A DNA stretch of 64,000 nt from Natronosalvus halobius (GTDB lineage: Archaea > Halobacteriota > Halobacteria > Halobacteriales > Natrialbaceae), in contig NZ_CP099997.1 in the NCBI RefSeq assembly GCF_024138145.1, forward strand, positions 2,232,001 through 2,296,000, given 5' to 3'. Under the pieces are notes generated by a model. The model ran no database searches. It saw only the letters and a list, made by a program, of their open reading frames with translations, and was not told where the DNA came from. Positions within the stretch are counted from its first letter, which is position 1, and each line of letters starts with the position of its first letter. This document shows, piece by piece, positions 1 through 64,000 of the stretch. A program made the translations under genes and the position numbers.

Positions 1-1
1 G

Positions 2-565
2 GTCTACTGGGACGAAGACTGGATCGCGCCGGCAAAAGCGTGGGTCGCCGAGGCCATCGACCGCGACGTCCCGTTTCTGGGCATCTGCTGGGGCCACCAG
101 CTCCTGGCTGACGTCCTCGGCGGTTCTGTCGACGACATGGGCGAGTACGAGGTCGGGTACAGTCATATCGAACACACCGGCGACTCGCCGTTGTTCGACG
201 GGATCGACCGCGAGTTCGTCGCCTACACGAGCCACTCCGACGCCGTCCTCGAGTTGCCCGCCGGTGCCGAACCCCTGGCTGAAAACGAATACTCGAACCA
301 CGGGTATCGCCTCGGGAGCGTCTTCGGCGTTCAGTTCCACCCCGAGTTCGACCAGTCGACGATGCGAAAGTTGCTCGAAAACAAAGACATCGAGCCCGAA
401 ATCCGCGAGCGCCTGCTCACCAAGGTAACCGACGAGAACCACGCGAAGACACGTCCGGCGAGTCTGGTCTTCGAGAACTTTACGAACTACGTACAGGAGT
501 TGCAGGCGAGCACCGACGGAGAGCACGAATCGGCAGGACTGGACACCACCGATATTTCAGCCTGA
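2..565 (+). CDS. Class I glutamine amidotransferase, 5' end missing
   Basis: The reading frame is open from base 2, so the start lies before the window. The visible part carries the nucleophile elbow GICWGHQLLA with the catalytic Cys, and later a Phe-His-Pro-Glu stretch (VQFHPEF) giving the His and Glu of the triad. This is the GATase1 fold that releases ammonia from glutamine. The C-terminal part (ENFTNYVQEL) resembles the stand-alone type 1 amidotransferases related to the GMP synthase glutaminase subunit. No synthetase domain follows, so it is free-standing or works with a separately encoded partner. Its true acceptor substrate cannot be told from this fragment. Confidence 0.85.
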   Translation, partial: VYWDEDWIAPAKAWVAEAIDRDVPFLGICWGHQLLADVLGGSVDDMGEYEVGYSHIEHTGDSPLFDGIDREFVAYTSHSDAVLELPAGAEPLAENEYSNHGYRLGSVFGVQFHPEFDQSTMRKLLENKDIEPEIRERLLTKVTDENHAKTRPASLVFENFTNYVQELQASTDGEHESAGLDTTDISA

Positions 566-654
566 CCAGGACCGGCGCCAACGGGGACCGAAATTCCCAG
601 CCCACAGGAATCAGCGAGTGGGATAGATATGTCTACTCCGTAGCGCTAGCCACG

Positions 655-1857
655 ATGAGATCGTTTCACTCGAATGGCAAACGAACGGTATCGCGACGAC
701 AGATGCTCTCGACCGTCGGCGTCGTCGGGCTCGCAACGCTTGCCGGCTGTACGTCGCCGACGAGTGGCCGAGAGCCAGGAGAGGATCAAACTGGGTCGGA
801 CAGCGACTCCAGCGGAGCATCCAGTCCGACTGACAACTGGAGTGGCGCGGACGCAACGGACGTCGAAACCGACCACCCATACACCTCGGCCCCCGAGGTC
901 GTGGACCTCGACGAAACCGACGGCGTGGTGACGCTGACGACCGAGGCCGCTCGCCATCAGTTACTGGGCGACGACGCCAGCGGCGGACCGTGGGAACTTC
1001 CCGAGGTGTGGGCCTGGAAGACGGCCGACGGCGACCCGAGCGTACCGGGCCCGCTGCTCCGCGTGACCGAGGGAACAGAGATGGAGATCACTTACGACAA
1101 CACCAAACACAACCGCCCGCACACCTTCCACGTCCACGCCCTGAGCAAGAGTTGGATGGACGATGGGGCCCCGACGACGACCGGCCGGCAGGTCGACGCC
1201 GGGGAAACGGGGACCTACGAAATCACGGCCAACGTGCCCGGCACCCACCTCTATCACTGCCACTTCCAGACGCAGAATCACCTCGACATGGGAATGTACG
1301 GCATTCTCCGCGTCGATCCCGTCGATTACGACCCGCCGGACAAGGAGTTCTTCCTCACGATCAAAGACTGGGACAGCCGACTCTCGGCCTCGATGGCAGG
1401 CGGTGACGTCAACTTCAGCCATCGCGACCGGAACCCCGACGTGTTCACCGTCAACGGGCGGGTCGCACCGTACAGCCTCCACCCGGAAGAGGGGTCACCC
1501 ATGATCGTCGAGCAAGGCGACCGGGTCCGCATCCACATCACCAACAACGGCTACCAGCCCCACTCGATGCACACCCACAACCACCGCTTCGAGGTCGTCG
1601 AAAAGGACGGGAGCGTCGTCCCCGAGGGAGCCCGATACAAGGAAGACGTGGTCCCGCTCTCGCCCGCCGAGCGAAAAACCATCGAGTTCACCGCCGACGC
1701 CGACCCCGGCATCTACGCGATGCACTGTCACAGAGTCAACCACGTGATGAACGGCGAACGCTATCCCGGCGGCATGCTCACCGGGATCGTCTACGAAGAC
1801 GCCCTCGAGACCGAGCAGTTCGCGGCGTTGATGAAGGGCGCAGGGTACGAGGGCTGA
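655..1857 (+). CDS. Two-domain multicopper oxidase, Tat lipoprotein
   Basis: The 400-residue protein begins with a twin-arginine signal (SRRQML) and a lipobox ending in Cys32 (TLAGC), so it is probably exported folded and lipid-anchored outside the cell. Two cupredoxin domains follow. Domain 1 has HTFHVH near residues 156-161 and HCH near 201-203, followed by a downstream His and Met. Domain 2 has HSMHTH near 303-308 and HCH near 357-359 with a following His and GGM. Both domains therefore carry type 1 copper-like ligands as well as the His pairs of a trinuclear centre, the arrangement of two-domain laccase-like enzymes, which act as trimers. Oxidation of a phenolic or metal substrate with O2 is the family role; nitrite reductase is a less likely alternative. 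Start chosen at ATG 655 because the Tat motif follows it directly. Confidence 0.88.
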   Translation: MRSFHSNGKRTVSRRQMLSTVGVVGLATLAGCTSPTSGREPGEDQTGSDSDSSGASSPTDNWSGADATDVETDHPYTSAPEVVDLDETDGVVTLTTEAARHQLLGDDASGGPWELPEVWAWKTADGDPSVPGPLLRVTEGTEMEITYDNTKHNRPHTFHVHALSKSWMDDGAPTTTGRQVDAGETGTYEITANVPGTHLYHCHFQTQNHLDMGMYGILRVDPVDYDPPDKEFFLTIKDWDSRLSASMAGGDVNFSHRDRNPDVFTVNGRVAPYSLHPEEGSPMIVEQGDRVRIHITNNGYQPHSMHTHNHRFEVVEKDGSVVPEGARYKEDVVPLSPAERKTIEFTADADPGIYAMHCHRVNHVMNGERYPGGMLTGIVYEDALETEQFAALMKGAGYEG

Positions 1858-1887
1858 CCTCACACACGACGACGGGGCTGGTCAATC

Positions 1888-4035
1888 TCACTTGAGGCCC
1901 GCCGTCTCTCGCTCGCCGATAGCCTCGACGAGCAGTTCCGCGACGTCGACGATCTCGATGTCCGCTTCGAAGCCACCGGTCTTGCGCCCGTCCTCGTACA
2001 TCGTCATGCACATCGGGCAGGCGACGACGAACTTCTCGACGCCAGCGCCAGCGTCGGTATCCTCGAGCGCCTCGCGAAGCCGCTCCTCGCTCGGTTTCGG
2101 CTCCTCGTCGAAGTCCATCCAGAGGCCGCCGCCACCGCCACCACAACAGAACGAGTCGGCGCGGTTTCGGGGCATCTCCTGGAGGTCACAGCCGGTCGCC
2201 CGGATGAGTTCGCGCGGGGCCTCGTACTCGTCGTTGTACCGCCCGAGGTGACAGGGATCGTGGTAGGTGACGGTGTAGTCGAGTTCGGTACCCGACAGGG
2301 CCAGCTTCCCGTCGGTGACCAGTTCCTCGACGGCTTGCGTCCAGTGAAGTACCTCGACGTCGCCGTCCTGGTTCCAATACTCGTCGTACTCGAACGGCAT
2401 CATCGGATCGTCGGCAAACTCCTCGAAGTCGACCTCGGGGTACTCGTTCTCGAACGTGTTATAGCTGTGCGGGTCAGTGCAGATCAGCTTCTCGAAGTCA
2501 CAGGCCTCGAACGATTCGACGTGGTGGCCCGCCAGCTCGAGGTAGAGGAACTCCTCGCCGATGCGGCGGATGTCGTTGCCGTCGTACTTCTCGTCCTCGA
2601 AGAGGATGCCGAAGCTGACGTCGGCGGCCTCCAGAATAGTTGCCAGCGAGCGGGCGACTCGCTTGTTGCGTTCGTCGTAGCTCGGGTAGTCGCCGACGTA
2701 CCAGAGGTACTCGACTTCCTGCTCGCGGGCGTCCGCGAGGTCGAACTCGAGGTCGTCGGCCCAGTCGGCGCGATTGCGCGGCGAGTCGCCGAAGGTGTTG
2801 CCGTTCTGCATGACGTTCTGGAAGACGTCCTGCATGTTCGAGTCGACGTCACCCTGGTCGACCAGCTGTCGGTTGAGCCGCGTAAAGGACTGAAGGTGCT
2901 CGATCTCGACGGGGCAGGCGTCCATACAGGCCATGCAGGCCATGCACGATTCCATCGTCTCCGCGTCGATAACCGAGGTACCGCCGTCGGCGATGATCGG
3001 TCGTTCCTCGCCACCGGCGTCGAGACTCTCGCGGTAGGACTTCAGATCGAGGATGACGTTCCGCGGGTCGAGCGGCCGGTCGGAGGCCTTCGCAGGGCAA
3101 ACCGACGAACAGCGGCCACACTTGGTACAGGCGTCCTGGTCGAGGATTTCCTTCCAGGTGAAGTCGTCGATGGACTCGGCGTTCGTCGCGTCCAGGTCGG
3201 CTGGCACGCCGGGCAGTCGCTTGCCGGCCTTCTCGTCGCGCGTGACGACGTTGGCGAACGACGAGAGCATGTGGAACGGTTTCGCGTAGGGGATCCACGC
3301 GATGAAGAAGAACGCGAGCAGCGAGTGCGACCACCAGGCCCACCAGTGCATCGAGGTCGCGAGCGACTCGCTCATGCCCACCGACTCGAGCGCCCCGAGG
3401 CTCATCGCCAGGCCGTAGCCGACGAAGCTCACCACCTCGAACTCGGGCATACCGGTCGCGTAGATCCGGATCCCTTCGAGGGCGAACCCGCCCAGGCCGA
3501 GTAAGAAGAGGATCCAGACGAACGCGGTGTCCTCGAAGGAGGTGTGTCGCCCCCACAGGCGTTCGTTCTGTACCCAGTACCGGCGGTACATCGCCATTCC
3601 GAGGCCGACGACGAACAGCAGGCCCATCGCATCGACCATGAACTGGTAGGCCAGATAAAAGTCGCCGTGCCAGAAGGAGGCGTCGAGGACGAGGCCGTAG
3701 GCGTACTCGTCGAAGGCGAGAATCGAGGTCGCAATGAACAGCGAGAGAAAGCCCCAGAAGATGAAGGCGTGCATCAATCCGCCGTAGAGGTCGCGATTGA
3801 ACTGCTTCTCGTTCGTCAGGACGATTTTCGCCGCGGCCACGACTCGACTCGCGAGGTCGTCGACGCGAGGGACGGGGTCGTCGTCTCCCTCGGCGTAGCG
3901 GGCGAACCGCGCGTAGACACCGAACAGGAAGACGAGGATGGCGACGGCGGCGAGGAAGTAAAACAGCACCTTCTCCACGGAAGAGATGCCGTAGTACGTT
4001 TCCCGGGTCACCTCCGTCTGCGCTACAACGATCAT
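1888..4035 (-). CDS. Membrane-bound Hdr/GlpC-like Fe-S oxidoreductase
   Basis: This 715-residue protein has an N-terminal membrane part with several hydrophobic segments resembling the NarI/HdrE cytochrome b-type domain. Next come two [4Fe-4S] motifs (CTKCGRCSSVCP and CMACMACMDACP). The C-terminal half is of the CCG type: HDPCHLGR, then CCGGGGGG, then ACPMC, the ligands of a heterodisulfide-reductase-type cubane. The first CCG repeat is degenerate (CTDPHSYNTF). Such fused proteins are thought to pass electrons between a soluble donor, for example an electron transfer flavoprotein, and membrane quinones; the partner is not encoded here. It runs convergent to the multicopper oxidase and is read alone. 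Confidence 0.85.
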   Translation of the reverse strand: MIVVAQTEVTRETYYGISSVEKVLFYFLAAVAILVFLFGVYARFARYAEGDDDPVPRVDDLASRVVAAAKIVLTNEKQFNRDLYGGLMHAFIFWGFLSLFIATSILAFDEYAYGLVLDASFWHGDFYLAYQFMVDAMGLLFVVGLGMAMYRRYWVQNERLWGRHTSFEDTAFVWILFLLGLGGFALEGIRIYATGMPEFEVVSFVGYGLAMSLGALESVGMSESLATSMHWWAWWSHSLLAFFFIAWIPYAKPFHMLSSFANVVTRDEKAGKRLPGVPADLDATNAESIDDFTWKEILDQDACTKCGRCSSVCPAKASDRPLDPRNVILDLKSYRESLDAGGEERPIIADGGTSVIDAETMESCMACMACMDACPVEIEHLQSFTRLNRQLVDQGDVDSNMQDVFQNVMQNGNTFGDSPRNRADWADDLEFDLADAREQEVEYLWYVGDYPSYDERNKRVARSLATILEAADVSFGILFEDEKYDGNDIRRIGEEFLYLELAGHHVESFEACDFEKLICTDPHSYNTFENEYPEVDFEEFADDPMMPFEYDEYWNQDGDVEVLHWTQAVEELVTDGKLALSGTELDYTVTYHDPCHLGRYNDEYEAPRELIRATGCDLQEMPRNRADSFCCGGGGGGLWMDFDEEPKPSEERLREALEDTDAGAGVEKFVVACPMCMTMYEDGRKTGGFEADIEIVDVAELLVEAIGERETAGLK

Positions 4036-4181
4036 GTACTATGACGCGGAGAGAGTGTACTTAACTCTTGTCACACCGGCCACTGGATGACCCGGAGCCG
4101 TCGTCCGAGAATTACTACTCAGTTGAGAGTTTATTGAGTACAGTTCACTCACTGGTCGGCCAACGCTATACGGCAACAGGC

Positions 4182-4188
4182 TTAAATA
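4182..4188 (+). promoter_or_regulatory. TATA box of the Cmi4-like gene
   Basis: TTAAATA lies 25-31 bases before the ATG at 4213, which predicts a transcript starting at or within a few bases of the start codon (leaderless). Confidence 0.7.
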
Positions 4189-4212
4189 TCCACCCGTCTC
4201 CAGTGTGCATCC

Positions 4213-4803
4213 ATGAACGAGAAAACCGAAGAACTCCGAGACATCTTCACCAGCGTCACCGACGGCGAAGAGACCGTCACCGAATCCCAGGAAGACACCC
4301 GTGGATCGCTCGAGAAGGACGAGCGAACCGTCGAAGAGCGCCTCGAGAACGTGATCGCACAGATGCACGAACGCTACGGCTTCGAGACGCCGTTATCGGA
4401 GGCGGAGCTACAGACCGTCGCGAGACGCTACTACGAACGCGACGGTGACGACGAGATCGCCGCCGACCTCGAGGTCGAGCCACAGGACGTCTTCGAGGCT
4501 CGATGTGCGCTTCACCTCGTGGACGAGGGCGACGCCGACGAGATCGATCTGGTGGCGATCCGCGAACGGGACGAAGCCGACGCGACCCTCGCCGAGGAGT
4601 ACGACGTCGATCCAAAGACGATCCGGCGCTACCGCCTGGTCGCGGCCGCGAAAGCGGAATCGCGAGCAGCGAACGACCGCTACCGTGACGAGTTCGATAG
4701 CCTGCTGGCCGACTCGGAACTCGCCTCCAGGATGGCGAGTGACGTCCGGGAGGACGGCCTCGAGGATGCGACCGAGGGCATGGAAACGGACGTCTCCTTC
4801 TGA
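4213..4803 (+). CDS. Conditioned-medium-induced protein 4-like (Cmi4)
   Basis: The protein is 196 residues, highly acidic and predicted soluble. Its N-terminus (MNEKTEELRDIF, then ESQEDTRGSL) and overall plan match what I recall of haloarchaeal proteins annotated as conditioned medium-induced protein 4. The centre (residues about 55-155) is helical, with two stretches that look like repeated helix-turn-helix segments (ETPLSEAELQTVARRYYERD and DATLAEEYDVDPKTIRRYR). The second reads like the recognition region of a DNA-binding HTH, so a regulatory role is plausible but inferred. It has its own TATA box. Nothing in the neighbourhood defines a pathway. Confidence 0.7.
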   Translation: MNEKTEELRDIFTSVTDGEETVTESQEDTRGSLEKDERTVEERLENVIAQMHERYGFETPLSEAELQTVARRYYERDGDDEIAADLEVEPQDVFEARCALHLVDEGDADEIDLVAIRERDEADATLAEEYDVDPKTIRRYRLVAAAKAESRAANDRYRDEFDSLLADSELASRMASDVREDGLEDATEGMETDVSF

Positions 4804-4910
4804 TCGGTCACTCAGTACAGCTGTTTGCTTCTATTGACCACTCCGGACAGCTGTTTGATTCTGACCGCACCACGCCCGTGCAGTCCGATCCGCCCCCACC
4901 GAGCCGACGG

Positions 4911-4918
4911 TTTATATA
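4911..4918 (+). promoter_or_regulatory. TATA box of the Cas4-like gene
   Basis: TTTATATA lies 23-30 bases before the ATG at 4941. This is a strong archaeal TATA element and predicts a leaderless message. Confidence 0.75.
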
Positions 4919-4940
4919 GTAACACGCGGCCAGACCGCCC

Positions 4941-5678
4941 ATGTCACACGTCGCGTTCAGCGACCTCCGGACGGCAACCTACTGTCCGCGAAAGCTCTAT
5001 TACGCCCGCCGCAACGACGACCGCGAGCCTCCGCCAGGAGTCGCCGCCGTCCGCGGCCTCGCGACCCGATACGAATCCCTCCTCGTGGCGACCGACGAGG
5101 CGCTCGCTGCCGAACCGATCGAACTCGAGCCGTCCGTCTATCGCGCCAGCCTGTGTCGGACGCGCGATCGATTGACGAACGCCGCCGAGGAGACGCGGTT
5201 CCAGCCGCCGCCGGATCGCGACCACGAAGCGACGGCGGTAGACGGGAATCGGTGGAAGGCAACCTGTGACCCCGTCACCGTGGACGCCCTCGTCACCGGT
5301 CGAGAGTGCCGTGGTATCGTTCACAAAGTGTTGGGCGATCCGCTCGAACCGGCCCTCGTCTCCGCCGGCAAACCGCCCGACCAGGGCGTCTGGAAATCCC
5401 AGCGCGTCCACGCCGTCGCCGCCGCGAAGGCCCTCGCCTGGACACACGAACAGCGGGTCGGCGGCGCCTGGCTCGAGTATCCAGCCTACGGGGAGATCCG
5501 GTACGTTCCGATGACGACGCGCCGAAAGGCCGAGTATCGACGGGCGCTCCGAACCGTCCGCGAACTCGACGGGCCGCCGCCGCGACTCAGCAACCGCGAG
5601 AAGTGTACCGCCTGCGAGTACGCCGACACCTGTGGCGTCCGGACGCGCAGCCTCCGGTCGTTGCTGGGGTTCGGCTGA
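4941..5678 (+). CDS. Cas4/Dna2-like Fe-S protein with degenerate nuclease site
   Basis: This 245-residue protein follows the Cas4 plan. An N-terminal YCPRKLYY contains Cys15, and a C-terminal CTACEYADTC supplies Cys223, Cys226 and Cys232; together they would bind a [4Fe-4S] cluster. Between them is a RecB-type fold with Asp115 (TVDALV) and the helix SQRVHAVAAAKAL. In active relatives the next strand reads roughly E-x-K-x-G-K-P-P. Here the matching strand is ALVSAGKPP, so the Glu and Lys positions appear as Leu139 and Ser141. The protein may therefore be a DNA-binding or structural derivative rather than an exonuclease. No CRISPR array or other cas gene is present. Stand-alone haloarchaeal Cas4-like proteins are common, so this one need not belong to CRISPR immunity. 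Confidence 0.8.
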   Translation: MSHVAFSDLRTATYCPRKLYYARRNDDREPPPGVAAVRGLATRYESLLVATDEALAAEPIELEPSVYRASLCRTRDRLTNAAEETRFQPPPDRDHEATAVDGNRWKATCDPVTVDALVTGRECRGIVHKVLGDPLEPALVSAGKPPDQGVWKSQRVHAVAAAKALAWTHEQRVGGAWLEYPAYGEIRYVPMTTRRKAEYRRALRTVRELDGPPPRLSNREKCTACEYADTCGVRTRSLRSLLGFG

Positions 5679-5708
5679 CTCGAATCGGCGGTGAGAACGC
5701 GAGTGTCG

Positions 5709-6293
5709 TCAGTGAGCACCGAACCACGCCTCGATCTCGTCGGCGAGCGCCCCACGCCGGTGGATCGTCCCCGAGGCGACGTCGACGACGGTGCTCTCGG
5801 TGCCGGCCGTCTCGCCAGCCTCCAGGACGACGGCGACGGCCTCTCGCACCTCGGGATCGAGGTCGGCAGGACGGCGAACGCTCCCGCGGCCGCTGACGTT
5901 GGCACTCGTCGCCGTGATCGGCGTTTCGGCGCGTTCACAGAGACGGAGCGCGAGGTCGTGATCCGGAACGCGAATGCCCACGCGGTCGGTGCCGGCGGTG
6001 AGCACGTCGGGAACGTCCTCGCGGCGGCGACAGAGCACCGTCACCGGTCCGGGAAGAAACCGCGCCATGAACTGACGTTCGCGGTCGCTCGCCCGAACGT
6101 ACTCGAGGGCCGCCGGAACCGACGGAACGGCGAGCGAGATCGGCTTCGCTCGATCGCGGCGTTTGACCTCGAAGACGCGCTCGACGGCCTCGGGGTCGAG
6201 GGCGTTCGTCGCGAGGCCGTAGACGGTTTCGGTCGGGTAGACGACGAGGCGTCCGGTCCGAATGGCCGTCGCCGCTCGCTCGAGATCGGACAT
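5709..6293 (-). CDS. sua5: L-threonylcarbamoyladenylate synthase (Sua5/YrdC)
   Basis: This 194-residue YrdC-fold enzyme makes threonylcarbamoyl-AMP from threonine, bicarbonate and ATP, the first step of the universal tRNA t6A37 modification. The family signature is clear: GRLVVYPTETVYGLATNA near the N-terminus, then VKRRDRAKPISLAV, a conserved RxxxKP pocket, and ATSANVSG towards the C-terminus. The protein is short because it has only the YrdC domain. The start at 6293 (MSDLERAA) is chosen because the alternative upstream ATG adds eleven residues (PPTNRRSHTH) that family members lack. The second t6A gene, cgi121, lies about 5 kb away. Confidence 0.93.
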   Translation of the reverse strand: MSDLERAATAIRTGRLVVYPTETVYGLATNALDPEAVERVFEVKRRDRAKPISLAVPSVPAALEYVRASDRERQFMARFLPGPVTVLCRRREDVPDVLTAGTDRVGIRVPDHDLALRLCERAETPITATSANVSGRGSVRRPADLDPEVREAVAVVLEAGETAGTESTVVDVASGTIHRRGALADEIEAWFGAH

Positions 6294-6390
6294 GTGCGTG
6301 TGCGAGCGTCGGTTCGTCGGGGGCAAAAACGTACCGTCACGTGACGGCCGTCGGATCGACTAGCTCGACGATCGGTCGAGCGCTACGACG

Positions 6391-7941
6391 TCACTCGAGG
6401 TCCCGTTCTGCGGGCTCGAGGTCCTCGGTCGCCGGTCCCTCGAGCAGGGTCCCGTCGGGCGAAAATCGTGAGCCATGGCAGGGACAGTCCCAGGTGCACT
6501 CGCCGTCGTTCCAGTCGACGACGCAGTAGGTGTGCGTACAGATGGCCGACACCGCGTGGAGGTCGCCCTCGTCGTCGCGGGCGGCCGCGATCGGTTTCGG
6601 TCCTCGTCGCAGGACTCGGCCCTCGCCCGATTCGATCGACGCGACGGCCGGCGAGAGGAGCGTCCGCGCCCAGTCGGTGACGAACTGGCTCGCGGCGTCG
6701 GCGTTCTCGGTGAGCGTCTTCGGGAGCGAGGGCTTCGGGGTGAATCGAAGCGGGTCGAACGTCTCGAGCGCCCGTGGTGTCGGCGCGTCATCGGCGATGG
6801 TCTCGGCGAGTAGCTGTCCAGCGGCAGTGCCGTTGGTCATCCCCCAACCGCCGAACCCGGTCGCGACGAAGACGTGTTTCGCCCCCGGACCCGCGGGGCC
6901 GACGAACGGCACGGTATCGACCGAGACGTAGTCCTGCGTCGACCAGCGGTACTCGATCGACGCCACGGAAAAATGGTCGCGCGTCCAGCGGGCCAGTCGG
7001 CGGTACCGGTCGGCGGTCGAACCGCCCTGTCCGGTTTTGTGGTTCTCACCGCCGACTAACAACAGCGTCTCGTCGTCCCCGCGGTACGTGCGAACCGACC
7101 GGTACGAGTCGTCGTCCCGGTAGTACATTCCCTCGGGTGGCTCGTCCTGGAGCCTGACGCCCAGGACGTACGACCGTTTCGGGTACAGTCGGGTGAAGAA
7201 CCCAACCCGATCGAGGAGCGGAAAGCCGGTGGCGAGGACGACCCGGTCAGCCTGCACCGTCCCGTTCGGCGTTTCGACGCGTGGCTGGTTCCCCGGAGCG
7301 ATGTCGGTCACGCGCGTTCGTTCGTGAATGCGAACCCCATCCTTCGGAGCGAGCGCGCTGGCGAGGCCGAGCAGATACTTCCGCGGGTGAAACCAGGCCT
7401 GGTCGTCGAACTTGACGGCCGCCGCGGCGCGCTCGAACGGCGGCACCGATTTGACGAAAGACGCGGGGAGGCCGGCTTCCTGAGCGGCGTTGGCCTCCCG
7501 TCGGAATCCGTCGGGGTCGTCGCCGTAGCAATAGGACGGCTGGCGTTCGAACCCGCAGTCGATCTCGAGGTCGTTCACCCGCGACTCGATGGTGTCGATA
7601 GCGGCCTCGTTGACCCGGGCGTACGTCCGCGCCGTCTCCCGCCCGAACTCCCGACGCAAGTGATCGTACCGCAGGCCGTGCTGGCTCGTGACTTTCGCCG
7701 TCGACTTGCCCGTCACGCCAGATGCGATCCGGTCGCGCTCGAGGACGATCACCGACAAATCGCGCTCCCTGAGTTCGTACGCCGTCGAGAGGCCGGTGAT
7801 TCCGGCGCCGACGACGCAGACGTCGGCCGTCGCGTCACCCTCGAGCGCCGGGTAGGTCCCATCGGGGGTCGTCGCGAGCCACGGGGAGGTCGGTTCGCCG
7901 GGGAGGGTCTCGTCGTCGTGGAAGGATGGAGGCTCGACCAT
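6391..7941 (-). CDS. FAD-dependent oxidoreductase with C-terminal Rieske domain
   Basis: The 516-residue protein starts with a DAO-type flavin fold: the dinucleotide motif VVGAGITGLSTAYEL at about residues 42-56 and an acidic end of the second strand (VLERD). A typical glycine-oxidase-like body follows. The last 90 or so residues are a Rieske [2Fe-2S] domain with CTH and CPCHGS as the Cys-His ligand pairs. This architecture is known in bacteria and haloarchaea, where an amine or similar substrate is thought to be oxidised with electrons leaving through the Rieske centre. The substrate is unknown. The gene stands alone, convergent to nothing and followed by sua5 on the same strand after about 100 bases. 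Confidence 0.88.
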   Translation of the reverse strand: MVEPPSFHDDETLPGEPTSPWLATTPDGTYPALEGDATADVCVVGAGITGLSTAYELRERDLSVIVLERDRIASGVTGKSTAKVTSQHGLRYDHLRREFGRETARTYARVNEAAIDTIESRVNDLEIDCGFERQPSYCYGDDPDGFRREANAAQEAGLPASFVKSVPPFERAAAAVKFDDQAWFHPRKYLLGLASALAPKDGVRIHERTRVTDIAPGNQPRVETPNGTVQADRVVLATGFPLLDRVGFFTRLYPKRSYVLGVRLQDEPPEGMYYRDDDSYRSVRTYRGDDETLLLVGGENHKTGQGGSTADRYRRLARWTRDHFSVASIEYRWSTQDYVSVDTVPFVGPAGPGAKHVFVATGFGGWGMTNGTAAGQLLAETIADDAPTPRALETFDPLRFTPKPSLPKTLTENADAASQFVTDWARTLLSPAVASIESGEGRVLRRGPKPIAAARDDEGDLHAVSAICTHTYCVVDWNDGECTWDCPCHGSRFSPDGTLLEGPATEDLEPAERDLE

Positions 7942-7961
7942 CGTCTCGTCTCGATACTCGT

Positions 7962-8067
7962 CGCCGAGGGAGAAAAAACGGGTGTGCGTCGAGGGAGAAA
8001 ACGAGGTGCGCCGAGGGAGAGAAAACGGGTGTGCGTCGAGGGAGAAAACGAGGTGCGCCGAGGGAGA
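7962..8067. repeat. 47-bp tandem repeat, 2.3 copies
   Basis: A 47-bp unit beginning CGCCGAGGGAG is repeated at 7962, 8009 and (partially) 8056, with near-perfect identity. Each unit itself contains two related CGAGGGAGAAAACG stretches. It fills the gap between the HAD gene's 3' end and the start of the Rieske oxidoreductase, so it occupies the promoter region of the latter. Confidence 0.9.
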
Positions 8068-8085
8068 CGACCTAGTTGGGTTCGA

Positions 8086-8964
8086 TCACCCGAGCAATTC
8101 CGGCACCCCGTCCACCGACTCGAGGACCGCGGCGGCCCCCTCCGCGTCGTACTTCCGGCGGCCCTGCTCACCGGTCAGTCCGCCCGTGAGGACGCCGATA
8201 CCGAAGTACTCGCGGTCGGGGTCGGGGTCGGCATCCGCGGCGTTCGTCGCCGTCCGGACGTCGTCGAGCGTATCGCCCACGAAGACGACCGAGTCCGCCT
8301 GGAAGCGGTCGGCGAGGGTCATCAGAGCCCGCGGGTGCGGTTTGCCCTCCTCCCAGTCGTCCATCGTGAAGCGATGCTCGGCCGGGACGTCGAGCCCCGC
8401 GCGCTCGAGGGCAATCTCGGCTTCAGCGGCCGGCCTGCCGGTGACGATTCCCACGTCGTAGCCCTCGGTGAGGTGTTCGCGGGTCTCGTCGGCGAGCAAC
8501 AGCGGCTCGTCGTGGATGAACCCACGGGTTTCGAGGTCCGAGTCCGGTTCGTCGCCCTCGAGTCCGCGGTAGAGGTCGCTTCCGAGGTAGAGCTGTTGAA
8601 AGACGTCCTGGAGTCGCTCGCAGTCCCACCGCTGCTTGATTCGCTCGGTGGCTCGAGCGCCGCACTCCTCACGGACGACGGACTCGGCTGCCTCGAGACC
8701 GCCGCCCGCGTCGGCGATGGCGTCAGTGAAGTCCTCGATCGACTGCTGGAAGCCCTCGCCGGTGGCCAGCAGGTAGAGCGCTGCGGCGTAAGTGAGTTCC
8801 CAGTCGTTGTTGAACCCGCCCGCGTCCTTGAACAGCTGAATGTCGTCTTTCTCGATGGTCCGGCCGTAGACGTGATCGATAGACTCGACGATGGCCCGTC
8901 GGTAGGAGTCGGCGACGTCGACGATCACTCCGTCGATGTCGAGGACGACGGCGTCTGCGTGCAT
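8086..8964 (-). CDS. HAD-superfamily hydrolase (subfamily IA, TIGR01548-like)
   Basis: The 292-residue protein opens with the HAD motif I ([12 protein letters not shown], nucleophile Asp in DxDG). It contains motif II (VTGRP) and ends with motif III/IV (the [13 protein letters not shown] stretch with the GD...DD acidic pair). These are the residues of Mg-dependent phosphoester hydrolysis through an aspartyl-phosphate. The long cap between motifs I and II has segments such as [15 protein letters not shown] and [10 protein letters not shown], which I associate with the haloarchaeal TIGR01548 subfamily. The natural substrate is not known. The start at 8964 (MHADAVVLD) is chosen because it places motif I at the extreme N-terminus, as is usual; upstream in-frame sequence is repetitive and Arg-rich. 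Confidence 0.85.
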
Positions 8965-9032
8965 AGCTGATTCCTGGATGGCCTGCCGTATGGACGTATC
9001 GACTTTCGGCGTCGCGTGGCGGCGACAGTCGA

Positions 9033-9096
9033 CGTCGTGCGTTGGCGGCTTTCGGCGTCGTGCGCTGGCGGCTTTCGGCGTCTTGCGCCGGGGCGG
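9033..9096. repeat. 23-bp imperfect tandem repeat
   Basis: Two nearly identical 23-bp units start at 9033 and 9056 (CGTCGTGCG...CTTTCGG), and a decayed third copy runs to about 9096. The array lies between the divergently oriented HAD and hel308 genes. Confidence 0.8.
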
Positions 9097-9145
9097 TCGA
9101 GCACGCAAGCGTTCGCTGTCACCTCCATCGGTCCAGAGACGACAC

Positions 9146-9151
9146 TTTAAA
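9146..9151 (+). promoter_or_regulatory. TATA box of hel308
   Basis: TTTAAA lies 26-31 bases before ATG 9177, placing transcription start at the start codon. This also decides against the longer open frame that begins further upstream. Confidence 0.7.
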
Positions 9152-9176
9152 CCCGAGCACGACCGAACGGAGGGCA

Positions 9177-11558
9177 ATGAACGTCGAGGACCTCTCGGGG
9201 CTGCCCCCCGGTGCCCGCGAGCACTTCCGCGAGGAGGGGATCGAGGAACTGTACCCGCCCCAAGCGGCGGCCGTCGAGGCGGGCATCCTCGAGGGCGACA
9301 GCCTCGTCGCTGCAGTGCCGACCGCGAGCGGGAAGACGATGATCGCCGCCCTCTCGATGCTGTCGGCTATCGAACGCGGCGGGAAGGCACTCTACATCGT
9401 TCCGCTCCGGGCGCTCGCGAGCGAGAAGAAAGTCGAGTTCGACGCGTTCGAACGGTTCGGCGTGACGACGGGCGTCACCACGGGCAACTACGAGTCGACG
9501 AGCGAATGGCTGGCCACGAAGGACCTGATCGTCGCCACGAGCGAGAAGGTCGACTCGCTCGTACGCAACGGCGCCGAGTGGCTCTCGGAGTTGACCTGCG
9601 TCGTGAGCGACGAGGTGCACCTGATCGACGACCGCAACCGGGGACCGACGCTCGAGGTAACGCTGGCCAAACTCCGGCAACTCAACCCGTCCCTCCAGGT
9701 CGTCGCACTGTCGGCGACGGTCGGTAACGCCGACGAGATCGCCGGCTGGCTCGACGCCGAGCTGGTCGACAGCGACTGGCGCCCGATCGACCTCCAGACG
9801 GGCGTCCACTACGGCAACGCCCTCCACTTCGACGATGGGACGAACCGTGAAGTGCCCGTCGAGGGCTCGGAGAAGCAAGAGGAAGCCCTCGTCAGGGACA
9901 TCCTCGAGGAGAGCGGCTCCTCGCTCGTGTTCGTCAATTCGCGGCGGAACGCAGAGGCGGCGGCCCGCCGGTTAGCGCGGACGAGCGGTCCCCAGCTCAC
10001 GCCCGACGAACGAGGACGACTCGCCGACCTGGCGACCGAGATCCGGGACGTGAGCGACACCGAAACGAGCGACGACCTCGCGACCTGCGTCGAACAGGGC
10101 TCGGCGTTTCATCACGCCGGCCTGGCAAGCGAGCACCGGACGCTGGTCGAGGACGCCTTCCGGGATCGGCTTCTCAAGGTCATCTCCGCGACGCCGACCC
10201 TCGCCGCCGGCGTCAACACACCCGCTCGCCGCGTCGTCGTTCGCGACTGGCGGCGCTTCGATGCCACCGCCGGTGGGATGGCCCCCCTGAACGTCCTCGA
10301 GGTCCACCAGATGATGGGACGGGCCGGTCGTCCAGGACTCGATCCCTACGGCGAGGCTGTCCTGCTCGCGAAGAACCACGACGAGATGGACGACCTCTTC
10401 GAGCGCTACATCTGGGCCGACCCCGAGGACGTTCGCTCGAAACTCGCCGCCGAGCCCGCCCTCCGGACGCACGTGTTGGCCACGGTCGCGTCCGGGTTCG
10501 CCACCACGCGCGAGGGCCTGCTCTCGTTTCTCTCGGATACACTCTACGCCAGCCAGTCGGGCGAGGCCGGTCGTCTCGAGAACGTCACCGACGACGTGCT
10601 GGGGTACCTCGAGCGAAACGACTTTATCGAGCGCGAGGGGGGCGGGAACGGGAACGGAAGCGAAACAGAACCCGTCGACGAGGGCGCGTTCGTCTCCGCA
10701 GCCGACCTCGCCGAGTCCGACTCGAGCGACGAGGAGATCACGCTCCGGGCGACGAGCCTCGGCCACACCGTCTCGCGGCTCTACCTCGATCCGATGAGTG
10801 CCGCCGAAATCGTCCACGGGCTCGAATCTGCAGACGAACGACCCACGCCCCTCGGCCTGTACCAGCTGATCGCCCGCACGCCGGACATGTACGAACTCTA
10901 CCTCCGGTCGGGCGAGGACGAGAAGTTCGGCGAGCTGTTCTACGAGCGCGAGGCCGAGTTGCTCGGCGACGCCCCGAGCGAGTACGAGGACGCCCGCTTC
11001 GAGGACTGGCTCGCCGCCCTCAAGACCGGGAAACTACTCGAAGACTGGGCTGAGGAGGACGACGAGGATCGGCTCACCGATCGCTACAAGATCGGGCCGG
11101 GCGACCTGCGCGGGAAGGTCGACACGGCCGAGTGGCTCCTGGGCGCAGCGGAGTCGCTGGCCGGCGAAATCGGCAGCGAGTGGACGGTCGCGGTGCGGGA
11201 GGCCCGCGCCCGCGTCGAACACGGCGTCCGCGAGGACCTGCTCGAACTGGTCGGGATCCGCGGCGTCGGTCGCAAACGGGCGCGACAGCTGTACGCCGCG
11301 GGGCTCGAGACGCCCGCGGACCTCCGGGCGGCGGACAAGGGCATCGTTCTCGGCGCGCTCAGGGGGGAGAAGACCGCGGAGACGATCCTCGAGAATGCGG
11401 GTCGCGAGGACCCGTCGATGGGCGGCGTCGAACCGCGGGCGCCTGACGGGTCGTCCCGAAGTGGTGGCGGCGGTGGCGCCAGCGAGGGCGTCGAATCCGC
11501 CGGCGACGACGGCAGCGACGATGACGACGAAACGCAGGCCTCGCTGGGTGATTTCTGA
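9177..11558 (+). CDS. hel308: ATP-dependent DNA helicase Hel308
   Basis: This 793-residue superfamily 2 helicase acts on stalled replication forks with 3'-5' polarity. It has a Q-motif region (LYPPQAAAV), Walker A (PTASGKT, residues about 48-54), DEVH at 145-148, the TAT-like motif VALSATVGN, and GRAGRPG near residue 380. A winged helix and ratchet region follow, and a helix-hairpin-helix lies near the C-terminus ([15 protein letters not shown]). The tail is low-complexity Gly/Asp-rich. It ends QASLGDF, which fits the start of a PCNA-interacting (PIP) box, QxxLxxF, as in many haloarchaeal replication proteins. The stop codon overlaps the start of cgi121, so the two genes are translationally coupled. 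Start set by the TATA spacing. Confidence 0.95.
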
Positions 11559-12127
11559 TGGAGCTACTCGCGGGCCGACTCCACGTGGACAACCTCGATT
11601 CGTTCGTCGCGGACCTCGGCGGGATTGGCGATACACACGACGTGACGATCCAGGCGTTCGACGCCCGGTACGTCGCGGGTCGACGCCACCTCGAGCGAGC
11701 CGTCGCCCTCGCGGATCGAGCCATCGAGCGTGGCGAGAACATCGCCCGCGACCGGGCCGTCGAGATACTGTGCTACGCCGCCGGACGACGCCAGATCGAT
11801 CGCGCCCTCGAGATGGGCGTCGACGAGGGGGAATCCGACGTGGTCGTCCTGGTCGACGGAGCGGGTAACGAACTCGCGACGCGGACCGACCTCGAGGATA
11901 GATTTGGCCTCGAGTCCGTGTCGACGCTCGAGACGGCGGACGGAGACGTAGACGCGGACGCGGAGATAGACGTGGGCGTGGACGCAGGCGTGGACCCAGA
12001 CGTAGACGCAGACCCGGACACCCTGCGTTCGTTCTTCGAAATCAGCGACGCCGAGCGATCGGCGACGACGGCGAGCCTCCAGGACCTCGTGTGCGAACGG
12101 GTTGCGTTGCTCGAGGTCGAGAAGTAG
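11558..12127 (+). CDS. cgi121: KEOPS complex subunit Cgi121
   Basis: This 189-residue protein is the small KEOPS subunit that helps deliver the tRNA 3' end for t6A37 synthesis. The conserved core covers about residues 1-110, with motifs LAGRLHVDN near the start, FDARYVAGRRHLERAV, and ARDRAVEILCYAAGRRQIDRA in the middle. The ATG overlaps the hel308 stop (TGATG), so the pair forms one operon, as is common in haloarchaea. After residue 125 there is an acidic low-complexity insert of Asp-Val/Asp-Ala dipeptides encoded by GTAGAC-like hexamers. The final 30 residues return to a conserved-looking helix. The insert is probably a lineage-specific expansion. Confidence 0.92.
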   Translation: MELLAGRLHVDNLDSFVADLGGIGDTHDVTIQAFDARYVAGRRHLERAVALADRAIERGENIARDRAVEILCYAAGRRQIDRALEMGVDEGESDVVVLVDGAGNELATRTDLEDRFGLESVSTLETADGDVDADAEIDVGVDAGVDPDVDADPDTLRSFFEISDAERSATTASLQDLVCERVALLEVEK

Positions 12128-12150
12128 TTCGGACGACGGCGGCAAGCGAA

Positions 12151-13464
12151 TCAGATGACGGCGTACAGCACCGCACCCGCAAGCGCACCCGCGAGCGTCG
12201 CGAGGAAGTTCACGCTCTGGTTGCCGAGGAGGTCACCCTCGAGGGTCGCTCCCAGAACGCTGTCGGTGGTCATCCCCAGGAAGCCGGCAACGCCGATGAC
12301 GAGCGCCCCCATGTGCCCGACGCCGGGATACGCCACGTAGCTCATGCCCGCAATCGCGGCCGCACCGACGATGCCGGCGAGTTCGCCTTGCCAGGTGACG
12401 CCGCCGTCGGTTCCTGGTTCGACGCGCTCGAACGTCGTGATCAGCCGCGGCGCGTCGTAGACGCCCCCGATCTCGCTTGAGAGCGTGTCGCTGAGCGCGG
12501 TCGCGATCGACCCAGCGAATGCGAATAGAAAGAGGTCGGGGTCAACGGCGAGCAGGTCGGCTTCGCTGGCAGCGAACCCGACGACGGCGACGAGTGCGGC
12601 CGCGGTGTTGCCGATCACGTTCGAGCTCCCGCGTGCGCCGTCGTTTTCCTCGGCGACGCCGCGGTCGGTCTTTTGCTCGTATCGGAACCGCGTCGAGAGG
12701 CTTCCCACGCCGAAGAACGTGATGAGGACGGCGAACCAGCCGTAGTCGCCGAGGACGATGGTCAGGAGCGCGAGCAAGATACCGGTGAGCATTCCGGCGA
12801 TAGAGGCCGCGCCCAGCGCGTACGAGACGTAGCCGATCGCGATCGTGATTGCGATTGCGACGACGATTCCGGCGACGTCGATGGTCGGCTCGAGTTCGTA
12901 CAGGAGCCACAGCGAGAGGCCGACGGTGAGCAGGACGATCGGATCGTCATAGCTGATTAGCACGTCGCGGAGCAACGCCGCGAGGAACGTCCCGCTCACG
13001 GCCAGAAACACGACCACCGGAAACGCGCTCTCGAGCGGAGCATCGGTGGCCAGTCGAGCGCCGAGCTGTCCGGCGATGGCGGCGACTGAGCCGACTGCTC
13101 CGAACGCGATCGTCTGGAGAATGTCGGCGTCGGTTCGCGTTCGAGCGAGGGTCTCCGCCAGACTGCCGTATCCCACGAGAAAAACGACGCCGACGAAGAT
13201 CGAGAGCGGGAGCGACCAGTTGACGGCGAGCAGGCCGAGTGTCGTCGCGGCGAGGATGAACGTGAGGAGCCCGAACAGGCGTCCCTCGGCGTAGTCGTCC
13301 GGAAACGCGAAGAGATCGAAGACGGGGCCGTCGGTGACGGCGACAGCCACCAGCGCGAGGACGAGAGCGATCGGGGCCGACAGCTCCGGGCCGAGAATCG
13401 GAACGGCCAGCGAGAGCGTACAGAGTGCGGCGAAGGCTCCTGCCCGTCGAACCGGTGTCGTCAC
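12151..13464 (-). CDS. DUF92 family integral membrane protein
   Basis: The 437-residue, strongly hydrophobic protein has about ten or more predicted membrane segments. Its C-terminal half matches the DUF92 family: DALSDTLSSEIG-type sequence around residue 325, GVTWQGELAGIVGA, and the ending DSVLGATLEGDLLGNQSVNF. DUF92 members include plant phytyl phosphate kinase-like proteins (VTE6 branch) and archaeal proteins of unproven function, so a lipid-phosphate role is possible but not shown. The N-terminal half is an extra hydrophobic region typical of haloarchaeal versions. The start is GTG 13464. It is convergent with cgi121. Confidence 0.85.
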   Translation of the reverse strand: MTTPVRRAGAFAALCTLSLAVPILGPELSAPIALVLALVAVAVTDGPVFDLFAFPDDYAEGRLFGLLTFILAATTLGLLAVNWSLPLSIFVGVVFLVGYGSLAETLARTRTDADILQTIAFGAVGSVAAIAGQLGARLATDAPLESAFPVVVFLAVSGTFLAALLRDVLISYDDPIVLLTVGLSLWLLYELEPTIDVAGIVVAIAITIAIGYVSYALGAASIAGMLTGILLALLTIVLGDYGWFAVLITFFGVGSLSTRFRYEQKTDRGVAEENDGARGSSNVIGNTAAALVAVVGFAASEADLLAVDPDLFLFAFAGSIATALSDTLSSEIGGVYDAPRLITTFERVEPGTDGGVTWQGELAGIVGAAAIAGMSYVAYPGVGHMGALVIGVAGFLGMTTDSVLGATLEGDLLGNQSVNFLATLAGALAGAVLYAVI

Positions 13465-13610
13465 GGTGTCGATTCCTTTCTGTGGGGGGTACTTGAAGGT
13501 TCGTCAACTGCCCCGGGCGTGTTGAGGCGACGCATTCGGCCGTTCGAGCGCTAAGCCGGGCCAGATCGGTTGATTGGTCGATTCGAATATCGCTCTACTA
13601 TTGCCCTACT

Positions 13611-13665
13611 CTCGTCCCGCTCTCGTCCCACTCTTGTCCCACTCTTGTCCCACTCTTGTCCCACT
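13611..13665. repeat. 11-bp tandem repeat, five copies
   Basis: Five units of an 11-bp pattern (CTTGTCCCACT and close variants, C-rich on this strand) run from 13611, followed by weaker copies to about 13700. They lie in the roughly 300-base gap between the divergent DUF92 gene and the UppS-like gene. Confidence 0.85.
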
Positions 13666-13765
13666 TTCACCCCCACTAACGCCCCACTATCGCCCTACTA
13701 CCGGTCCGTGCGACGAACGGACCCACACCGTAATCGGTATCTGCCGGCCGGGAATACGAGACGCC

Positions 13766-14371
13766 GTGGGCCTGTACGAACGGTATCTCGCCACACGGAT
13801 CCGTCGTCACGAGGGGGAGCCGCCGGCTCACGTCGCACTCGTGATCACCGAACGAGACCTCCTCGAGCGCGACGCGTACGAGACCCTCGCGGAGTTCTTC
13901 CGCTGGGCCTTCGAGTACGCCGAACGTGTCACCGTCTACGTGAGCGTGCTCGACGCGGCGGCCGTACCGACGCTGCGACGTGAACTCGAGGAAATCGACG
14001 CCCCTCGAGCGGTAGCCGTCCGGGGACCGGACGACCGGCAATCGGCGGACACGCCCATCCAGATCGGGATCGGGCTCGGCGGCAAACACGAATTTACGAG
14101 TGCAGTCCGGACACTCGCCGAGCACGTCGAATCGGGCGACCTCGAACCGGCGATGATCGACGACGACGACGTCGAAGCACACCTGATCTTCCCGGACGAA
14201 CCCGATCTCGTGATCAAGACCGGTGCCGAGCGGCTCTCGGACTTCATGATCTGGCAGTCGGTGTACTCCGAACTGTACTTCACCGACGTCAACTGGCGCA
14301 ACGTTCGAAAGCGGGATTTCCTTCGGGCGGTCCGGGAGTTCTGTAACCGCTCGAGGCGCTTCGGGCAGTGA
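13766..14371 (+). CDS. Short cis-prenyltransferase (UppS) paralogue lacking the catalytic loop
   Basis: About 201 residues from GTG 13766 match the C-terminal three quarters of the cis-prenyltransferase fold. ERVTVYVSVLD corresponds to the strand that reads EELTLYAFSTENF in true UppS. The end contains DLVIKTGAERLSDFMIWQSV and ELYFTDVNWRNVRKRDFLRAVREF, the C-terminal substrate and metal region. The N-terminal phosphate-binding loop with the catalytic Asp (DGNRR in the other copy at 21559-22524) is absent; upstream in-frame sequence is only repeat-derived. GLYERYLATRIRR directly after GTG is a typical N-terminus for this haloarchaeal subgroup. It may be a regulatory or heteromer subunit like eukaryotic Nus1/NgBR, which is an inference. 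A second possibility is a very divergent enzyme. Confidence 0.8.
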   Translation: MGLYERYLATRIRRHEGEPPAHVALVITERDLLERDAYETLAEFFRWAFEYAERVTVYVSVLDAAAVPTLRRELEEIDAPRAVAVRGPDDRQSADTPIQIGIGLGGKHEFTSAVRTLAEHVESGDLEPAMIDDDDVEAHLIFPDEPDLVIKTGAERLSDFMIWQSVYSELYFTDVNWRNVRKRDFLRAVREFCNRSRRFGQ

Positions 14372-14996
14372 TGGCCAGCCGGTTCGATCCACGTCTCTGC
14401 CGAAGCCGGACGGTGTGTTCGAGGAGGCGACACGCGGTCGTTTCCACAGAAACGGTTGGGACGCCGGCGCGAACACCCCGTTCCGGGACGGAGCCAGGAC
14501 GAAGTGGTGTCACTCTCGATCATACCGAAGTATTTTGGGGCAAGGACAAAGCCCCCTCAGTTCCCAGAATTGAAACAGAGATAGCAAGTCTATCGGAAGG
14601 CCACCTCACGAATATCGAGCACCCCCGTACGACGACGTGAGTGGGCCGGGGAAGCGTGTATCCGGATCAGGTTGGCGGTGCAACCAATCCTCGACGGGTG
14701 GAGAACGGCTACACGAGCACAATCACGACGAGACGCGTGCTGTCTGGACAAATGGCAAGAAAACGTAACGGTAGCGTGGTTCAGTCGAGTCGTCCATCGA
14801 ACGATGGGCAACCAAATCCAGCGGCAGCCGTATACCGTGGGGGCAAACGACGGCCCGACCGCGACCGATCGCGACGGCCATCGGCGACACCGACCACACC
14901 GGCGAGTGATGGTCGGTCAGAGGAACGACGAGGGGCACACGGAACCCTGTCCCTGTCGAGGCATCAGTCAGATGATAAACGGTGACTAAGACGCGT
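14372..14996. other. Intergenic stretch without a convincing gene
   Basis: About 620 bases. Short open frames exist on both strands but have no recognisable composition or family. A TATA-like AAGTATTTTGG occurs near 14529, followed by a small GGGGC/GCCCC hairpin around 14535-14553. Nothing else is supported. Confidence 0.5.
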
Positions 14997-16301
14997 ATGA
15001 AATTAGAGGAATTCAAACGAGAGCACATTCAGGAGGGAACGAACGTTCTCGTTCTCTCACCGCTCACCCCACACGGGACGAAAGCGTTTTCCGAGCTGCT
15101 TTCGACGACCAACCCATCCAGGACGAACATGGCTGTCGTGACGTACACGCAGCCACCGAGCATGTGGTTGACGGACTGGGAAGCGGCCAACAACGGCCCA
15201 CCGAACGAAATCACGTTCATCCACAACGGATCGGAACCTGGCGAGGAGATTAGTACCGACCAGCAGCGACCGGGAACGATAAACACGGTTCGTGCGAGCC
15301 CACAGGACCCCATCGACGTCGTCACCCACCTCGGCGACGAACTGAAACGCTGGCAAGACGAGGGCGGGCAGTCGGTCATCTCCGTCCAGACGTTGACGAT
15401 CCTGCTCGAGTACATCGATTTCGACACCGCATTTCGATATCTGCACATTCTCATCCACCGCGTGCAGGCTGCTGGAGCGATCGGGTACTACCAGATGGAT
15501 CCCACGATCCACGACGAGGAAACGATCAACACACTCTCGGTGCTCTTCGACGTCGTCGCCGAGGTCAGCCAGACCGAAAGCGGTGAGGACGAGTGGACAC
15601 TCGTCGGGAGCAAGTCACGTGTAGACGCCCCCCACGACCACGACTCGGTAGAGCCGGATCTGGAGTCGGAGGCGACGTTGGACCAGTCGACTCATGACCG
15701 TGCGCCTGACGTCGAACGCCCCCACGAACCGCGACGAGACAGCGGCGGAGACGACCACTCGCCGCTCACCGAGTTCAAGACGTGGGTTAGTTCGCTCTGG
15801 TCCGGCGATGGAAGCAACAGAAGCGACGGAGACGGTAGAGGCGACAGCGCTCTGAAGCAAACACACGACCGGACGCCCGACGGGAGCGAAACCGGCTCCG
15901 TGACTAACGGATCGCTCGATACGGAAACGAACCAGCCACCCCGCGACGCCGGCACCGAACCGCCGGCACCGTCCCAGAACGGGTCGAACGGGACGAGTGA
16001 ATCGGTCGAACAGTCGGCGGCGCCCGAGTCGGACGATCCGCTGCTGACGGACCAAGAACAGATCCAGCAGTTGGTTGCCCAGTCCGGCGGCCGAATGCGA
16101 CAGTCGGACCTCGTCGAGGAGACCAAGTGGTCGAGTTCCTCCGTCAGTCGCAAACTCTCGAGCATGGAGGAAGAAGGATTGATCACGCGCGTGCAGGTTG
16201 GCCGCGGGAACCTCGTTTTCCTCGCCGGCTACGAACCCGACGCGGCCGTCTCCCCATCCGGCACGTCGAGCGAACGAACGACGCCGCTGAAAGGCGAATA
16301 G
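14997..16301 (+). CDS. KaiC-like-fold HTH regulator (DUF7504-like)
   Basis: This protein of about 434 residues has three parts. Residues about 1-200 look like a RecA/KaiC-type fold with its Walker A lost (VLVLSPLTPHGTKAF where GxxxxGKT would be) and a body ending DEWTLVGSKSRV. Residues about 205-345 are a low-complexity acidic linker rich in Asp, Ser, Gly and Asn. The last 75 or so residues form a winged HTH (RMRQSDLVEETKWSSSSVSR followed by EEGLITRVQVGRGNLVFL). It is probably a non-ATP-binding sensor coupled to a DNA-binding domain; the ligand is unknown. ATG 14997 is preferred over an in-frame GTG at 14982. It leads the signalling region that continues with HalX, KaiC and a histidine kinase. 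Confidence 0.75.
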   Translation: MKLEEFKREHIQEGTNVLVLSPLTPHGTKAFSELLSTTNPSRTNMAVVTYTQPPSMWLTDWEAANNGPPNEITFIHNGSEPGEEISTDQQRPGTINTVRASPQDPIDVVTHLGDELKRWQDEGGQSVISVQTLTILLEYIDFDTAFRYLHILIHRVQAAGAIGYYQMDPTIHDEETINTLSVLFDVVAEVSQTESGEDEWTLVGSKSRVDAPHDHDSVEPDLESEATLDQSTHDRAPDVERPHEPRRDSGGDDHSPLTEFKTWVSSLWSGDGSNRSDGDGRGDSALKQTHDRTPDGSETGSVTNGSLDTETNQPPRDAGTEPPAPSQNGSNGTSESVEQSAAPESDDPLLTDQEQIQQLVAQSGGRMRQSDLVEETKWSSSSVSRKLSSMEEEGLITRVQVGRGNLVFLAGYEPDAAVSPSGTSSERTTPLKGE

Positions 16302-16431
16302 GTCGTCTGCTGTCAGTCGACACGACCGCGCCCAAGATCGCGTGTACGCCCCGGTAACGCTGAATGGGACACACCGGGATTGGTTGGGATGGCCGAAATT
16401 ACTAAGGTACGTAAGCAGATACCAAAGAGCG

Positions 16432-16439
16432 TTAAATAC
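16432..16439 (+). promoter_or_regulatory. TATA box of the HalX response regulator
   Basis: TTAAATAC lies 34-41 bases before ATG 16473, giving a predicted leader of under 15 bases. The surrounding 60 bases are A+T-rich compared with the coding neighbours. Confidence 0.55.
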
Positions 16440-16472
16440 GACCAAAGCGACAACATCTTTCCTGTATAATAC

Positions 16473-17060
16473 ATGGCGACATCAACAAACACAGCAGACG
16501 ACTCGAATGGGGGGACGGTGCTCATCGTCGACGACGAGCCCGCAATTACCAGTGCATACGCACGGTGGCTCGAAGGAACCTACGAGGTCAGGGCCGCAAA
16601 CAGCGGCCCGGGTGCACTCGAGAACCTCGACGAGGGGGTCGACGTCGTTCTTCTCGACCGGCGCATGCCGGACGTCTCCGGCGACGAACTCCTGGAGACG
16701 ATCCGAGAGCGCGGCCTGGATTGTCGGGTTGCGATCGTCTCGGCCGTCGAACCGGACTTCGACATCATCGACATGGGGTTCGACATGTACCTGGAAAAGC
16801 CGGTTTCGGAGCCGAGCGAACTCCGGGAGACAGTCTCGAAACTGCTGGATCGGTCGACGTACGACGAACAGATGCAGCAGTTCCTCTCGCTCGCCTCGAA
16901 GAAGGCGTCGCTGGAGGCGAAAAAGAACGAAGACGACCTCTCATCGAACGAGGAGTACCAGGAGCTCGCCGATCAGGTCGATTCCCTGCGAGCGGACCTC
17001 TCGGCCACGGCGATGGAGTTGGACGACGAAGATCTCCGTGCGGAGTTCCACAACCACTGA
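16473..17060 (+). CDS. HalX-domain response regulator
   Basis: The 195-residue protein has an N-terminal receiver domain (about residues 14-130): acidic pair Asp20-Asp21 (IVDDEP), phospho-acceptor Asp62 (VVLLDRRMP), a switch Ser in IVSAVEP and a conserved Lys in YLEKPV. The C-terminal 65 residues are the HalX domain, a charged coiled-coil-like region (LASKKASLEAKKNE) found with haloarchaeal receivers. It has no DNA-binding domain, so output is probably by protein contact. The KaiC-like ATPase and the histidine kinase follow on the same strand, and the kinase is a natural phosphate donor. Confidence 0.92.
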   Translation: MATSTNTADDSNGGTVLIVDDEPAITSAYARWLEGTYEVRAANSGPGALENLDEGVDVVLLDRRMPDVSGDELLETIRERGLDCRVAIVSAVEPDFDIIDMGFDMYLEKPVSEPSELRETVSKLLDRSTYDEQMQQFLSLASKKASLEAKKNEDDLSSNEEYQELADQVDSLRADLSATAMELDDEDLRAEFHNH

Positions 17061-17135
17061 TTCGTCCGTCGTTCGTCGGGTCGGCTGGGTGGGGATACGG
17101 TACTGCGCCACAGCCTGTGTACTCGATGACGATTC

Positions 17136-17224
17136 GAACGCCGAACGCCGAACGCCGAACGCCGAACGCCGAACGCCGAACGCCGAACGCCGAACGCCGA
17201 ACGCCGAACGCCGAACGCCGAACG
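17136..17224. repeat. 7-bp tandem repeat, 12 perfect copies
   Basis: GAACGCC is repeated twelve times without a mismatch from 17136 to 17219, then a partial unit follows. It lies 75 bases after the HalX stop and about 80 bases before the KaiC start, so it is inside the likely operon or in the KaiC leader. Seven is not a multiple of three. Confidence 0.97.
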
Positions 17225-17305
17225 AATCGGTTCCCGTGAGGCCGCTCGAGGATTGATCGAACACAGAGACGAAAACCCACTCATCACGACGAAACGAGCG
17301 TATCC

Positions 17306-18790
17306 ATGCCATCAGCAGATCGAATCTCGACCGGAATCACCGGTCTCGACACGATTATCGACGGCGGATTGATCCCGAACAGAAGCTACCTGCTACGAGG
17401 AAACCCGGGAACGGGGAAGACGATGATCGGCCTGCACTTCCTGCTCGCGGGAGCCGAAAACGGCGAGGACGTCCTCTGCATCAACCTCGAAGAGTCCACG
17501 GCCGACATCAAACGAAATGCCGAGTCCGTCGGCCTCGATTTGTCCGCCGTCGAATTCCTGGACATGAGTCCGAGTTCAGATCTGTTCCGCGAGTCACAGA
17601 ACTACAGCATATTCTCCCCCGACGAGGTAGACCAGGAGTCGTTTGCTGACGAAGTGACCGCCCGGATCGAAGAGGTCGAGCCGAGTCGCGTATTCATCGA
17701 TCCGATCACGCGACTTCGTCACCTCGTCCCCGACGAGTACCAGTTCCGCCAGCAGGTCATCTCCTTCATGCGATTTTTGCAGAACATGGGCACCACCGTG
17801 ATGTTCACGTCCCAGCACATGGAGGGAGCCTCCGACGACGACCTCCAGTTTCTGAGCGACGGGACGTTTCACCTCGACAATACCGAGCACGGGCGGACGG
17901 TCTCCGTCCCGAAACTTCGCGGGTCGGACGCCAGGCGGGGCCCACACTCGCTTCGAATTCGAGACGACGGCGTCGACGTGTTTCCCCGCCTCACGATTCC
18001 AGAGCAGGCCGCCGATGCTGGGTTGGGAACGGTCCAGTCCGGTGTTCCGGCGTTCGACGAACTATTGATGGGCGGTATCGACCGGGGGACGATCACCGTC
18101 ATCAGCGGGCCGACCGGCGTTGGAAAGACGACGACCGGCGCCCAGTTCATGAAAGAGGCCGCTGGACGCGGTGAGCGGTCGGTCATCTACATGTTCGAGG
18201 AGACCAAGAAGACGTTCTTCACGCGAGCCGAGAACGTCAACATCCCGGTCACGAACATGGTCGAACACGGGACGCTCGCCGTCGAGGAAGTTGAACCGCT
18301 CAACCGCTCCGCCGAGGAGTTTGCACACGAGGTACGACGCGAGGTCGAGGAAAACGACACGAAGATCGTGATGATCGACGGCATCAACGGGTACCGACTC
18401 TCGCTGCGCGGCGAACGAGAACGGCTCATTCGAAAGCTTCACTCACTGGGTCGGTACCTGAAGTCCAGGGGAGTAACCGTGATCCTCGTCGAGGAGGTCG
18501 GGACAGTGACGAGTCAGTTCGAAGCGACCGACGTCGACATCAGCTACCTCTCCGACAACATCATCTTCCTACGGTACATCGAAGTCGATGGTGAAATGAA
18601 GAAAGTCATCGGTGTATTGAAAAAGCGTACGAGCGACTTCGAGCGGACGATGCGCGAGTTCGAGATCTCGAGTCACGGCATCAAGGTCGGCGAACCCCTC
18701 AGAAATCTCCAGGGCATTCTCAGCGGGATTCCAACACGAACCGACGAACGATCCAGCCACCCCGATTCAACCCTCTATCCAGGAGAATGA
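17306..18790 (+). CDS. Double-domain KaiC-like ATPase
   Basis: The 494-residue protein has two RecA-type domains in tandem, like cyanobacterial KaiC (about 519 residues). Domain 1 has Walker A GNPGTGKT at residues 32-39 and a Glu pair in INLEES. Domain 2 has GPTGVGKTTT near residue 268 and the Glu pair in YMFEET. Walker B-like strands are RVFIDPITRL and KIVMIDGINGY. KaiC-family ATPases in archaea are signalling or scaffold proteins; a clock role would need KaiA/KaiB, which are not seen here. The final ATGA overlaps the histidine kinase start, so these two are co-translated. The HalX gene upstream probably belongs to the same unit. Confidence 0.92.
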   Translation: MPSADRISTGITGLDTIIDGGLIPNRSYLLRGNPGTGKTMIGLHFLLAGAENGEDVLCINLEESTADIKRNAESVGLDLSAVEFLDMSPSSDLFRESQNYSIFSPDEVDQESFADEVTARIEEVEPSRVFIDPITRLRHLVPDEYQFRQQVISFMRFLQNMGTTVMFTSQHMEGASDDDLQFLSDGTFHLDNTEHGRTVSVPKLRGSDARRGPHSLRIRDDGVDVFPRLTIPEQAADAGLGTVQSGVPAFDELLMGGIDRGTITVISGPTGVGKTTTGAQFMKEAAGRGERSVIYMFEETKKTFFTRAENVNIPVTNMVEHGTLAVEEVEPLNRSAEEFAHEVRREVEENDTKIVMIDGINGYRLSLRGERERLIRKLHSLGRYLKSRGVTVILVEEVGTVTSQFEATDVDISYLSDNIIFLRYIEVDGEMKKVIGVLKKRTSDFERTMREFEISSHGIKVGEPLRNLQGILSGIPTRTDERSSHPDSTLYPGE

Positions 18791-20214
18791 CTCCATCGTC
18801 GACCGGTGAGAGACGGGCGGCGAGCGACGACGAGTCGGCCGTCACGCCCCGATCGCGAGTCTTGATGCTCGTCGATCACGATCAGAACCGGCAGTTGCTC
18901 GTCGACTGGTTAACGCCGAGATACGATGTCGTCGTCCCCGACGTCGTGGAGACAGTCGACGTATCCTTCGACCTCTGTATCGTCGACGAAGGGGCGTTCA
19001 GACGACTCGAGGAGTGGTGTACGTCCCGGAAGGAAGCCGTTCGCCCGACGTTCTTGCCGTACCTGCTGATCACGAATCGATCCCACACCCCAACTGCGTT
19101 GGACCGAAATTGTATCGACGCGGTCGTGTCGGTCCCGGTCAGGAAAGCCGAGTTGCGCGAGCAGATCGACGATCTCCTCTCTAAACGACGGGAGTCGGTC
19201 GTGCTCACCGAGCAAAAGCGACAGAGTCACGAGCGATTCCAGACGCTCTTTCACACGGCACCGGATCCGGCGTTCGTCTTCCGAGCCGACGGCCTCGTCC
19301 AGGAGGTCAATCGGGCGTTTTGCGCGAAGATGGGGCTCGAGCCCACCAAGGTCGTTGGCGAGCGGTTGCAGGACCTCGACGCGTTTTCGGACGACGTTCT
19401 CGAACAGCTTCGTCCGGTGGACGAGGCAGGGGACGAGGAACGCGAAGTTGCGTACCGAACCGTCGACGGTCGCCGTCGAATTGCGGAGGTCAACACCTCC
19501 AGGATCGACACCGAGGACGAACTCGAGGAGATCATCGGAACCTTTCGCGACGTAACCGAACAGCGCCGACAGAAACGCGAACTCGAGCGCCAGAACGAGC
19601 GCCTCGACGAGTTCGCGAGCATTCTCGCTCACGAGCTTCGAAATCCGCTCGGCATCGCCCAGATGTACCTCTCCATCGCACGAGAGAGCTACGAGACGGA
19701 GGATTTCGATCAGATCGACGACTCGCTCGAGCGGATGAGTGAGATGATCGACGAACTGCTCTCGCTCGCCAGAGAGGGCGAGACGCTCGATGTCACCGAA
19801 CGGGTCCCGCTCGACGCGGTCGTCGACGACGCCTGGTCGCAGGTGGCTGCACCCGAGGCGACCCTCCGAACGGAGTCACTGTCCGGAACCGTCGAAGCGG
19901 ACGTCGATCGGCTCGAGCGAGTGTTCGAGAACCTGTTTCGAAACGCCATCGAGCACGCGGCGGACGACGTGACGGTGCGGGTCGGATTGCTCGAAGACGG
20001 GCGGTCGGGCGTGTTCGTCGATGACGACGGCCCCGGCATCGACCCCGACGTCCGCGAAACGATTTTCGATTGGGGGTTCACGACCGGAGGCCAGGGGACC
20101 GGCCTCGGCCTCCCGATTGTCAAGCAGATCATCGAAGCACACGGGTGGGAGATCGAAGCGGTCGGCAGCGAGACCGGCGCGCGATTCGAGATTGACGGAC
20201 TGTCCCTCTCGTGA
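18787..20214 (+). CDS. PAS-domain histidine kinase with receiver-like N-terminus
   Basis: This 475-residue soluble kinase has four parts. Residues about 20-140 form a receiver-like fold with an Asp in the acceptor position (DLCIVDEGAF) but without the usual acidic pair (LMLVDHDQNR). A PAS domain follows (FQTLFHTAPDPAFVFRADG), then HisKA with the phospho-His in LAHELRNPLGIAQ. The C-terminus is an ATPase domain with NLFRNAIEHA, DDGPGIDPD and TGLGLPIVKQI. No membrane segments are seen, so it senses an internal signal. Its start overlaps the KaiC stop. HalX upstream is the obvious phosphate acceptor, and KaiC may modulate the pair; both are inferences. Confidence 0.92.
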   Translation: MTPSSTGERRAASDDESAVTPRSRVLMLVDHDQNRQLLVDWLTPRYDVVVPDVVETVDVSFDLCIVDEGAFRRLEEWCTSRKEAVRPTFLPYLLITNRSHTPTALDRNCIDAVVSVPVRKAELREQIDDLLSKRRESVVLTEQKRQSHERFQTLFHTAPDPAFVFRADGLVQEVNRAFCAKMGLEPTKVVGERLQDLDAFSDDVLEQLRPVDEAGDEEREVAYRTVDGRRRIAEVNTSRIDTEDELEEIIGTFRDVTEQRRQKRELERQNERLDEFASILAHELRNPLGIAQMYLSIARESYETEDFDQIDDSLERMSEMIDELLSLAREGETLDVTERVPLDAVVDDAWSQVAAPEATLRTESLSGTVEADVDRLERVFENLFRNAIEHAADDVTVRVGLLEDGRSGVFVDDDGPGIDPDVRETIFDWGFTTGGQGTGLGLPIVKQIIEAHGWEIEAVGSETGARFEIDGLSLS

Positions 20215-20791
20215 GCAGGAACCCGCCTTCAATGCCAGACTCCAGGTCACGAGCGAGTGTCCAGGTGACGATGCGATGCGCTCGAGAACTTGCCTTTCAG
20301 ATCTCGAGTGGCGTCGCCCCAGGTGAGTACCAATGTCTCTGTGTGACGCCGTGCGCGGTACAGTCCGAATGCGGTTCAGTCCGAATATGTGACAGAGACG
20401 AGTTCGACACAGGTCGTGAGTGAACTTCGCCGAACGGGACTTCCGTTTCGACGCAATCGAGACGACGGGCATTTCGACCGCGTCTGACTCATAGAGATAC
20501 TGATGAGTAATACCCGGCCCGAGGCCTACCTATATATCTTACGGCCGTCCCGGGCAATTGCGGGGCAAACTCCTGAAAGCGCGTGAAATGGCACGAAAAA
20601 CGCAAATTGCAAGCAACGTTTACGCCTCGGTAAGAACCGTTTACGTTTTCCAGGTATTGCCGCCACTGCTGTGGGTTTTGGATTCTGCAACAGTTTTCGA
20701 ACGGCGGAAACGATTGTAGAGGTCACTGCAACTGTTCGAAATCTACTGGATGGGGTTTATTGCTTTATTACCCTCTCCGCTATCGTACCTG
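20215..20791. other. 577-base intergenic region with a strong TATA element
   Basis: Contains a 16-bp direct repeat (CAGTCCGAAT cores at 20361 and 20377), a TATATAT at 20531-20537, and two CGTTTACG motifs near 20617 and 20638. A 43-codon frame (20588-20719, MARKTQIAS...) begins about 50 bases after the TATA. It has no recognisable family, so it may instead be a small RNA or a dead end. The last 40 bases hold the promoter of the next gene. Confidence 0.45.
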
Positions 20792-20794
20792 ATG

Positions 20795-21439
20795 ATGAGT
20801 CAGTCACGAACCGCATCCACGACGCACGACACACCGGCCGTCGACGAATCCCCCATCAGCGGACCCGCGTCCGGAGACGCGGACGCGGAGGAAGAACCCG
20901 CCCTTTCGAAGGACGAAATCTTCCACCTGCTGCAAAACGAGCGTCGTCGCTTCGTCCTGCAATTCCTGCAGGGGAAGGACGATTCCGTACGCATGCCCGA
21001 CATCGCAGAACAGGTGGCCGCCTGGGAGAACGACACGACGGTCGAGCAACTGTCCTCACAGGAGCGCCAGCGCGTGTACATCCCGCTCTATCAGTCCCAC
21101 CTGCCCAAGCTGGACAAGGCCGGGATCATCGACTACAACCAGAGTCGCGGCATCGTCGAGCGGAAACCCCTCGCCGACGAGATGGACCGATACATCGACG
21201 CCGAACGGGACGGAGACGGTCAGGGGCCGGACGCCAGCGCACGCCCCGACTTCGCATCGGGTCGTTTCGTGGGCTTCACCGGCGTCTCGGCGATGGTGTT
21301 CCTCGGTGCCATCCTCGAGGTCACGGCCTTCTCGCCGCTCTCGATGGCCATCCTGTTCGCCGTCGGGCTCCTGGGGTACACCCTGATGACGGCGGAGAAG
21401 TTCAACGACGGCGTCTTCGGCCGAACCGACCAGTCGTAA
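20795..21439 (+). CDS. HTH-membrane protein (DUF7344-like)
   Basis: The 214-residue protein has a disordered acidic N-terminus (about 45 residues). A winged-HTH-like domain follows, starting LSKDEIFHLLQNERRRFVL and ending LPKLDKAGIIDYNQSRGIV. The C-terminus has two membrane segments (VGFTGVSAMVFLGAILEV and LSMAILFAVGLLGYTLM). This is the plan I associate with the haloarchaeal DUF7344 family, found by the dozen in these genomes and often near KaiC or DUF7504-type genes. It is probably a membrane-tethered regulator; the signal is unknown. ATG 20795 (MSQSRTAS) is chosen over the adjacent ATG 20792 on TATA distance (CTTTATTA at 20763-20770). Confidence 0.8.
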   Translation: MSQSRTASTTHDTPAVDESPISGPASGDADAEEEPALSKDEIFHLLQNERRRFVLQFLQGKDDSVRMPDIAEQVAAWENDTTVEQLSSQERQRVYIPLYQSHLPKLDKAGIIDYNQSRGIVERKPLADEMDRYIDAERDGDGQGPDASARPDFASGRFVGFTGVSAMVFLGAILEVTAFSPLSMAILFAVGLLGYTLMTAEKFNDGVFGRTDQS

Positions 21440-21558
21440 GCACCTTTTATCGTCGCTCGTCGCGGTGGCGTTACGCTCTCGAGTCGCAACTGCACACAGG
21501 TCGCCGAACGGTACGCCGACTCGCCGTTACGTGAACGCTCTCCCGGTAGCGGAGCCGA

Positions 21559-22524
21559 TCAGTCCGCCACTCGCCCGTTCGAGTCGACCGTTTCGACCCG
21601 TCCGTCGGCATCGGCGCTCACGTTCTCGAGTTCGTCGACTGCCGACTGTTCGGCCGTCGGCAAGGAATCGCGAAACCGCGAGAGGATCGCCCGCGCGTCG
21701 GCGAGTTCGGGTTCGCTCACGGCACCCAGCAGGGCCAGCGCCCGTCGGGCGCGCGTCCGTCGCCAGGACGCCTCGCGGTGTTCGTAGGTCCTGATCCCGC
21801 GCAGGAAGTCGGCTTTGGAGAACTCCGGCCAGTACGGCGCACAGAAGTAGACTGCGGCTTCGTTCCCGTTGGCGTGCCAGGGCAGGAAGTTCGAGGTTCG
21901 TTCGTCGCCTCCGGTTCGGATGATCAGATCCACGTCGCGAACCGACTGCCCGTATAAGCGCTCGTCGATCGTCTCGACGTCGATGTCCGCCGGCGAGAGC
22001 GTCCCCGCCTCGATGTCCCGAGCGACGCTCCGAGCTGCCTCGAGCAGGTGAGTTCGACCGCCGTAGGCCAGCGCGATGTTGAGCACGAATCGGTCGTAGT
22101 CGGCCGTCCGCGACTCCGCGTAGTCGATCGTCTCGCGAACCCGGGATGGGAGGCGTTCGATGTCGCCGATGGCGCGGATGCAGACGCCGTTGTCGTGGAC
22201 GCGATCGGCGTCGGCGAACTCCCGGAGTTTCTCACAGAGGAGGTCGAACAGCGCCTCCCGTTCGTGCTTGGGTCGGGAGAAGTTCTCCGTCGAGAACGCG
22301 TAGAGGGTGAGTTCCTCGACGCCGATCTCCTGACACCACTCGAGGACTCGCTCGGTCGTGTTGGCACCGGCCCGGTGTCCGTCGGGGGCGTCGTCACCGT
22401 GTTGCCGGGCGTAGCGGCGGTTCCCGTCCTGGATCACGGCGACGTGCGTCGGTGCGCCGGAGACCTCACTAGAAAGCAGCCGCTCGTAGCCCCAGTTGAT
22501 TCGCCGGCGAAGCCAACTCCTCAT
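21559..22524 (-). CDS. uppS: Polyprenyl diphosphate synthase (cis-prenyltransferase, UppS)
   Basis: The 321-residue enzyme elongates an allylic diphosphate with cis isoprene units to make the lipid carrier for glycosylation and cell-surface assembly; archaea use it for dolichol-type lipids. All signatures are present: VIQDGNRRYA with the catalytic Asp, TLYAFSTENFSRP, LNIALAYGGRTHLLEAA, DLIIRTGGDERTSNFLPWH, and the C-terminal FCAPYWPEFSKADFLRGIR. A C-terminal extension of about 60 residues (after the YEHREASWRRTRARR basic stretch) is acidic and variable. Start at 22524 (MRSWLRRRINWGYERLL) places an amphipathic helix first, as in haloarchaeal homologues. It is convergent with the DUF7344-like gene. 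Confidence 0.94.
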   Translation of the reverse strand: MRSWLRRRINWGYERLLSSEVSGAPTHVAVIQDGNRRYARQHGDDAPDGHRAGANTTERVLEWCQEIGVEELTLYAFSTENFSRPKHEREALFDLLCEKLREFADADRVHDNGVCIRAIGDIERLPSRVRETIDYAESRTADYDRFVLNIALAYGGRTHLLEAARSVARDIEAGTLSPADIDVETIDERLYGQSVRDVDLIIRTGGDERTSNFLPWHANGNEAAVYFCAPYWPEFSKADFLRGIRTYEHREASWRRTRARRALALLGAVSEPELADARAILSRFRDSLPTAEQSAVDELENVSADADGRVETVDSNGRVAD

Positions 22525-22703
22525 CGTCGGTACCAAGAATGGCTATCGTTATGGTTCTTGTGTGTGTTTCGTCCGCAAACGGTGCGCTCGAGGGGGCGTG
22601 GGCCGCGCTCGTGGCTGCGGTTACGAAAGGGGGTGCCGGCGACGCGGTCGCCGCCCGAACGCGAACCGTGACGGCTATCCGTCGGCGCACGAACCCTCGA
22701 GGC

Positions 22704-23108
22704 ATGGCAAACGCGATCGACGAGGACCTCTACCAGCGGACGAAGGCGTTGCTCGAGCCAGGGGACATCCAGCTCAACGGGGCCGTCGTTCACACCGAGT
22801 ACGGCTCCGACGAGGACGTCCAGATGATGCAGGCAACGATCGACGTCGGCGACGTCATCGCCGAGCACGCGGGTCACGACCCGAAAGATTGCTTCGTCTA
22901 CTCGGGCAACGACGACCCGAACTTCTCCTCGAACCAGCACCAGGGGCTGACCCTCCAGGACGAGGAGTTCGTCTGGGAGTGTCAGCAGCTACTGCGCCAG
23001 GGGACGTTCGACGTCGTGATATACTACGAGGCGAGCGCCGACCACGAGGCGATCCTCGAGGATATCGAGGAACTGGGTTACGACATGACGGGCGTCGAAG
23101 GCGAGTGA
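22704..23108 (+). CDS. Conserved haloarchaeal protein (DUF5778-like)
   Basis: The 134-residue acidic soluble protein has the sequence features MANAIDEDLYQRTKALLEPG at the start, FVYSGNDDPNFSSNQHQGL in the middle and DVVIYYEASADHEAILE near the end. I recall near-identical proteins across haloarchaea under DUF5778. No catalytic motif is recognisable and no function is known. It lies divergently from uppS with a gap of about 180 bases and tail to tail with the NUDIX gene. ATG 22704 is chosen because upstream in-frame sequence is unlike protein (Arg/Ala-rich, poorly conserved type). Confidence 0.78.
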   Translation: MANAIDEDLYQRTKALLEPGDIQLNGAVVHTEYGSDEDVQMMQATIDVGDVIAEHAGHDPKDCFVYSGNDDPNFSSNQHQGLTLQDEEFVWECQQLLRQGTFDVVIYYEASADHEAILEDIEELGYDMTGVEGE

Positions 23109-23130
23109 GCCGCGCCGTGAGTACCCACAG

Positions 23131-23673
23131 TCAGCGCTCGCGAACTCGCTCGAGGACCGTTTCGGTCAGTTCGCGCTGAAAGACGCGATCCGGCAACGAG
23201 TCGACCCACCGTACCTCGCCGATCGACTCGTCCTCGACGCCGGGATCAGACGCGGGTTCCGTCCCCTCGGGAGTCGCTTCGAAGTTGACGACGCGGAATC
23301 CCACGCGTCGGTCTTCGTGGCGGAGTTCCCACCGGGCCACCGCGTGCGGGCGCTCCGGGGTGACCGCGATGCCGGTCTCCTCGTGGACCTCCCGGATCAG
23401 CCCCTCTTCGAGTGATTCGTCGGGACGTAGCGTCCCACCCGGGAGGAACCACTGTTCGTCCTTCTCCTGGTAGATCAGGAGCAGACGCCCGTTGTCGTCG
23501 AGAACGGTGCCGACGGCGACCCAACCGGATCGATAGGCCTCCACCTCCGTCGCCGCCGCGAACGCGTCAGCGTCGACCGTCTCACCGTCGCGTCGAACGA
23601 GCAGGTCGTCGTACGCCGCTCGAGGGTCGGTGACCGTGGCGTCGGCGTACCCGCGCCACTCGCTCGAGTCCAT
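23131..23673 (-). CDS. NUDIX hydrolase
   Basis: The 180-residue protein has a central NUDIX domain. The box begins GGTLRPDESLEEGL and continues REVHEETGI, giving the required Glu residues for Mg-dependent cleavage of nucleoside diphosphate-X bonds. An N-terminal 60-residue region (SSEWRGYADATVTDP...) precedes it, typical of a haloarchaeal subgroup. The substrate cannot be predicted. It is convergent with the DUF5778-like gene and has a gap of about 140 bases to the divergent heme cluster. Confidence 0.88.
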   Translation of the reverse strand: MDSSEWRGYADATVTDPRAAYDDLLVRRDGETVDADAFAAATEVEAYRSGWVAVGTVLDDNGRLLLIYQEKDEQWFLPGGTLRPDESLEEGLIREVHEETGIAVTPERPHAVARWELRHEDRRVGFRVVNFEATPEGTEPASDPGVEDESIGEVRWVDSLPDRVFQRELTETVLERVRER

Positions 23674-23813
23674 ACGTGACCGTGGGCGAGCCCCGGTAAT
23701 AATGTCTTCTAATTGACTCTATCTGTCCGAAGCGCTCGGCCCGTCGGCGGGGTGGTCCCGGGTCGTCCAGCCGTCCCGAGGCCCTTATGTCCCGTCCGTC
23801 CCGACACCCGTGC

Positions 23814-24932
23814 ATGAACACGGACGTCGACCTCACCGAGCGCGAACGGGCGGTCGTCAACGCCTTCCAGGGCGGCTTTCCGGTCGTCGAATCGCCCTTC
23901 GAACCGGCGGCGACCACCATGCGCGAGGCCGGGGTCGAGATCACCGCGAGCGAACTCCTCGAGACCGTGGCCGACCTGGACGAGCGTGGCGTGCTCTCCC
24001 GGTTCGGCCCCCTCGTGAACGCCCAGGAGATCGGCGGCGCGGCGACCCTGGTCGCCATGCACGCCCCCGAAGACCGGTTCGACGAGGTCGTCGAGGCGGT
24101 CAACGACCACCGCGAGGTGGCGCACAACTACGAGCGCGAGCATCCGCACCTGAACGTCTGGTTCGTCGTCTCAGTAGCAGATGAGGCCGAGGTCGAGCGA
24201 GTGCTTGAAGATATCGAAGCCGAGACCGGCCAGGAGACGTACAACCTGCCCAAACTCCAGGAGTTCCGCGTCGAGGCGAAATTCTACGTCGACGGCCCCC
24301 TCCAGGACGGCGGTCTCGACCTCACTCACCAGGGCCCCGCCGTCGAGCCGATCGACCGCGCATCGTTGACACCCGCGGAGCGCGACCTCGTGCTCGAGGT
24401 TCAGGACGGGTTCCCGATCACCGAGACGCCCTACGCCGACGTCGCGGAAGCCATCGGGAAGGACCTCGAGTGGACGCTCGAGACGCTCGCCCGGTTCGAC
24501 CGGGAAGGGAAGATCCGACGGATCGGCGTGATCCCGAATCACTACGCGCTCGGCTACACGGAAAACGGGATGACGGTCTGGAACGTCCCCGACGAGATGG
24601 TCTCGGCGGTCGGTCCCGAGGTGGCCGCCCTGCCGTTCGTCACCCACTGCTACGAGCGCCCGCGCCACGAGGGCGTCTGGCCGTACAACGTCTTCGCGAT
24701 GACCCACGGTCGGAGCGAAGCCGAGAGCGACCGACGCGTCGAACAGGTTCGCGAGACGATGGCCGAGTACTGGGACGTCACGGACGACGACTGGGACACC
24801 CTGTTCTCGACGCAGATCCTGAAGAAGACCGGGATCAGACTCGCGGAGCGGGCGGACGCAAATACCGAGTCGGAGACGGGAACAGAGACGGACACGGACA
24901 CGCAGACGCAACCCGAGGCGACGTCGCGATAA
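23814..24932 (+). CDS. ahbAB: Fused siroheme decarboxylase (AhbA-AhbB type)
   Basis: The 372-residue protein has two Lrp/AsnC-like halves, each with an HTH-like start and a ferredoxin-like fold: residues about 1-165 from LTERERAVVNAFQGGFPVVE and about 185-350 from LTPAERDLVLEVQDGFPITE. The shared core includes VSRFGPLVNA-type and IRRIGVIPNHYALGY strands, plus HCYERPRHEGVWPYNVFAM in the second half, a signature of siroheme decarboxylase. The enzyme removes two acetate carboxyls from siroheme to give 12,18-didecarboxysiroheme in the alternative heme pathway. In many archaea AhbA and AhbB are separate; here they are fused. The C-terminal tail is a Thr/Glu/Asp hexamer expansion. It is followed after 18 bases by the precorrin-2 dehydrogenase gene. 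Confidence 0.88.
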   Translation: MNTDVDLTERERAVVNAFQGGFPVVESPFEPAATTMREAGVEITASELLETVADLDERGVLSRFGPLVNAQEIGGAATLVAMHAPEDRFDEVVEAVNDHREVAHNYEREHPHLNVWFVVSVADEAEVERVLEDIEAETGQETYNLPKLQEFRVEAKFYVDGPLQDGGLDLTHQGPAVEPIDRASLTPAERDLVLEVQDGFPITETPYADVAEAIGKDLEWTLETLARFDREGKIRRIGVIPNHYALGYTENGMTVWNVPDEMVSAVGPEVAALPFVTHCYERPRHEGVWPYNVFAMTHGRSEAESDRRVEQVRETMAEYWDVTDDDWDTLFSTQILKKTGIRLAERADANTESETGTETDTDTQTQPEATSR

Positions 24933-24950
24933 CTCCTCGAGACGCTACCG

Positions 24951-25604
24951 ATGATCCCACTGTTTCACGACTTCACGGACGCGACCGTCCTCGTCTTCGG
25001 CGGCGGCCCCGTCGGCGCACGAAAGGCTCGCCGATTCGCCCGCGAGGCGCAGGTGTACGTCGTCAGTCCCGACTTCGCCGCGACCGACTTCGGTGACGCC
25101 GAGCGGATTCGAGCGGCTCCCGACCCTCCGGACGTAGCAGGCTGGCTCGAGCGCCACGACCCCGCGCTCGTCGTTGCCGCAACCGACGACGAGGCGGTCA
25201 ACGACGCCGTCGTCGCCGCCGCTCGAGATCGCGGCGTCCTGGTCAACCGGGCCGACAGGGCCGGATCGCGCGACCCGGGAAGCGTCGTCGTGCCCGCGAC
25301 CGTCCAGGACCCGCCCGTGACCGTCGCCGTCGGAACCGGGGGAACCGCACCCGCGCTGAGCAAGTACCTCAGGCAGGAACTCGAGGACGCGCTGGCAGGC
25401 GCCGGCGAGATGGCGACGTTGCTCGCGGAGCTGCGAGCGGAACTCAAGGCCCACGGTGTCGACCCCGAACGACGGCGGCAGGTCGTCACAGACGTCGTCA
25501 ATACGTCGTCGGTTTGGACAGCTTTACGTACGGGTACCACCAACCACCGGCAAGTGATCGACGACGTGCTAGCTGAGGAACGACTGGGTGGTGAGTCGCG
25601 GTGA
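24951..25604 (+). CDS. Precorrin-2 dehydrogenase / sirohydrochlorin ferrochelatase-like
   Basis: The 217-residue protein starts with a Rossmann fold (VLVFGGGPVGARKARRF, residues about 14-30), then ADRAGSRDPGSVVVPATV, the Met8/CysG N-terminal domain signature. The C-terminal half is a helical dimerisation region (GTAPALSKYLRQELED). NAD-dependent oxidation of precorrin-2 gives sirohydrochlorin; iron insertion by the same protein occurs in Met8 but is not certain here. Between the siroheme decarboxylase and hemA, it feeds the Ahb heme pathway. Its stop overlaps the GTG of hemA. Confidence 0.9.
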   Translation: MIPLFHDFTDATVLVFGGGPVGARKARRFAREAQVYVVSPDFAATDFGDAERIRAAPDPPDVAGWLERHDPALVVAATDDEAVNDAVVAAARDRGVLVNRADRAGSRDPGSVVVPATVQDPPVTVAVGTGGTAPALSKYLRQELEDALAGAGEMATLLAELRAELKAHGVDPERRRQVVTDVVNTSSVWTALRTGTTNHRQVIDDVLAEERLGGESR

Positions 25605-26941
25605 TCCGCGCGGGCGTCGTTTCCGGAATGCGGGTGACCCACGAGAGCGGCGGCATCGACGACATCGCCGCCGCCAGCCCCGAGAGACAGCGACTGGCCG
25701 TGAGCACCCTGGTGTCCGCCCCAAACGTCGAAGAGGCGTACGTCCTCTCGACGTGTAATCGGGTCGAAGCCTACGTCGTCACCGCCGACCCGGCCGACGG
25801 ACGGGCAGCCCTCGAGGCGTTCTTCGAGGGCGTCGATGCGGATGCGATCATCGCGAGCGACCACGAGTCGAGTCTCAGACACCTCCTCCGGGTCGCCGCC
25901 GGCCTCGAGTCGGTCGTCGTCGGCGAGGACCAGATTATCGGGCAGGTTCGGACCGCCTACGAGGACGCCCGTACCGGCGGCGGCATCGGCGAGTTGCTCG
26001 AGCGAGCCGTCACCAAAGCCATCCGGGCCGGGGAACGCGCCCGCACCGAAACGGCGATCAACGAGGGCGTCGTCTCCCTGGGCTCGGCCGCGACCCGACT
26101 CGCCGCGACGGCCCTCGACCTCGAGGGCGAAACCGCCCTCGTCGTCGGTGCCGGCGAAATGGGGCAACTCGCCGCTCGCAGCCTCGCCGATTCAGGCGTC
26201 GGCGAGGTCGTCGTCGCCAACCGAACCGTCCCCCACGCCGAACACCTGGTCGACGACCTCTCAGTCGAGGGGACGGCCGTTTCCCTCGAGACGCTCGAGG
26301 CGGCCGCGTCCGACGCGGGAGTCGTCGTCGCGGCGACCGGCAGCGCCGACCCTGTCCTGGAGCCGACTCACCTTGGCGCGCGCGAGCAGGTCGTCGTCGA
26401 CCTCGGCCAGCCTCGCGACGTTCGCCCTGCCGCCGGGTCCCTCGAGACCGTGACGCTCTACGACCTGGACGACCTCGAGGAGCTCACCGCGGAAACCCGC
26501 GAGCAGCGCCTGGACGCCGCTCGCGACGTGGAAGCCATCGTCGCCGCGGAGTTCGACCACCTCTGTGCGCAGTACAAGCGTGCCCGCGCCGACGAGGTGA
26601 TTGCAGCGATGTACGAGTCCGCCGAACGCCTGAAACGACGAGAACTCGAGACGGCGCTCTCGCGACTCGAGGCGACCGACGAGGGACTCACCGACGACCA
26701 GCACGAGATCATCGAGGCGATGGCCGACGCGCTGGTCGGCCAGTTGCTCGCCCCGCCGACGAAGAGCCTGCGGGAGGCCGCCGCCGAAGACGACTGGGCG
26801 ACGATCAACACGGCCCTGCAGTTGTTCGATCCGGACTTCGGTGGCGACGAGGTCGTTACAGCCGGTGCGAGAACAGCGGCAGTCGCGAGTGAGGCGACCG
26901 CCGACCAGGACGCTTCGATCGGCGCACTCGACGACGATTGA
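25601..26941 (+). CDS. hemA: Glutamyl-tRNA reductase
   Basis: The 446-residue enzyme reduces glutamyl-tRNA(Glu) to glutamate-1-semialdehyde with NADPH, the first committed step to tetrapyrroles. The catalytic Cys52 lies in STCNRVEAY, followed by GLESVVVGEDQIIGQVR. The NADPH domain has VVGAGEMGQLAARSL. The C-terminal dimerisation helix runs AAEFDHLCAQYKRARADEVI. It starts at GTG 25601, overlapping the previous stop (GTGA), so translation is coupled. The last 30 residues are a variable acidic tail. Confidence 0.96.
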   Translation: MIRAGVVSGMRVTHESGGIDDIAAASPERQRLAVSTLVSAPNVEEAYVLSTCNRVEAYVVTADPADGRAALEAFFEGVDADAIIASDHESSLRHLLRVAAGLESVVVGEDQIIGQVRTAYEDARTGGGIGELLERAVTKAIRAGERARTETAINEGVVSLGSAATRLAATALDLEGETALVVGAGEMGQLAARSLADSGVGEVVVANRTVPHAEHLVDDLSVEGTAVSLETLEAAASDAGVVVAATGSADPVLEPTHLGAREQVVVDLGQPRDVRPAAGSLETVTLYDLDDLEELTAETREQRLDAARDVEAIVAAEFDHLCAQYKRARADEVIAAMYESAERLKRRELETALSRLEATDEGLTDDQHEIIEAMADALVGQLLAPPTKSLREAAAEDDWATINTALQLFDPDFGGDEVVTAGARTAAVASEATADQDASIGALDDD

Positions 26942-26960
26942 GGCGGTCGTCGGCACAATC

Positions 26961-26970
26961 GTTATTTCAC
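26961..26970 (+). promoter_or_regulatory. TATA-like element of the pterin dehydratase gene
   Basis: GTTATTTCAC lies 21-30 bases before ATG 26991 and suggests separate leaderless transcription from the heme genes just upstream. Confidence 0.5.
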
Positions 26971-26990
26971 TGGCTTGCGTTCGAGGGATT

Positions 26991-27272
26991 ATGGCGGACG
27001 TACTTTCCGACGACGAGATCTCGGACCGACTCCCGGAAACGTGGGACCGCGAGGGCGACGAAATCGTTCGCGTCTACGAGTTCGACGACTACCTTCGCGG
27101 CGTGAACTTCGCCCAGATGGTCGGCGAAATCGCTGAATCACAGTTCCACCACCCCGAGATAACGATCCGCTACGAGGAAGTCGAAATTCGACTCACGACC
27201 CACGACGCTGGCGGTATCACGGAGAACGACATCGAGATGGCGGAGTTGATCGAGTCCGAACACAGCGCCTGA
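26991..27272 (+). CDS. 4a-hydroxytetrahydrobiopterin dehydratase (PCD/DCoH)
   Basis: This 93-residue protein is the normal length for the family. It carries the active-site pattern FHHPEI, an aromatic Tyr after it (IRYEEV) and a later His in LTTHDAGG, as the pterin dehydratase signature requires. The reaction removes water from the 4a-carbinolamine formed by aromatic amino-acid hydroxylases. In archaea without such hydroxylases it may serve another pterin, for example in molybdopterin metabolism. The start is fixed by the TATA element and by homologous N-termini of the form MADxLSDxEI. Confidence 0.92.
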   Translation: MADVLSDDEISDRLPETWDREGDEIVRVYEFDDYLRGVNFAQMVGEIAESQFHHPEITIRYEEVEIRLTTHDAGGITENDIEMAELIESEHSA

Positions 27273-27293
27273 ACCCTGGCCCAGAGCGTAACG

Positions 27294-27710
27294 ATGGAGG
27301 CTCACTACGCGTTCCTGGTCGAAGCCAGACTCACGCCCGTCGACCCCGGGCTGACAATCGATTCGCCGGTCGTCGAGCGACGTTGTCTGCTCGCGGCACC
27401 CGAACCCGGCGACCAGGGGTGGCGGCTGTTTCGCGACCTCCTCTGGCGCGGCGAACTCGGCGACGAGCGCCACGCTCGAGCGCTGATTGCCGAGAAACTC
27501 GGGCAACCAGTCGAAGCCGTCGAGTTCCGGGCGTTCTACGCGGACGAACCCTACCTCGAGGCGCTGAAATCGGCGATCGGGGACGACCTCGAGTCGTTCA
27601 AGGCCGACGACGTCACCGAGGTCCTCTCGAAGTACTTCGGGTCGTCGCTCGAGGTTGGCGTCGATCCGATGGGCGGGCCAGATGGGTCCGGCAGGTCCGA
27701 CGCGGACTGA
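27294..27710 (+). CDS. LWR-salt family protein
   Basis: The 138-residue acidic protein contains the LWRGEL element (residues about 49-54, RDLLWRGELGDERHARAL). This, with its N-terminus MEAHYAFLVEARLTP, fits what I know as the haloarchaeal LWR-salt protein family. No catalytic motif or membrane segment is seen and the function is unknown. It follows the pterin dehydratase after 21 bases, so the two may share a transcript. Confidence 0.7.
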   Translation: MEAHYAFLVEARLTPVDPGLTIDSPVVERRCLLAAPEPGDQGWRLFRDLLWRGELGDERHARALIAEKLGQPVEAVEFRAFYADEPYLEALKSAIGDDLESFKADDVTEVLSKYFGSSLEVGVDPMGGPDGSGRSDAD

Positions 27711-27902
27711 CGCCGTCGAGTCGATCCCAAACCGGTGGCCGATGCCCTCGATCTCTCGACCGATCAATCGGTTAGCTGCGCCGTCGAACCGGCGGTTAGT
27801 CGCACCGTCGAACCACACTCGAGGTCGAGTGTGATCGTTGCCACCAGTTTCGAACCCGACCTCACCAACAGCGTTAACCCACCTGCGTGACAGAAGTCGG
27901 GT

Positions 27903-29189
27903 ATGCTCGGCTATCACCTCGCGTTTCTCCTCCTGGTCGTCGGGACGACCGCGTTCTTCAGCGCGCTCTCGGTCCTGAACGTCCGCTACGGCAAACGGGC
28001 ACTCGAGCGTGAGCGGGAGTGGGTCACCTCGCGTCTGGACTTCGACGACCTCGACCGCGTGGCTGCCTACCAGCAGGCGACAACCCAGCTCTCACAGGTT
28101 CAGACCTGGGTCACCCTCGCGCTCGTCCTCGCCGCGCTCTACTCCGGGGCGCTCGCCGCCGTCGTGGACGGACTCGAGGGACTGGGCTATGGCCCGGTCG
28201 TCACCGGCGTCGGCTTCTTCGCCGGCATGGTGGTCGTCCTGCAGGTGCTCTCGCTCCCGTTCGACGCCTACGACACGTTCGTGATCGAGGAGCGGTTCGA
28301 CTTCAACGAACAGACGCCGGCCCTGTTCGTCAAGGACCTCGTCCTCGGGACGCTCGTCGGCCTCTGCATTACCGCTGCGCTCGCCGCCGGCGTCCTCTGG
28401 TTTATCGCTACCGTCCCGACCTACTGGCCCCTCGCCGCCGTCGCCCTCTACGTCGCCTTCTCGCTCACGATGCTCGTCGTCTATCCGCGCGTGATCGCCC
28501 CGCTGTTCAACGACTTCGAGCCCATCGAGACCGGCGACCTCCGGGAAGCCGTCGAGCGCGTCTTCGACCGCGCGGGCTTCACCTGTGACGGCATCTACCT
28601 CATGGACGCGAGCAAGCGATCCTCGCACTCTAACGCCTACTTCGTCGGCTTCGGACGGACCAAACGGGTCGTTCTCTTCGACACACTGGTCGACCAGATG
28701 ACCCTCGAGCAGGTCGAGGCCGTCCTGGCTCACGAACTCGCCCACTGGAAGCGCGCGCACATCTGGAAGCAGTTCGGCGTCGGTACCCTCCGCGTGGGTG
28801 CAATGTTCGTCGCGCTCTGGGCACTCCTCCAGACCTCGTGGCTGTACGCGATGTTCGGGCTCCCGGAGACGGCCTACGTCGGGCTCGCGGTCGGCGCGCT
28901 CTGGATTCAGCCGCTGGCGAAGCTCAGCCGGCCGCTCGAGAACAAACTGTCTCTGTCCCACGAGCGAGAGGCCGACGCGTTCGCAACCGAGGTCATGGGA
29001 GGTGGCCAGCCGCTGGTCGACGGACTCTGTCGGCTGACCAGCGAGAACCTCTCGAACCCGTTTCCGCACCCGTGGTACGCGACGTTCCACTACACCCACC
29101 CGCCGATTCCCGACCGGATTCGCTACATCCAGGGCCTCGAGGACGGGTCGCCGGAATCGACAGACCCGGCCGTCGCGGACGGCGCCTGA
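27903..29189 (+). CDS. M48-family membrane metallopeptidase (Ste24/CAAX type)
   Basis: The 428-residue protein has about seven hydrophobic segments in the N-terminal half and middle. The zinc motif is HELAHWKRAH, and the third ligand Glu is in SHEREADAFATEVM. A membrane topology with HExxH on the cytoplasmic side and a C-terminal HPPIPDRIRYIQ is diagnostic for Ste24-like enzymes. In eukaryotes they trim CAAX proteins; in archaea the substrate is unknown and membrane protein quality control is the likeliest role. The start at 27903 gives a first hydrophobic segment at once (LGYHLAFLLLVVGTTAFF). Confidence 0.92.
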   Translation: MLGYHLAFLLLVVGTTAFFSALSVLNVRYGKRALEREREWVTSRLDFDDLDRVAAYQQATTQLSQVQTWVTLALVLAALYSGALAAVVDGLEGLGYGPVVTGVGFFAGMVVVLQVLSLPFDAYDTFVIEERFDFNEQTPALFVKDLVLGTLVGLCITAALAAGVLWFIATVPTYWPLAAVALYVAFSLTMLVVYPRVIAPLFNDFEPIETGDLREAVERVFDRAGFTCDGIYLMDASKRSSHSNAYFVGFGRTKRVVLFDTLVDQMTLEQVEAVLAHELAHWKRAHIWKQFGVGTLRVGAMFVALWALLQTSWLYAMFGLPETAYVGLAVGALWIQPLAKLSRPLENKLSLSHEREADAFATEVMGGGQPLVDGLCRLTSENLSNPFPHPWYATFHYTHPPIPDRIRYIQGLEDGSPESTDPAVADGA

Positions 29190-29214
29190 ACGCCACCTTC
29201 CGGCGACCGAAACC

Positions 29215-29243
29215 ATTTATGCCCGCCGATTTAAATCAGGGCA
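29215..29243 (+). promoter_or_regulatory. PadR promoter with palindromic operator candidate
   Basis: A TATA-like ATTTATG at 29215-29221 is followed by the perfect palindrome GATTTAAATC at 29228-29237. TGCCC and GGGCA arms lie on its sides (29220 and 29239). The palindrome lies between the TATA box and ATG 29246, over the expected start site, where a bound PadR dimer would block transcription. PadR proteins often repress their own genes; this site is a prediction. Confidence 0.5.
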
Positions 29244-29245
29244 TA

Positions 29246-29773
29246 ATGCGGAAAAGTGGGCCGCCAAAAGGCATCATCGCGTACCTCGTCCTCGAGTTGC
29301 TCGAGGAGAAACCCCGATACGGCTACGAAATTCTCAAGGAAATCCGTGAGATCAGCGGTGGCCACTGGGAACCGTCCTACGGGTCGGTGTATCCGATCCT
29401 CTACAAGTTCGAGGAGAAGGGATGGGCCGAGCGCATCGAACGCGAGGACGAACCCGACCGGAAGTACTTCGAACTCACCGACGATGGGCAGACCGAACTC
29501 GAGAATCGGCGAGATGACAGCGCCGAGAAGGCGCGCGATTTCGCTGACGTGATCCTTGGTTTCTTCCACGTCTACGCCGCATTCTCGACGGACGAGCGGT
29601 TCGACATTCCCGAGCTCGAGGGGCAATGGCGCTTCGACGAGACGTTCAGCGCGTGGGTCGTCGAGCAGGTGGTACGTCACCACGAGCACTACTTCGATGC
29701 GACGTTCGAGCGAATCGACGACACGCCCGAAGAGTTCTACGAGCGACAGGGAATCGACGAGTCCGACTCCTGA
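29246..29773 (+). CDS. PadR family transcriptional regulator
   Basis: The 175-residue protein has the PadR winged helix at its N-terminus: GIIAYLVLELLEEKPRYGYEI, then SYGSVYPILYKFEEKGWAER and the wing RKYFELTDDGQTELE. The C-terminal 90 residues are helical (HVYAAFSTDERFDIPELEGQ...) and should make the dimer. This is a ligand- or stress-responsive repressor family. The ATG 29246 is chosen from the promoter layout; an in-frame ATG at 29219 overlaps the TATA box itself. It follows ste24 by 56 bases and may also regulate it. Confidence 0.9.
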   Translation: MRKSGPPKGIIAYLVLELLEEKPRYGYEILKEIREISGGHWEPSYGSVYPILYKFEEKGWAERIEREDEPDRKYFELTDDGQTELENRRDDSAEKARDFADVILGFFHVYAAFSTDERFDIPELEGQWRFDETFSAWVVEQVVRHHEHYFDATFERIDDTPEEFYERQGIDESDS

Positions 29774-29805
29774 ACGTCGGACTCGAGTTCGAGGCCCTCG
29801 ACAGA

Positions 29806-31482
29806 TCACGACCTGCGTGCCTGCTCGGACGGTAGTCCCGTAATTTCGAAGCGTGCACCCTCGGTCGATCCGTCATCGAGCGAGAACGTCCATCCGTGGG
29901 CGTCGACGATCGTTCGAACGAGTTCGAGACCGTACCCCGTACCGTCGGGCGAGGTCGTGTACCCTGGATCGAAGATTGCCTCGCGCTCGGTTTCAGGGAT
30001 TCCGGTGCCGGTGTCTTCGACGAAGATTCCACCGTCGACGTCACCGACGGTTATTTCGACGTTCGGGCCGCCGTGTTCGATAGCGTTCCGCAGGAGGTTT
30101 TCGAACACGTGCTGGATCGTCGTCGGGTCGGCGTGTATCGTTCGGTCGGTCTCGACGGCGAGGGTCGCCTCCTTCCTGTCGACGGTGCTCCAGGCAGTGT
30201 CCAGCACGCTCCTTAGGGAAAGGTTCTCTCGCTCACCGACTCGGTCGCCTCGCCGGGCCAATGCGAGGATGTCGGTCACGATGCTCTCCATTCGCGAGTG
30301 TGCAATCGCGACGTTCTCGAGTGCCTCGCTGTCTGCGTCTTCGCGAGCGAGTTCGAGGTAGCCCTGGGCAACTGCCAGCGGGTTCCGGAGGTCGTGGGAA
30401 ACGGTCGCCGCGAACGCGTCCATCTGCTCGTACTGCGCCTCGAGTCGGCGCCTGGAACGTTGACTCTCGGTGACGTCGCGCAAGACGACGACCCAGCCGA
30501 CCTGTCGGTTTCCGCGTTCGAGCGGTTCGGCGAGCGGTCTGACGTATCGGATCTCGCCGTCGACGTCGATCGGAATCGGATCGTCCTCACCCGTGAGCGT
30601 TTCGAGGTCGAACGAGGGGAGCATCGACGCGAGCGGCGACCCGAAGTCGCCATCGAGGTGCTCGAGCAGCGTTCGTCCCCGCTCGTTCACGTGCACGATC
30701 CGACCGTCGGCGTCGAGGACGAACGTGCCGTCGGGCGAGTATTTGATAACCGTCGCGTAGGCGAGCGGCGGGAGCGAAAAGAGGCGGTAGCGAAAGATGG
30801 CGACTGCGAACGCGGTAGCGGCGATCGCGCCCGATATCGGGACCAGGTTTATCGTCTCGAATCCGAACGGTGGAACGCCAAATCTCGACAGAATCACGAA
30901 CACGAGTGGACTCGTGGCGCCGACGGTGAGCAGGCCCGCTTGCTGGTAATACGACGGTCCGACGCGCCTCGCCTCGAGGCCGATGACGACGATCGCGGCG
31001 ACCGTCAACACGAGGTTGTACAGGCTGAACACGTAGAATACAGGCCCGTCCTCGACGCGAACCAGGGTCAAGTCCCCTTCGATGACGTTTACGCCAGCGA
31101 TGATGGCGTCGTCGGGTCCGACGAAGAGCAACACGACGAACAGCGTCGGAATAGCCATAACGCCAGCGACGACGTCCCATCGAAGCCACCGATGGCGGTC
31201 AGTGTAGGCGAGGGCGAACAGGAACAGCAGTGGCGAGACGAGCGCCACGCCGACGTGGAGGAGCTGGTAGAACAGCAGTTTCACGTCCGGATCGGTGTGA
31301 AGCAATTTGAGGGCCGAAAATCCCGTCCACAGGAACGCACCGAGCGAGAGGCCGAAGAAGAGGACGACCGACGGGTCCGCTCCTCGGGTTCGCACGCGAA
31401 ACAGGGTGTAAACAACGATTATAAACGTAACTATCGTTGCAAAGAGAATTGGGAGTACGACTGGCGTGTATTGCCAACTCAC
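29806..31482 (-). CDS. 7TM-PAS histidine kinase
   Basis: The 558-residue membrane kinase has seven hydrophobic segments in the first 230 residues (N-terminal 7TM histidine kinase region). A PAS domain (IKYSPDGTFVLDADGRIV) follows, then HisKA with SHDLRNPLAVAQGYL. The ATPase domain has NLLRNAIEHGG, DTGTGIPETE and TGYGLELVRTI. GTG 31482 is used because it gives MSWQYTPVVLPILFA, the standard start of this haloarchaeal family; longer frames add an unconserved Cys-rich stretch. No receiver gene is adjacent. Confidence 0.9.
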   Translation of the reverse strand: MSWQYTPVVLPILFATIVTFIIVVYTLFRVRTRGADPSVVLFFGLSLGAFLWTGFSALKLLHTDPDVKLLFYQLLHVGVALVSPLLFLFALAYTDRHRWLRWDVVAGVMAIPTLFVVLLFVGPDDAIIAGVNVIEGDLTLVRVEDGPVFYVFSLYNLVLTVAAIVVIGLEARRVGPSYYQQAGLLTVGATSPLVFVILSRFGVPPFGFETINLVPISGAIAATAFAVAIFRYRLFSLPPLAYATVIKYSPDGTFVLDADGRIVHVNERGRTLLEHLDGDFGSPLASMLPSFDLETLTGEDDPIPIDVDGEIRYVRPLAEPLERGNRQVGWVVVLRDVTESQRSRRRLEAQYEQMDAFAATVSHDLRNPLAVAQGYLELAREDADSEALENVAIAHSRMESIVTDILALARRGDRVGERENLSLRSVLDTAWSTVDRKEATLAVETDRTIHADPTTIQHVFENLLRNAIEHGGPNVEITVGDVDGGIFVEDTGTGIPETEREAIFDPGYTTSPDGTGYGLELVRTIVDAHGWTFSLDDGSTEGARFEITGLPSEQARRS

Positions 31483-31883
31483 ACGACATACAGGGAAAGC
31501 GCACCACATGAGTGTATTGGCTGATTTCGGGGCGTTCAACGACAACGTGGCAGGAAAGAATCACCCCGTTGGTTTCCCTCGAGGTGGCCGATTGAGTCGT
31601 TTCGTTCCCCACCAGCTGGCTCGTGCTGGTTCTGCGAGCAAGACTCTGTGACGACTCGAATCCAACGCTAAGATGGCACGTGAGGAGATAGGTCACTCTC
31701 CTCCCCCTACCCTGCGGGCCGCTTCGGGTTCTCACACGTGCTCGGCGAGGTCGACGGCGGCCAGGCAGAGTAGTTGCGCGCACTTTACGTCGACGTCGGC
31801 TCAGTCACAATCGAATCGGACCTCGAGGGACGCTCGGGCGCCAAAAGACGTCTCGAGGCGTTCGCACGGTCAAGGGATGTCAC
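31483..31883. other. 400-base intergenic region
   Basis: Separates two histidine kinase genes on the same strand. Short frames on the plus strand look like antisense composition only. No RNA gene, repeat or promoter beyond weak A+T stretches was recognised. Confidence 0.5.
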
Positions 31884-33020
31884 TTATGCCGCGATCGGTT
31901 CAGGCACCGTCTCGTCGTCCGACGATTCCGTGCGCGGGAGATCAATCGTGAACTGGCTTCCGTCGGGTCCCGTCTCCGTAACCTCGACGGTGCCGCCGTA
32001 GGTACTGACCAGTTCGTCGACAAGGTACAACCCCAGCCCGTGGGTGGTCCCTCGTCCTTTCTCCCGCTCGAAGAGCGAGTCGATCGCGTCCGGCCGAATC
32101 CCCGGCCCGTTGTCTTCGATCTGAACGCGGACGGTGTCGTCCATTCGTTCAGCACTGACGCTCACGGTCGGGGTGTTGGCGTCGTTGTGCGTGACCGCGT
32201 TCGAGAGCACGTTCCCGAAGATGCGAGGCAACAATTCGTCGGCTTGGACGACGAGTTCGTCCGGGACGTCCGTCCGAACCTCGACGTCGCCATATCGGTT
32301 CGTGAGCTTGGCCACTTCCTCGGCCAGAACTCGAGTGAGGTCCACCGGATACAGCTCGTGCGTCCCCGAGGCCGTCTCCAGGAGGACGCGAACGTCGGCG
32401 ATGACCGTGCTCATCTCGTTTGCCTCCTCGTGGATGATCGTAGCGTGCTTCCTGTACTCTGGATCCAGTTCCGACTCCGCTTCCAGGATCTGTGTCGCGT
32501 ATCCGTCGATGATGTTCGCGGAGTTGAGCACTTCGTGTCTGAGCACGCTGTTCAGGTAGTCGAGCATCGTCCGTTGCTCCTCGAGTTGTTCGGATCGGAC
32601 CGTCGCTCGCTCGGCGGTGATCGCCTGATCGATGGCCCGTCCTTCGAGGACGCCGAGGAGCAGTCCGACACCGGCGCCGAAGGCGACCGCCCACCGCGTC
32701 CAGCCCACCACGATGCCCCACGATTCGGTTGGCATGACGGCCATGAATCCGACGTTGAGTAGCGTGAACGTGACGAGTCCGCCGATCCACCACCAGGCGA
32801 TGCGGGGATACCGACGGGACGACACCTGGACTCCTTCCAGCCAGTACCCGCCGTAGATAATCCCGATTGCGGCGATAGCGGTCGAGGCCGCGCCCATCAC
32901 GAAGGCGCCGTTGACGAGGACGTTCGCACCGAGAACCCAGTGTGTCAGTACCTCCCCGGCCTGGACGGCGAGTAACAGGACGCCAAACCACCGTAACAGA
33001 CAGGGGAGTTTCTCGTGCAT
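31884..33020 (-). CDS. Membrane histidine kinase, short type
   Basis: The 378-residue protein starts with a hydrophobic region of four to five segments (residues about 5-135). A coiled linker (ITAERATVRSEQLEEQR) leads to a HisKA-like dimer helix with the His in SVLRHEVLNSANIIDGYA. The ATPase domain has NVLSNAVTHND, EDNGPGIRPD and THGLGLYLVDEL. The phospho-His segment RHEVLN matches a haloarchaeal subgroup distinct from the SHDLRN type upstream. There is no PAS domain. The next gene downstream is the 7TM kinase in the same orientation, 400 bases on. Confidence 0.88.
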   Translation of the reverse strand: MHEKLPCLLRWFGVLLLAVQAGEVLTHWVLGANVLVNGAFVMGAASTAIAAIGIIYGGYWLEGVQVSSRRYPRIAWWWIGGLVTFTLLNVGFMAVMPTESWGIVVGWTRWAVAFGAGVGLLLGVLEGRAIDQAITAERATVRSEQLEEQRTMLDYLNSVLRHEVLNSANIIDGYATQILEAESELDPEYRKHATIIHEEANEMSTVIADVRVLLETASGTHELYPVDLTRVLAEEVAKLTNRYGDVEVRTDVPDELVVQADELLPRIFGNVLSNAVTHNDANTPTVSVSAERMDDTVRVQIEDNGPGIRPDAIDSLFEREKGRGTTHGLGLYLVDELVSTYGGTVEVTETGPDGSQFTIDLPRTESSDDETVPEPIAA

Positions 33021-33562
33021 ACCGTATCTGTCTCTGAACTGGCGGCGGCATTATTAAGGGATGTGGCCAACCCATTCGATGACCGACACTTGTCCGATCG
33101 CGCGATGGGGCGCGTACGTCCGCGTCGTGCAGTTCTCGACTGAACCCGTTCGATTATTATCAATTATACAGATACGTCATGGAACTCGAGGCGATTCGGG
33201 AGATTGACCTCGATCGGCAACGATTCGCGTTCGGATACGGGTTCTTTACCGTTCCGCAGTGCGTCGAGCCAGTCGCTCGCGGCTCAGTCGTGTCGAAACC
33301 AACGACGGACGTCGTTTCACTCGCCCTTCGTGATTTCGGCATACCTTCGTTTCACTCAGTCGTGCCGAAACGACCGCTGCCCCGTAAACACCATCCTGCA
33401 TCCACCTTTTTCTCGACGGGTTCTCTTCGATCACCCGTCTCCAAAAAAATCTGGACCAAAAACCGCTCGTTCGCGTTGCTCACTCGCGGTTCAGTCGTGT
33501 CGAAACCAACGACGGACGTCGCTTCGCTCATCCTTCGTGATTTCGGCATACCTTCGTTTCAC
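33021..33562. other. Intergenic region with a duplicated purine-gene tail
   Basis: A TATA-like ATTATTATCAATTATAC near 33152-33168 precedes ATG 33179. The frame starting there runs through the repeat and into antisense of the purine gene, so at most the first 30 or so codons (MELEAIREIDLDRQRF...) could be a gene remnant. The rest of the region is the first copy of the direct repeat listed next and the spacer between the two copies. Confidence 0.5.
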
Positions 33563-33601
33563 TCAGTCGTGCCGAAACGACCGCTGCCCCGTAAACACCA
33601 T
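33276..33601. repeat. Pair of 119-bp direct repeats at the purine fusion gene's 3' end
   Basis: Copies at 33276-33394 and 33483-33601, offset 207 bases, differ at about five positions. The second copy contains the last codons and stop of the PurN-PurH fusion gene (FTGQRSFRHD). The first copy repeats those codons and the downstream flank. It therefore looks like a local tandem duplication of the gene end, or a small repeat family that uses it. Confidence 0.9.
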
Positions 33602-35215
33602 ACTCATGCCGAGTTCGTTCGCCGCCTCGATCACGTCCTCGTCGTTGACCGAACCGCCGGGCTGGATCACCGCCTCGATTCCCGCCTTCGCCGCCTCCTC
33701 GAGCCCATCCGGGAACGGGAAGAAGGCGTCCGAGGCCATTACCGCGCCCTCGGCGGACTTGCCCTCGGCGTGTTCCTCGGCCTTCATCGCCGCGAGTCGC
33801 ACCGCGTCGACGCGAGAAACCTGGCCCATTCCCACGCCGACCGTCTCCGTGCCCTTCGCGAAGAGGATGCCGTTCGACTTCACGTGCTTGAGCGTCTGCC
33901 AGGCGAAGACCATCGTCTGGAGTTGCTCGTCGGTCGGCTCGCAATCGGTGACGACCTCGAGGTCCGTAGTTGATAGCTGTTGGTCGTCACGCTCCTGGAC
34001 GAGTCGGCCCCCGACGAGGGGTTTCTCGGTGAACCGCTCGCTGGTGCCGTCAAGGTCGCCAACGTCGAGCACCCGAAGGTTCTTCTTTTCGCACAGGATC
34101 TCGAGGGCGTCCTCGGCGTAGCCTGGAGCGACGACGACCTCCTTGAACGAGTCGGTGATCGCCGCGGCGGTGTCGGCGTCGCACTCCCGATTGAGGGCGA
34201 CGATGCCGCCGAAGGCGCTCATCGGGTCCGTCGCAAGCGCGCGGTCGTAGGCCTCGGCGACGGTGTCGGCGGTGGCACAGCCGGCCGGGTTCGTGTGCTT
34301 GATGACCGCGGCGGCCGGCTCGTCGAACTCCTTGATCAGGTTGAGAGCGCCGTCGGCGTCGTTGTAGTTGTTGTAGCTGAGCGCCTTCGCTCCCTCGTTC
34401 AACTGCTCGGCGTGGACGACGGAGGCCTCCTCGCAGGTGTAGTCGGCGTAGATAGCCGCGTCCTGGTGGGGGTTCTCGCCGTATCGCAGGGTATCGAGGC
34501 GGTCGCTCGAGGTGAGGCGTCGAGCCGGGAGCCCGCCATCTTCATCGGCTCCGTCGGCGCCGTCGGCTCCATCAGCCTCGTCGCCGTCGACTGTGACCTC
34601 CCCTCGCTCGAGGTCGACGTCCACCGCTCCCTCGGCGAACCACTTCACCACCCGCGGGTACGCACGGAACTCGCCCTCGTAGAGCACGCGGTCTTTGAGC
34701 GCCTCACGGGTGTCACCCTCGTAGACTGGCACCGGTTCCTGGGTGACGATCGGGCCCATGTCGACCTCGCTCTCGACGACCTCGCCGTCGTCGTCGGTGG
34801 CGTCGGTGACGACGTGAACCGTACAGCCCGTAACGGCGACGCCAGTCTCCAGAGCGTCGCCCCAGGCGTCCGTGCCGGGAAACGCCGGGAGCAGAGACGG
34901 GTGGACGTTGAGCGTCGTCGGCTGGGCCTCCAGGAAGGTATCCGAGAGAATGCGCATGTAGCCGTCGAGACAGACCAGGTCGTAGTCGTAGCCCTCGAGT
35001 ACGGCGTTGACGGACCTCTCGTGGTCGCGTCGGCCCATCCCGTCCTCGAGCGGGACGACCTCCGATGGAATCCCGCGTTCGGCGGCAGCTTCGAGCACCG
35101 GTGCGTCGGGGTCGTTCGTCAGGACGACGGCGAGTTCGGCGCTACCTGGCGCCCGATCGGCGACGTTCAGCAGATTTCGCCCGCGGTTCCCGGCGAGTCC
35201 GGCGAGTCGTGTCAT
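33563..35215 (-). CDS. PurN-AICAR transformylase fusion (no IMP cyclohydrolase domain)
   Basis: This 550-residue protein joins two folate-dependent purine enzymes. Residues about 1-200 are a PurN fold: NVHPSLLPAFPGTDAW with the catalytic Asn and His, GCTVHVVTD, and VDMGPIVTQ with the Asp. After an Asp/Gly-Ala linker, residues about 225-550 are the PurH transformylase domain: LRYGENPHQDAAIY, AAVIKHTNPAGCATAD and SNGILFAKG, ending QPGGSVND. The MGS-like IMP cyclohydrolase domain that precedes it in bacterial PurH is absent; archaea often use PurO instead. The protein would add both formyl groups in de novo IMP synthesis. Start 35215 (MTRLAGLAGNRGRNLL) gives the PurN N-terminus. It is divergent from purB. 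Confidence 0.9.
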   Translation of the reverse strand: MTRLAGLAGNRGRNLLNVADRAPGSAELAVVLTNDPDAPVLEAAAERGIPSEVVPLEDGMGRRDHERSVNAVLEGYDYDLVCLDGYMRILSDTFLEAQPTTLNVHPSLLPAFPGTDAWGDALETGVAVTGCTVHVVTDATDDDGEVVESEVDMGPIVTQEPVPVYEGDTREALKDRVLYEGEFRAYPRVVKWFAEGAVDVDLERGEVTVDGDEADGADGADGADEDGGLPARRLTSSDRLDTLRYGENPHQDAAIYADYTCEEASVVHAEQLNEGAKALSYNNYNDADGALNLIKEFDEPAAAVIKHTNPAGCATADTVAEAYDRALATDPMSAFGGIVALNRECDADTAAAITDSFKEVVVAPGYAEDALEILCEKKNLRVLDVGDLDGTSERFTEKPLVGGRLVQERDDQQLSTTDLEVVTDCEPTDEQLQTMVFAWQTLKHVKSNGILFAKGTETVGVGMGQVSRVDAVRLAAMKAEEHAEGKSAEGAVMASDAFFPFPDGLEEAAKAGIEAVIQPGGSVNDEDVIEAANELGMSMVFTGQRSFRHD

Positions 35216-35382
35216 ACCTGGTGGAGCGCTCGCGAACGGCAAAGTGGTTGCGGTCTCGAGACGCGAAGTATGCACGAACGTGCCGCAAAGTCAGCCGGAA
35301 AGCGCGTGATAACCCAGACGATATGCACGGCCGTGGGACTCGTTCCGACACGCTTTTGCACACCGCTCGTGGATCCACGCAC

Positions 35383-36771
35383 ATGACCGACATCCACGCG
35401 CTGTACGCCGTCTCGCCGCTCGACGGCCGCTACGGCTCCCGGACGAAACCCCTGACGCCGTACGTGAGCGAGGCCGCGCTCATGCGCGCCCGCGTCCGCG
35501 TCGAAGTCGAGTATCTGCTCGCGCTCGCTGACCTCGGGGCGACGCCACTCGAACTCGAGTCTGACGAGCGAAATTACCTCCGCGGGCTCTACGAGAGCTT
35601 CGACGAGGAGGACGCCGAGTTGATCAAGACGCTCGAGATCGAAGGGTATGGGGGATTCGACGCGACCAATCACGACGTCAAAGCCGTCGAGTACTTCGTC
35701 CGCCACCACCTCCGCGACGGCAGCGAGGCGTCGCCGTGGATCCACTTCGGGCTGACCAGCGAGGATGTGAACAACCTCGCCCACCGGTTGCTGGTCCGGG
35801 GGGCCGTCGAGGACGTCCTCTTGCCCGCGCTGTACGACCTTCGAGATACGCTGACCGAGATGGCCCAGGAGCACCGCGACGTCCCGATGCTCGCCCGAAC
35901 GCACGGCCAGCCCGCGACGCCGACGACGTTCGGGAAGGAATGCGCGGTCTACGCGGCCCGCCTCGGGCGCGCGACGGCCCGCGTGAGCACAGCGACCGAC
36001 GCGCTCTCCGGAAAGCTCGGCGGGGCCTCCGGCACCTACGCAGCCCACGTCGCCGCTTACCCCGACGTCGACTGGCGGGCGTTTGCCCGCGAGTTCGTCA
36101 CCGGACTGGGCCTCGAATTCACGCCCCTCTCCACGCAGGTGAACCCGTGTGACGACCTCGCCGCCGTCTTCGACGCGTTCCGCGGGGTCAACAACGTCCT
36201 GCTCGACCTCGACCTCGACGTCTGGCTGTACGTCTCCGACCGCTACCTCGGCCAGGAGGCCGTCGAGGGCGAAACCGGCTCGTCGACGATGCCCCACAAG
36301 GTCAACCCCATCGACTTCGAGAACAGCGAGGGGAACCTCTCGAAGGCCAACGCCGACCTCACGTTCCTCGCCGACTACGTCACCACCTCCCGCCTCCAGC
36401 GAGACCTCTCGGACTCGACGGTCAAACGGAACGTCGGGGCGGCGTTCGCACACTGCCTGATCGGGTACGGCAAGACGCAGGTCGGCCTCGAGAAGGTCGT
36501 CCCCAACGAAACGGTCATGCGCGAAGCCCTCCAGGACACCCCCGCGATCATCGGCGAGGCTGTCCAGACGATCCTCCGGCGAGAGGGCCGGGACGACGCC
36601 TACGAGCAGGTGAAGGCGCTCACCCGCGGTCGCGAAGTTACCCTCGAGGACTTCCACGACCTGTTCGCCGACCTCGAGGTGAGCGAGGACGTCCGCGAAG
36701 AGCTCATGGCCCTGCGCCCGGAGACGTACGTCGGCGTCGCGAGCGAACTGGTCGACGGCCTCGAGGAGTAA
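35383..36771 (+). CDS. purB: Adenylosuccinate lyase
   Basis: The 462-residue member of the fumarase/aspartase superfamily splits SAICAR and adenylosuccinate, releasing fumarate. It begins ALYAVSPLDGRYGSRTKPL and has the signature loop GSSTMPHKVNPIDFENSEGN with the catalytic Ser. TSEDVNNLAH and RTHGQPATPTTFGKE are the other conserved active-site segments. Length is normal. It is divergent from the formyltransferase fusion with 167 bases between starts, so both purine genes can share regulation. Start ATG 35383 gives MTDIHALYAV. Confidence 0.96.
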   Translation: MTDIHALYAVSPLDGRYGSRTKPLTPYVSEAALMRARVRVEVEYLLALADLGATPLELESDERNYLRGLYESFDEEDAELIKTLEIEGYGGFDATNHDVKAVEYFVRHHLRDGSEASPWIHFGLTSEDVNNLAHRLLVRGAVEDVLLPALYDLRDTLTEMAQEHRDVPMLARTHGQPATPTTFGKECAVYAARLGRATARVSTATDALSGKLGGASGTYAAHVAAYPDVDWRAFAREFVTGLGLEFTPLSTQVNPCDDLAAVFDAFRGVNNVLLDLDLDVWLYVSDRYLGQEAVEGETGSSTMPHKVNPIDFENSEGNLSKANADLTFLADYVTTSRLQRDLSDSTVKRNVGAAFAHCLIGYGKTQVGLEKVVPNETVMREALQDTPAIIGEAVQTILRREGRDDAYEQVKALTRGREVTLEDFHDLFADLEVSEDVREELMALRPETYVGVASELVDGLEE

Positions 36772-36789
36772 CGCGCGGGCTTCCCGGTA

Positions 36790-37317
36790 TCAGGGTCGCT
36801 CGAGTCGCTCACGCACGAATTGCCCATCCTCGCCACTCGCGTCTCGCCACCGCCAGGATCTGACGGCTGCATCGTCGTTGCCACCACTGCCCTCGAGACT
36901 GGCGATCACGTACGACCGATCGGGCCAGGCGGCCGCCTCGACGTCGGTCGCGCTGGGTCCCGACGGTCCGCGCGGATGGGAGTGGTAGAATCCGACGATG
37001 CCCTCGCCTCGAGCCTCGAGTCGCTCGAAGATCTCGAGTTGTTCTTCGGGATCGATTCGGTACCGGGTTCGCGGTTCATCGGCGACGTTCCGGGCCGGAT
37101 AGTGCGACCGAACGCGACTCGTATCGGGGCCAAACTCGCCGCCGAGAACGCCACAGCACTCCTCGGGGACGCTCGCTCGAGCGTCCCCGAGGACCGCCCG
37201 TTCGATCGGGTCTGGGAGGACGAGCGTCGCCGTCTTGGGCGAATCCTCGTCCGGTATCTCTCGACCACCGTCTCCCTCTCCATCGCCGTCGCCGTCTCCG
37301 TCACCTCCAGCGCTCAC
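36790..37317 (-). CDS. JAMM/MPN+ metalloprotease (desampylase-like)
   Basis: The 175-residue protein has the complete JAMM zinc site: Glu53 in PEECCGVLGG, then HSHPRGPSGPSATD giving the H-x-H-x7-S-x2-D pattern. In haloarchaea such enzymes remove SAMP ubiquitin-like proteins from conjugates; other MPN+ proteins act on different linkages. The start is GTG 37317, overlapping the stop of the cobalamin-binding-like gene (GTGA). This start adds a Gly-Asp dipeptide run (about residues 4-18) that other members need not have. The active-site Glu region contains the long inverted repeat listed below. Confidence 0.88.
   Translation of the reverse strand: MSAGGDGDGDGDGEGDGGREIPDEDSPKTATLVLPDPIERAVLGDARASVPEECCGVLGGEFGPDTSRVRSHYPARNVADEPRTRYRIDPEEQLEIFERLEARGEGIVGFYHSHPRGPSGPSATDVEAAAWPDRSYVIASLEGSGGNDDAAVRSWRWRDASGEDGQFVRERLERP
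37160..37193. repeat. Perfect 16-bp inverted repeat inside a coding region
   Basis: TCCTCGGGGACGCTCG at 37160-37175 and its exact complement at 37178-37193 are separated by two bases. It codes for the LGDARASVPEE part of the JAMM protein and could form a stable hairpin in the message or cruciform in DNA. Confidence 0.9.
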
Positions 37318-38258
37318 GGGTCGACCTCGAGCCTTCGATCCAGGACGTCGAGCGGGACGGCAACGGATTCGTCCGGCGGTTCCGGGAATCGCTCGGGCTG
37401 GACGATGGGTGCGATGGCCTCGAGCGTGTCCACCAGCCGCGGACCGGGCCGGTTGAGGTACTGGTTCCCGTCGAGCGCCCAGACGCGCCCCTCGCGGACG
37501 GCAGCCAGTTCGTCCCACCCCTCCCTGTCACTGAGGTCCGCGAGGTTGGCTGCCGTCTGCTCGAGGTCGAAGCCGCAGGGGGCGACGATCGCGATTTCGG
37601 GGTCGTACGCGCGTATTTCGTCCCACTCTCGCGGACGAGAGCGTTCTCCCGCGTCGGCGAGCCCGTACCGACCGCCGGCCCACTCGACGAGTTCGGCCGT
37701 CCAGTGACCCGCGATCATGACGGGGTCGGTCCAGTCGAAGATGGCGACCCGTAGGCGTTCTCCGTCTCCGGGCGCGATGTCGGCCGTTCGAGTCCGAACA
37801 GCGTCGATGCGCTCCTCGAGGGCGGCAACCACGTCTCGAGCACGCTCCAGGACGCCCGCCGCCTCGCCTACGCGTTCGACATCCGCGAGCACGTCCGCGA
37901 CCGAGTGAGGGTCCGTCGTCAGCACCTCGGGGTCGGCAGCGATTGCCTCGAGGGCGCGTTCGACGACGACCTCGTCGACCGCACAGACGTCGCACATTCC
38001 CTGGGTGACAACGAGATCTGGGTCGAGCGAGTCGAGCGTGTCGACGGCCACGTCGTAGACGCCGTCTCCTGCGGCGGCCTCGAGCACCTGCTCGTCGATG
38101 GCGCCGCTCGAGGCGTCGGCGTCGATCCGGGAGGCCGTCACCGACGGGCGGTCCCGGACGGCGGGTGGAAAGTCACACTCGTGAGAGACGCCGACGGGTT
38201 CGAGACCGAGGGCACAGACGATCTCGGTCGCCGAGGGAAGGGTGGTGACGATGCGCAT
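37314..38258 (-). CDS. BtuF-like cobalamin-binding-type protein without signal peptide
   Basis: The 314-residue class III periplasmic-binding fold protein starts MRIVTTLPSATEIVCALGLE, a strong BtuF/FhuD-type strand-helix, and has LVVTQGMCDVCAVDEVVVE and WALDGNQYLNRPGPRLVD typical of vitamin B12 binding proteins. There is no Tat or Sec signal and no lipobox, so it is probably cytoplasmic, unlike transport-associated BtuF. That fits a group of stand-alone cobalamin-binding proteins of unclear role. No BtuC or BtuD gene is near. It is translationally coupled to the JAMM gene. Start 38258 gives motif placement right at the N-terminus. Confidence 0.85.
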   Translation of the reverse strand: MRIVTTLPSATEIVCALGLEPVGVSHECDFPPAVRDRPSVTASRIDADASSGAIDEQVLEAAAGDGVYDVAVDTLDSLDPDLVVTQGMCDVCAVDEVVVERALEAIAADPEVLTTDPHSVADVLADVERVGEAAGVLERARDVVAALEERIDAVRTRTADIAPGDGERLRVAIFDWTDPVMIAGHWTAELVEWAGGRYGLADAGERSRPREWDEIRAYDPEIAIVAPCGFDLEQTAANLADLSDREGWDELAAVREGRVWALDGNQYLNRPGPRLVDTLEAIAPIVQPERFPEPPDESVAVPLDVLDRRLEVDP

Positions 38259-38409
38259 AGCGAGCAGTTGTGTGCGGTGGGCCAAAAGCCCACCTGCCTC
38301 CGGCGTTCGCTCGGTGATCGCGCACCGATCGACCGTCGACGCAGGAACTGCCTGCACGGTCCGGCTACAGAGACTACCTGCACGGTTCGGCCTCAGGGAC
38401 CGCCTGTGG

Positions 38410-38976
38410 TCAATCGAATGACCGTTTCGATTGCGACAACAGTTCGTAGTAGGCCACCGCGAGCACGGCCCGCCCGTCGCGAATCGTTCCCTCTCGCACG
38501 GACTCGAGAAACGTCTCGTAGTCCATCGACGACGCACGAATACTCTCGTCGTGGTCTAGCCGCTGCTCGCTCGCCGGCTCACAGCCCCGGGCCAGAAAGA
38601 AGTGGACGACCGAGTCGGCGAGGCCGTTCGCGGGTTCGACGGTGAGCAGCGCCTCGAGCGTCTCGGCCCGGTAGCCGGTTTCCTCGGCGAGTTCGCGGCG
38701 GGCCGCGGCCTCGAGATCGTCGTCATCGGGTTCGGTGGTCCCGACGGGCAACCCGCGGCTAACCCGGGAGACCGCCTGGCGCCACTCCTCGATGCAGACG
38801 ACCTGCCCGTCGTCGGTCAGGGGAAGAATGCAGACGCTCGCTGGTTCGGAAAGGTAATCGAAATCGGTTTCGCTGCCGTCGGGGAGCCGTACGGTCTGAG
38901 TAACGACGTCGAAGCCCGGACAGGAGTAGGCTACGTCAGAGTCGACGGTCTCCCAGGAGAGGGGATCAGTCGGCAT
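38410..38976 (-). CDS. NUDIX hydrolase, ADP-ribose pyrophosphatase-like
   Basis: The 188-residue protein has a front domain (SETDFDYLSEPASVCILPL) and a NUDIX box (GTTEPDDDDLEAAA then RRELAEETGY), followed by LEALLTVEPANGLADS, the pattern of ADP-ribose pyrophosphatases. The first box Glu appears as Asp. Hydrolysis of ADP-ribose or a related sugar nucleotide is likely. Start at 38976 (MPTDPLSWETVD) is chosen as the first family-like residue; a longer frame adds nine residues. It is convergent to nothing and about 180 bases from the PadR gene on the other strand. Confidence 0.87.
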   Translation of the reverse strand: MPTDPLSWETVDSDVAYSCPGFDVVTQTVRLPDGSETDFDYLSEPASVCILPLTDDGQVVCIEEWRQAVSRVSRGLPVGTTEPDDDDLEAAARRELAEETGYRAETLEALLTVEPANGLADSVVHFFLARGCEPASEQRLDHDESIRASSMDYETFLESVREGTIRDGRAVLAVAYYELLSQSKRSFD

Positions 38977-39157
38977 ACCCGCCAGTATGGGCGTCTTGGG
39001 CAAAAACGTCCGGTCCCATCCCGACTCGAGTCGAGGTCGGTCGAACGGGTCGTCCGGTCCCTGCCGCTACGCCGTCGCTACGCCCTCCGTTCCGCAGACG
39101 TACCCGCTCTATAACAAAGCCACAGATCGGTGAAGGTTCGTTTTCAGAGGGTGATCC

Positions 39158-39433
39158 ATGGATCAACTAACAGGCTTCCAACGCGACTTGCTGTACGTCA
39201 TCGCCGGGATGGACCGTCCGTCGGGACAGCAAATTCTCGACGACATCAACGAGTACATCGATCAGCCGGTGACACACGGCCGGCTCTATCCGAACCTCGA
39301 TACGCTCGTCGAACGCGAACTGGTCGAGAAGGGACAGCTCGACCGGCGGACGAACTACTACGCGCTCACCCCCAAGGGACGGCGCGTCCTGGAGCGGCGC
39401 CAGAAGTGGGTACAGCGATACGTCGACGTCTAG
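39158..39433 (+). CDS. Short PadR family regulator
   Basis: The 91-residue single-domain PadR protein has LTGFQRDLLYVIAGMDRPSG, HGRLYPNLDTLVERELVEK and the wing NYYALTPKGRRVLE. It lacks the long C-terminal helical domain of the PadR at 29246, so it probably dimerises through its short last helix (RRQKWVQRYVDV). A TATA-like CTATAACAA lies near 39109, giving a short leader, and a GAGGGTGAT stretch at 39147 could be a ribosome-binding site. The regulated gene is unknown. Confidence 0.88.
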   Translation: MDQLTGFQRDLLYVIAGMDRPSGQQILDDINEYIDQPVTHGRLYPNLDTLVERELVEKGQLDRRTNYYALTPKGRRVLERRQKWVQRYVDV

Positions 39434-39579
39434 GCGTCGGCGCCGGACGGTTGACACGGCCGACAGGCAGGGATGCGCTGCGTGCGCTTCCCTGACCGAG
39501 TTGCGTCACGTCGGCTGACTTCTTCTGTCGAAGACGAGTGTGGGTTCAGGGGTCAGATTCGCTGGTACTGTAGGTTTTG

Positions 39580-39652
39580 TCGGTACTGCTTGTTCCGTCG
39601 GTACTGGTGGTTCAATTGGATTCGGCTCCGTCGGTACCGCTCGTTCCGTTGG
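39580..39652. repeat. Degenerate 18-bp repeat after the DUF4397 gene
   Basis: Units of the form TCGGTACTGxTxGTTCCG recur at about 39580, 39598 and 39632, with a related half unit between. They follow the DUF4397 stop codon. The frames through them spell Val-Gly-Thr or Pro-Thr-Glu runs on the two strands, which explains spurious open frames here. Confidence 0.7.
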
Positions 39653-39653
39653 G

Positions 39654-40724
39654 TTAATCCCTGTTGGTGTCGTCCTGGGGGGCGCCATCGCCATCGTCAT
39701 CGCCATCGTCGGCGCCACCATCGGTTTCGTCCATCCCGGCTTCGTCGCCATTGTCACCCCTGTCGGAATCGTCGTCATCACCTGGCGCTCGCTCTCCCGA
39801 CTCCGGTTCCGATCCTGGTTCCGGCTCCACCTCCGACTCCTCGAGCGCTGCCGGCCCGTCCTCGGTCAACTGCACCGTGAACGCGCGATCGGGCCGGTCG
39901 GTATCGGTATCGGGGTCGAGGAATCCCTCCGCGAACGCCGTGTAGGCCGTATTCGCCTCGAGTTCGACGGTGACGGTGGCAACGGCGTCCTGACTTTGGT
40001 CGGTGCGATTCTCGCCGTCGGCTGACGTCTCCTCATCGTTTGTCGTCTCCTCATCGTCCGACGGCTCCTCACCATCCGACGTCTCCGACTCGCCACCCCT
40101 CGCTTCGCCGCCGCCCGCAGACACACCGCTCGCCCCGTTACCGGCCGCCGCAGGCACCACCTCGAGGGTGTACGAACCCGACGGGAGAGCGACGTAGTTC
40201 GTCCCCCGGCCGAAGGCCACACCGTCGAACACCGCCCGTTCGCTCTCGGCGTCGCGCACGTCGACCGCCGGTGCGTCGGGGGCGGCGTGAACGAGCCGAA
40301 GCAGCGCCGATCCGGCATCGGACAGCAACTCCACTCGGACCGCTTCCTCCGGAGCGTCCAGGACGGCGATCGTGTAGAACGCCGTCTCGAGCGCGATGGA
40401 TTCGTCGTAGAAGACGGTCTCCTCGTCGCCGGTCGCTGTGATCGTGACGTCGTGAGTGCCGGGTTCGACGACGAAGTACGGCGTCGTCCGCTCGGAAGCG
40501 ATCCCAGAAACGATCGACTCCCCGTCGACGGCGACGTCGACGCTCGGTGCGCCGGGCGCGAGGTGAGTGACGCGAACGGCCGTTAACGGTGTGTCCGACT
40601 CGTCTTCGTGCTCGTGGTCGTTCACTGTGAAGACGGGGTCGTGCTCGCCCTCGGACCCCGCGATCTGGATCGAGCGGCCCGCGCCGTCGAGCGACTCGAG
40701 TGCCGTGGGTCGTGTCCTGGTCAT
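39654..40724 (-). CDS. DUF4397 protein without visible signal peptide
   Basis: The 356-residue protein has two DUF4397 repeats, roughly residues 45-130 (VRVTHLAPGAPSVDVAVDGE...) and 135-285 (LRLVHAAPDAPAVDVRD...). The second is interrupted by a long Ser/Glu/Asp-rich insert after AAGNGASGVSAGGG. The tail (last 75 residues) is almost only Asp, Glu, Gly and Ser. DUF4397 proteins are usually extracellular; here the N-terminus (MTRTRPTALESLDGAG) has no hydrophobic or Tat sequence, and no in-frame upstream signal is seen. It may use an unusual route, be cytoplasmic, or have lost its signal. It is read away from the Bat-like regulator, across the intergenic region that holds inverted repeats. Confidence 0.75.
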   Translation of the reverse strand: MTRTRPTALESLDGAGRSIQIAGSEGEHDPVFTVNDHEHEDESDTPLTAVRVTHLAPGAPSVDVAVDGESIVSGIASERTTPYFVVEPGTHDVTITATGDEETVFYDESIALETAFYTIAVLDAPEEAVRVELLSDAGSALLRLVHAAPDAPAVDVRDAESERAVFDGVAFGRGTNYVALPSGSYTLEVVPAAAGNGASGVSAGGGEARGGESETSDGEEPSDDEETTNDEETSADGENRTDQSQDAVATVTVELEANTAYTAFAEGFLDPDTDTDRPDRAFTVQLTEDGPAALEESEVEPEPGSEPESGERAPGDDDDSDRGDNGDEAGMDETDGGADDGDDDGDGAPQDDTNRD

Positions 40725-41096
40725 GCGATCGAATTCGTGAGTGCCGACCGGATAAAGCGCCCAGTCGGTTGTGGCGCCCGTGGTCCGGTTTACTCGCGAG
40801 CGGCGCGTGTAGGGTGACGATACCGCGCGGAAAGCACTCCGTACACCGATGGAGACGACGGAGCGATGGACCGCGGGATGCTGATTCGACCGCCGTCGAC
40901 CACGACATTCGCCTTCGATCAACGTCGAATACTGTCGGTCGAGTTGAAACAGCATTCACAATATGCCGTCGTATTTTCCATTGGCGGCAATACCAATCAT
41001 TTTACTAATGATTGAATTTCTTACAGTCAAGAAATTCGAAGCTAAATGTTTTGGAATGGTCGTTATCCCTCTCGTAGCAGTAGCCGATAGGTACCC
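40725..41096. other. Divergent intergenic region, A+T-rich near 40960-41060
   Basis: 372 bases between the DUF4397 gene and the Bat-like HTH gene, both reading outward. The half next to the HTH gene is A+T-rich and holds the two inverted repeats listed next. No small gene was recognised. Confidence 0.6.
40995..41037. promoter_or_regulatory. Two adjacent perfect inverted repeats, operator candidates
   Basis: AATCATT/AATGATT (40995-41001 and 41007-41013, 5-base loop) is followed directly by GAATTTCTT/AAGAAATTC (41014-41022 and 41029-41037, 6-base loop). Both are perfect and lie 60-100 bases before the HTH gene start. They look like a tandem binding site or paired hairpins. Confidence 0.6.
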
Positions 41097-41789
41097 ATGA
41101 CGACAATCGCTGACTTCGAGATCGACGCGTCGACGGTCGCCCTCGGCGAGACCTTCGACACCCTTCCGGAGTTGACCTGTTCGGTCGAGCAGGTCATCGC
41201 GGCCGCGGACCGCGGCCTCTGGTTCGAGGGTGCCGACCGCTCGGAACTCGAGGCAGCCCTCGAGGACGACCCGACGGTCGACGACATCGCGTTGATCGCG
41301 GCCGACAAGGCCGACGGGCAACTCCTCTACGACGTGACCATGGGTGACGACGCGATCGACGTGTTCGAACTCATCCTGAAGGAGCGCGGCACGGTCCTGT
41401 CGGCGTCCGCGAGCGAGGGACGCTGGCACCTCCGCGTCCGGTTCATCGATCACGACGACGCGAGTCGCCTCTACGATCGACTCGAGGAGAGCGAAGCGAG
41501 CTCGACGCTCAAGCGACTGACCGAGTTACGGGAGGCCCCATCGACGACGGACCGCCTCACGGAGAAACAGTACGAAACGTTGCTCACGGCGTTCGAACAG
41601 GGTTACTTCACTATCCCACGTGAGACGTCGATGGAGGAACTCGCCGACGAACTCGGCATCTCCCACCAGGCGCTCTCCGAGCGCTTCCGGCGTGCCTATC
41701 GGGAACTCGTCCTGACTGCGCTCAATGGGACTCATCCCACACATCCGGAAGACGACGCCTCGAAGCCCGAACCCAACCAGCCGGCGTAG
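41097..41789 (+). CDS. Bat-like HTH_10 transcriptional regulator
   Basis: The 230-residue protein belongs to the bacterio-opsin activator group. The N-terminal 150 residues form the Bat-type ligand or sensor domain (VEQVIAAADRGLWFEGADR, DDIALIAADKADGQLLYDV). The C-terminal 60 or so are HTH_10: LTEKQYETLLTAFEQGYFTIPRE followed by MEELADELGISHQALSERF, the recognition helix. These are typical haloarchaeal regulators with unknown targets for most copies. The two inverted repeats upstream may be its own operator. Confidence 0.9.
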   Translation: MTTIADFEIDASTVALGETFDTLPELTCSVEQVIAAADRGLWFEGADRSELEAALEDDPTVDDIALIAADKADGQLLYDVTMGDDAIDVFELILKERGTVLSASASEGRWHLRVRFIDHDDASRLYDRLEESEASSTLKRLTELREAPSTTDRLTEKQYETLLTAFEQGYFTIPRETSMEELADELGISHQALSERFRRAYRELVLTALNGTHPTHPEDDASKPEPNQPA

Positions 41790-41986
41790 CGATATTGCTG
41801 ACAGCGCCTCGTCTCGAGGGACTATCCGGGCGATTATTGCCGTCGTCGCCGTCGCTACGATTGTCGTCGCAATGACTGTCGTCACAGCGGAACTATCATC
41901 GCAGCCGTGACGATATCTCCCCTAACATAAGCTCGTTTCGTCGTCAAAACGGCCCTTCTTCCGATGGCGTCGTCTGTGTAGTGCTG

Positions 41987-42388
41987 ATGATACGGCCAGG
42001 AACTGAGGACACGAATTCGAAGTCCGATGCGGGCGATCGAGGGGGTCTAGAAGCGGAGTCGTCGACGACAGGAGCCGTCGAGACGCCAGCGTCCACTGTC
42101 GGTCCGGATCACCGAAAATCGACCGCCGAGGACGCCCCGCTCACCTTTACGTTCGATCCGATGGAGGAAACGCCAGCGCAGGCGATCATCGACGCCGTCG
42201 CCGCTGCCAATGGCTGTGATCCGCTCTCGCTCCCGCCGCTCTTCGATGCGATCGATCCCGACGCACTGAACGGACTCGTGTCTCAACCACGGTCCGGGCC
42301 AGCACGACGATCCTGGGCGCTCTCCTTCGAGTACGGCGGCTGGCTCGTTACCGTCGACGCCGACCACCAGATCGTCCTCGAGCCGTAG
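41987..42388 (+). CDS. HalOD1 output domain protein
   Basis: The 133-residue protein has a disordered acidic N-terminal half and a C-terminal HalOD1 domain of about 75 residues (AQAIIDAVAAANGCDPLSLPPLF then LNGLVSQPRSG...SFEYGGWLVTV). HalOD1 is an output domain linked to haloarchaeal signalling, but here it has no receiver and stands alone. Role unknown. ATG 41987 is preferred to the in-frame GTG at 41981. Confidence 0.85.
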   Translation: MIRPGTEDTNSKSDAGDRGGLEAESSTTGAVETPASTVGPDHRKSTAEDAPLTFTFDPMEETPAQAIIDAVAAANGCDPLSLPPLFDAIDPDALNGLVSQPRSGPARRSWALSFEYGGWLVTVDADHQIVLEP

Positions 42389-42547
42389 GACCTCTGACGA
42401 CTGCTGGCTGACCTGACCCCTACCCGGCTGAGATCGTGTCGATCGACGGTACTCGAGGAGTGAGTAGTCGAACCACCCACTCGAGGAGGCAGCCAGCGTG
42501 AACCTGCTGCCTCGCCGTTTTTGCCCCTCCGCGGTGTCCACCCAGAC

Positions 42548-42817
42548 ATGGCAGACGTACCCGACATCGAGACCGTCGAGACCGAAGACGACTACATTCA
42601 CGTCCAGTTTCGCGACCCCGAGCAGTTCGACGAGATTCGCACGCCCGACTGGGCGCAGAACCCGGCGGAGTCGGTCTCGGAGGGCGCGGAGGTCAGGACC
42701 GGCAACACGGAGGGCGACGACGACTGGAAGGTCCAGAGCGTCCTGATCAAAAAGTCGGTCGGCGAGGAGAAAGCGAGAGAGCAGGCGAAAGTCATCGTCG
42801 AGAAGATTCAATCCTGA
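42548..42817 (+). CDS. Small conserved acidic protein
   Basis: The 89-residue protein MADVPDIETVETEDDYIHVQ... has a body with FRDPEQFDEIRTPDWAQNPA and ends with SVLIKKSVGEEKAREQAKVIVEKI, a basic amphipathic helix. Composition and codon use look coding and similar short proteins are widespread in haloarchaea, but I cannot name a family or function. No membrane segment or metal motif is seen. The upstream 160 bases carry a possible start region without a clear TATA. Confidence 0.65.
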   Translation: MADVPDIETVETEDDYIHVQFRDPEQFDEIRTPDWAQNPAESVSEGAEVRTGNTEGDDDWKVQSVLIKKSVGEEKAREQAKVIVEKIQS

Positions 42818-42962
42818 GAATCGCTCGAGCGTGTAGGCGGTCGGCGTTCGAGCTTTCGAACTCCCGATCGTTCGAGCGCCTCGAGACGCGGAATTCGAGA
42901 ACGGTACGCCCGCATAACGCCCCACTGGTTTCGGCCCAGCGGAGGACGCCAAGGACGTGGCT

Positions 42963-44126
42963 TCAGGCAACGTTCCGCTCGGCGAGCGCCTCACCACGGT
43001 CGAACCGGCCGCTGTCGAGCGTCGATACGTCCACGAGAGTCGCCTCGCCGTCGAGCACGATCTCCGCGACGACCTGCCCCGTTGCAGGGGCGTGCTGGAA
43101 GCCGTGCCCCGAGAAGCCCGCGGCGGTCACGAATCCAGAGATCGTCTCCTCGAGGATCGGATGGTGGTCCGGCGTCACCGCGTACAATCCCGCCCAGCCT
43201 CGTCTGATCCGGGTTTCCGGGCCGAAGTACTCGGCGTAGTCGGCCGCGTGCTCGACGGCGCGGGCCGCCCACTCGATGTCCATTCCCTCGTCGAAGTGGC
43301 CAGGGTCGACCTCCGGATCGTCGTCCTCGGGAAAGTGGCCACCGACGAGGGCGATTCCCTCGCGTTCGGGGCGAAAGTACGATCCCGTCTCCAGGTCGAT
43401 GGTCAGCGGGATCGATTCCGGCATCGGCGGCGTCGGATCGACGACCGCGACCTGTCGCCGTCGTGGCGAGATGGGCAATTCAATGTCAGCCAGTTCGGCG
43501 AGTGCGCCCGCCCACGCCCCGGCGGCGTTGACCACGTAGTCCACCTCGCGTCGTTCGCGACCGTCGGTTCCTTGCACGTCGACGCCCACGACTCGACCGT
43601 CATCCAGGCGAACGTCCGTGACGGCCGTCCCCGTTCGTATCTCGACGCCCAGTTCCCGGGCCGCCGCCGCGTACCCCTGTACGGCGAGGTTCGGATCCGC
43701 CACGCCGTCGTCGGGATTGAACGTCGCGCCGACGAACGGCTCGGGGTCCAGGCCGGGGCAGTGGTCGGTCGCCTCCGTCGGCGAAAGGTACTCGCTCTCC
43801 GCCCCGAGACGCCGTTGCATGCGGACGTTCTCGCGAAACTCGTCGGCCGTAGGCTCGGTGCGGGCGAGAAACAGGTAGCCGTTCTTCCGGAGTCCGATGT
43901 CGACGCCGAAGGTCTCCTCGAACGCGTTCCAGACGCGCTTGCTGGCGAGCGAGAGTTCGACGTTGACCGCCGTCGAGAACTGCGACCGAATTCCGCCGGC
44001 CGCACGGGCGGTACTGCCGGTTCCGAGCGATCCGCGCTCGTAGAGCGTCACGGACGCGCCACGCTCGGCTAGATAGTGTGCCGACGCGAGTCCGACGATG
44101 CCCCCACCGACGACGACTACGTTCAT
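42963..44126 (-). CDS. FAD-dependent amine/amino-acid oxidase (DAO family)
   Basis: The 387-residue protein begins with the flavin motif VVVGGGIVGLASAHYLAERG and ends with GWAGLYAVTPDHHPILE and GFSGHGFQHAPATG, characteristic of the DAO family (sarcosine, glycine or D-amino-acid oxidase). The mid-part has the GGIRSQFST and VVNAAGAWAGALAEL segments of that family. An imine would be the product, with electrons to O2 or a carrier. The next gene, divergent by about 100 bases, is an ornithine cyclodeaminase-family imine-forming enzyme. The Liv transporter lies just beyond, suggesting amino-acid catabolism. Confidence 0.9.
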   Translation of the reverse strand: MNVVVVGGGIVGLASAHYLAERGASVTLYERGSLGTGSTARAAGGIRSQFSTAVNVELSLASKRVWNAFEETFGVDIGLRKNGYLFLARTEPTADEFRENVRMQRRLGAESEYLSPTEATDHCPGLDPEPFVGATFNPDDGVADPNLAVQGYAAAARELGVEIRTGTAVTDVRLDDGRVVGVDVQGTDGRERREVDYVVNAAGAWAGALAELADIELPISPRRRQVAVVDPTPPMPESIPLTIDLETGSYFRPEREGIALVGGHFPEDDDPEVDPGHFDEGMDIEWAARAVEHAADYAEYFGPETRIRRGWAGLYAVTPDHHPILEETISGFVTAAGFSGHGFQHAPATGQVVAEIVLDGEATLVDVSTLDSGRFDRGEALAERNVA

Positions 44127-44233
44127 GCCCCTCCATCGGCCCCGGGAGGCATAATCGTTCGCCGACTCGAGGCACCCGCCGATTCGGATGGCCCCTAACC
44201 AAAAGCTAAGTCCGAAGACGGCGATGGCCGCCC

Positions 44234-45205
44234 ATGGTACTCGTACTCTCCGAGGCGGCAGTCCAGGAGACCCTCGACCTCGCCGACCTCGTCGACGTGG
44301 TCGGGGACGCGCTCGTCAAACAGGCCGCAGGGGACGTCGAACGACCCGACCGGCCGCACTTTCCCGTCGGCTCGGGGCTCGAGGGAGACGAGCCGCTGGG
44401 AACCGGGATCGCGATGCCCGCCTACGTCCACGGCGACGACCAGTACGCGACGAAACTCGTCGGCGTCCACGAGGGGAACGCAGACCGCGGGCTGCCGACG
44501 ATTCACGCACAGATCGTCCTCACGGACGCCCGAACCGGCGTTCCCGAGGCGTTCGTGGGCGGGACGACCATCACGAACGCCCGAACGGGCTGTCTCGGTG
44601 CGCTCGCGGTCCGCGAACTCGCCCCCGACGCGATCACGCTCGGCGTCATCGGCGCGGGCGCCCAGGCTCGCTGGCAGACCCGGGCCATCGAGACGGTCGC
44701 CACGCTCCAGGACGTGCGCATCTACTCGCCGAGTTCGTCGCGGGACGCCTGTGCCGCCGACCTGAGCGACGAGGGGGTTCCGGCTCGAGCGGTCGACACC
44801 CCGGCGGCCGCCGTCGACGGGGCCGACGTGGTCGTGACTGCGACGACCGCTACCGCGCCGGTGTTCCCGGCCGGCGCGCTCGAGCCGGGGGCGCTCGTCG
44901 TCGCCGTCGGCGCGTTCACCGCCGAGATGCAGGAGGTCGAATCGGCCGTTCTCGAGGACGCTGGCGTGGTGTTCGCCGACGTCCCGTCCGAGGTCGCCGA
45001 GACGGGCGACATCCTCGCCACCAGCCTGGACGACGAGGCCCTCCTCCCCCTGGGCGAACTGGTCGCCGACGGCTACGAGCGTCGATCCCCGGACGAGGTG
45101 GTCGTCGTCGACAGCGTCGGCTCCGCGACGCTGGATGCGGCCGCGGGGGCGACCGTCTACCGGCGGGCGCTGGAGCGCGACGCCGGGACGGAGGTTTCGC
45201 TGTAG
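44234..45205 (+). CDS. Ornithine cyclodeaminase / alanine dehydrogenase-family protein
   Basis: The 323-residue Rossmann protein of the OCD/mu-crystallin family includes PVGSGLEGDEPLGTGIAMPAYVHGDD and KLVGVHEGN as substrate-region segments. The NAD motif is GVIGAGAQARWQTRAI. Late in the protein is GALVVAVGAFTAEMQEVESAV. Members convert ornithine to proline, reduce imines or act as alanine dehydrogenase, and the exact substrate is not predictable. With the DAO gene divergent to it and the Liv operon following on the opposite strand, degradation of an imported amino acid is the natural reading. Confidence 0.9.
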   Translation: MVLVLSEAAVQETLDLADLVDVVGDALVKQAAGDVERPDRPHFPVGSGLEGDEPLGTGIAMPAYVHGDDQYATKLVGVHEGNADRGLPTIHAQIVLTDARTGVPEAFVGGTTITNARTGCLGALAVRELAPDAITLGVIGAGAQARWQTRAIETVATLQDVRIYSPSSSRDACAADLSDEGVPARAVDTPAAAVDGADVVVTATTATAPVFPAGALEPGALVVAVGAFTAEMQEVESAVLEDAGVVFADVPSEVAETGDILATSLDDEALLPLGELVADGYERRSPDEVVVVDSVGSATLDAAAGATVYRRALERDAGTEVSL

Positions 45206-45303
45206 CGAGTCTCGTTTCGTCGAACCGCACTCTTTGCGTTGGCCCGACGAGCGAGGGGGTGGAGTGACTGTCTCCAGGAATCGTTTCTCGAGCGAGCCGC
45301 TCA

Positions 45304-46008
45304 CTACCCACCGAGGAACTGCCGCCGGACATCGGGATCGTTCAACAGCACCTCGCCCTCGTCGACGTACCGGTTCTCCCCCTGGGCGAGGACGTAACCG
45401 CGATCACAGCGACGCAACGCGGTCGTCGCGTTCTGTTCGACGATGAGGATCGTCACGCCGCGGTCGTTGATCGCGTCGATGTGATCGAACATCTCGCCGA
45501 CGAGGTCCGGAGCGAGCCCTGCAGACGGCTCGTCGAGCAACAGCAAGGGCGGGTCGGGGATCAGCGCCCGCGCCATCGCGAGCATCTGTTGCTGACCGCC
45601 CGAGAGGTTGCCCGCCCGCTGGTCGAGGCGCTCCTCCAGGATCGGGAACTGCTCGAGGACCGCCGCCAGCCGGTCGTCCGGAAGGTCACCCAGCAGGTAC
45701 GCGCCGATGCGGAGGTTTTCCTCGACCGTCAACGACGGGAAGACGTTCTCGGTCTGGGGAACGTAGCCGACGCCCCGGTCGATGATCGCCTGTGGCTCCA
45801 GTCCGGCGACGTTCTCGTCGTCGAATCGAATCTCGCCGCCCATGTGCGTCGCCAGTCCCACGACAGCCTTCATCGCGGTTGATTTCCCCGCACCGTTGGG
45901 GCCGACGATCGCGACGTACTCGCCGTCGTCGACGTGGAGGTTCACCCCGTACAGCACCTGTAGCTCGCCATAACCAGCGTCCAGGTCGGTGAGTTCGAGT
46001 AAACTCAT
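45304..46008 (-). CDS. livF: Branched-chain amino-acid ABC transporter ATPase LivF
   Basis: The 234-residue ATPase has Walker A VGPNGAGKST, the Q-loop in GYVPQTENVFPSL, the signature LSGGQQQMLAMARAL, Walker B LLLLDEPSAGL and the H-loop region IVEQN. It hydrolyses ATP for uptake with LivG. The short length and the LivF-type YVPQTENVF segment distinguish it from LivG. Start ATG 46008, 75 bases after the LivG stop. Confidence 0.93.
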   Translation of the reverse strand: MSLLELTDLDAGYGELQVLYGVNLHVDDGEYVAIVGPNGAGKSTAMKAVVGLATHMGGEIRFDDENVAGLEPQAIIDRGVGYVPQTENVFPSLTVEENLRIGAYLLGDLPDDRLAAVLEQFPILEERLDQRAGNLSGGQQQMLAMARALIPDPPLLLLDEPSAGLAPDLVGEMFDHIDAINDRGVTILIVEQNATTALRRCDRGYVLAQGENRYVDEGEVLLNDPDVRRQFLGG

Positions 46009-46083
46009 CGCCCACCCCGTCGCGGTTCGCGTTCGGGCCTCCGTTCAGAGACGTGCTCGTGAAGTGTGTTCATTGTCCTGTTC

Positions 46084-46839
46084 TCACCCACCCAGGTACG
46101 CCTCGATGACGTCCTCGTGTTCCATGATCTCTGCCGGCGTCCCGGTCGCGAGGACCTGTCCGTCCGCGAGGACGACCAGGCGGTCGACCAGTTCGGTCAG
46201 CGTCTCCAGTTCGTGCTCGATGATGAGCAGCGTGAGACCGTCCTCGTTGAGCGCCTCGATGTGCGCGACGATCTCGTTCGTCAGCGACGGATTGACGCCG
46301 GCGAACGGCTCGTCGAGCATGAGCATCTTCGGGTCGAGCATCAGCGACCGGGCGAGTTCGAGGAGTTTTCGCTGACCCCCGGAGAGGGTGCCCGCGTACT
46401 CGTCGACCATCGTCTCCAGATCGAACACCTCGAGGAGTTCGAGCGCCCGGCTTCGGGCTTCGGCTTCGCGCCGTGTGCTCGCTCCCGTCCGTCCAACGGC
46501 GTGCCAGGCTCGCTCGCCGGGGTGATCGGGCGCCGGGAGGAGCACGTTCTCCTGGACGGTCAACGTCTCCAGTTCGCGGGTCCGCTGGAAGGTTCGGACG
46601 AGTCCCTGTCGTGCGAGGGCGTGGGGCGGGAGCGTCGTGACGTCCTCCCCGTCGAACGTCACGGTTCCGGCGTCGCTCTCGATGACGCTCGAGATGCAGT
46701 TGAACGTGGTCGTCTTCCCGGCGCCGTTCGGGCCGATCATACCGACGATTTCGCCCGCTTCGACCTCGAAGGAGACGCCGTCGACGGCGAGGAGGCTACC
46801 GAACGACCGGCGAAGGTCCTCGACAGTGAGCAACGTCAC
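46084..46839 (-). CDS. livG: Branched-chain amino-acid ABC transporter ATPase LivG
   Basis: The 251-residue ATPase has Walker A IGPNGAGKTT, the LivG-type insert RTFQRTRELETLTVQENV, signature LSGGQRKLLELARSL, Walker B LMLDEPFAGVNP and H-loop IIEHE. A 20-30 residue insert (PAPDHPGERAWHAVGRT) is typical of LivG. It starts at GTG 46839, overlapping the LivM stop (GTGA), so a longer in-frame extension is rejected. Confidence 0.93.
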   Translation of the reverse strand: MTLLTVEDLRRSFGSLLAVDGVSFEVEAGEIVGMIGPNGAGKTTTFNCISSVIESDAGTVTFDGEDVTTLPPHALARQGLVRTFQRTRELETLTVQENVLLPAPDHPGERAWHAVGRTGASTRREAEARSRALELLEVFDLETMVDEYAGTLSGGQRKLLELARSLMLDPKMLMLDEPFAGVNPSLTNEIVAHIEALNEDGLTLLIIEHELETLTELVDRLVVLADGQVLATGTPAEIMEHEDVIEAYLGG

Positions 46840-47885
46840 GACTCCACCCCCAGCCTGTCGGCGTCCCCCCAGAGTCCCTCCGGGCGGTACCTGATGATGA
46901 ACATCAACAGGAGTCCGACGAACATCAGCCGGATCGAGGCGAACTGGTCCTGGGTAATGAACGGAATCGCGTCGTTGAAGAATCGGGTGATCAGCTGAAA
47001 GCCCATGATAATCGCGAGCCCACCGATGACGCCGCGGTCGTTGCCCGCCCCGCCGATGAGCATCCCGACCCAGACGATGACGGTCACGTCGATGGTGAAA
47101 AAGCCCTCCGCGGCAGCGCCGTTGTAGAAGACCAGTAGCGCCCCCGCCAGTCCCGCGATGGCGGCACCGTAGACGAACACGGCGACCTTGTACCGGAACA
47201 CGCGCTTGCCGAGCGTCTCGGTCACCTGGTCGTCGGCGCGAATCGCGCGGAGGACTCGCCCGTACGGCGAGCCCGACAGACGACGGAAGACGCCGTAGAA
47301 GAACAACGCGAGCGCCGCGAAGATGAGGATCGTTGACACCAGCGCCGCGCCACCGCCAGCGTCGGTTGTCCCGGCGATCGGCCGCGGAACGCTGGTGAGG
47401 CCGACCGTTCCGCCGGTTACGTCGCGGAACGCGACGATCAACCCGTGGACGATTTCGGCGACGGCCAGCGTGACGATGGCGAGAAAGTCGTCGCGAAGCC
47501 TGAGCGTCGAGACGCCGATCAGGATGCCGAGCGCGGCCGCCGCGAGGACGGCGGCGACCACTCCGACCGGCCACGGGAATCCGAGCCCGACGGCCTGGTA
47601 CGGATCGTTCGCGGTCAGGATCGCCGCGGTGTAGCCGCCGACCGCGAAGAAAGCGACCGGGCCGAAGTTGACCAGCCCGGTGTGGCCGAACTGGAGGTTC
47701 AACCCGACCAGGATCATCGCGTACAGGAAGAAGAGAACGCCGACTTCGAAGAAGACGAACGAACCGCCCGGCGGCTGGACGAAGAGCGGACTCAGCAAGA
47801 ACAGCACCGAGAGCACAAGCAACGCGAATCCAGCGTGGACTGCGTCGATCGGTAGATTCTCGAGGCGGGTCGTCGGGGCGCTCAC
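46836..47885 (-). CDS. livM: Branched-chain amino-acid ABC permease LivM
   Basis: The 349-residue membrane protein has about ten hydrophobic segments and the family stretch LQFGHTGLVNFGPVAFFAVGG, which marks LivM/LivH-type permeases. STLRLRDDFLAIVTLAVAEIV is the cytoplasmic loop that contacts the ATPase. It starts at GTG 47885, overlapping the LivH stop (GTGA). The C-terminal end (YRPEGLWGDAD) is common for LivM. Confidence 0.93.
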   Translation of the reverse strand: MSAPTTRLENLPIDAVHAGFALLVLSVLFLLSPLFVQPPGGSFVFFEVGVLFFLYAMILVGLNLQFGHTGLVNFGPVAFFAVGGYTAAILTANDPYQAVGLGFPWPVGVVAAVLAAAALGILIGVSTLRLRDDFLAIVTLAVAEIVHGLIVAFRDVTGGTVGLTSVPRPIAGTTDAGGGAALVSTILIFAALALFFYGVFRRLSGSPYGRVLRAIRADDQVTETLGKRVFRYKVAVFVYGAAIAGLAGALLVFYNGAAAEGFFTIDVTVIVWVGMLIGGAGNDRGVIGGLAIIMGFQLITRFFNDAIPFITQDQFASIRLMFVGLLLMFIIRYRPEGLWGDADRLGVES

Positions 47886-48766
47886 GACGTCCGCACCTCC
47901 GCGTTGACGAGGCCGCCAGGACGAACGAGCAGGACGACGATGAGGACGACGAACGCCATGGTCGCGTTGAGTTCCGTCAGCCCGGACGGGAGAAACGCGA
48001 CGGAGACGGTGATGCCGATACCCAGCAGGTACGATCCGACGATGGCCCCGTAGGGACTGCCCGCGCCGCCCAGGATGGCGGCGGTGATGATCAACAGGAG
48101 CTGGCCGAAGCCCACGTTGGGATTGGCCGACTGCGAGACGGCGAGCATGACGCCCGCGACACCCGCTAGCCCGGAGGCTGCGATCCAGACCGCGTTTCTG
48201 ATTCGACGGGTGTCGATCCCGGAGACCAGCGCGAGGTCCTCGTTGTCCGAGGTCGCGCGCATCGCGATTCCGAGCATCGTCCGGCTGAGAAAGACGTGGA
48301 GGACGACGACGGCGACGAGCGTCACGCCGATGATGAACAGCTGTTGACTCGTGACGAAGAAGCCCCAGTCGTCGAAGCGGTACGTCGTGACGTCCCGGGG
48401 AATGGTCCGACGGTCCGCCCCCGCGATCACCCGGAACCCGTTACGCAAAACCAGGCCCAGACCGATAGACATCAACAGCAACGGGACGGCGCCCGCCTCG
48501 TTCATAGGTTCGAACGTGACGCGGGCGATGACCCAGCCGACGACCGCCGTGATCGCCAGGGCGACGGCGACGGCCATCGGGATCGAGAGACCGCCAAACA
48601 CGACGGCGAGATAGCCGACGAAGGCGCCGACCGTGATGAACTCGCCGTGAGCGAAGTTTATCATGTTGACGAGGCCGTACACCAGCGTAAATCCGATCGC
48701 GCCGAGGGCGATGTACGAACCGATAACCAGACCGAAGATGATCTCCTGTGCGAGTGGAATTTCCAT
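47882..48766 (-). CDS. livH: Branched-chain amino-acid ABC permease LivH
   Basis: The 294-residue membrane protein has eight or so hydrophobic segments, starting with GLVIGSYIALGAIGFTLVYG and NMINFAHGEFITVGAF, the LivH signature. LSRTMLGIAMRATSDNEDLA is the cytoplasmic coupling loop. It is the first permease of the operon, 18 bases after the binding-protein gene. Start ATG 48766. Confidence 0.94.
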   Translation of the reverse strand: MEIPLAQEIIFGLVIGSYIALGAIGFTLVYGLVNMINFAHGEFITVGAFVGYLAVVFGGLSIPMAVAVALAITAVVGWVIARVTFEPMNEAGAVPLLLMSIGLGLVLRNGFRVIAGADRRTIPRDVTTYRFDDWGFFVTSQQLFIIGVTLVAVVVLHVFLSRTMLGIAMRATSDNEDLALVSGIDTRRIRNAVWIAASGLAGVAGVMLAVSQSANPNVGFGQLLLIITAAILGGAGSPYGAIVGSYLLGIGITVSVAFLPSGLTELNATMAFVVLIVVLLVRPGGLVNAEVRTS

Positions 48767-48784
48767 AGATAGTTCTACGACTCG

Positions 48785-50146
48785 TCAGTACTCGTCGATC
48801 TCGTCCTGCAGTTCGTCGCCGCTGATAGTGAACTCCGTCTCGAAGCCGTCCGGCGTCACTCGCTCGACGACCACGTCGCCCCAGACGTTCCCGTGTTCGG
48901 TGAAATCGCAGTCCGTGACGGCACCCTCGTAGTTGATTTCGTCGCCGTTGTCGAGCGCGTCCTTTCCCTCGGCGAACGTCGTGACGGTCGTTCCGTCGGG
49001 GCGAGAAACCGCACCGATGCTCCGCTGAATAGCCTCGTGAGACGTCTCGCCGGCGTGGTGGATCGCCAGCGCGATGATGTTCGTCGCGTCGTAGGCCGCG
49101 ACCGCCCAGGGGTGAAGCCCCTCGTCGCTCACCTCTTCGTAACTCGAGAGGAACTGGTCGTAGTTCGGCCCCTCCGTACTGCCGGCGGCGATCCAGGCGC
49201 CGTCCGCCTGTTCGCCGACTTCGTCGATCAGGGAGTCGTCCCGGAGGCCGTCTTCCATCAGCAACTGTCCGCCGTAGCCGCCGTCCTCCCAGTTGCGGAG
49301 AATCGTGATCGCGTCCTCCAGGGCGAACGAGAGCGCCCATGCGTCGAAGTCGTTGCTGAACAGTTCGTTCAACTGGCTCTGATACGACGACTGCCCCTCG
49401 GACGCCGAGATAACCTCGACGATTTCGCCGCCGAGTTCCTCGTACCAGCTGGTGAACTGCCGCGTCCAGCCCTCTTCGCCGGCGCTCGTGGCGCTGAGGA
49501 TTGCCATTCGCTCTACGCCGGCCTCGTCGATCATCGCCTCCGCAGCGCCCGCCGTGTGGACCGTGTCGCCGATGACGGTTCGCCAGAGCCACTCGTCGTC
49601 GTCCGTCTCGTCGGTTCCCTTGTCCCCGCCTCTGGTGTCGAGATACGTCGACCCCGGCCACGGCGTGATTATCGGGACCTCCTGTTCCTGGATGAACTCC
49701 CAGAGCGGTTCGATCTCGCTGGAATACAGGCCGTTGATGGCGGCCACGCCGTCGCTATCGATGAACTGCCTCAGTACTTCGCGAGCCTGTTGCGGGTCGA
49801 CCGTGGTGTCCTGGCGGTTGACCTCGAACTCGGCATCGAGCGGCCCACCAGCGTCGTTGATCTGCTGTACCGCCAGGTCCGTCGCGTCGGAGGCGGCCGG
49901 TTGCAGGAAGTCCCACGTGCCAGTCAACGACCCTGGCTGTCCCACCACGACGGTGTCGGGCGTCTCACCGTTACCATTGCCGCCATTGCCGCCGTTGCCG
50001 CCGTTGCCGCCGTTGCCGCCGTTACCTCCGTTTCCGTCGTCTTCGGTCCCGATACAGCCGGCGAGGCCGACCGTCGTCAGTGCGCCCGTTCCAGTGATCG
50101 CCAGAAAGGTTCGGCGATCGGTCCCGACCGTCTCCTTGCGTGACAT
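48785..50146 (-). CDS. Substrate-binding lipoprotein for the Liv transporter
   Basis: The 453-residue protein starts with a Tat signal (TDRRTFLAITGTG) and lipobox Cys (VGLAGC) near residue 31. A linker of about 25 residues built from Gly-Asn-Gly repeats follows, then a type 1 periplasmic-binding fold (TVVVGQPGSLTGTWDFLQPA...). The fold fits branched-chain or other amino-acid receptors. It is the first gene of the Liv operon. Upstream on the same strand is a TATA-like element (50189-50198 on the minus strand) and a palindrome. Start chosen at 50146 because it puts the Tat motif at the right distance. Confidence 0.92.
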   Translation of the reverse strand: MSRKETVGTDRRTFLAITGTGALTTVGLAGCIGTEDDGNGGNGGNGGNGGNGGNGGNGNGETPDTVVVGQPGSLTGTWDFLQPAASDATDLAVQQINDAGGPLDAEFEVNRQDTTVDPQQAREVLRQFIDSDGVAAINGLYSSEIEPLWEFIQEQEVPIITPWPGSTYLDTRGGDKGTDETDDDEWLWRTVIGDTVHTAGAAEAMIDEAGVERMAILSATSAGEEGWTRQFTSWYEELGGEIVEVISASEGQSSYQSQLNELFSNDFDAWALSFALEDAITILRNWEDGGYGGQLLMEDGLRDDSLIDEVGEQADGAWIAAGSTEGPNYDQFLSSYEEVSDEGLHPWAVAAYDATNIIALAIHHAGETSHEAIQRSIGAVSRPDGTTVTTFAEGKDALDNGDEINYEGAVTDCDFTEHGNVWGDVVVERVTPDGFETEFTISGDELQDEIDEY

Positions 50147-50164
50147 TCTTTCACAACCCTCTCT

Positions 50165-50198
50165 GGTGCGTATCGATACCAGGCAAGCATAAAAGTAT
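50165..50198 (-). promoter_or_regulatory. Liv operon promoter with GTATCGATAC palindrome
   Basis: On the minus strand a TATA-like ACTTTTATG (50190-50198) lies about 25 bases before the expected start. Between it and the gene is the 10-bp palindrome GTATCGATAC (50170-50179), with CTGGT/ACCAG half sites nested around it. A repressor site is plausible; not proved. Confidence 0.45.
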
Positions 50199-50527
50199 TG
50201 CTCAGGTCGATTCGCCCGACAGGACAACGACTGCAGTCACCTGCATCGACGCGACCGCCCTTCGTCCAGGTCGGCCGCCGACGGCGAGACCCGATCCAGG
50301 AGGACGGAACAATGGCAGTCAGCGGTGAATGGTCGGTTCTCGAGTGTCTGTCAAACGTGACTGGTTCACCCCCCCCCCCTCCCCCGAGCGGGCCCGAGGC
50401 GCCCGGGTCGTCCGCTTCGTTCGCCCTCCAGGACGGAGCTCACGATCCCGAGTTGAGTCTCCAACCGTTCAGCCGCGTTCAGCGACGCCGATCGACAGCG
50501 AGGAGGTCGAACGCGGGAAGAACGGGA
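50199..50527. other. Region between the Liv operon and the island
   Basis: No gene was recognised. It contains a run of eleven C (50369-50379), a T and five more C, then a GC-rich stretch. An open frame from the island's second gene runs antisense through here to 50366 without any sign of selection. Confidence 0.5.
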
Positions 50528-50572
50528 GGCCGGCTCAGATTCGAACCACGGTCGTGTCGAAGCCGTTCCCTT
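50528..50572. repeat. tRNA-Pro 3'-end copy C (island border)
   Basis: The first 19 bases (GGCCGGCTCAGATTCGAAC) equal the T-loop/acceptor end of tRNA-Pro on this strand. The next 26 or so (CACGGTCG and onward to TCCCT) match copy B at 54842-54886 with three mismatches over 45 bases. It is the far border of the island. Confidence 0.9.
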
Positions 50573-50845
50573 ATAGGCGCTTTCACCTACCCTGTAGAAG
50601 AGAACATAATCCCCACTACTCATCTGTCCGAACGTCTGTGTATTCTGCTCTCCACCCGCAACTCCCCAACCCTGTGCTGAAGCAGGAACCTCCGATTGCC
50701 GTTCTGACCACTTTGAAAGATCCACAGGAGACTGCACAGGGGAGTGAAAATCATCGCCGTAGTTCACTTCCCCAGCATCGATATCGTCTCGTTCCGATGA
50801 AAGGCCAGGCCCATCGGCACCAGCAACGTTCACTACAGAAACCAT
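50572..50845 (-). pseudogene. Truncated partner gene of the restriction enzyme
   Basis: The frame starts ATG 50845, nine bases after the restriction gene's stop, so it was in one operon with it. About 90 residues look real, including AQGWGVAGGEQNTQTFGQM followed by SSGDYVLFYRVGESAYKG. I compare this to the start of EVE/PUA-like or other modified-base reader domains used by restriction systems; that is uncertain. From residue 92 the frame enters repeat C and continues as repeat-encoded sequence (TASTRPWFESEP), then meaningless sequence to 50366. The gene is thus cut at the recombination border and has lost its C-terminal domain. Confidence 0.6.
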
Positions 50846-50853
50846 ACAAATGA

Positions 50854-53800
50854 TTACTTGATAACCTTCAAGAAACTCTCCAAGTACTCTTCAACCTCCT
50901 CGCGGTGATCTTCTACACCATACAATTCGTACACAGCACTATTCAGGTTCTCTTCTGCATTGCTGATTGTAGACTCCAAATCCTCGATATCTTCTGTGAG
51001 ACCTGCCTGTTCCTCACGGAACTCGTCGAGATCCGATGGCAACGACAGATCCCGCAACTGTCCACCAGAGACATACTCATCACCGAATTCCTTTAGGAAG
51101 TCTGTGAGATCGCTCGCAGTTTCCTCATCTTCTAGCTCAACCCGATAGTACCGATTCAGTTTGACCTCGGTACCGTCCTGCTCAATATTGTAGGACTTGA
51201 GGCTGTACCGGTCATGACTGTCTACGACTGATTTAACAAACGTCCGGAATGGCACCGTGTCCCCCCGCTCCTCAAAGGTTTCCATCAGCGTGGCCCGGTC
51301 GTATCGAATAGCCTGAATGTCACGCTTTGCCGTGTGTAGATCCTCTGAGTACCCACTAACCCGATCACGCTCATCGTCGTTAGAGACGTAAATCGGCAGA
51401 TGAGTCATATGGGATGTTCGGCATTCAATCGCGGGTGCGTGCCGGAAGGACAGATGCTCGTAGTAGGCCTTGTAGTAGAAATCCAGAAGCTCACTGTTCA
51501 GTAGCCCACAAATGTAGTACGGGTCGTTGATTGAGCCCTGTGCAGTGAACTGCCCAAGCGTGTTGTTCGACCCCCCGTTGAGGAGGATGAAGTACGCACG
51601 CTTGTTGTAGTACCGAACCCTATCGGACGGATCATCGACAGCGAACGTGAGTTCCGGCGCAGCAGCACGGTACGCGATTCTCGTCTTGTTCTGGAATACG
51701 TCGAGTTTGGATTCCGAGATGTTTGTATCGATAGTATGGTCGTCTAAGTCTGATTCCATCGTATCGATATCGACGTACTCGTTGACGTCCGGCTGTTCGT
51801 CACCGAGGTAGAACTTGTTCAAGTTCGATCCGGTGATTACGGGGACGCCATTGCTTTTGTTGGTCAGGTACTCACGGTAATAGCGTGGTTCTTCACCGCG
51901 ACTTGGCGGGCCACCCCGACCGCCGCCATCCTCCAGTGTCGGGCAAATATTCTTGAGAGGAACACAGTCGTCTGTGTCCTCCATTTCCTGAACTACATCC
52001 CACAGGTCGTCCGTGATCTGGTAGTTCAGCTTCAGCACGTCAGCCCAGTCGCTCCAGTTCTCAGTGAAACGGTTTTGGGCTACTGTGTACGTGTCGTACG
52101 TATCTTCGTTCGTAACGTCGGGGTACTCATCGCTTTCAAAGTTATCCTCAAAATCGTAATCCGACGGTTCGTCACGCCACTCGATTATTTCTGATGCGAC
52201 GTAATCAAGCGCGTGCCCCCACTCGTTGGTTTCCTTGCTTCCCTTCGGGTAGATCTTCGCGACCTGCGTTTCGTTTTCTTCGCGCTCCTGCTCGTACTCG
52301 TCGCCACTCCGCTTTGTTAGGACAATCAAGATCGGGAAGACGTTGACGTCTATCCCGAAGATTTTGCAGCGGGTGAGGTCACCGACGAAATCGATCGTCG
52401 CGTTGTCCAGCATGAACTGCATCGCATCTTCAGACGCGTCGGTAACAAGCAGTTTGTTCGAGATAACGAACGCTAGTCGCCCCCCATCGTCAAGCCATTC
52501 GAGGGCCTGTTCGATGAAGGCTAGGAAGATGTCGCTTTGTTCGTCACCAAAGGTATCGTGGAGCGAATCATATTCCTCACTAACTCTCGGGTCTTGGTTG
52601 TGCGTGCGTACGTAAGGTGGATTCCCGAATACCCACTCGTAGTCGTCTTCTTTCGCTTCGATGATGTTGTCCAGGTTCTCTGGGTCGTTTTCTCTGGCTC
52701 GATAGAACCGATCTTTGTCTACCTGCCCGGTTTCCTTCACCGTAAGCAGGGAATCGGTCTCATAGGTGCTAAACGACGGCATTTCAAGATGAGTATTACC
52801 CCCACTTCCACTGTATCGTTCCTGAAGCACCCGAATCAGGAGATTGCTTTGGGCGAGCTGAACTGCAAAGGGGTCAATGTCGAACCCACGCAGTTTCTCA
52901 TTAATCACTCCAATCGCTTCCAGGAAGTCATCATCTCGAGTAAAGTCGTAGCCACTGTCCTTCAGCGACCCAATTACCCTACTCATCGCCTCCAACACGA
53001 ACGTCCCACTACCGCAGGCCGGGTCAAGCACTTTGTCCCCGGCTCGAGCAATGTTGGACTCTTGGGTAGTGAAACCGGAGTAGTCCATCAAGAAGTGGAC
53101 CGCCTGCGGCGGTGTGTAGAACGCACCGAGGCGTTTCCGTTTCTCGCTGTCCAAACACTGCTGGTACATCTCTCCGAAGATGTCACGGTCGATATCCCGG
53201 AAGTTGAAGTTGTCAAATCGTCGAAGAACGGTCTTGAGAACGTCCTCTTCGTAATGGTACCAGTCATGCGGTGTGTCTCGCCGGAAGAGCGGCGAGTAAA
53301 CTTCCTCTGCTTGGCGAGACGCTGTCGTGAGTGGTTCTGTATACTTGTTGTTCCGCAGTTGCACTTTCTCGTCGAAGAACTTGATGAAGCCATCAGAGAT
53401 GACCTGGCCGATTATACCCAGGTCTTCGAAGGTGCGAATGAGGAGTAAGCGGTTGTAGAGGACGTTGAGAGTCTGGAGTTGGAACGTCTCTCGAATCTCC
53501 TCTTTATCCGATTTACTTGCGCTTTCGTAGTCCTTGCCGGTCAATACAAGCCATTCCTGCCACTTGTCGTGCCAATCTCGGGAGTGTACGTACTCCGACT
53601 TTAGTTCTGAGACGTCATTTCGGAAGCCGATGAGTTCCTCACGGAATTCACCCGCTCTATCGATCCATTTTCCCTCGTTGAGGTTGCTTGAAGAAGCTGC
53701 TCCGTCGAGATGGTCTTCGTAGTCGAACTGTAAGTCCTCTGCGAGTGTGTCGATCGTATCTCGGTAGGGTTCCCAGTCGATGTAGTCGCGATATTCTTCT

Positions 53801-54492
53801 CTAAGTTTCTCGCGTTTCTCATCGATGTCATCGAGTTCTTCCTCGAATTCCTCGTACTGGTTTTGGTAGGCAGTAAATCGCCGTTGGATAGAAGGGAACA
53901 AATCTTCATTGAGCGCCGCGCGCGACGCCTTTATGAATTCTTGGAAGATCCCATCGTTACTGATATTACGCTCACTGGGGTGATCGTTCCATTCACCACT
54001 ATACGTTTGCATGATGCGGGTTTCGAGTTGTGCAGCAGTACGTTCGACACTATCACTGTTGGTGTTCTGGTAAACCTCGAGGAGATCAAGTTCGAGTTCA
54101 GAAGCGGGAGAGTCGTATTCGTTGCTGAAGAAGATGTACCGTCCATCGGTTGCCAGAATGTATTTGAGTTTGAGTTGGTCGTTGTAGATGCGGGCCTCTT
54201 CGATAGCCTGCTCGATTTTGTATCGAGGGTTGTCCTCACTCCGGTCTTCGTCCCAGGGTTTCTTTAGCTCACCAACGATTCGAGTGATACCATCTTTGTC
54301 GCTCCAGACGAAGTCTGGCCGATCACCCGACTCGATAATTTCTTCATAGTCTGCATGCTCTAACCCGAGTTCCTTTAGGATCGGGACGCCATAGTTCTTG
54401 GCTGCGGTTTCCTCACCAAAGTTGGGATCTTCAACGACTTCGTCAAAATCGTCAGGTAAGTGTTCAGAGATAGATTCCGAAAGTTCACTCAT
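50854..54492 (-). CDS. Type IIG restriction-modification enzyme (single-chain)
   Basis: The 1212-residue protein holds all three functions. The N-terminus has a PD-(D/E)xK nuclease: Pro59-Asp60 (GDRPDFVW) and Glu75-Leu-Lys77 (VGELKKPW). After a helical region, the N6-adenine methyltransferase has LDPACGSGTF (residues about 489-498), FDIDP and NPPYVRT (624-630), plus the family block RLGAFYTPPQ. The C-terminal third (for example YICGLLNSELLDFYYKAY) is the target recognition region. It therefore cuts and methylates by itself. Base composition is clearly A+T-richer than the surroundings, a sign of transfer. ATG 54492 (MSELSESISEHLP) is chosen; a TATA-like AAAGTATGA sits about 28-36 bases before it. 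Confidence 0.92.
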   Translation of the reverse strand: MSELSESISEHLPDDFDEVVEDPNFGEETAAKNYGVPILKELGLEHADYEEIIESGDRPDFVWSDKDGITRIVGELKKPWDEDRSEDNPRYKIEQAIEEARIYNDQLKLKYILATDGRYIFFSNEYDSPASELELDLLEVYQNTNSDSVERTAAQLETRIMQTYSGEWNDHPSERNISNDGIFQEFIKASRAALNEDLFPSIQRRFTAYQNQYEEFEEELDDIDEKREKLREEYRDYIDWEPYRDTIDTLAEDLQFDYEDHLDGAASSSNLNEGKWIDRAGEFREELIGFRNDVSELKSEYVHSRDWHDKWQEWLVLTGKDYESASKSDKEEIRETFQLQTLNVLYNRLLLIRTFEDLGIIGQVISDGFIKFFDEKVQLRNNKYTEPLTTASRQAEEVYSPLFRRDTPHDWYHYEEDVLKTVLRRFDNFNFRDIDRDIFGEMYQQCLDSEKRKRLGAFYTPPQAVHFLMDYSGFTTQESNIARAGDKVLDPACGSGTFVLEAMSRVIGSLKDSGYDFTRDDDFLEAIGVINEKLRGFDIDPFAVQLAQSNLLIRVLQERYSGSGGNTHLEMPSFSTYETDSLLTVKETGQVDKDRFYRARENDPENLDNIIEAKEDDYEWVFGNPPYVRTHNQDPRVSEEYDSLHDTFGDEQSDIFLAFIEQALEWLDDGGRLAFVISNKLLVTDASEDAMQFMLDNATIDFVGDLTRCKIFGIDVNVFPILIVLTKRSGDEYEQEREENETQVAKIYPKGSKETNEWGHALDYVASEIIEWRDEPSDYDFEDNFESDEYPDVTNEDTYDTYTVAQNRFTENWSDWADVLKLNYQITDDLWDVVQEMEDTDDCVPLKNICPTLEDGGGRGGPPSRGEEPRYYREYLTNKSNGVPVITGSNLNKFYLGDEQPDVNEYVDIDTMESDLDDHTIDTNISESKLDVFQNKTRIAYRAAAPELTFAVDDPSDRVRYYNKRAYFILLNGGSNNTLGQFTAQGSINDPYYICGLLNSELLDFYYKAYYEHLSFRHAPAIECRTSHMTHLPIYVSNDDERDRVSGYSEDLHTAKRDIQAIRYDRATLMETFEERGDTVPFRTFVKSVVDSHDRYSLKSYNIEQDGTEVKLNRYYRVELEDEETASDLTDFLKEFGDEYVSGGQLRDLSLPSDLDEFREEQAGLTEDIEDLESTISNAEENLNSAVYELYGVEDHREEVEEYLESFLKVIK

Positions 54493-54840
54493 GACTTGTT
54501 CCTTCCACCAGACCAGTATCATACTTTCCCTGTCGCCCTATCATCGGCTAGTTCGCTGGCTCTGGTTCCATGTCCGGATACGTGTATCAGTGTTCAAGCA
54601 TTCGGGTTTCGTACTCGTTACGCCGGTCGACAATATTGGTGACAGTTCCGGTACTGCCAGCAACATCGACGTCTGCAACAACCTCCAGCCGTTGTCGGCT
54701 CGACGGAAAACGTATAACTGCTTTGACCACTCCACAGCACTGCAAATAGAATTAAAACCAACCGTGGGCGCGATAGCAGTGCGAAACCCGTCGACATCTG
54801 GGCGGTTACAGGCGGCACCAGAGTGCGGGAAACCGAAAGT
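54493..54840. other. Island sequence before the restriction gene
   Basis: About 350 bases with the promoter of the restriction gene at its left end and no recognisable gene. Composition is like the rest of the island. Confidence 0.5.
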
Positions 54841-54841
54841 G

Positions 54842-54886
54842 GGCCGGCTCAGATTCGAACCACGGTCGCGGCGAAGCCGCTCCCTG
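54842..54886. repeat. tRNA-Pro 3'-end copy B (inner border)
   Basis: It starts one base inside a 20-base match (54841-54860) to tRNA-Pro's 3' end and continues as the same 45-base unit as copy C. An exact inverted partner of its T-loop part, CAGATTCGAA at 54850 against TTCGAATCTG at 54888, follows 28 bases later. Confidence 0.9.
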
Positions 54887-54963
54887 ATTCGAATCTGCGC
54901 GGCTGCATTTCTCTACCTCACGGACGACTCGCTCCGCTCGTCGTCGTTGTTCGGTGGGAGAAA

Positions 54964-55036
54964 TGGGCCGGCTCAGATTCGAACTGAGGTTACGGCCACC
55001 CGAAGGCCGAAGGATACCAAGCTACCCCACCGGCCC
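54964..55036 (-). tRNA. tRNA-Pro (anticodon CGG)
   Basis: Read on the minus strand from 55036: acceptor GGGCCGG pairing with CCGGCCC, discriminator A, D-arm GGGGTAGCTTGGTATCC, anticodon stem CGGCC/GGCCG with loop TTCGGGT giving anticodon CGG, and T-arm CTCAG-TTCGAAT-CTGAG. 73 bases without encoded CCA and without an intron. All stems pair. It decodes CCG and is the attachment target of the neighbouring island. Confidence 0.96.
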
Positions 55037-55061
55037 GCAATCGAGTCGAGGCCCGCCGACA

Positions 55062-55068
55062 GTTTAAC
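55062..55068 (-). promoter_or_regulatory. TATA element of tRNA-Pro
   Basis: On the minus strand GTTAAAC lies 26-32 bases before the 5' end of the tRNA, as expected for an archaeal tRNA promoter. Confidence 0.6.
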
Positions 55069-55087
55069 GCTTGCGAATGGGTCCGGT

Positions 55088-55612
55088 TCAGGAGACTCGC
55101 GCCCCGAGCGTCTCACAGATCGCGGCCAGCTGGCGACGGGTCTCCGCCAGCGAGCCGGAATTGTCTACCCGGTGGTGAGGTTCCGCTGGTGGCTCGAACT
55201 CCGACTCCAGGAGCTCGTAAACGGCGAAGTCGGCGTCGCTCTCGTCACCCTCGCGTTCCGCGATACGCGTGCGAACGACGGACGTGTCACACTCGACGCG
55301 AACGAGTTCGAACCGGGCGTCGGCGTCGTCGGCGACCGCTCGCGCCCGTTCGCGGAGAGGTTCCCGGCGGAAGGTCCCATCGACGACGGCGACGCCGTCG
55401 CGCTCGAGCGCCCTGGACGCGCGGGCGAGCGTCGCCTCGTAGGTCGTCTGCGTCTCCGTCTCGGTGTATTCCGGGTTGGGGAACCGATCCTTGCGCACGA
55501 CGTCGGTGCGGACGAGGTCCGCCTCAAGTCGCTCCGTGAGGTCTGACGCGACGGTCGTTTTTCCGGTGCCGGGGAGCCCGCAGACGACGACGAGACGCTT
55601 CCGTTCGGACAT
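55088..55612 (-). CDS. P-loop kinase-like ATPase
   Basis: The 174-residue protein is of the small-molecule kinase type with Walker A GLPGTGKTT (residues about 12-20) at the N-terminus. It has a lid-like RTRIAEREGDESDADF and a DGTFRREPLRERAR segment resembling zeta-toxin/gluconate-kinase-like AAA_33 proteins. The phosphate acceptor is unknown. Start 55612 (MSERKRLVVVCGLPG) is fixed by the Walker motif position. It follows the tRNA on the same strand. Confidence 0.85.
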   Translation of the reverse strand: MSERKRLVVVCGLPGTGKTTVASDLTERLEADLVRTDVVRKDRFPNPEYTETETQTTYEATLARASRALERDGVAVVDGTFRREPLRERARAVADDADARFELVRVECDTSVVRTRIAEREGDESDADFAVYELLESEFEPPAEPHHRVDNSGSLAETRRQLAAICETLGARVS

Positions 55613-55708
55613 TTCGGGTTCGGTGAGTGAATGGGACGGAGGGGGTTTGGCCTTTGCGCTTCGATACGGGCCCAGAGGCGTCCCGTTCACGACGACTCGC
55701 AATGGCCC

Positions 55709-56311
55709 TCAGATCCGCTCGTAGCCCTCGGTGTCGAGGTAGTGGTGCACGACGGTGATCGCCTGGTCGGCGTGGAGCAGCGTCGGTCCGAGTCGGAGTC
55801 GTTGGTCGGCCGCCTCGGCCAGCAGGTCGGCCTCCTCCTCGGTGAAATCGTGATGATCCGAGAGGACGAATGTGGGGTCGGCGAGCGATTGTAGATCGGC
55901 GTCAACGACAGGATCACCGTCCTCGTGGAGTTGAATCACCGGGCCGTCCCCGGCGACTGCGTCGAGCGTCTCGGCGAACCCGCGTCGGTAGAGTTCGACC
56001 CCGGGGCTCGGCTCGGCGGGCAGCGCACCGATGGCCCCCTCGCGGTGGTCGAGGGCAGTCCGGACCAGCGCAGCCGTACTTCGCTCGTCGGGGTTGAGGT
56101 TCCGGAGGTCACTCCCGTCGAAGGTGATCGTGTAGGTGTCCTGGACGACGAGGTGGACCCGGACGTCGGTGCGGATGCCGTGTGAGGTGACGAACGCGGC
56201 GGTAATCGATCGACAGAGGGCATCGAGTCGGCCGGCGCCGCCGGCGAGGTCGTCGAGCGAGAAGTCGGCGTCGGTGGGGACGTCGTGGGCGATGAGGACG
56301 AACTGGCGCAT
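55709..56311 (-). CDS. trmY: tRNA pseudouridine(54) N1-methyltransferase TrmY
   Basis: The 200-residue SPOUT methyltransferase methylates pseudouridine 54 of archaeal tRNA at N1 using S-adenosylmethionine. It begins MRQFVLIAHDVPTDADFSLDD and has HGIRTDVRVHLVVQDT. The C-terminal trefoil-knot segment is FVLSDHHDFTEEEADLL, then LGPTLLHADQAITVVHHYLD. Length and sequence match haloarchaeal TrmY. Start at 56311 chosen for the standard MRQFV start. The kinase gene lies about 100 bases downstream. Confidence 0.95.
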   Translation of the reverse strand: MRQFVLIAHDVPTDADFSLDDLAGGAGRLDALCRSITAAFVTSHGIRTDVRVHLVVQDTYTITFDGSDLRNLNPDERSTAALVRTALDHREGAIGALPAEPSPGVELYRRGFAETLDAVAGDGPVIQLHEDGDPVVDADLQSLADPTFVLSDHHDFTEEEADLLAEAADQRLRLGPTLLHADQAITVVHHYLDTEGYERI

Positions 56312-56404
56312 ACGGATACTCGATACTCGAGGCGCCTCGTGTGTATGGGTATCGGTCGCCAGGTCACACGCCAGTGGGTGGGTCGTCGGATTTCGTGCCA
56401 GTCG

Positions 56405-56512
56405 GTACGTCGCCAAACGTCGCCTCAATCGGTACGTCGCCAAACGTCGCCTCAGTCGGTACGTCCTCGGACCTCGCGTCAGTCGACAGGTCGCTGAACG
56501 GTGCGTCAGTCG
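56405..56512. repeat. 27-bp tandem repeat, four copies
   Basis: Units starting at 56405, 56432, 56459 and 56486 share the form GTACGTCGCCAAACGTCGCC and TCAATCG; the first two are almost identical and the last two are decayed. The last copy overlaps the stop codon of thrB. It is head-to-tail without spacers, so it is not a CRISPR. Confidence 0.9.
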
Positions 56513-57384
56513 TAGAGCATCGCACCCTGCCCTACCCGGGTCTGGTAGGCGCGACTCTCGACGCCCGCGTCGTCGAACGTCTCGAGCATCGCGTCGGCCA
56601 CCGCCCGCTGGTTGCCGGTCCGACAGACCGCCAACAGGGACGGGCCGGCGCCGCTGACCGTTACGCCCGTCGCGCCGGCTTCCAGGGCCGCCGCCCTGAC
56701 GTCGTCGTAGCCGTCGATCAGGGCCGCTCGAGCGGGTGTAACGACCGGGTCGTCCATCCCCTGCCCGACGAGGTCGGGATCGTTTCGCGTCATTCCCACC
56801 GCGAGCGTCGCCGCGTTTCCCACGGTTTCGGTGACGGCCGCTCGTGACGTCGACGAGGGGACGACCTCGCGGGCGTCGCGCGTCGAAACCACGGTTTCGG
56901 GGAGGCAGGCGACCAGCGAGAGAGAGGCGTCGACCTGCGTAATGCCGTCTTCGGTGACGACGGTGAACCCGCCCAGCAACGACGGCGCGACGTTGTCGGC
57001 GTGAGCCTCTCCGGAGACCAGCGCCTCGCCCTCGGCGGCCGCCGAGACGAGGTCCGTTCGACTGTGTCCGAGGTCGTAAAGGGCGTTCAGCGCGAGGGCG
57101 GCACCGGCGGCACTCGCGGCCGAGGAGCCGAGCCCCGACGACGGACGGACGCCCTTGTCGATGTGGATGTGGGCGGTCACCCCGAGCGCCTCCGCGACCG
57201 CCCCGACGGTGTTCGACTTCGGATCTTCCGGGATGTAGGTGCTACCGACGCCTGTCACCGAAATCGAGGTCTCCTCAGCGCGCTCGGCGCGCACGACGTC
57301 CGCGGGCGTCTCGAGTGCGAGGCCGAATACGTCGTAGCCACTGCCGAGATTCGCGCTCGTCGCGGGCGCTCGCACGGTTCGCAT
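56506..57384 (-). CDS. thrB: Homoserine kinase (GHMP family)
   Basis: The 292-residue GHMP kinase phosphorylates homoserine with ATP on the way to threonine. The ATP-binding motif GVRPSSGLGSSAASAAGAA is near residue 80. It begins MRTVRAPATSANLGSGYDVFG, diagnostic of ThrB. The late motif GATGVTVSGAGPSLLAVC is the third GHMP motif. Length is normal. ATG 57384 is chosen over upstream in-frame codons because homologues start MRTVRAPATS. Its stop lies inside the last unit of the 27-bp repeat. Confidence 0.95.
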   Translation of the reverse strand: MRTVRAPATSANLGSGYDVFGLALETPADVVRAERAEETSISVTGVGSTYIPEDPKSNTVGAVAEALGVTAHIHIDKGVRPSSGLGSSAASAAGAALALNALYDLGHSRTDLVSAAAEGEALVSGEAHADNVAPSLLGGFTVVTEDGITQVDASLSLVACLPETVVSTRDAREVVPSSTSRAAVTETVGNAATLAVGMTRNDPDLVGQGMDDPVVTPARAALIDGYDDVRAAALEAGATGVTVSGAGPSLLAVCRTGNQRAVADAMLETFDDAGVESRAYQTRVGQGAMLYD

Positions 57385-57473
57385 GGCGTGTCGTACCCAC
57401 AGCGGCGGGAAAAAGGTAGCGAAGCGCGCGACTGTCGCCGCCCGAGTCGCGAGCCAGTCGTCACCCATCGGTG

Positions 57474-57555
57474 GCTACCGGTCCGGAGTCAGCCGGCATC
57501 TATCGGGAGCTACCGGTCCGGAGTCAGCCGGCATCTATCGGGAGCTACCGGTCCG
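57474..57555. repeat. 35-bp tandem repeat, 2.3 copies
   Basis: Perfect 35-bp units begin at 57474 and 57509 (GCTACCGGTCCGGAGTCAGC...), with a third partial copy from 57544. It lies upstream of thrB and after the small membrane protein gene. Confidence 0.92.
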
Positions 57556-57591
57556 CTTCCAGGTGGGTTCCAACTCCAGCAGCGGAGCCGA

Positions 57592-57705
57592 TTATCGATG
57601 CTCGCCGAGTCGTCGAAAGTGGACGTGAAGAGAGAGTCCCGCGAGCCCGATCGCGACCAGGACGGCGTAGATCGTGACCTCGAGTGCGGCTGGGAGAGGG
57701 TCCAT
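57592..57705 (-). CDS. Putative 37-residue single-span membrane protein
   Basis: A short frame reads MDPLPAALEVTIYAVLVAIG, then LAGLSLHVHFRRLGEHR and stop. It has one hydrophobic helix with basic residues after it, the composition of real haloarchaeal mini-membrane proteins. I cannot name a family. It lies between MFS and thrB on the same strand, and the TAA stop is about 40 bases before the 35-bp repeat. Evidence is composition only, so confidence is limited. Confidence 0.5.
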   Translation of the reverse strand: MDPLPAALEVTIYAVLVAIGLAGLSLHVHFRRLGEHR

Positions 57706-57783
57706 TACCCGTCATTTGCGATCCGGGTGGTACAATCTCACGGCTGGATATGTGTACGCCTCAAGTGCTGAAGCGGATCGACG

Positions 57784-59106
57784 CTACCCGTCAGCCGGTT
57801 CACCACGTTCGCTCTGGTCGTCGGCTCGGTCGACCTCGAGCGTCTCCTCGACCTGCGTTATGACGAGTACCGCGCCGACCGCAGCGATTGCGCCGCCGAA
57901 GAGAAACGGCACTCGAAAGCCGTAGCCGACGAGCGTCCCGGAGGCGAAGGGGCCGAGGGCGATGCCGAACCCGAAGGCCATCGTCAGCACCGACAGTTTC
58001 GTCCCGGACTCGCCCGCGCCCGCGAGGTCGCCGGCCAGCGCGAGCGAGGGGGCGAACACCATCGCACCGGCGACGCCCTGGGCCAGGCGGGCGAGCAACA
58101 TCGTCTCGGGGGTGAACACGTACCCCTGCACAATCGTCGTCGGGATCAACAGGACCATCCCGGCGACGATGAACGGTCGTCGCCCGAACCGGTCGCTCGC
58201 CCGACCGATCGGCGTCTGGAGGATGATCTGCGCGATCACGAAGCCGGCGAACTGGAGCCCGAACCAGGTCGATCCCTGCTCGAGACGAGCGTTGATCTGG
58301 GGCTGGAGTGTCGCGAACAGAGCGATCGAGCCCGCGAGAAAGAGCGTCGCAACCCCGAGGGTGAAGACCGGGTCCAGGAGGTGACGACCCGACCGATCGA
58401 ACACGTCGATGGAGAGATCCGACCCTGCGTCCGCCACCGTCGACTCGGGATCGGAGACCAGGACGGTGACCAGCAGGTAGCTCACCGCCGCGGTGACCGT
58501 CGCGACGTAGAAGGCTGCGTCGAACCCGTTGATGGCAACTCCGGGGTCGCTCGTCCCGGGGATCGACAGCGCGTACGGTCCCGCACTGACGACCGCCCCG
58601 GCAGCGACCGGACCGGCGCCGAAACCGATCAGCCGAAAGGTGTTGTAGACGCCCATGTTGCCGCCTCGATCCCGCGTGGTCGCGAGTTCGTTCACGAGCG
58701 CGATCGACGTCGGGACGATGAAGGCGACGCTCACACCCTGCAGGCCGCGAATCAGGAACAGGTGCGTGTAGGTGTCGGCGAAGACGTACGCCAGGTTGGT
58801 CACGGCCAACCCGGCGAGGCCGACCAGGATGAACGCCTTTCGCTTGCCCGTTCGGTCGGAGTACCGCCCGGTGAACGGCTGGGCGCTGCTGCTGAGAAAG
58901 CCGTACAGCGAGAGGATCGTGCCGATGACGACGGCCTCTTCGAGGCCGAACGCGTTTCCGGCGATCAGGTCGCTGCCGACGTACAGCGGGATGACGATGA
59001 TTAGAAACGAGTTGCCGACGCCGTCGGCCATCCGGGCGAACGCGAGCGCCAGCACGCGCCGGTCCACGCGAAAGAGCGAGAGGAAGCGACCGACGATCGA
59101 CAGCAT
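57784..59106 (-). CDS. Major facilitator superfamily transporter
   Basis: The 440-residue protein has twelve hydrophobic segments and MFS loop motifs: RYSDRTGKRKAFILVG between helices 2 and 3 and GRASDRFGRRPFIVAG between 8 and 9, the two repeats of the family motif. It belongs to the drug/metabolite-type exporters; the substrate cannot be told. The C-terminus is a short acidic tail. Start ATG 59106. Confidence 0.93.
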   Translation of the reverse strand: MLSIVGRFLSLFRVDRRVLALAFARMADGVGNSFLIIVIPLYVGSDLIAGNAFGLEEAVVIGTILSLYGFLSSSAQPFTGRYSDRTGKRKAFILVGLAGLAVTNLAYVFADTYTHLFLIRGLQGVSVAFIVPTSIALVNELATTRDRGGNMGVYNTFRLIGFGAGPVAAGAVVSAGPYALSIPGTSDPGVAINGFDAAFYVATVTAAVSYLLVTVLVSDPESTVADAGSDLSIDVFDRSGRHLLDPVFTLGVATLFLAGSIALFATLQPQINARLEQGSTWFGLQFAGFVIAQIILQTPIGRASDRFGRRPFIVAGMVLLIPTTIVQGYVFTPETMLLARLAQGVAGAMVFAPSLALAGDLAGAGESGTKLSVLTMAFGFGIALGPFASGTLVGYGFRVPFLFGGAIAAVGAVLVITQVEETLEVDRADDQSERGEPADG

Positions 59107-59243
59107 GCCTCCACCTCCGGGGTACAGCCGAGTAATCGTTCCGGAACCGGGTTCACTTTCTGGAACCCGGAACGACCGCGGACGCTCCGCCCGTTCGACT
59201 GCGAACCAAAACGGCTACTCGCTGGCAGACGAATCCCCCGTGT

Positions 59244-59654
59244 ATGGTCTCTCGAGAGAGTCGCGTCCTGCTGGGATCGATGGCGCTCGTCGCCGCCGTC
59301 ATCCTCGGGCTGGACCTCGTGACGAACGCGCTCGGATTGCCTCGCTGGTCGAGTCCGCTCTTTGGCTTCCTAGTGATCGTCGGGCTCGGCGTCGCCGTAC
59401 CGCAACTGTACCTCGCACGCACCGACGACGAGCGATCGCCCCTCACCCGGCTACGGATCGTGGTCTTCCTGACCGTCGTCTTCGCGTTCCTGTTCGTGGG
59501 GGGCGCCCAGGGGCTCGAGCGACAGGCGATCGCCGGCCTCACAGCCCTCACCGTCGTCGGCTGGTTCGGCTACGAGTTCCTGGTTGCCTATCGCGCCGCG
59601 AAGGAGGACCCCTCCCGCCTCCCCGACGTCGACGGCGGGCCCGGGGGCCCCTGA
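59244..59654 (+). CDS. Small four-span membrane protein
   Basis: The 136-residue protein has hydrophobic segments near residues 8-30, 38-55, 70-88 and 95-115 (LLGSMALVAAVILGLDLV, SPLFGFLVIVGLGVAVPQL, LRIVVFLTVVFAFLFVGGA, IAGLTALTVVGWFGYEFLV). The C-terminal tail is soluble and Pro/Gly/Asp-rich. Conserved-looking but of unknown function. ATG 59244 gives a short basic N-terminus before the first helix. It is divergent from the MFS gene. Confidence 0.78.
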   Translation: MVSRESRVLLGSMALVAAVILGLDLVTNALGLPRWSSPLFGFLVIVGLGVAVPQLYLARTDDERSPLTRLRIVVFLTVVFAFLFVGGAQGLERQAIAGLTALTVVGWFGYEFLVAYRAAKEDPSRLPDVDGGPGGP

Positions 59655-59780
59655 GTGGCGTTCCAAGCCTGATCTGATGGGTGAAACCGATAGCGTTTAT
59701 CCGGTTTTCACTCACCAGTCGACGCCTGGAAGAATGCTGAGTACGGAAGGCATACCCGTCCGGCGGGCCAATCGGCGGCT

Positions 59781-60422
59781 ATGACGACCGACGACCCTGA
59801 CTCTGACCCTAACCCTGATCCTGGCTCCTCGAGCGACCGCGGAGCCGCCACCGACGTCGACCGCGAGGAGTACCGCCGGGCACTCGAGGAAAAACGCGCG
59901 GAGAAGGACCAATTCTTCGCCGATCACCCCCAGTCGCCGATCCCACCCGAGGACCGCGAGGACTTCGACGGCCTTGGGTACTTCGAACCGGACCTCGAGT
60001 ACCGGGTGAAAGCGACGGTCGACCTGGAGGAAGACCCCGAGGCCGACCCCGTCGCGATGGAGACGACCGCTGGACGCGAAGTGCGCTACCTCCGGGTCGC
60101 AACCCTCACGTTCGACCTCGATCGGGGGGATCCGGACCTCGCGGGGGGAAGGTACGAACTCGCGGCCTATAGTCAGGACGGGCGCATCGACGAACTGTTC
60201 GTCCCGTTCCGGGACAAGACGACGGGCCAGCAGAGTTACCGCGGCGGCCGGTACATGGAACTCGACGTCGACGGCGACCTCGAGGACGGACAGGCCCTCG
60301 TCGTCGACTTCAACCTCGCGTACTCGCCGTTCTGTGCGTTCAGCGAGACGTTCGACTGTCCGCTTCCGCCCGAGGAGAACTGGCTCGATGTGGCGATTCC
60401 GGCGGGTGAGAAGACGTACTGA
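59781..60422 (+). CDS. DUF1684 family protein
   Basis: The 213-residue soluble protein has an N-terminal Asp/Pro/Ser stretch made by a hexamer-like repeat (GACCCTGACTCT...). The conserved DUF1684 body reads LEEKRAEKDQFFADHPQSPI early and LFVPFRDKTTGQQSYRGGRY, VDFNLAYSPFCAFSETFDCP and PPEENWLDVAIPAGEK late. DUF1684 proteins are of unknown function; the C-terminal Cys and acidic residues are invariant in the family as I know it. Start ATG 59781. Confidence 0.88.
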   Translation: MTTDDPDSDPNPDPGSSSDRGAATDVDREEYRRALEEKRAEKDQFFADHPQSPIPPEDREDFDGLGYFEPDLEYRVKATVDLEEDPEADPVAMETTAGREVRYLRVATLTFDLDRGDPDLAGGRYELAAYSQDGRIDELFVPFRDKTTGQQSYRGGRYMELDVDGDLEDGQALVVDFNLAYSPFCAFSETFDCPLPPEENWLDVAIPAGEKTY

Positions 60423-60502
60423 GAGGCGAGGAGAAAGTGGACTGAGAGGCGGGGAGAAAGTGGACTGAGAGGCGAGGAGAAAGTGGACTGAGAGGCGAGG
60501 AA
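60420..60502. repeat. 23-bp tandem repeat, 3.6 copies
   Basis: Units TGAGAGGCGAGGAGAAAGTG and GAC start at 60420, 60443, 60466 and 60489; the first includes the DUF1684 stop codon. One unit has a single-base change. It fills the gap to the convergent methyltransferase gene. Confidence 0.95.
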
Positions 60503-60529
60503 AATCGTACTAAGCGGGAATCGACGACG

Positions 60530-61210
60530 TCAGGGCGCGACGCCCACCGTCAAGAGCGTCCCGTACTCCCGGTACCGTTCGACCATGTCCTCGCGCGTCT
60601 CCCAGTCGTCGGTAGGGAAAGCGCTCTCGTCCGGAATCTCGGTCTCGCGATCCGGAATCGAGTCCTGTTCGGCGACGTACAGCCCCGCCTCCTGGAAGGC
60701 CTCCCGGTACTGGTCGCGACTCCAGCGGGTCATCTCCACCGAGATGGTGTCCTGCCAGCCGTGTGAGTGGACGTTCTCCTCGTAGTAGTTCACGGCGCAG
60801 TAGAAGGTCCCGCCCGGGCGAAGCACGCGAGCGACCTCCGCGAGCGCCTCGTGAGGGTCGGCGGCGTAGTAGAACGCCTCCATCGTCCAGACGTGGTCGA
60901 CGCTATCGTCGGCGAACGGGAGGAATCCGAAGTCGCCGACGACGTAGCCGACGCGCGAATCGTCGGTGTAGCTCGCGGCATTGCGGGCCATCTCGGGTGC
61001 GCCGTCCAGACCGTAAACCGCTCCGGCATCGTTCGTCTCCTGGAGGGCGCGTCCGGCGTAGCCGCTGCCACATCCCAGGTCGAGAACGGTGTCGCCTGCT
61101 TCGACCGGCATCCGCGCAAGCGCGTGCTTCGCCGTGTGCCAATGGCGTGTCTCCATACCCTTGTCTCGACCGTCGGTCGCCCACTCGTCGAATTCCTCGC
61201 GAACGCTCAT
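60530..61210 (-). CDS. Class I SAM-dependent methyltransferase
   Basis: The 226-residue protein has motif I VLDLGCGSGYAGRAL at about residues 42-56, the acidic strand YGLDGAPEM, and RVLRPGGTFYCAVNYYEENV in the middle. This is the UbiE/methyltransf_11 pattern of small-molecule methyltransferases. The acceptor is unknown. Start 61210 (MSVREEFDEWATDGR) is chosen because the longer frame carries no homologous sequence. One of the two iron-box-like palindromes lies 73 bases upstream, so it may be iron-regulated with the transporter. Confidence 0.9.
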   Translation of the reverse strand: MSVREEFDEWATDGRDKGMETRHWHTAKHALARMPVEAGDTVLDLGCGSGYAGRALQETNDAGAVYGLDGAPEMARNAASYTDDSRVGYVVGDFGFLPFADDSVDHVWTMEAFYYAADPHEALAEVARVLRPGGTFYCAVNYYEENVHSHGWQDTISVEMTRWSRDQYREAFQEAGLYVAEQDSIPDRETEIPDESAFPTDDWETREDMVERYREYGTLLTVGVAP

Positions 61211-61282
61211 GATACTATTCGAGCGCGAGTGACGAAAGGTACTTTCGGTTGCCGCCCCGACCGCGTCCGGACCGACACACTC

Positions 61283-61298
61283 TTTAGGTCGTCCTAAA
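61283..61298. promoter_or_regulatory. Iron-box-like palindrome 1
   Basis: TTTAGGTCGTCCTAAA: two perfect 6-bp arms around TCGT, the layout of DtxR/SirR/Idr-type iron-dependent repressor sites (TTAGG...CCTAA). It lies between the methyltransferase and the iron transporter, nearer the former. Confidence 0.7.
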
Positions 61299-61412
61299 TA
61301 GATGCACGTGGAGGGATTTAGGCCAGCCAAAACCCGTGGGCATCGGGCGATGGTTCGTCGACGAGCCACTGCCAGCCCTCCGTTCTCACGTTTTCGACGG
61401 ACGATACCGACA

Positions 61413-61420
61413 GGTATTTG
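61413..61420 (+). promoter_or_regulatory. TATA-like element of the iron-binding protein gene
   Basis: GGTATTTG lies 27-34 bases before ATG 61447 and directly before iron box 2. Confidence 0.5.
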
Positions 61421-61423
61421 TGC

Positions 61424-61439
61424 TTTAGGTCAACCTAAA
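61424..61439. promoter_or_regulatory. Iron-box-like palindrome 2
   Basis: TTTAGGTCAACCTAAA: the same 6-bp arms around TCAA as palindrome 1, placed between TATA and ATG 61447, where a bound repressor would stop transcription when iron is plentiful. Confidence 0.75.
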
Positions 61440-61446
61440 ATTACGT

Positions 61447-62658
61447 ATGGCAACGCACGACCGCGACGACTCGCTGGATACCGACCGCCGTCGACTCCTC
61501 GCTGGTTCCGGCCTCGCCGTCACCGGGCTTGCCGGGCTGGCCGGCTGCCTCGGCGGAGGGGACGATGGTAACGGTGACGGAAGCGACGGCAACGGAAGCG
61601 ACGGCAACGGAAGCGACGGTAACAGTGATGGAAACGACGGCAACGGTGACGAAAGCAACTCCTCCAACCCCGATGGCGAACCAGTCACCGCCGAGGGAAC
61701 GTCCTGGGACGACCTCCCCGACCTCGAGGGCTCGCTCACCATTTACTCCGGCCGAAAGGAATCGCAGATCGATCCCGTGCTCCGGGACATCGAAGACTAC
61801 TACGACGACCTCACCGTCGAAATCCGTTACGACGACAACGAGACTCACCTGAGCACCATTCTCGAGGAAGGCGAGAACAGCCCGGCCGACATCTTCTACA
61901 CCCAGGATTCCGGTACGCTGGGCGCGCTCGCGAACGAGGGACGAACGACGTCACTGCCGGACGACATCATCGACACCGTTCCCGACGCGTGGCGCGACCC
62001 GGACGGCACCTGGACCGGCGTCTCTGGACGCGTTCGCTGTATCGCCTACAATACGGACACGTGGAGCCCCAGCGACCTGCCGACGGACATCTTCGCGTAC
62101 CCCGACGACGAGCGGTTCCAGGACGAGATGGGGTGGCGCGTCGACTCCGGATCGTTCCTCGCGTGGGTCCGCGCGCTCATGATCGAACATGGCGAGGAGA
62201 CCACCCGCGAGTACCTCACGGACATGGAGGACGCGGGCGTCACCGGCTACGAGGGCGGATCGACGACTCCTGAGGCGATCACCACCGGCGAGGTTACCGT
62301 CGGCTTCGTCAACCACTACTATGTCGGCCGGCTGATGAGCGACCAGCCTGACGCCCCGATCAACGTCACCTACACCGACGGCGACCTCGGGTCGCTGTTC
62401 AACGTCTCCGGGACTGCCGTCCTCGACAGCAGCGACGAACAGACCCTCGCCACGAACTTCATCCGCCACCTCCTGGGCGACGAGGGCCAGCAATTCTTCG
62501 TCGAGACGAACAAGGAGTACGCCGTCATCCCCGGCGTCGACTACGTCCACGATCAAGTACCGCCGCTCGACGAGATCAACTACCCCGACTTCGACCTGAA
62601 CCAGCTCGCCGACATCGAGCCCGCCGTCGACCTCCTCCGCGAGGTCGGCATCCGGTAA
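61447..62658 (+). CDS. Iron(III) ABC transporter substrate-binding lipoprotein
   Basis: The 403-residue protein has a Tat signal (TDRRRLLAGSGLAVTGLAGL) and lipobox Cys34 (LAGC), then a linker of Gly-Asp-Asn-Ser repeats. The body is a class II periplasmic-binding fold: SLTIYSGRKESQIDPVL at the start of the domain, DIFYTQDSGTLGALA, and VGFVNHYYVGRL late, with the paired Tyr residues (HYY) typical of Fbp/FutA-type iron binding. Captures ferric iron outside the cell for the permease that follows. Iron box 2 lies before its start codon. The permease gene follows after about 280 bases. Confidence 0.93.
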   Translation: MATHDRDDSLDTDRRRLLAGSGLAVTGLAGLAGCLGGGDDGNGDGSDGNGSDGNGSDGNSDGNDGNGDESNSSNPDGEPVTAEGTSWDDLPDLEGSLTIYSGRKESQIDPVLRDIEDYYDDLTVEIRYDDNETHLSTILEEGENSPADIFYTQDSGTLGALANEGRTTSLPDDIIDTVPDAWRDPDGTWTGVSGRVRCIAYNTDTWSPSDLPTDIFAYPDDERFQDEMGWRVDSGSFLAWVRALMIEHGEETTREYLTDMEDAGVTGYEGGSTTPEAITTGEVTVGFVNHYYVGRLMSDQPDAPINVTYTDGDLGSLFNVSGTAVLDSSDEQTLATNFIRHLLGDEGQQFFVETNKEYAVIPGVDYVHDQVPPLDEINYPDFDLNQLADIEPAVDLLREVGIR

Positions 62659-62939
62659 ACCGACAGCGACCACGAGCACTCGAAGGCGAGCGCCCGTCGC
62701 TCACTCGAGACGGGAACGCAAGCGTCCGGCCCGCCGACTCGACCGGCACGTCCCATAGCACGCCGCCGGTTTCGGCGCGTCGTCCTGCCGGGTCTCGATG
62801 CCTCCGGATTCAATTCGATCCGGTTCGACCCGTCTCGCGTATCACAGCGTCGAACGATGTCCCCCCTTCCGAAACCCTTTACAGCATACTCTGGCAATTT
62901 TCGAGTAGCGAAACGTACTGTCTGCGGCCCCGCCACACC
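62659..62939. other. Gap between iron-binding protein and permease genes
   Basis: 280 bases without a gene. A TATA-like TTTACAGCATA near 62879 may give the permease a second promoter. Confidence 0.4.
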
Positions 62940-64000
62940 ATGAGCGACCAACCAGTCTCCGAACCTGCCCGACCGGGAGCCGCCAGACCGCTCGGATTGA
63001 CCCTCCTGAGCGGGGCCATCGCCGCCCTGATGGTCTTTCCGCTCACCTGGCTCCTCTATCGGGCCAGCGGGGTCGAGTTCGAACGCGCCTACGGGATCGT
63101 CGTCCGCCCGCGCACTCTCGAAATTCTCACCAACAGCGTCCTGTTGATGGTCGGCGTGACCCTTCTCTCAGTGTTCATCGCCGTCCCGCTCGCCGTGTTG
63201 ACCGTCCGGACGGACCTCCCCTACCGTCGGTTCTGGACGGTCGTCGTCGCCCTCCCGCTGGCCGTCCCCAGCTACATTGGCGCCTTCGCGTTCGTCTCCG
63301 TCTTCCGACCCCGCGGAATCGTTCAGGGATGGCTCGAGCCACTCGGCGTCCAGGAACTGCCGAGCATCTACGGCCTCCCGGGTGCCATCGTCATCATCGC
63401 CCTCTACACCTACCCCTACGTCTACGTCACGACGCGAGCGGCCCTGATCCGGCTGGACACGACGCTCGTCGACGCCGCGCGAACGCTCGAGCACGACCGC
63501 CTGGCGGCGTTCCGGCGCGTGACCCTCCCCCAGATTCGCCCGGCGATCGTCGCCGGTGCCCTGCTCGTCGCCCTCTACGCCGTCTCCGACTTCGGCACTC
63601 CCGCGTTCCTCCAGGCGGAAGTCTACACGCGACAGATCTACCTCGAGCACCGGAGCCTCGGCGGAGCAGACTACGCCGCGTTCCTCTCGCTGCAGTTGAT
63701 CGTCATCACGGTCTTCATCCTGGCCGTCGAGTCCCGGGTGCGCGGGAGCGAGACGATTCACACCTCCGGTGCTGCCGGCAGGACCGACGACCGCATCCGC
63801 CTCGGCCGCCTCAAATATCCGGCGACGCTCGCCTGCGGGCTCCTCGGGTTCGTGACGCTGGCGATGCCGATCCTGATCTACCTCTCGTGGCTCTCGACGA
63901 GCCAGAGCGACGTCCCAGAGAGCTTCACGTTCCAGTGGGTGTACGTCTGGAATTCGGTGCAGGTGGCTGGACTGGCGGCGGTCGTAGCCGCCCTCTTCGC
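62940..64000 (+). CDS. Iron(III) ABC transporter permease, 3' end missing
   Basis: The frame runs from ATG 62940 to the window end without a stop (353 codons seen). Hydrophobic segments recur through it (LTLLSGAIAALMVFPLTWLL, SVLLMVGVTLLSVFIAVPLA, VVALPLAVPSYIGAFAFV and others). The cytoplasmic coupling loop is DAARTLEHDRLAAFRRVTLP, the EAA motif of FbpB-type permeases. Such permeases are double-length (about 500-560 residues) with a second half like the first; the second half begins near the window end (YPATLACGLLGFVTLAMPI). It works with the binding protein just upstream; an ATPase gene is expected beyond the edge. Confidence 0.92.
   Translation, partial: MSDQPVSEPARPGAARPLGLTLLSGAIAALMVFPLTWLLYRASGVEFERAYGIVVRPRTLEILTNSVLLMVGVTLLSVFIAVPLAVLTVRTDLPYRRFWTVVVALPLAVPSYIGAFAFVSVFRPRGIVQGWLEPLGVQELPSIYGLPGAIVIIALYTYPYVYVTTRAALIRLDTTLVDAARTLEHDRLAAFRRVTLPQIRPAIVAGALLVALYAVSDFGTPAFLQAEVYTRQIYLEHRSLGGADYAAFLSLQLIVITVFILAVESRVRGSETIHTSGAAGRTDDRIRLGRLKYPATLACGLLGFVTLAMPILIYLSWLSTSQSDVPESFTFQWVYVWNSVQVAGLAAVVAALF

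Follow-up and report, generated by a model that had tools for sequence, protein, structure and literature searches.

A restriction-modification island in the repeat unit behind a haloarchaeal tRNA-Pro gene

Introduction

Three copies of the 3' end of one tRNA-Pro gene lie close together in the genome of Natronosalvus halobius, in the 64,000-nucleotide stretch of DNA analysed here (the window), and two of them, B and C, enclose a restriction-modification gene. One insertion at a tRNA gene gives two copies, and the locus therefore raises the question of where the third one comes from. An earlier note on this DNA had suggested either two nested integrations at the tRNA or a cassette between B and C that can move separately.

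Results

The three tRNA-end copies delimit two different intervals

The motif GGCCGGCTCAGATTCGAAC has exactly three exact matches in the window, at 50528 (C), 54842 (B) and 54966 (tRNA-Pro). In shuffled sequence it occurred 0.05 times on average and never three times, which rules out a chance origin of the repeats.

54964..55036, minus strand: intact tRNA-Pro(CGG), called by ARAGORN, with the exact motif at 54966; its positions 54-73 are the duplicated stretch.
54840..54859, minus strand: copy B, an exact match to tRNA positions 54-73 (the stretch as defined over the 98 units described below).
50528..50545, minus strand: copy C, the tRNA-Pro 3' end with the exact motif, followed by the ancestral host flank, which is common to the same-genus genome G002.

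The copies described in the earlier note are real, and it had placed them correctly to within a base. Copy B lies 124 bp from the tRNA-Pro copy, and B and C are 4,314 bp apart. B and C are identical at 43 of 47 positions, over the right half of the unit's hairpin and the tRNA end; the earlier figure of 45 bases with three mismatches holds for the first 44, but not for the full repeat. As the nested or separate-cassette idea had implied, the interval from the tRNA to B and the interval from B to C are two different things. What had not been noticed is that the former, 124 bp long, is itself a structured repeat unit.

A folded unit ends in a copy of its own tRNA

54840..54963, minus strand: tRNA-tail unit (~124 bp) behind tRNA-Pro, ending in copy B; the same anatomy is found behind tRNA-Pro in most of 30 relatives, and behind 16 isotypes.
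54907..54963, minus strand: hairpin 1 (ATTTCTC..GAGAAAT), an inverted repeat whose sense strand folds better (95 units, p 1e-7).
54848..54899, minus strand: hairpin 2 of type 1 (GATTCGAATCAGGGAG..CGACCGTGGTTCGAATC), with an inverted T-loop bit on its 5' side; covariance model R1, 70.7 bits, with covariation across the family.

On the tRNA strand, the order is tRNA end, hairpin 1, an inverted bit of the tRNA end, hairpin 2 and a second tRNA end (the distal copy). Units are about 100-185 bp in size and gene-free, and the commonest hairpin 2 consists of GATTYGAATCAGGGAG, a variable stem and CGACCGTGGTTCRAATC. Across 98 units, the duplication covers tRNA positions 54-73 and nothing more, with an identity of 0.84-1.00 inside it, at shuffle level on its 5' side and near shuffle level on its 3' side. 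In 99 single type-1 units from 16 isotypes, which were picked by a pattern so that conservation of the pattern letters themselves is no evidence, the distal copy differs from its own tRNA by 0.77 mismatches in 19; at positions 9-19 of the copy the value is 0.70, against 5.83 with shuffled partners. The flanking letters, and a survey of the own genome that used tRNA-end duplication alone, are independent of this pattern. The duplication is tRNA-specific.

The inverted bit also matches the unit's own tRNA, over 9-10 nt and including the purine at position 57, and such a match needs either pairing selection or palindrome-guided correction. In the window, by eye, the inverted bit resembles the tRNA-Pro of other genera, while the tRNA and copy B agree with each other; this one case fits a unit derived from outside that duplicated its target. 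Separately, in many units the T-loop palindrome of the distal copy has an additional base at its centre, both at the tRNA-Pro loci of relatives (TTCGACATC, TTCGTAATC, TTCGATATC and TTCGCAATC; L007-L032) and in the own genome (TTCACAATC and TTCACGATC; L332, L337, L354).

Hairpin 2 varies in a way that preserves its structure. In 25 ungapped sequences 92.7% of the structure is paired, compared with 84.1% after shuffling, and 53 cells are double-changed, compared with 20.4; covariation reaches 0.282 against 0.130 in shuffles, and slid structures stay at or below 0.09. Over 96 hairpins 2, folding is stronger in the tRNA sense (-23.2 kcal/mol) than in the antisense (-15.1 kcal/mol; Wilcoxon p 1.8e-17), and part of this bias can be traced to a single conserved G-U pair, and to positions with a conserved G or A, in each unit. 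Hairpin 2 also has invariant unpaired G/A positions. The bias of hairpin 1 is smaller, again favouring the sense strand, and that of 20 unit bodies from the own genome, folded without the distal copy, is weak (p 0.06). The folded form is thus likely a single strand of the tRNA sense, a fold compatible with a trailer RNA and with single-stranded DNA alike. Reading the conserved internal loop as a bulge-helix-bulge intron or a kink-turn was tried by eye and rejected, since no register fits.

Open reading frames at window positions 50366-50845 and 54398-55546 extend across units, where they translate to RPAQIRT or similar. In haloarchaeal genomes, frames of this kind, antisense to a tRNA, may have been annotated as proteins.

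Units follow tRNA genes across Halobacteria

The core shared by B and C has matches in 37 of the 293 genomes of the order, and most of those in the 30 genomes whose flanks were examined lie directly behind tRNA genes, of many isotypes. Most regions downstream of tRNA-Pro in 30 genomes (the own one included) show the unit anatomy, with several unrelated hairpin-2 types occupying the same place. Nearly all matches listed in an exact scan for CGACCGTGGTTCRAATC, with one genome per species over 84,980 species, come from Halobacteria; among these listed matches, most of 83 places have a same-strand tRNA upstream, mostly 70-130 nt off. Tandem arrays of two to four units occur.

The covariance model of the type-1 hairpin 2 has matches in 99 of 116 Halobacteriales genomes (completeness at least 95%; an even but partial sample of the order), in 42 of 44 genera and with up to 20 per genome. 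A phylum-wide draw of 147 genomes gave matches in 24, all from this order, and none outside it. Nearly all model matches with examined flanks lie behind a tRNA in the same orientation. The exceptions comprise a contig end (L290), matches that were not recovered for reading (L292 and several more), one orphan (L402) and a small number that show additional units or spacing; at L391 no tRNA was called, yet a tRNA-end copy lies 101 nt upstream. Family f17 (genera g45 and g54) mostly lacks the type-1 hairpin 2, although it is nearly always present elsewhere in the order. At L303 (G042) and L304 (G032), two consecutive tRNA-Asp genes are each followed by a unit of their own, apparently through joint duplication of tRNA and unit.

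When any hairpin type is allowed, 20 of the 42 tRNAs of the own genome are followed, about 80-185 nt further on, by a copy of their 3' end, and several hairpin-2 types coexist; the downstream copy score of the remaining 22 is at chance level. We could not find an order-wide tRNA-tail repeat family described in Rfam or the open-access literature. Rfam 15 gave only tRNA at ten unit loci and nothing above threshold in window 50000-56000, and the open-access papers searched described only ordinary partial tRNA duplications.

Some tRNA-Pro genes carry no unit, as in G001, G017 and G028. Starting directly behind the tRNA or within a few bases of its end, the flanks of these empty sites align with the flanks beyond the distal copy of filled sites, at 119/142 (G028-G035), 114/142 (G028-G010), 62/70 (G017-G010) and 102/117 (G001-G010) identical positions. 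Such clean alignments indicate that insertion or loss of a unit is precise to the tRNA end. In the same-genus genome G007 (L005, L086), hairpin 1 is kept behind tRNA-Pro and the rest of the unit is gone, and units thus also decay piecewise.

The island lies in the distal copy of a resident unit

50528..54841, no strand: island of 4,314 bp, made up of cargo and a single 47-bp repeat; G002 lacks it, and two syntenic blast matches to that genome overlap by exactly the repeat; GC about 51%.
50546..50574, minus strand: island-borne half-hairpin (AGGGAACGGCTTCGACACGACCGTGG), the right half of another hairpin 2 that has diverged; part of the 43/47 repeat and different from the hairpin common to B and G002.

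G002 matches the window at 45286-50574 (92.3%) and 54842-56065 (88.9%), two matches that overlap by exactly the 47-bp repeat. With the same flanks and one 47-bp copy, this genome provides the empty site with a single copy that the earlier note had proposed to look for in close relatives, and confirms that B-C is a separate foreign insertion. The proposal that each copy marks an island integration at the tRNA did not hold for B, which ends a ~124-bp unit of the kind found behind tRNAs across Halobacteria without restriction genes. A widespread intergenic repeat, named in advance as an observation against the island reading, is indeed what copy B is. Since B belongs to such a unit it is not an island scar, and we discarded B and C as a plain pair of tRNA-Pro island ends, as many other tRNAs, too, are followed by units of the B type. 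The three tRNA-end copies are instead explained by an island that landed in a resident unit already holding the second copy.

In its right half, the hairpin 2 of G002 is the same as that of B, and the flank in G002 corresponds to that of C. Junction B thus consists of host hairpin, core and island flank, and junction C of island half-hairpin, core and host flank, a make-up that places the crossover outside the tRNA, within the 27-nt core (CGACCGTGGTTCGAATCTGAGCCGGCC) of the distal copy of the unit. The island's half-hairpin carries AGGGAACGGCTTCG and its flank CACTTTCGG; tRNA-Pro itself is untouched. Among the units examined with their flanks, only that of the window holds a full gene, the others being gene-free. 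In the flank beyond C, a C-rich run (cccccccccctccccc, window 50369-50385) is missing from the matching stretch of G002.

50854..54522, minus strand: intact Type IIG-like restriction-modification gene, 1222 aa; Pfam Eco57I (2.5e-22), N6_Mtase (2.4e-17) and TaqI_C (1.3e-6), PADLOC IIG (2.4e-30).
50567..50845, minus strand: accessory gene with about 93 residues left, truncated at the C junction, the frame continuing as junk to 50366; homologs have 163-292 aa.

The B-C segment is A+T-richer than its surroundings, as had been judged by eye (GC 49-53%, compared with about 65%), and at about 51% overall the restriction-bearing segment is foreign. Its 1222-aa product joins an N6-adenine methylase and a specificity domain in one chain (Eco57I, N6_Mtase, TaqI_C), has the BseCI methylase as its closest solved relative by sequence (E 1.6e-11) and falls below every NCBIfam cut-off. 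Near residues 70-90 in its N-terminal part lies a D..ELK motif that looks nuclease-like by eye, with no Pfam nuclease match. From its domains, the protein is predicted to be a single-chain, Type IIG-like restriction-modification enzyme. The only close orthologs of the gene in the sample, at 67%, are in G146 and G081, with no tRNA within 1.5 kb, and no other sampled genome has the gene behind tRNA-Pro. Homologs of the accessory gene occur in 42 of the other 292 genomes, and most extend well past the break; as this gene is cut at the right end of the island, part of the island's history is not site-specific.

The absence of an integrase from B-C, already remarked upon, was borne out by the open reading frames and Pfam matches of the segment. 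For the resident integrase acting in trans that the earlier note had suggested, the own genome offers 13 Phage_integrase matches, none of them linked to the site. An autonomous element with unit ends was found neither in phages and plasmids, nor in the insert at L193, nor in a scan of 20 kb behind 20 tRNA genes of the own genome, which gave no distant tRNA-end copy (one of the 20 was unscorable). Hairpin 2 had no match in phages and plasmids, which for one 44-nt query of one type is weak evidence. As an attP of known viruses it was rejected: ten viral contigs matched exactly, and only L063 has a unit, behind tRNA-Glu.

In Haloterrigena salina (L193, about 4732-7950 on the reverse strand), tRNA-Val is separated from its unit by an insert that has its own tRNA-end copy and carries an ATPase gene and an integrase-like ORF fragment (by eye, no Pfam match). 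This insert beside a unit yields three tRNA-end copies by an ordinary route. We considered it as an integrase-bearing element with the same ends and dismissed it, its right end being different from hairpin 2.

Discussion

On balance, we lean towards an account in two layers. The units would be small, mobile but non-autonomous elements whose insertion at the 3' ends of tRNA genes duplicates positions 54-73, and which fold as one strand, that of the tRNA sense; the precise empty and filled sites and the tandem arrays speak for this layer. A 4.3-kb island bearing the right half of a hairpin 2 and a tRNA-Pro end would then have entered the resident unit by recombination at its distal copy, within the shared 27-nt core, leaving junctions B and C. 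Since the cargo of the island includes a restriction-modification gene but not a recombinase, we infer one acting in trans, with homologous recombination over the short core as the fallback, and an att-bearing island integrated in this way fits best. Landing in the unit leaves the tRNA intact, and the units may serve as landing pads. Against this account, neither an autonomous element with these ends nor a responsible enzyme came to light, the island ends on the right in a broken gene, islands are rare among the units examined, and a simple insertion leaves the 9-10-nt match of the inverted bit unexplained. More tentatively still, and with rather more doubt than conviction, Halobacteria may hold order-wide folded mini-elements or RNAs behind up to half of their tRNA genes, which end in their own tRNA's positions 54-73 and act as replaceable landing pads where cargo, for instance a restriction-modification gene, can enter with no harm to the tRNA.

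It is less probable, though worth serious attention, that the unit is a functional pre-tRNA trailer RNA under selection (for processing or protection, or as an sRNA with a tRNA-like end), whose second tRNA end pairs with the inverted bit and whose site the island merely used. The tRNA-sense folding, compensatory changes and invariant unpaired G/A positions speak for such an RNA, as do the constant orientation of units close behind the tRNA, a copy that stops at the mature tRNA end, N73, and an inverted bit that tracks its own tRNA. However, clean empty tRNA-Pro sites occur patchily among congeners and 22 of 42 own tRNAs do without a unit; units stand in tandem, unrelated hairpin-2 types share one place, the strand bias is weak once the distal copy is left out, and single-stranded DNA of the same sense would yield the same signal. 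That the units are instead collapsed attL/attR pairs of former integrative elements, with B-C as a decayed provirus or integrative plasmid, we regard as improbable. Haloarchaeal integrative elements are known to make partial tRNA duplications (PMC3119063), and at L193 a gene-bearing insert with an integrase-like fragment and its own copy does lie beside a unit. Nevertheless, a uniform size, a two-hairpin anatomy and one hairpin-2 type in 42 genera and 16 isotypes are a poor match for independent collapses, and the L193 insert has a right end that does not resemble hairpin 2.

For the restriction segment alone, another route would be homologous recombination with DNA of another haloarchaeon, in which the segment already followed tRNA-Pro and its unit, with no site-specific step. 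The broken accessory gene at C, which shows an illegitimate step, and the right flank of B (CACTTTCGGTTTCCCGCA), which by eye resembles sequence behind tRNA-Pro elsewhere, would agree with this route. We nonetheless hold it to be unlikely, given that the match to G002 picks up again on either side precisely at the 47-bp repeat and that no sampled genome has such an arrangement of gene and tRNA.

Whether they represent very small mobile elements dedicated to tRNA genes or a general layer of tRNA trailer biology, the units are new to us. For island calling in haloarchaea, they imply that many partial tRNA copies mark no island. The window itself offers a case of a defence gene integrated into a unit instead of a tRNA.

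Haloarchaeal proviruses and integrative plasmids leave partial tRNA duplications that enclose many kilobases of genes (PMC3119063). The units resemble the duplications described there in having a tRNA 3'-end copy downstream of an intact tRNA, but they measure about 100-185 bp, contain no genes, are folded and occur at up to half of the tRNAs. They are like MITEs in being short, gene-free, repeated, hairpin-forming and flanked by a target duplication; unlike them, their target is always a tRNA 3' end and the duplication always positions 54-73.

Integron attC sites are imperfect palindromes with conserved basal boxes, unpaired conserved bases and a variable terminal stem, of which one strand folds. 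The strand bias and covariation of the units point to a similar one-strand fold with a variable terminal stem, although their core is GTTCRAAT in 98/98 units (the first letters being part of the search pattern) and not GTTRRRY. In contrast to integron cassettes, no gene-bearing arrays were seen among the units examined, only that of the window holding a gene. The 1222-aa protein in turn resembles Type IIG enzymes related to Eco57I and BseCI, with an N6-adenine methylase and a TaqI_C specificity domain in one chain.

In CIME-like islands, cargo lies between direct att-like repeats with no recombinase inside, and such islands accrete in tandem at tRNA genes. B-C is alike in its flanking direct att-like repeats (43/47 between B and C), in the single-copy empty site of a relative (G002) and in the lack of recombination genes (ORFs, Pfam), and its third copy towards the tRNA recalls tandem accretion. 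It differs in having landed not in the tRNA but in the distal copy that ends a structured unit, and in that its att-like repeat is made up of half a hairpin and a tRNA end.
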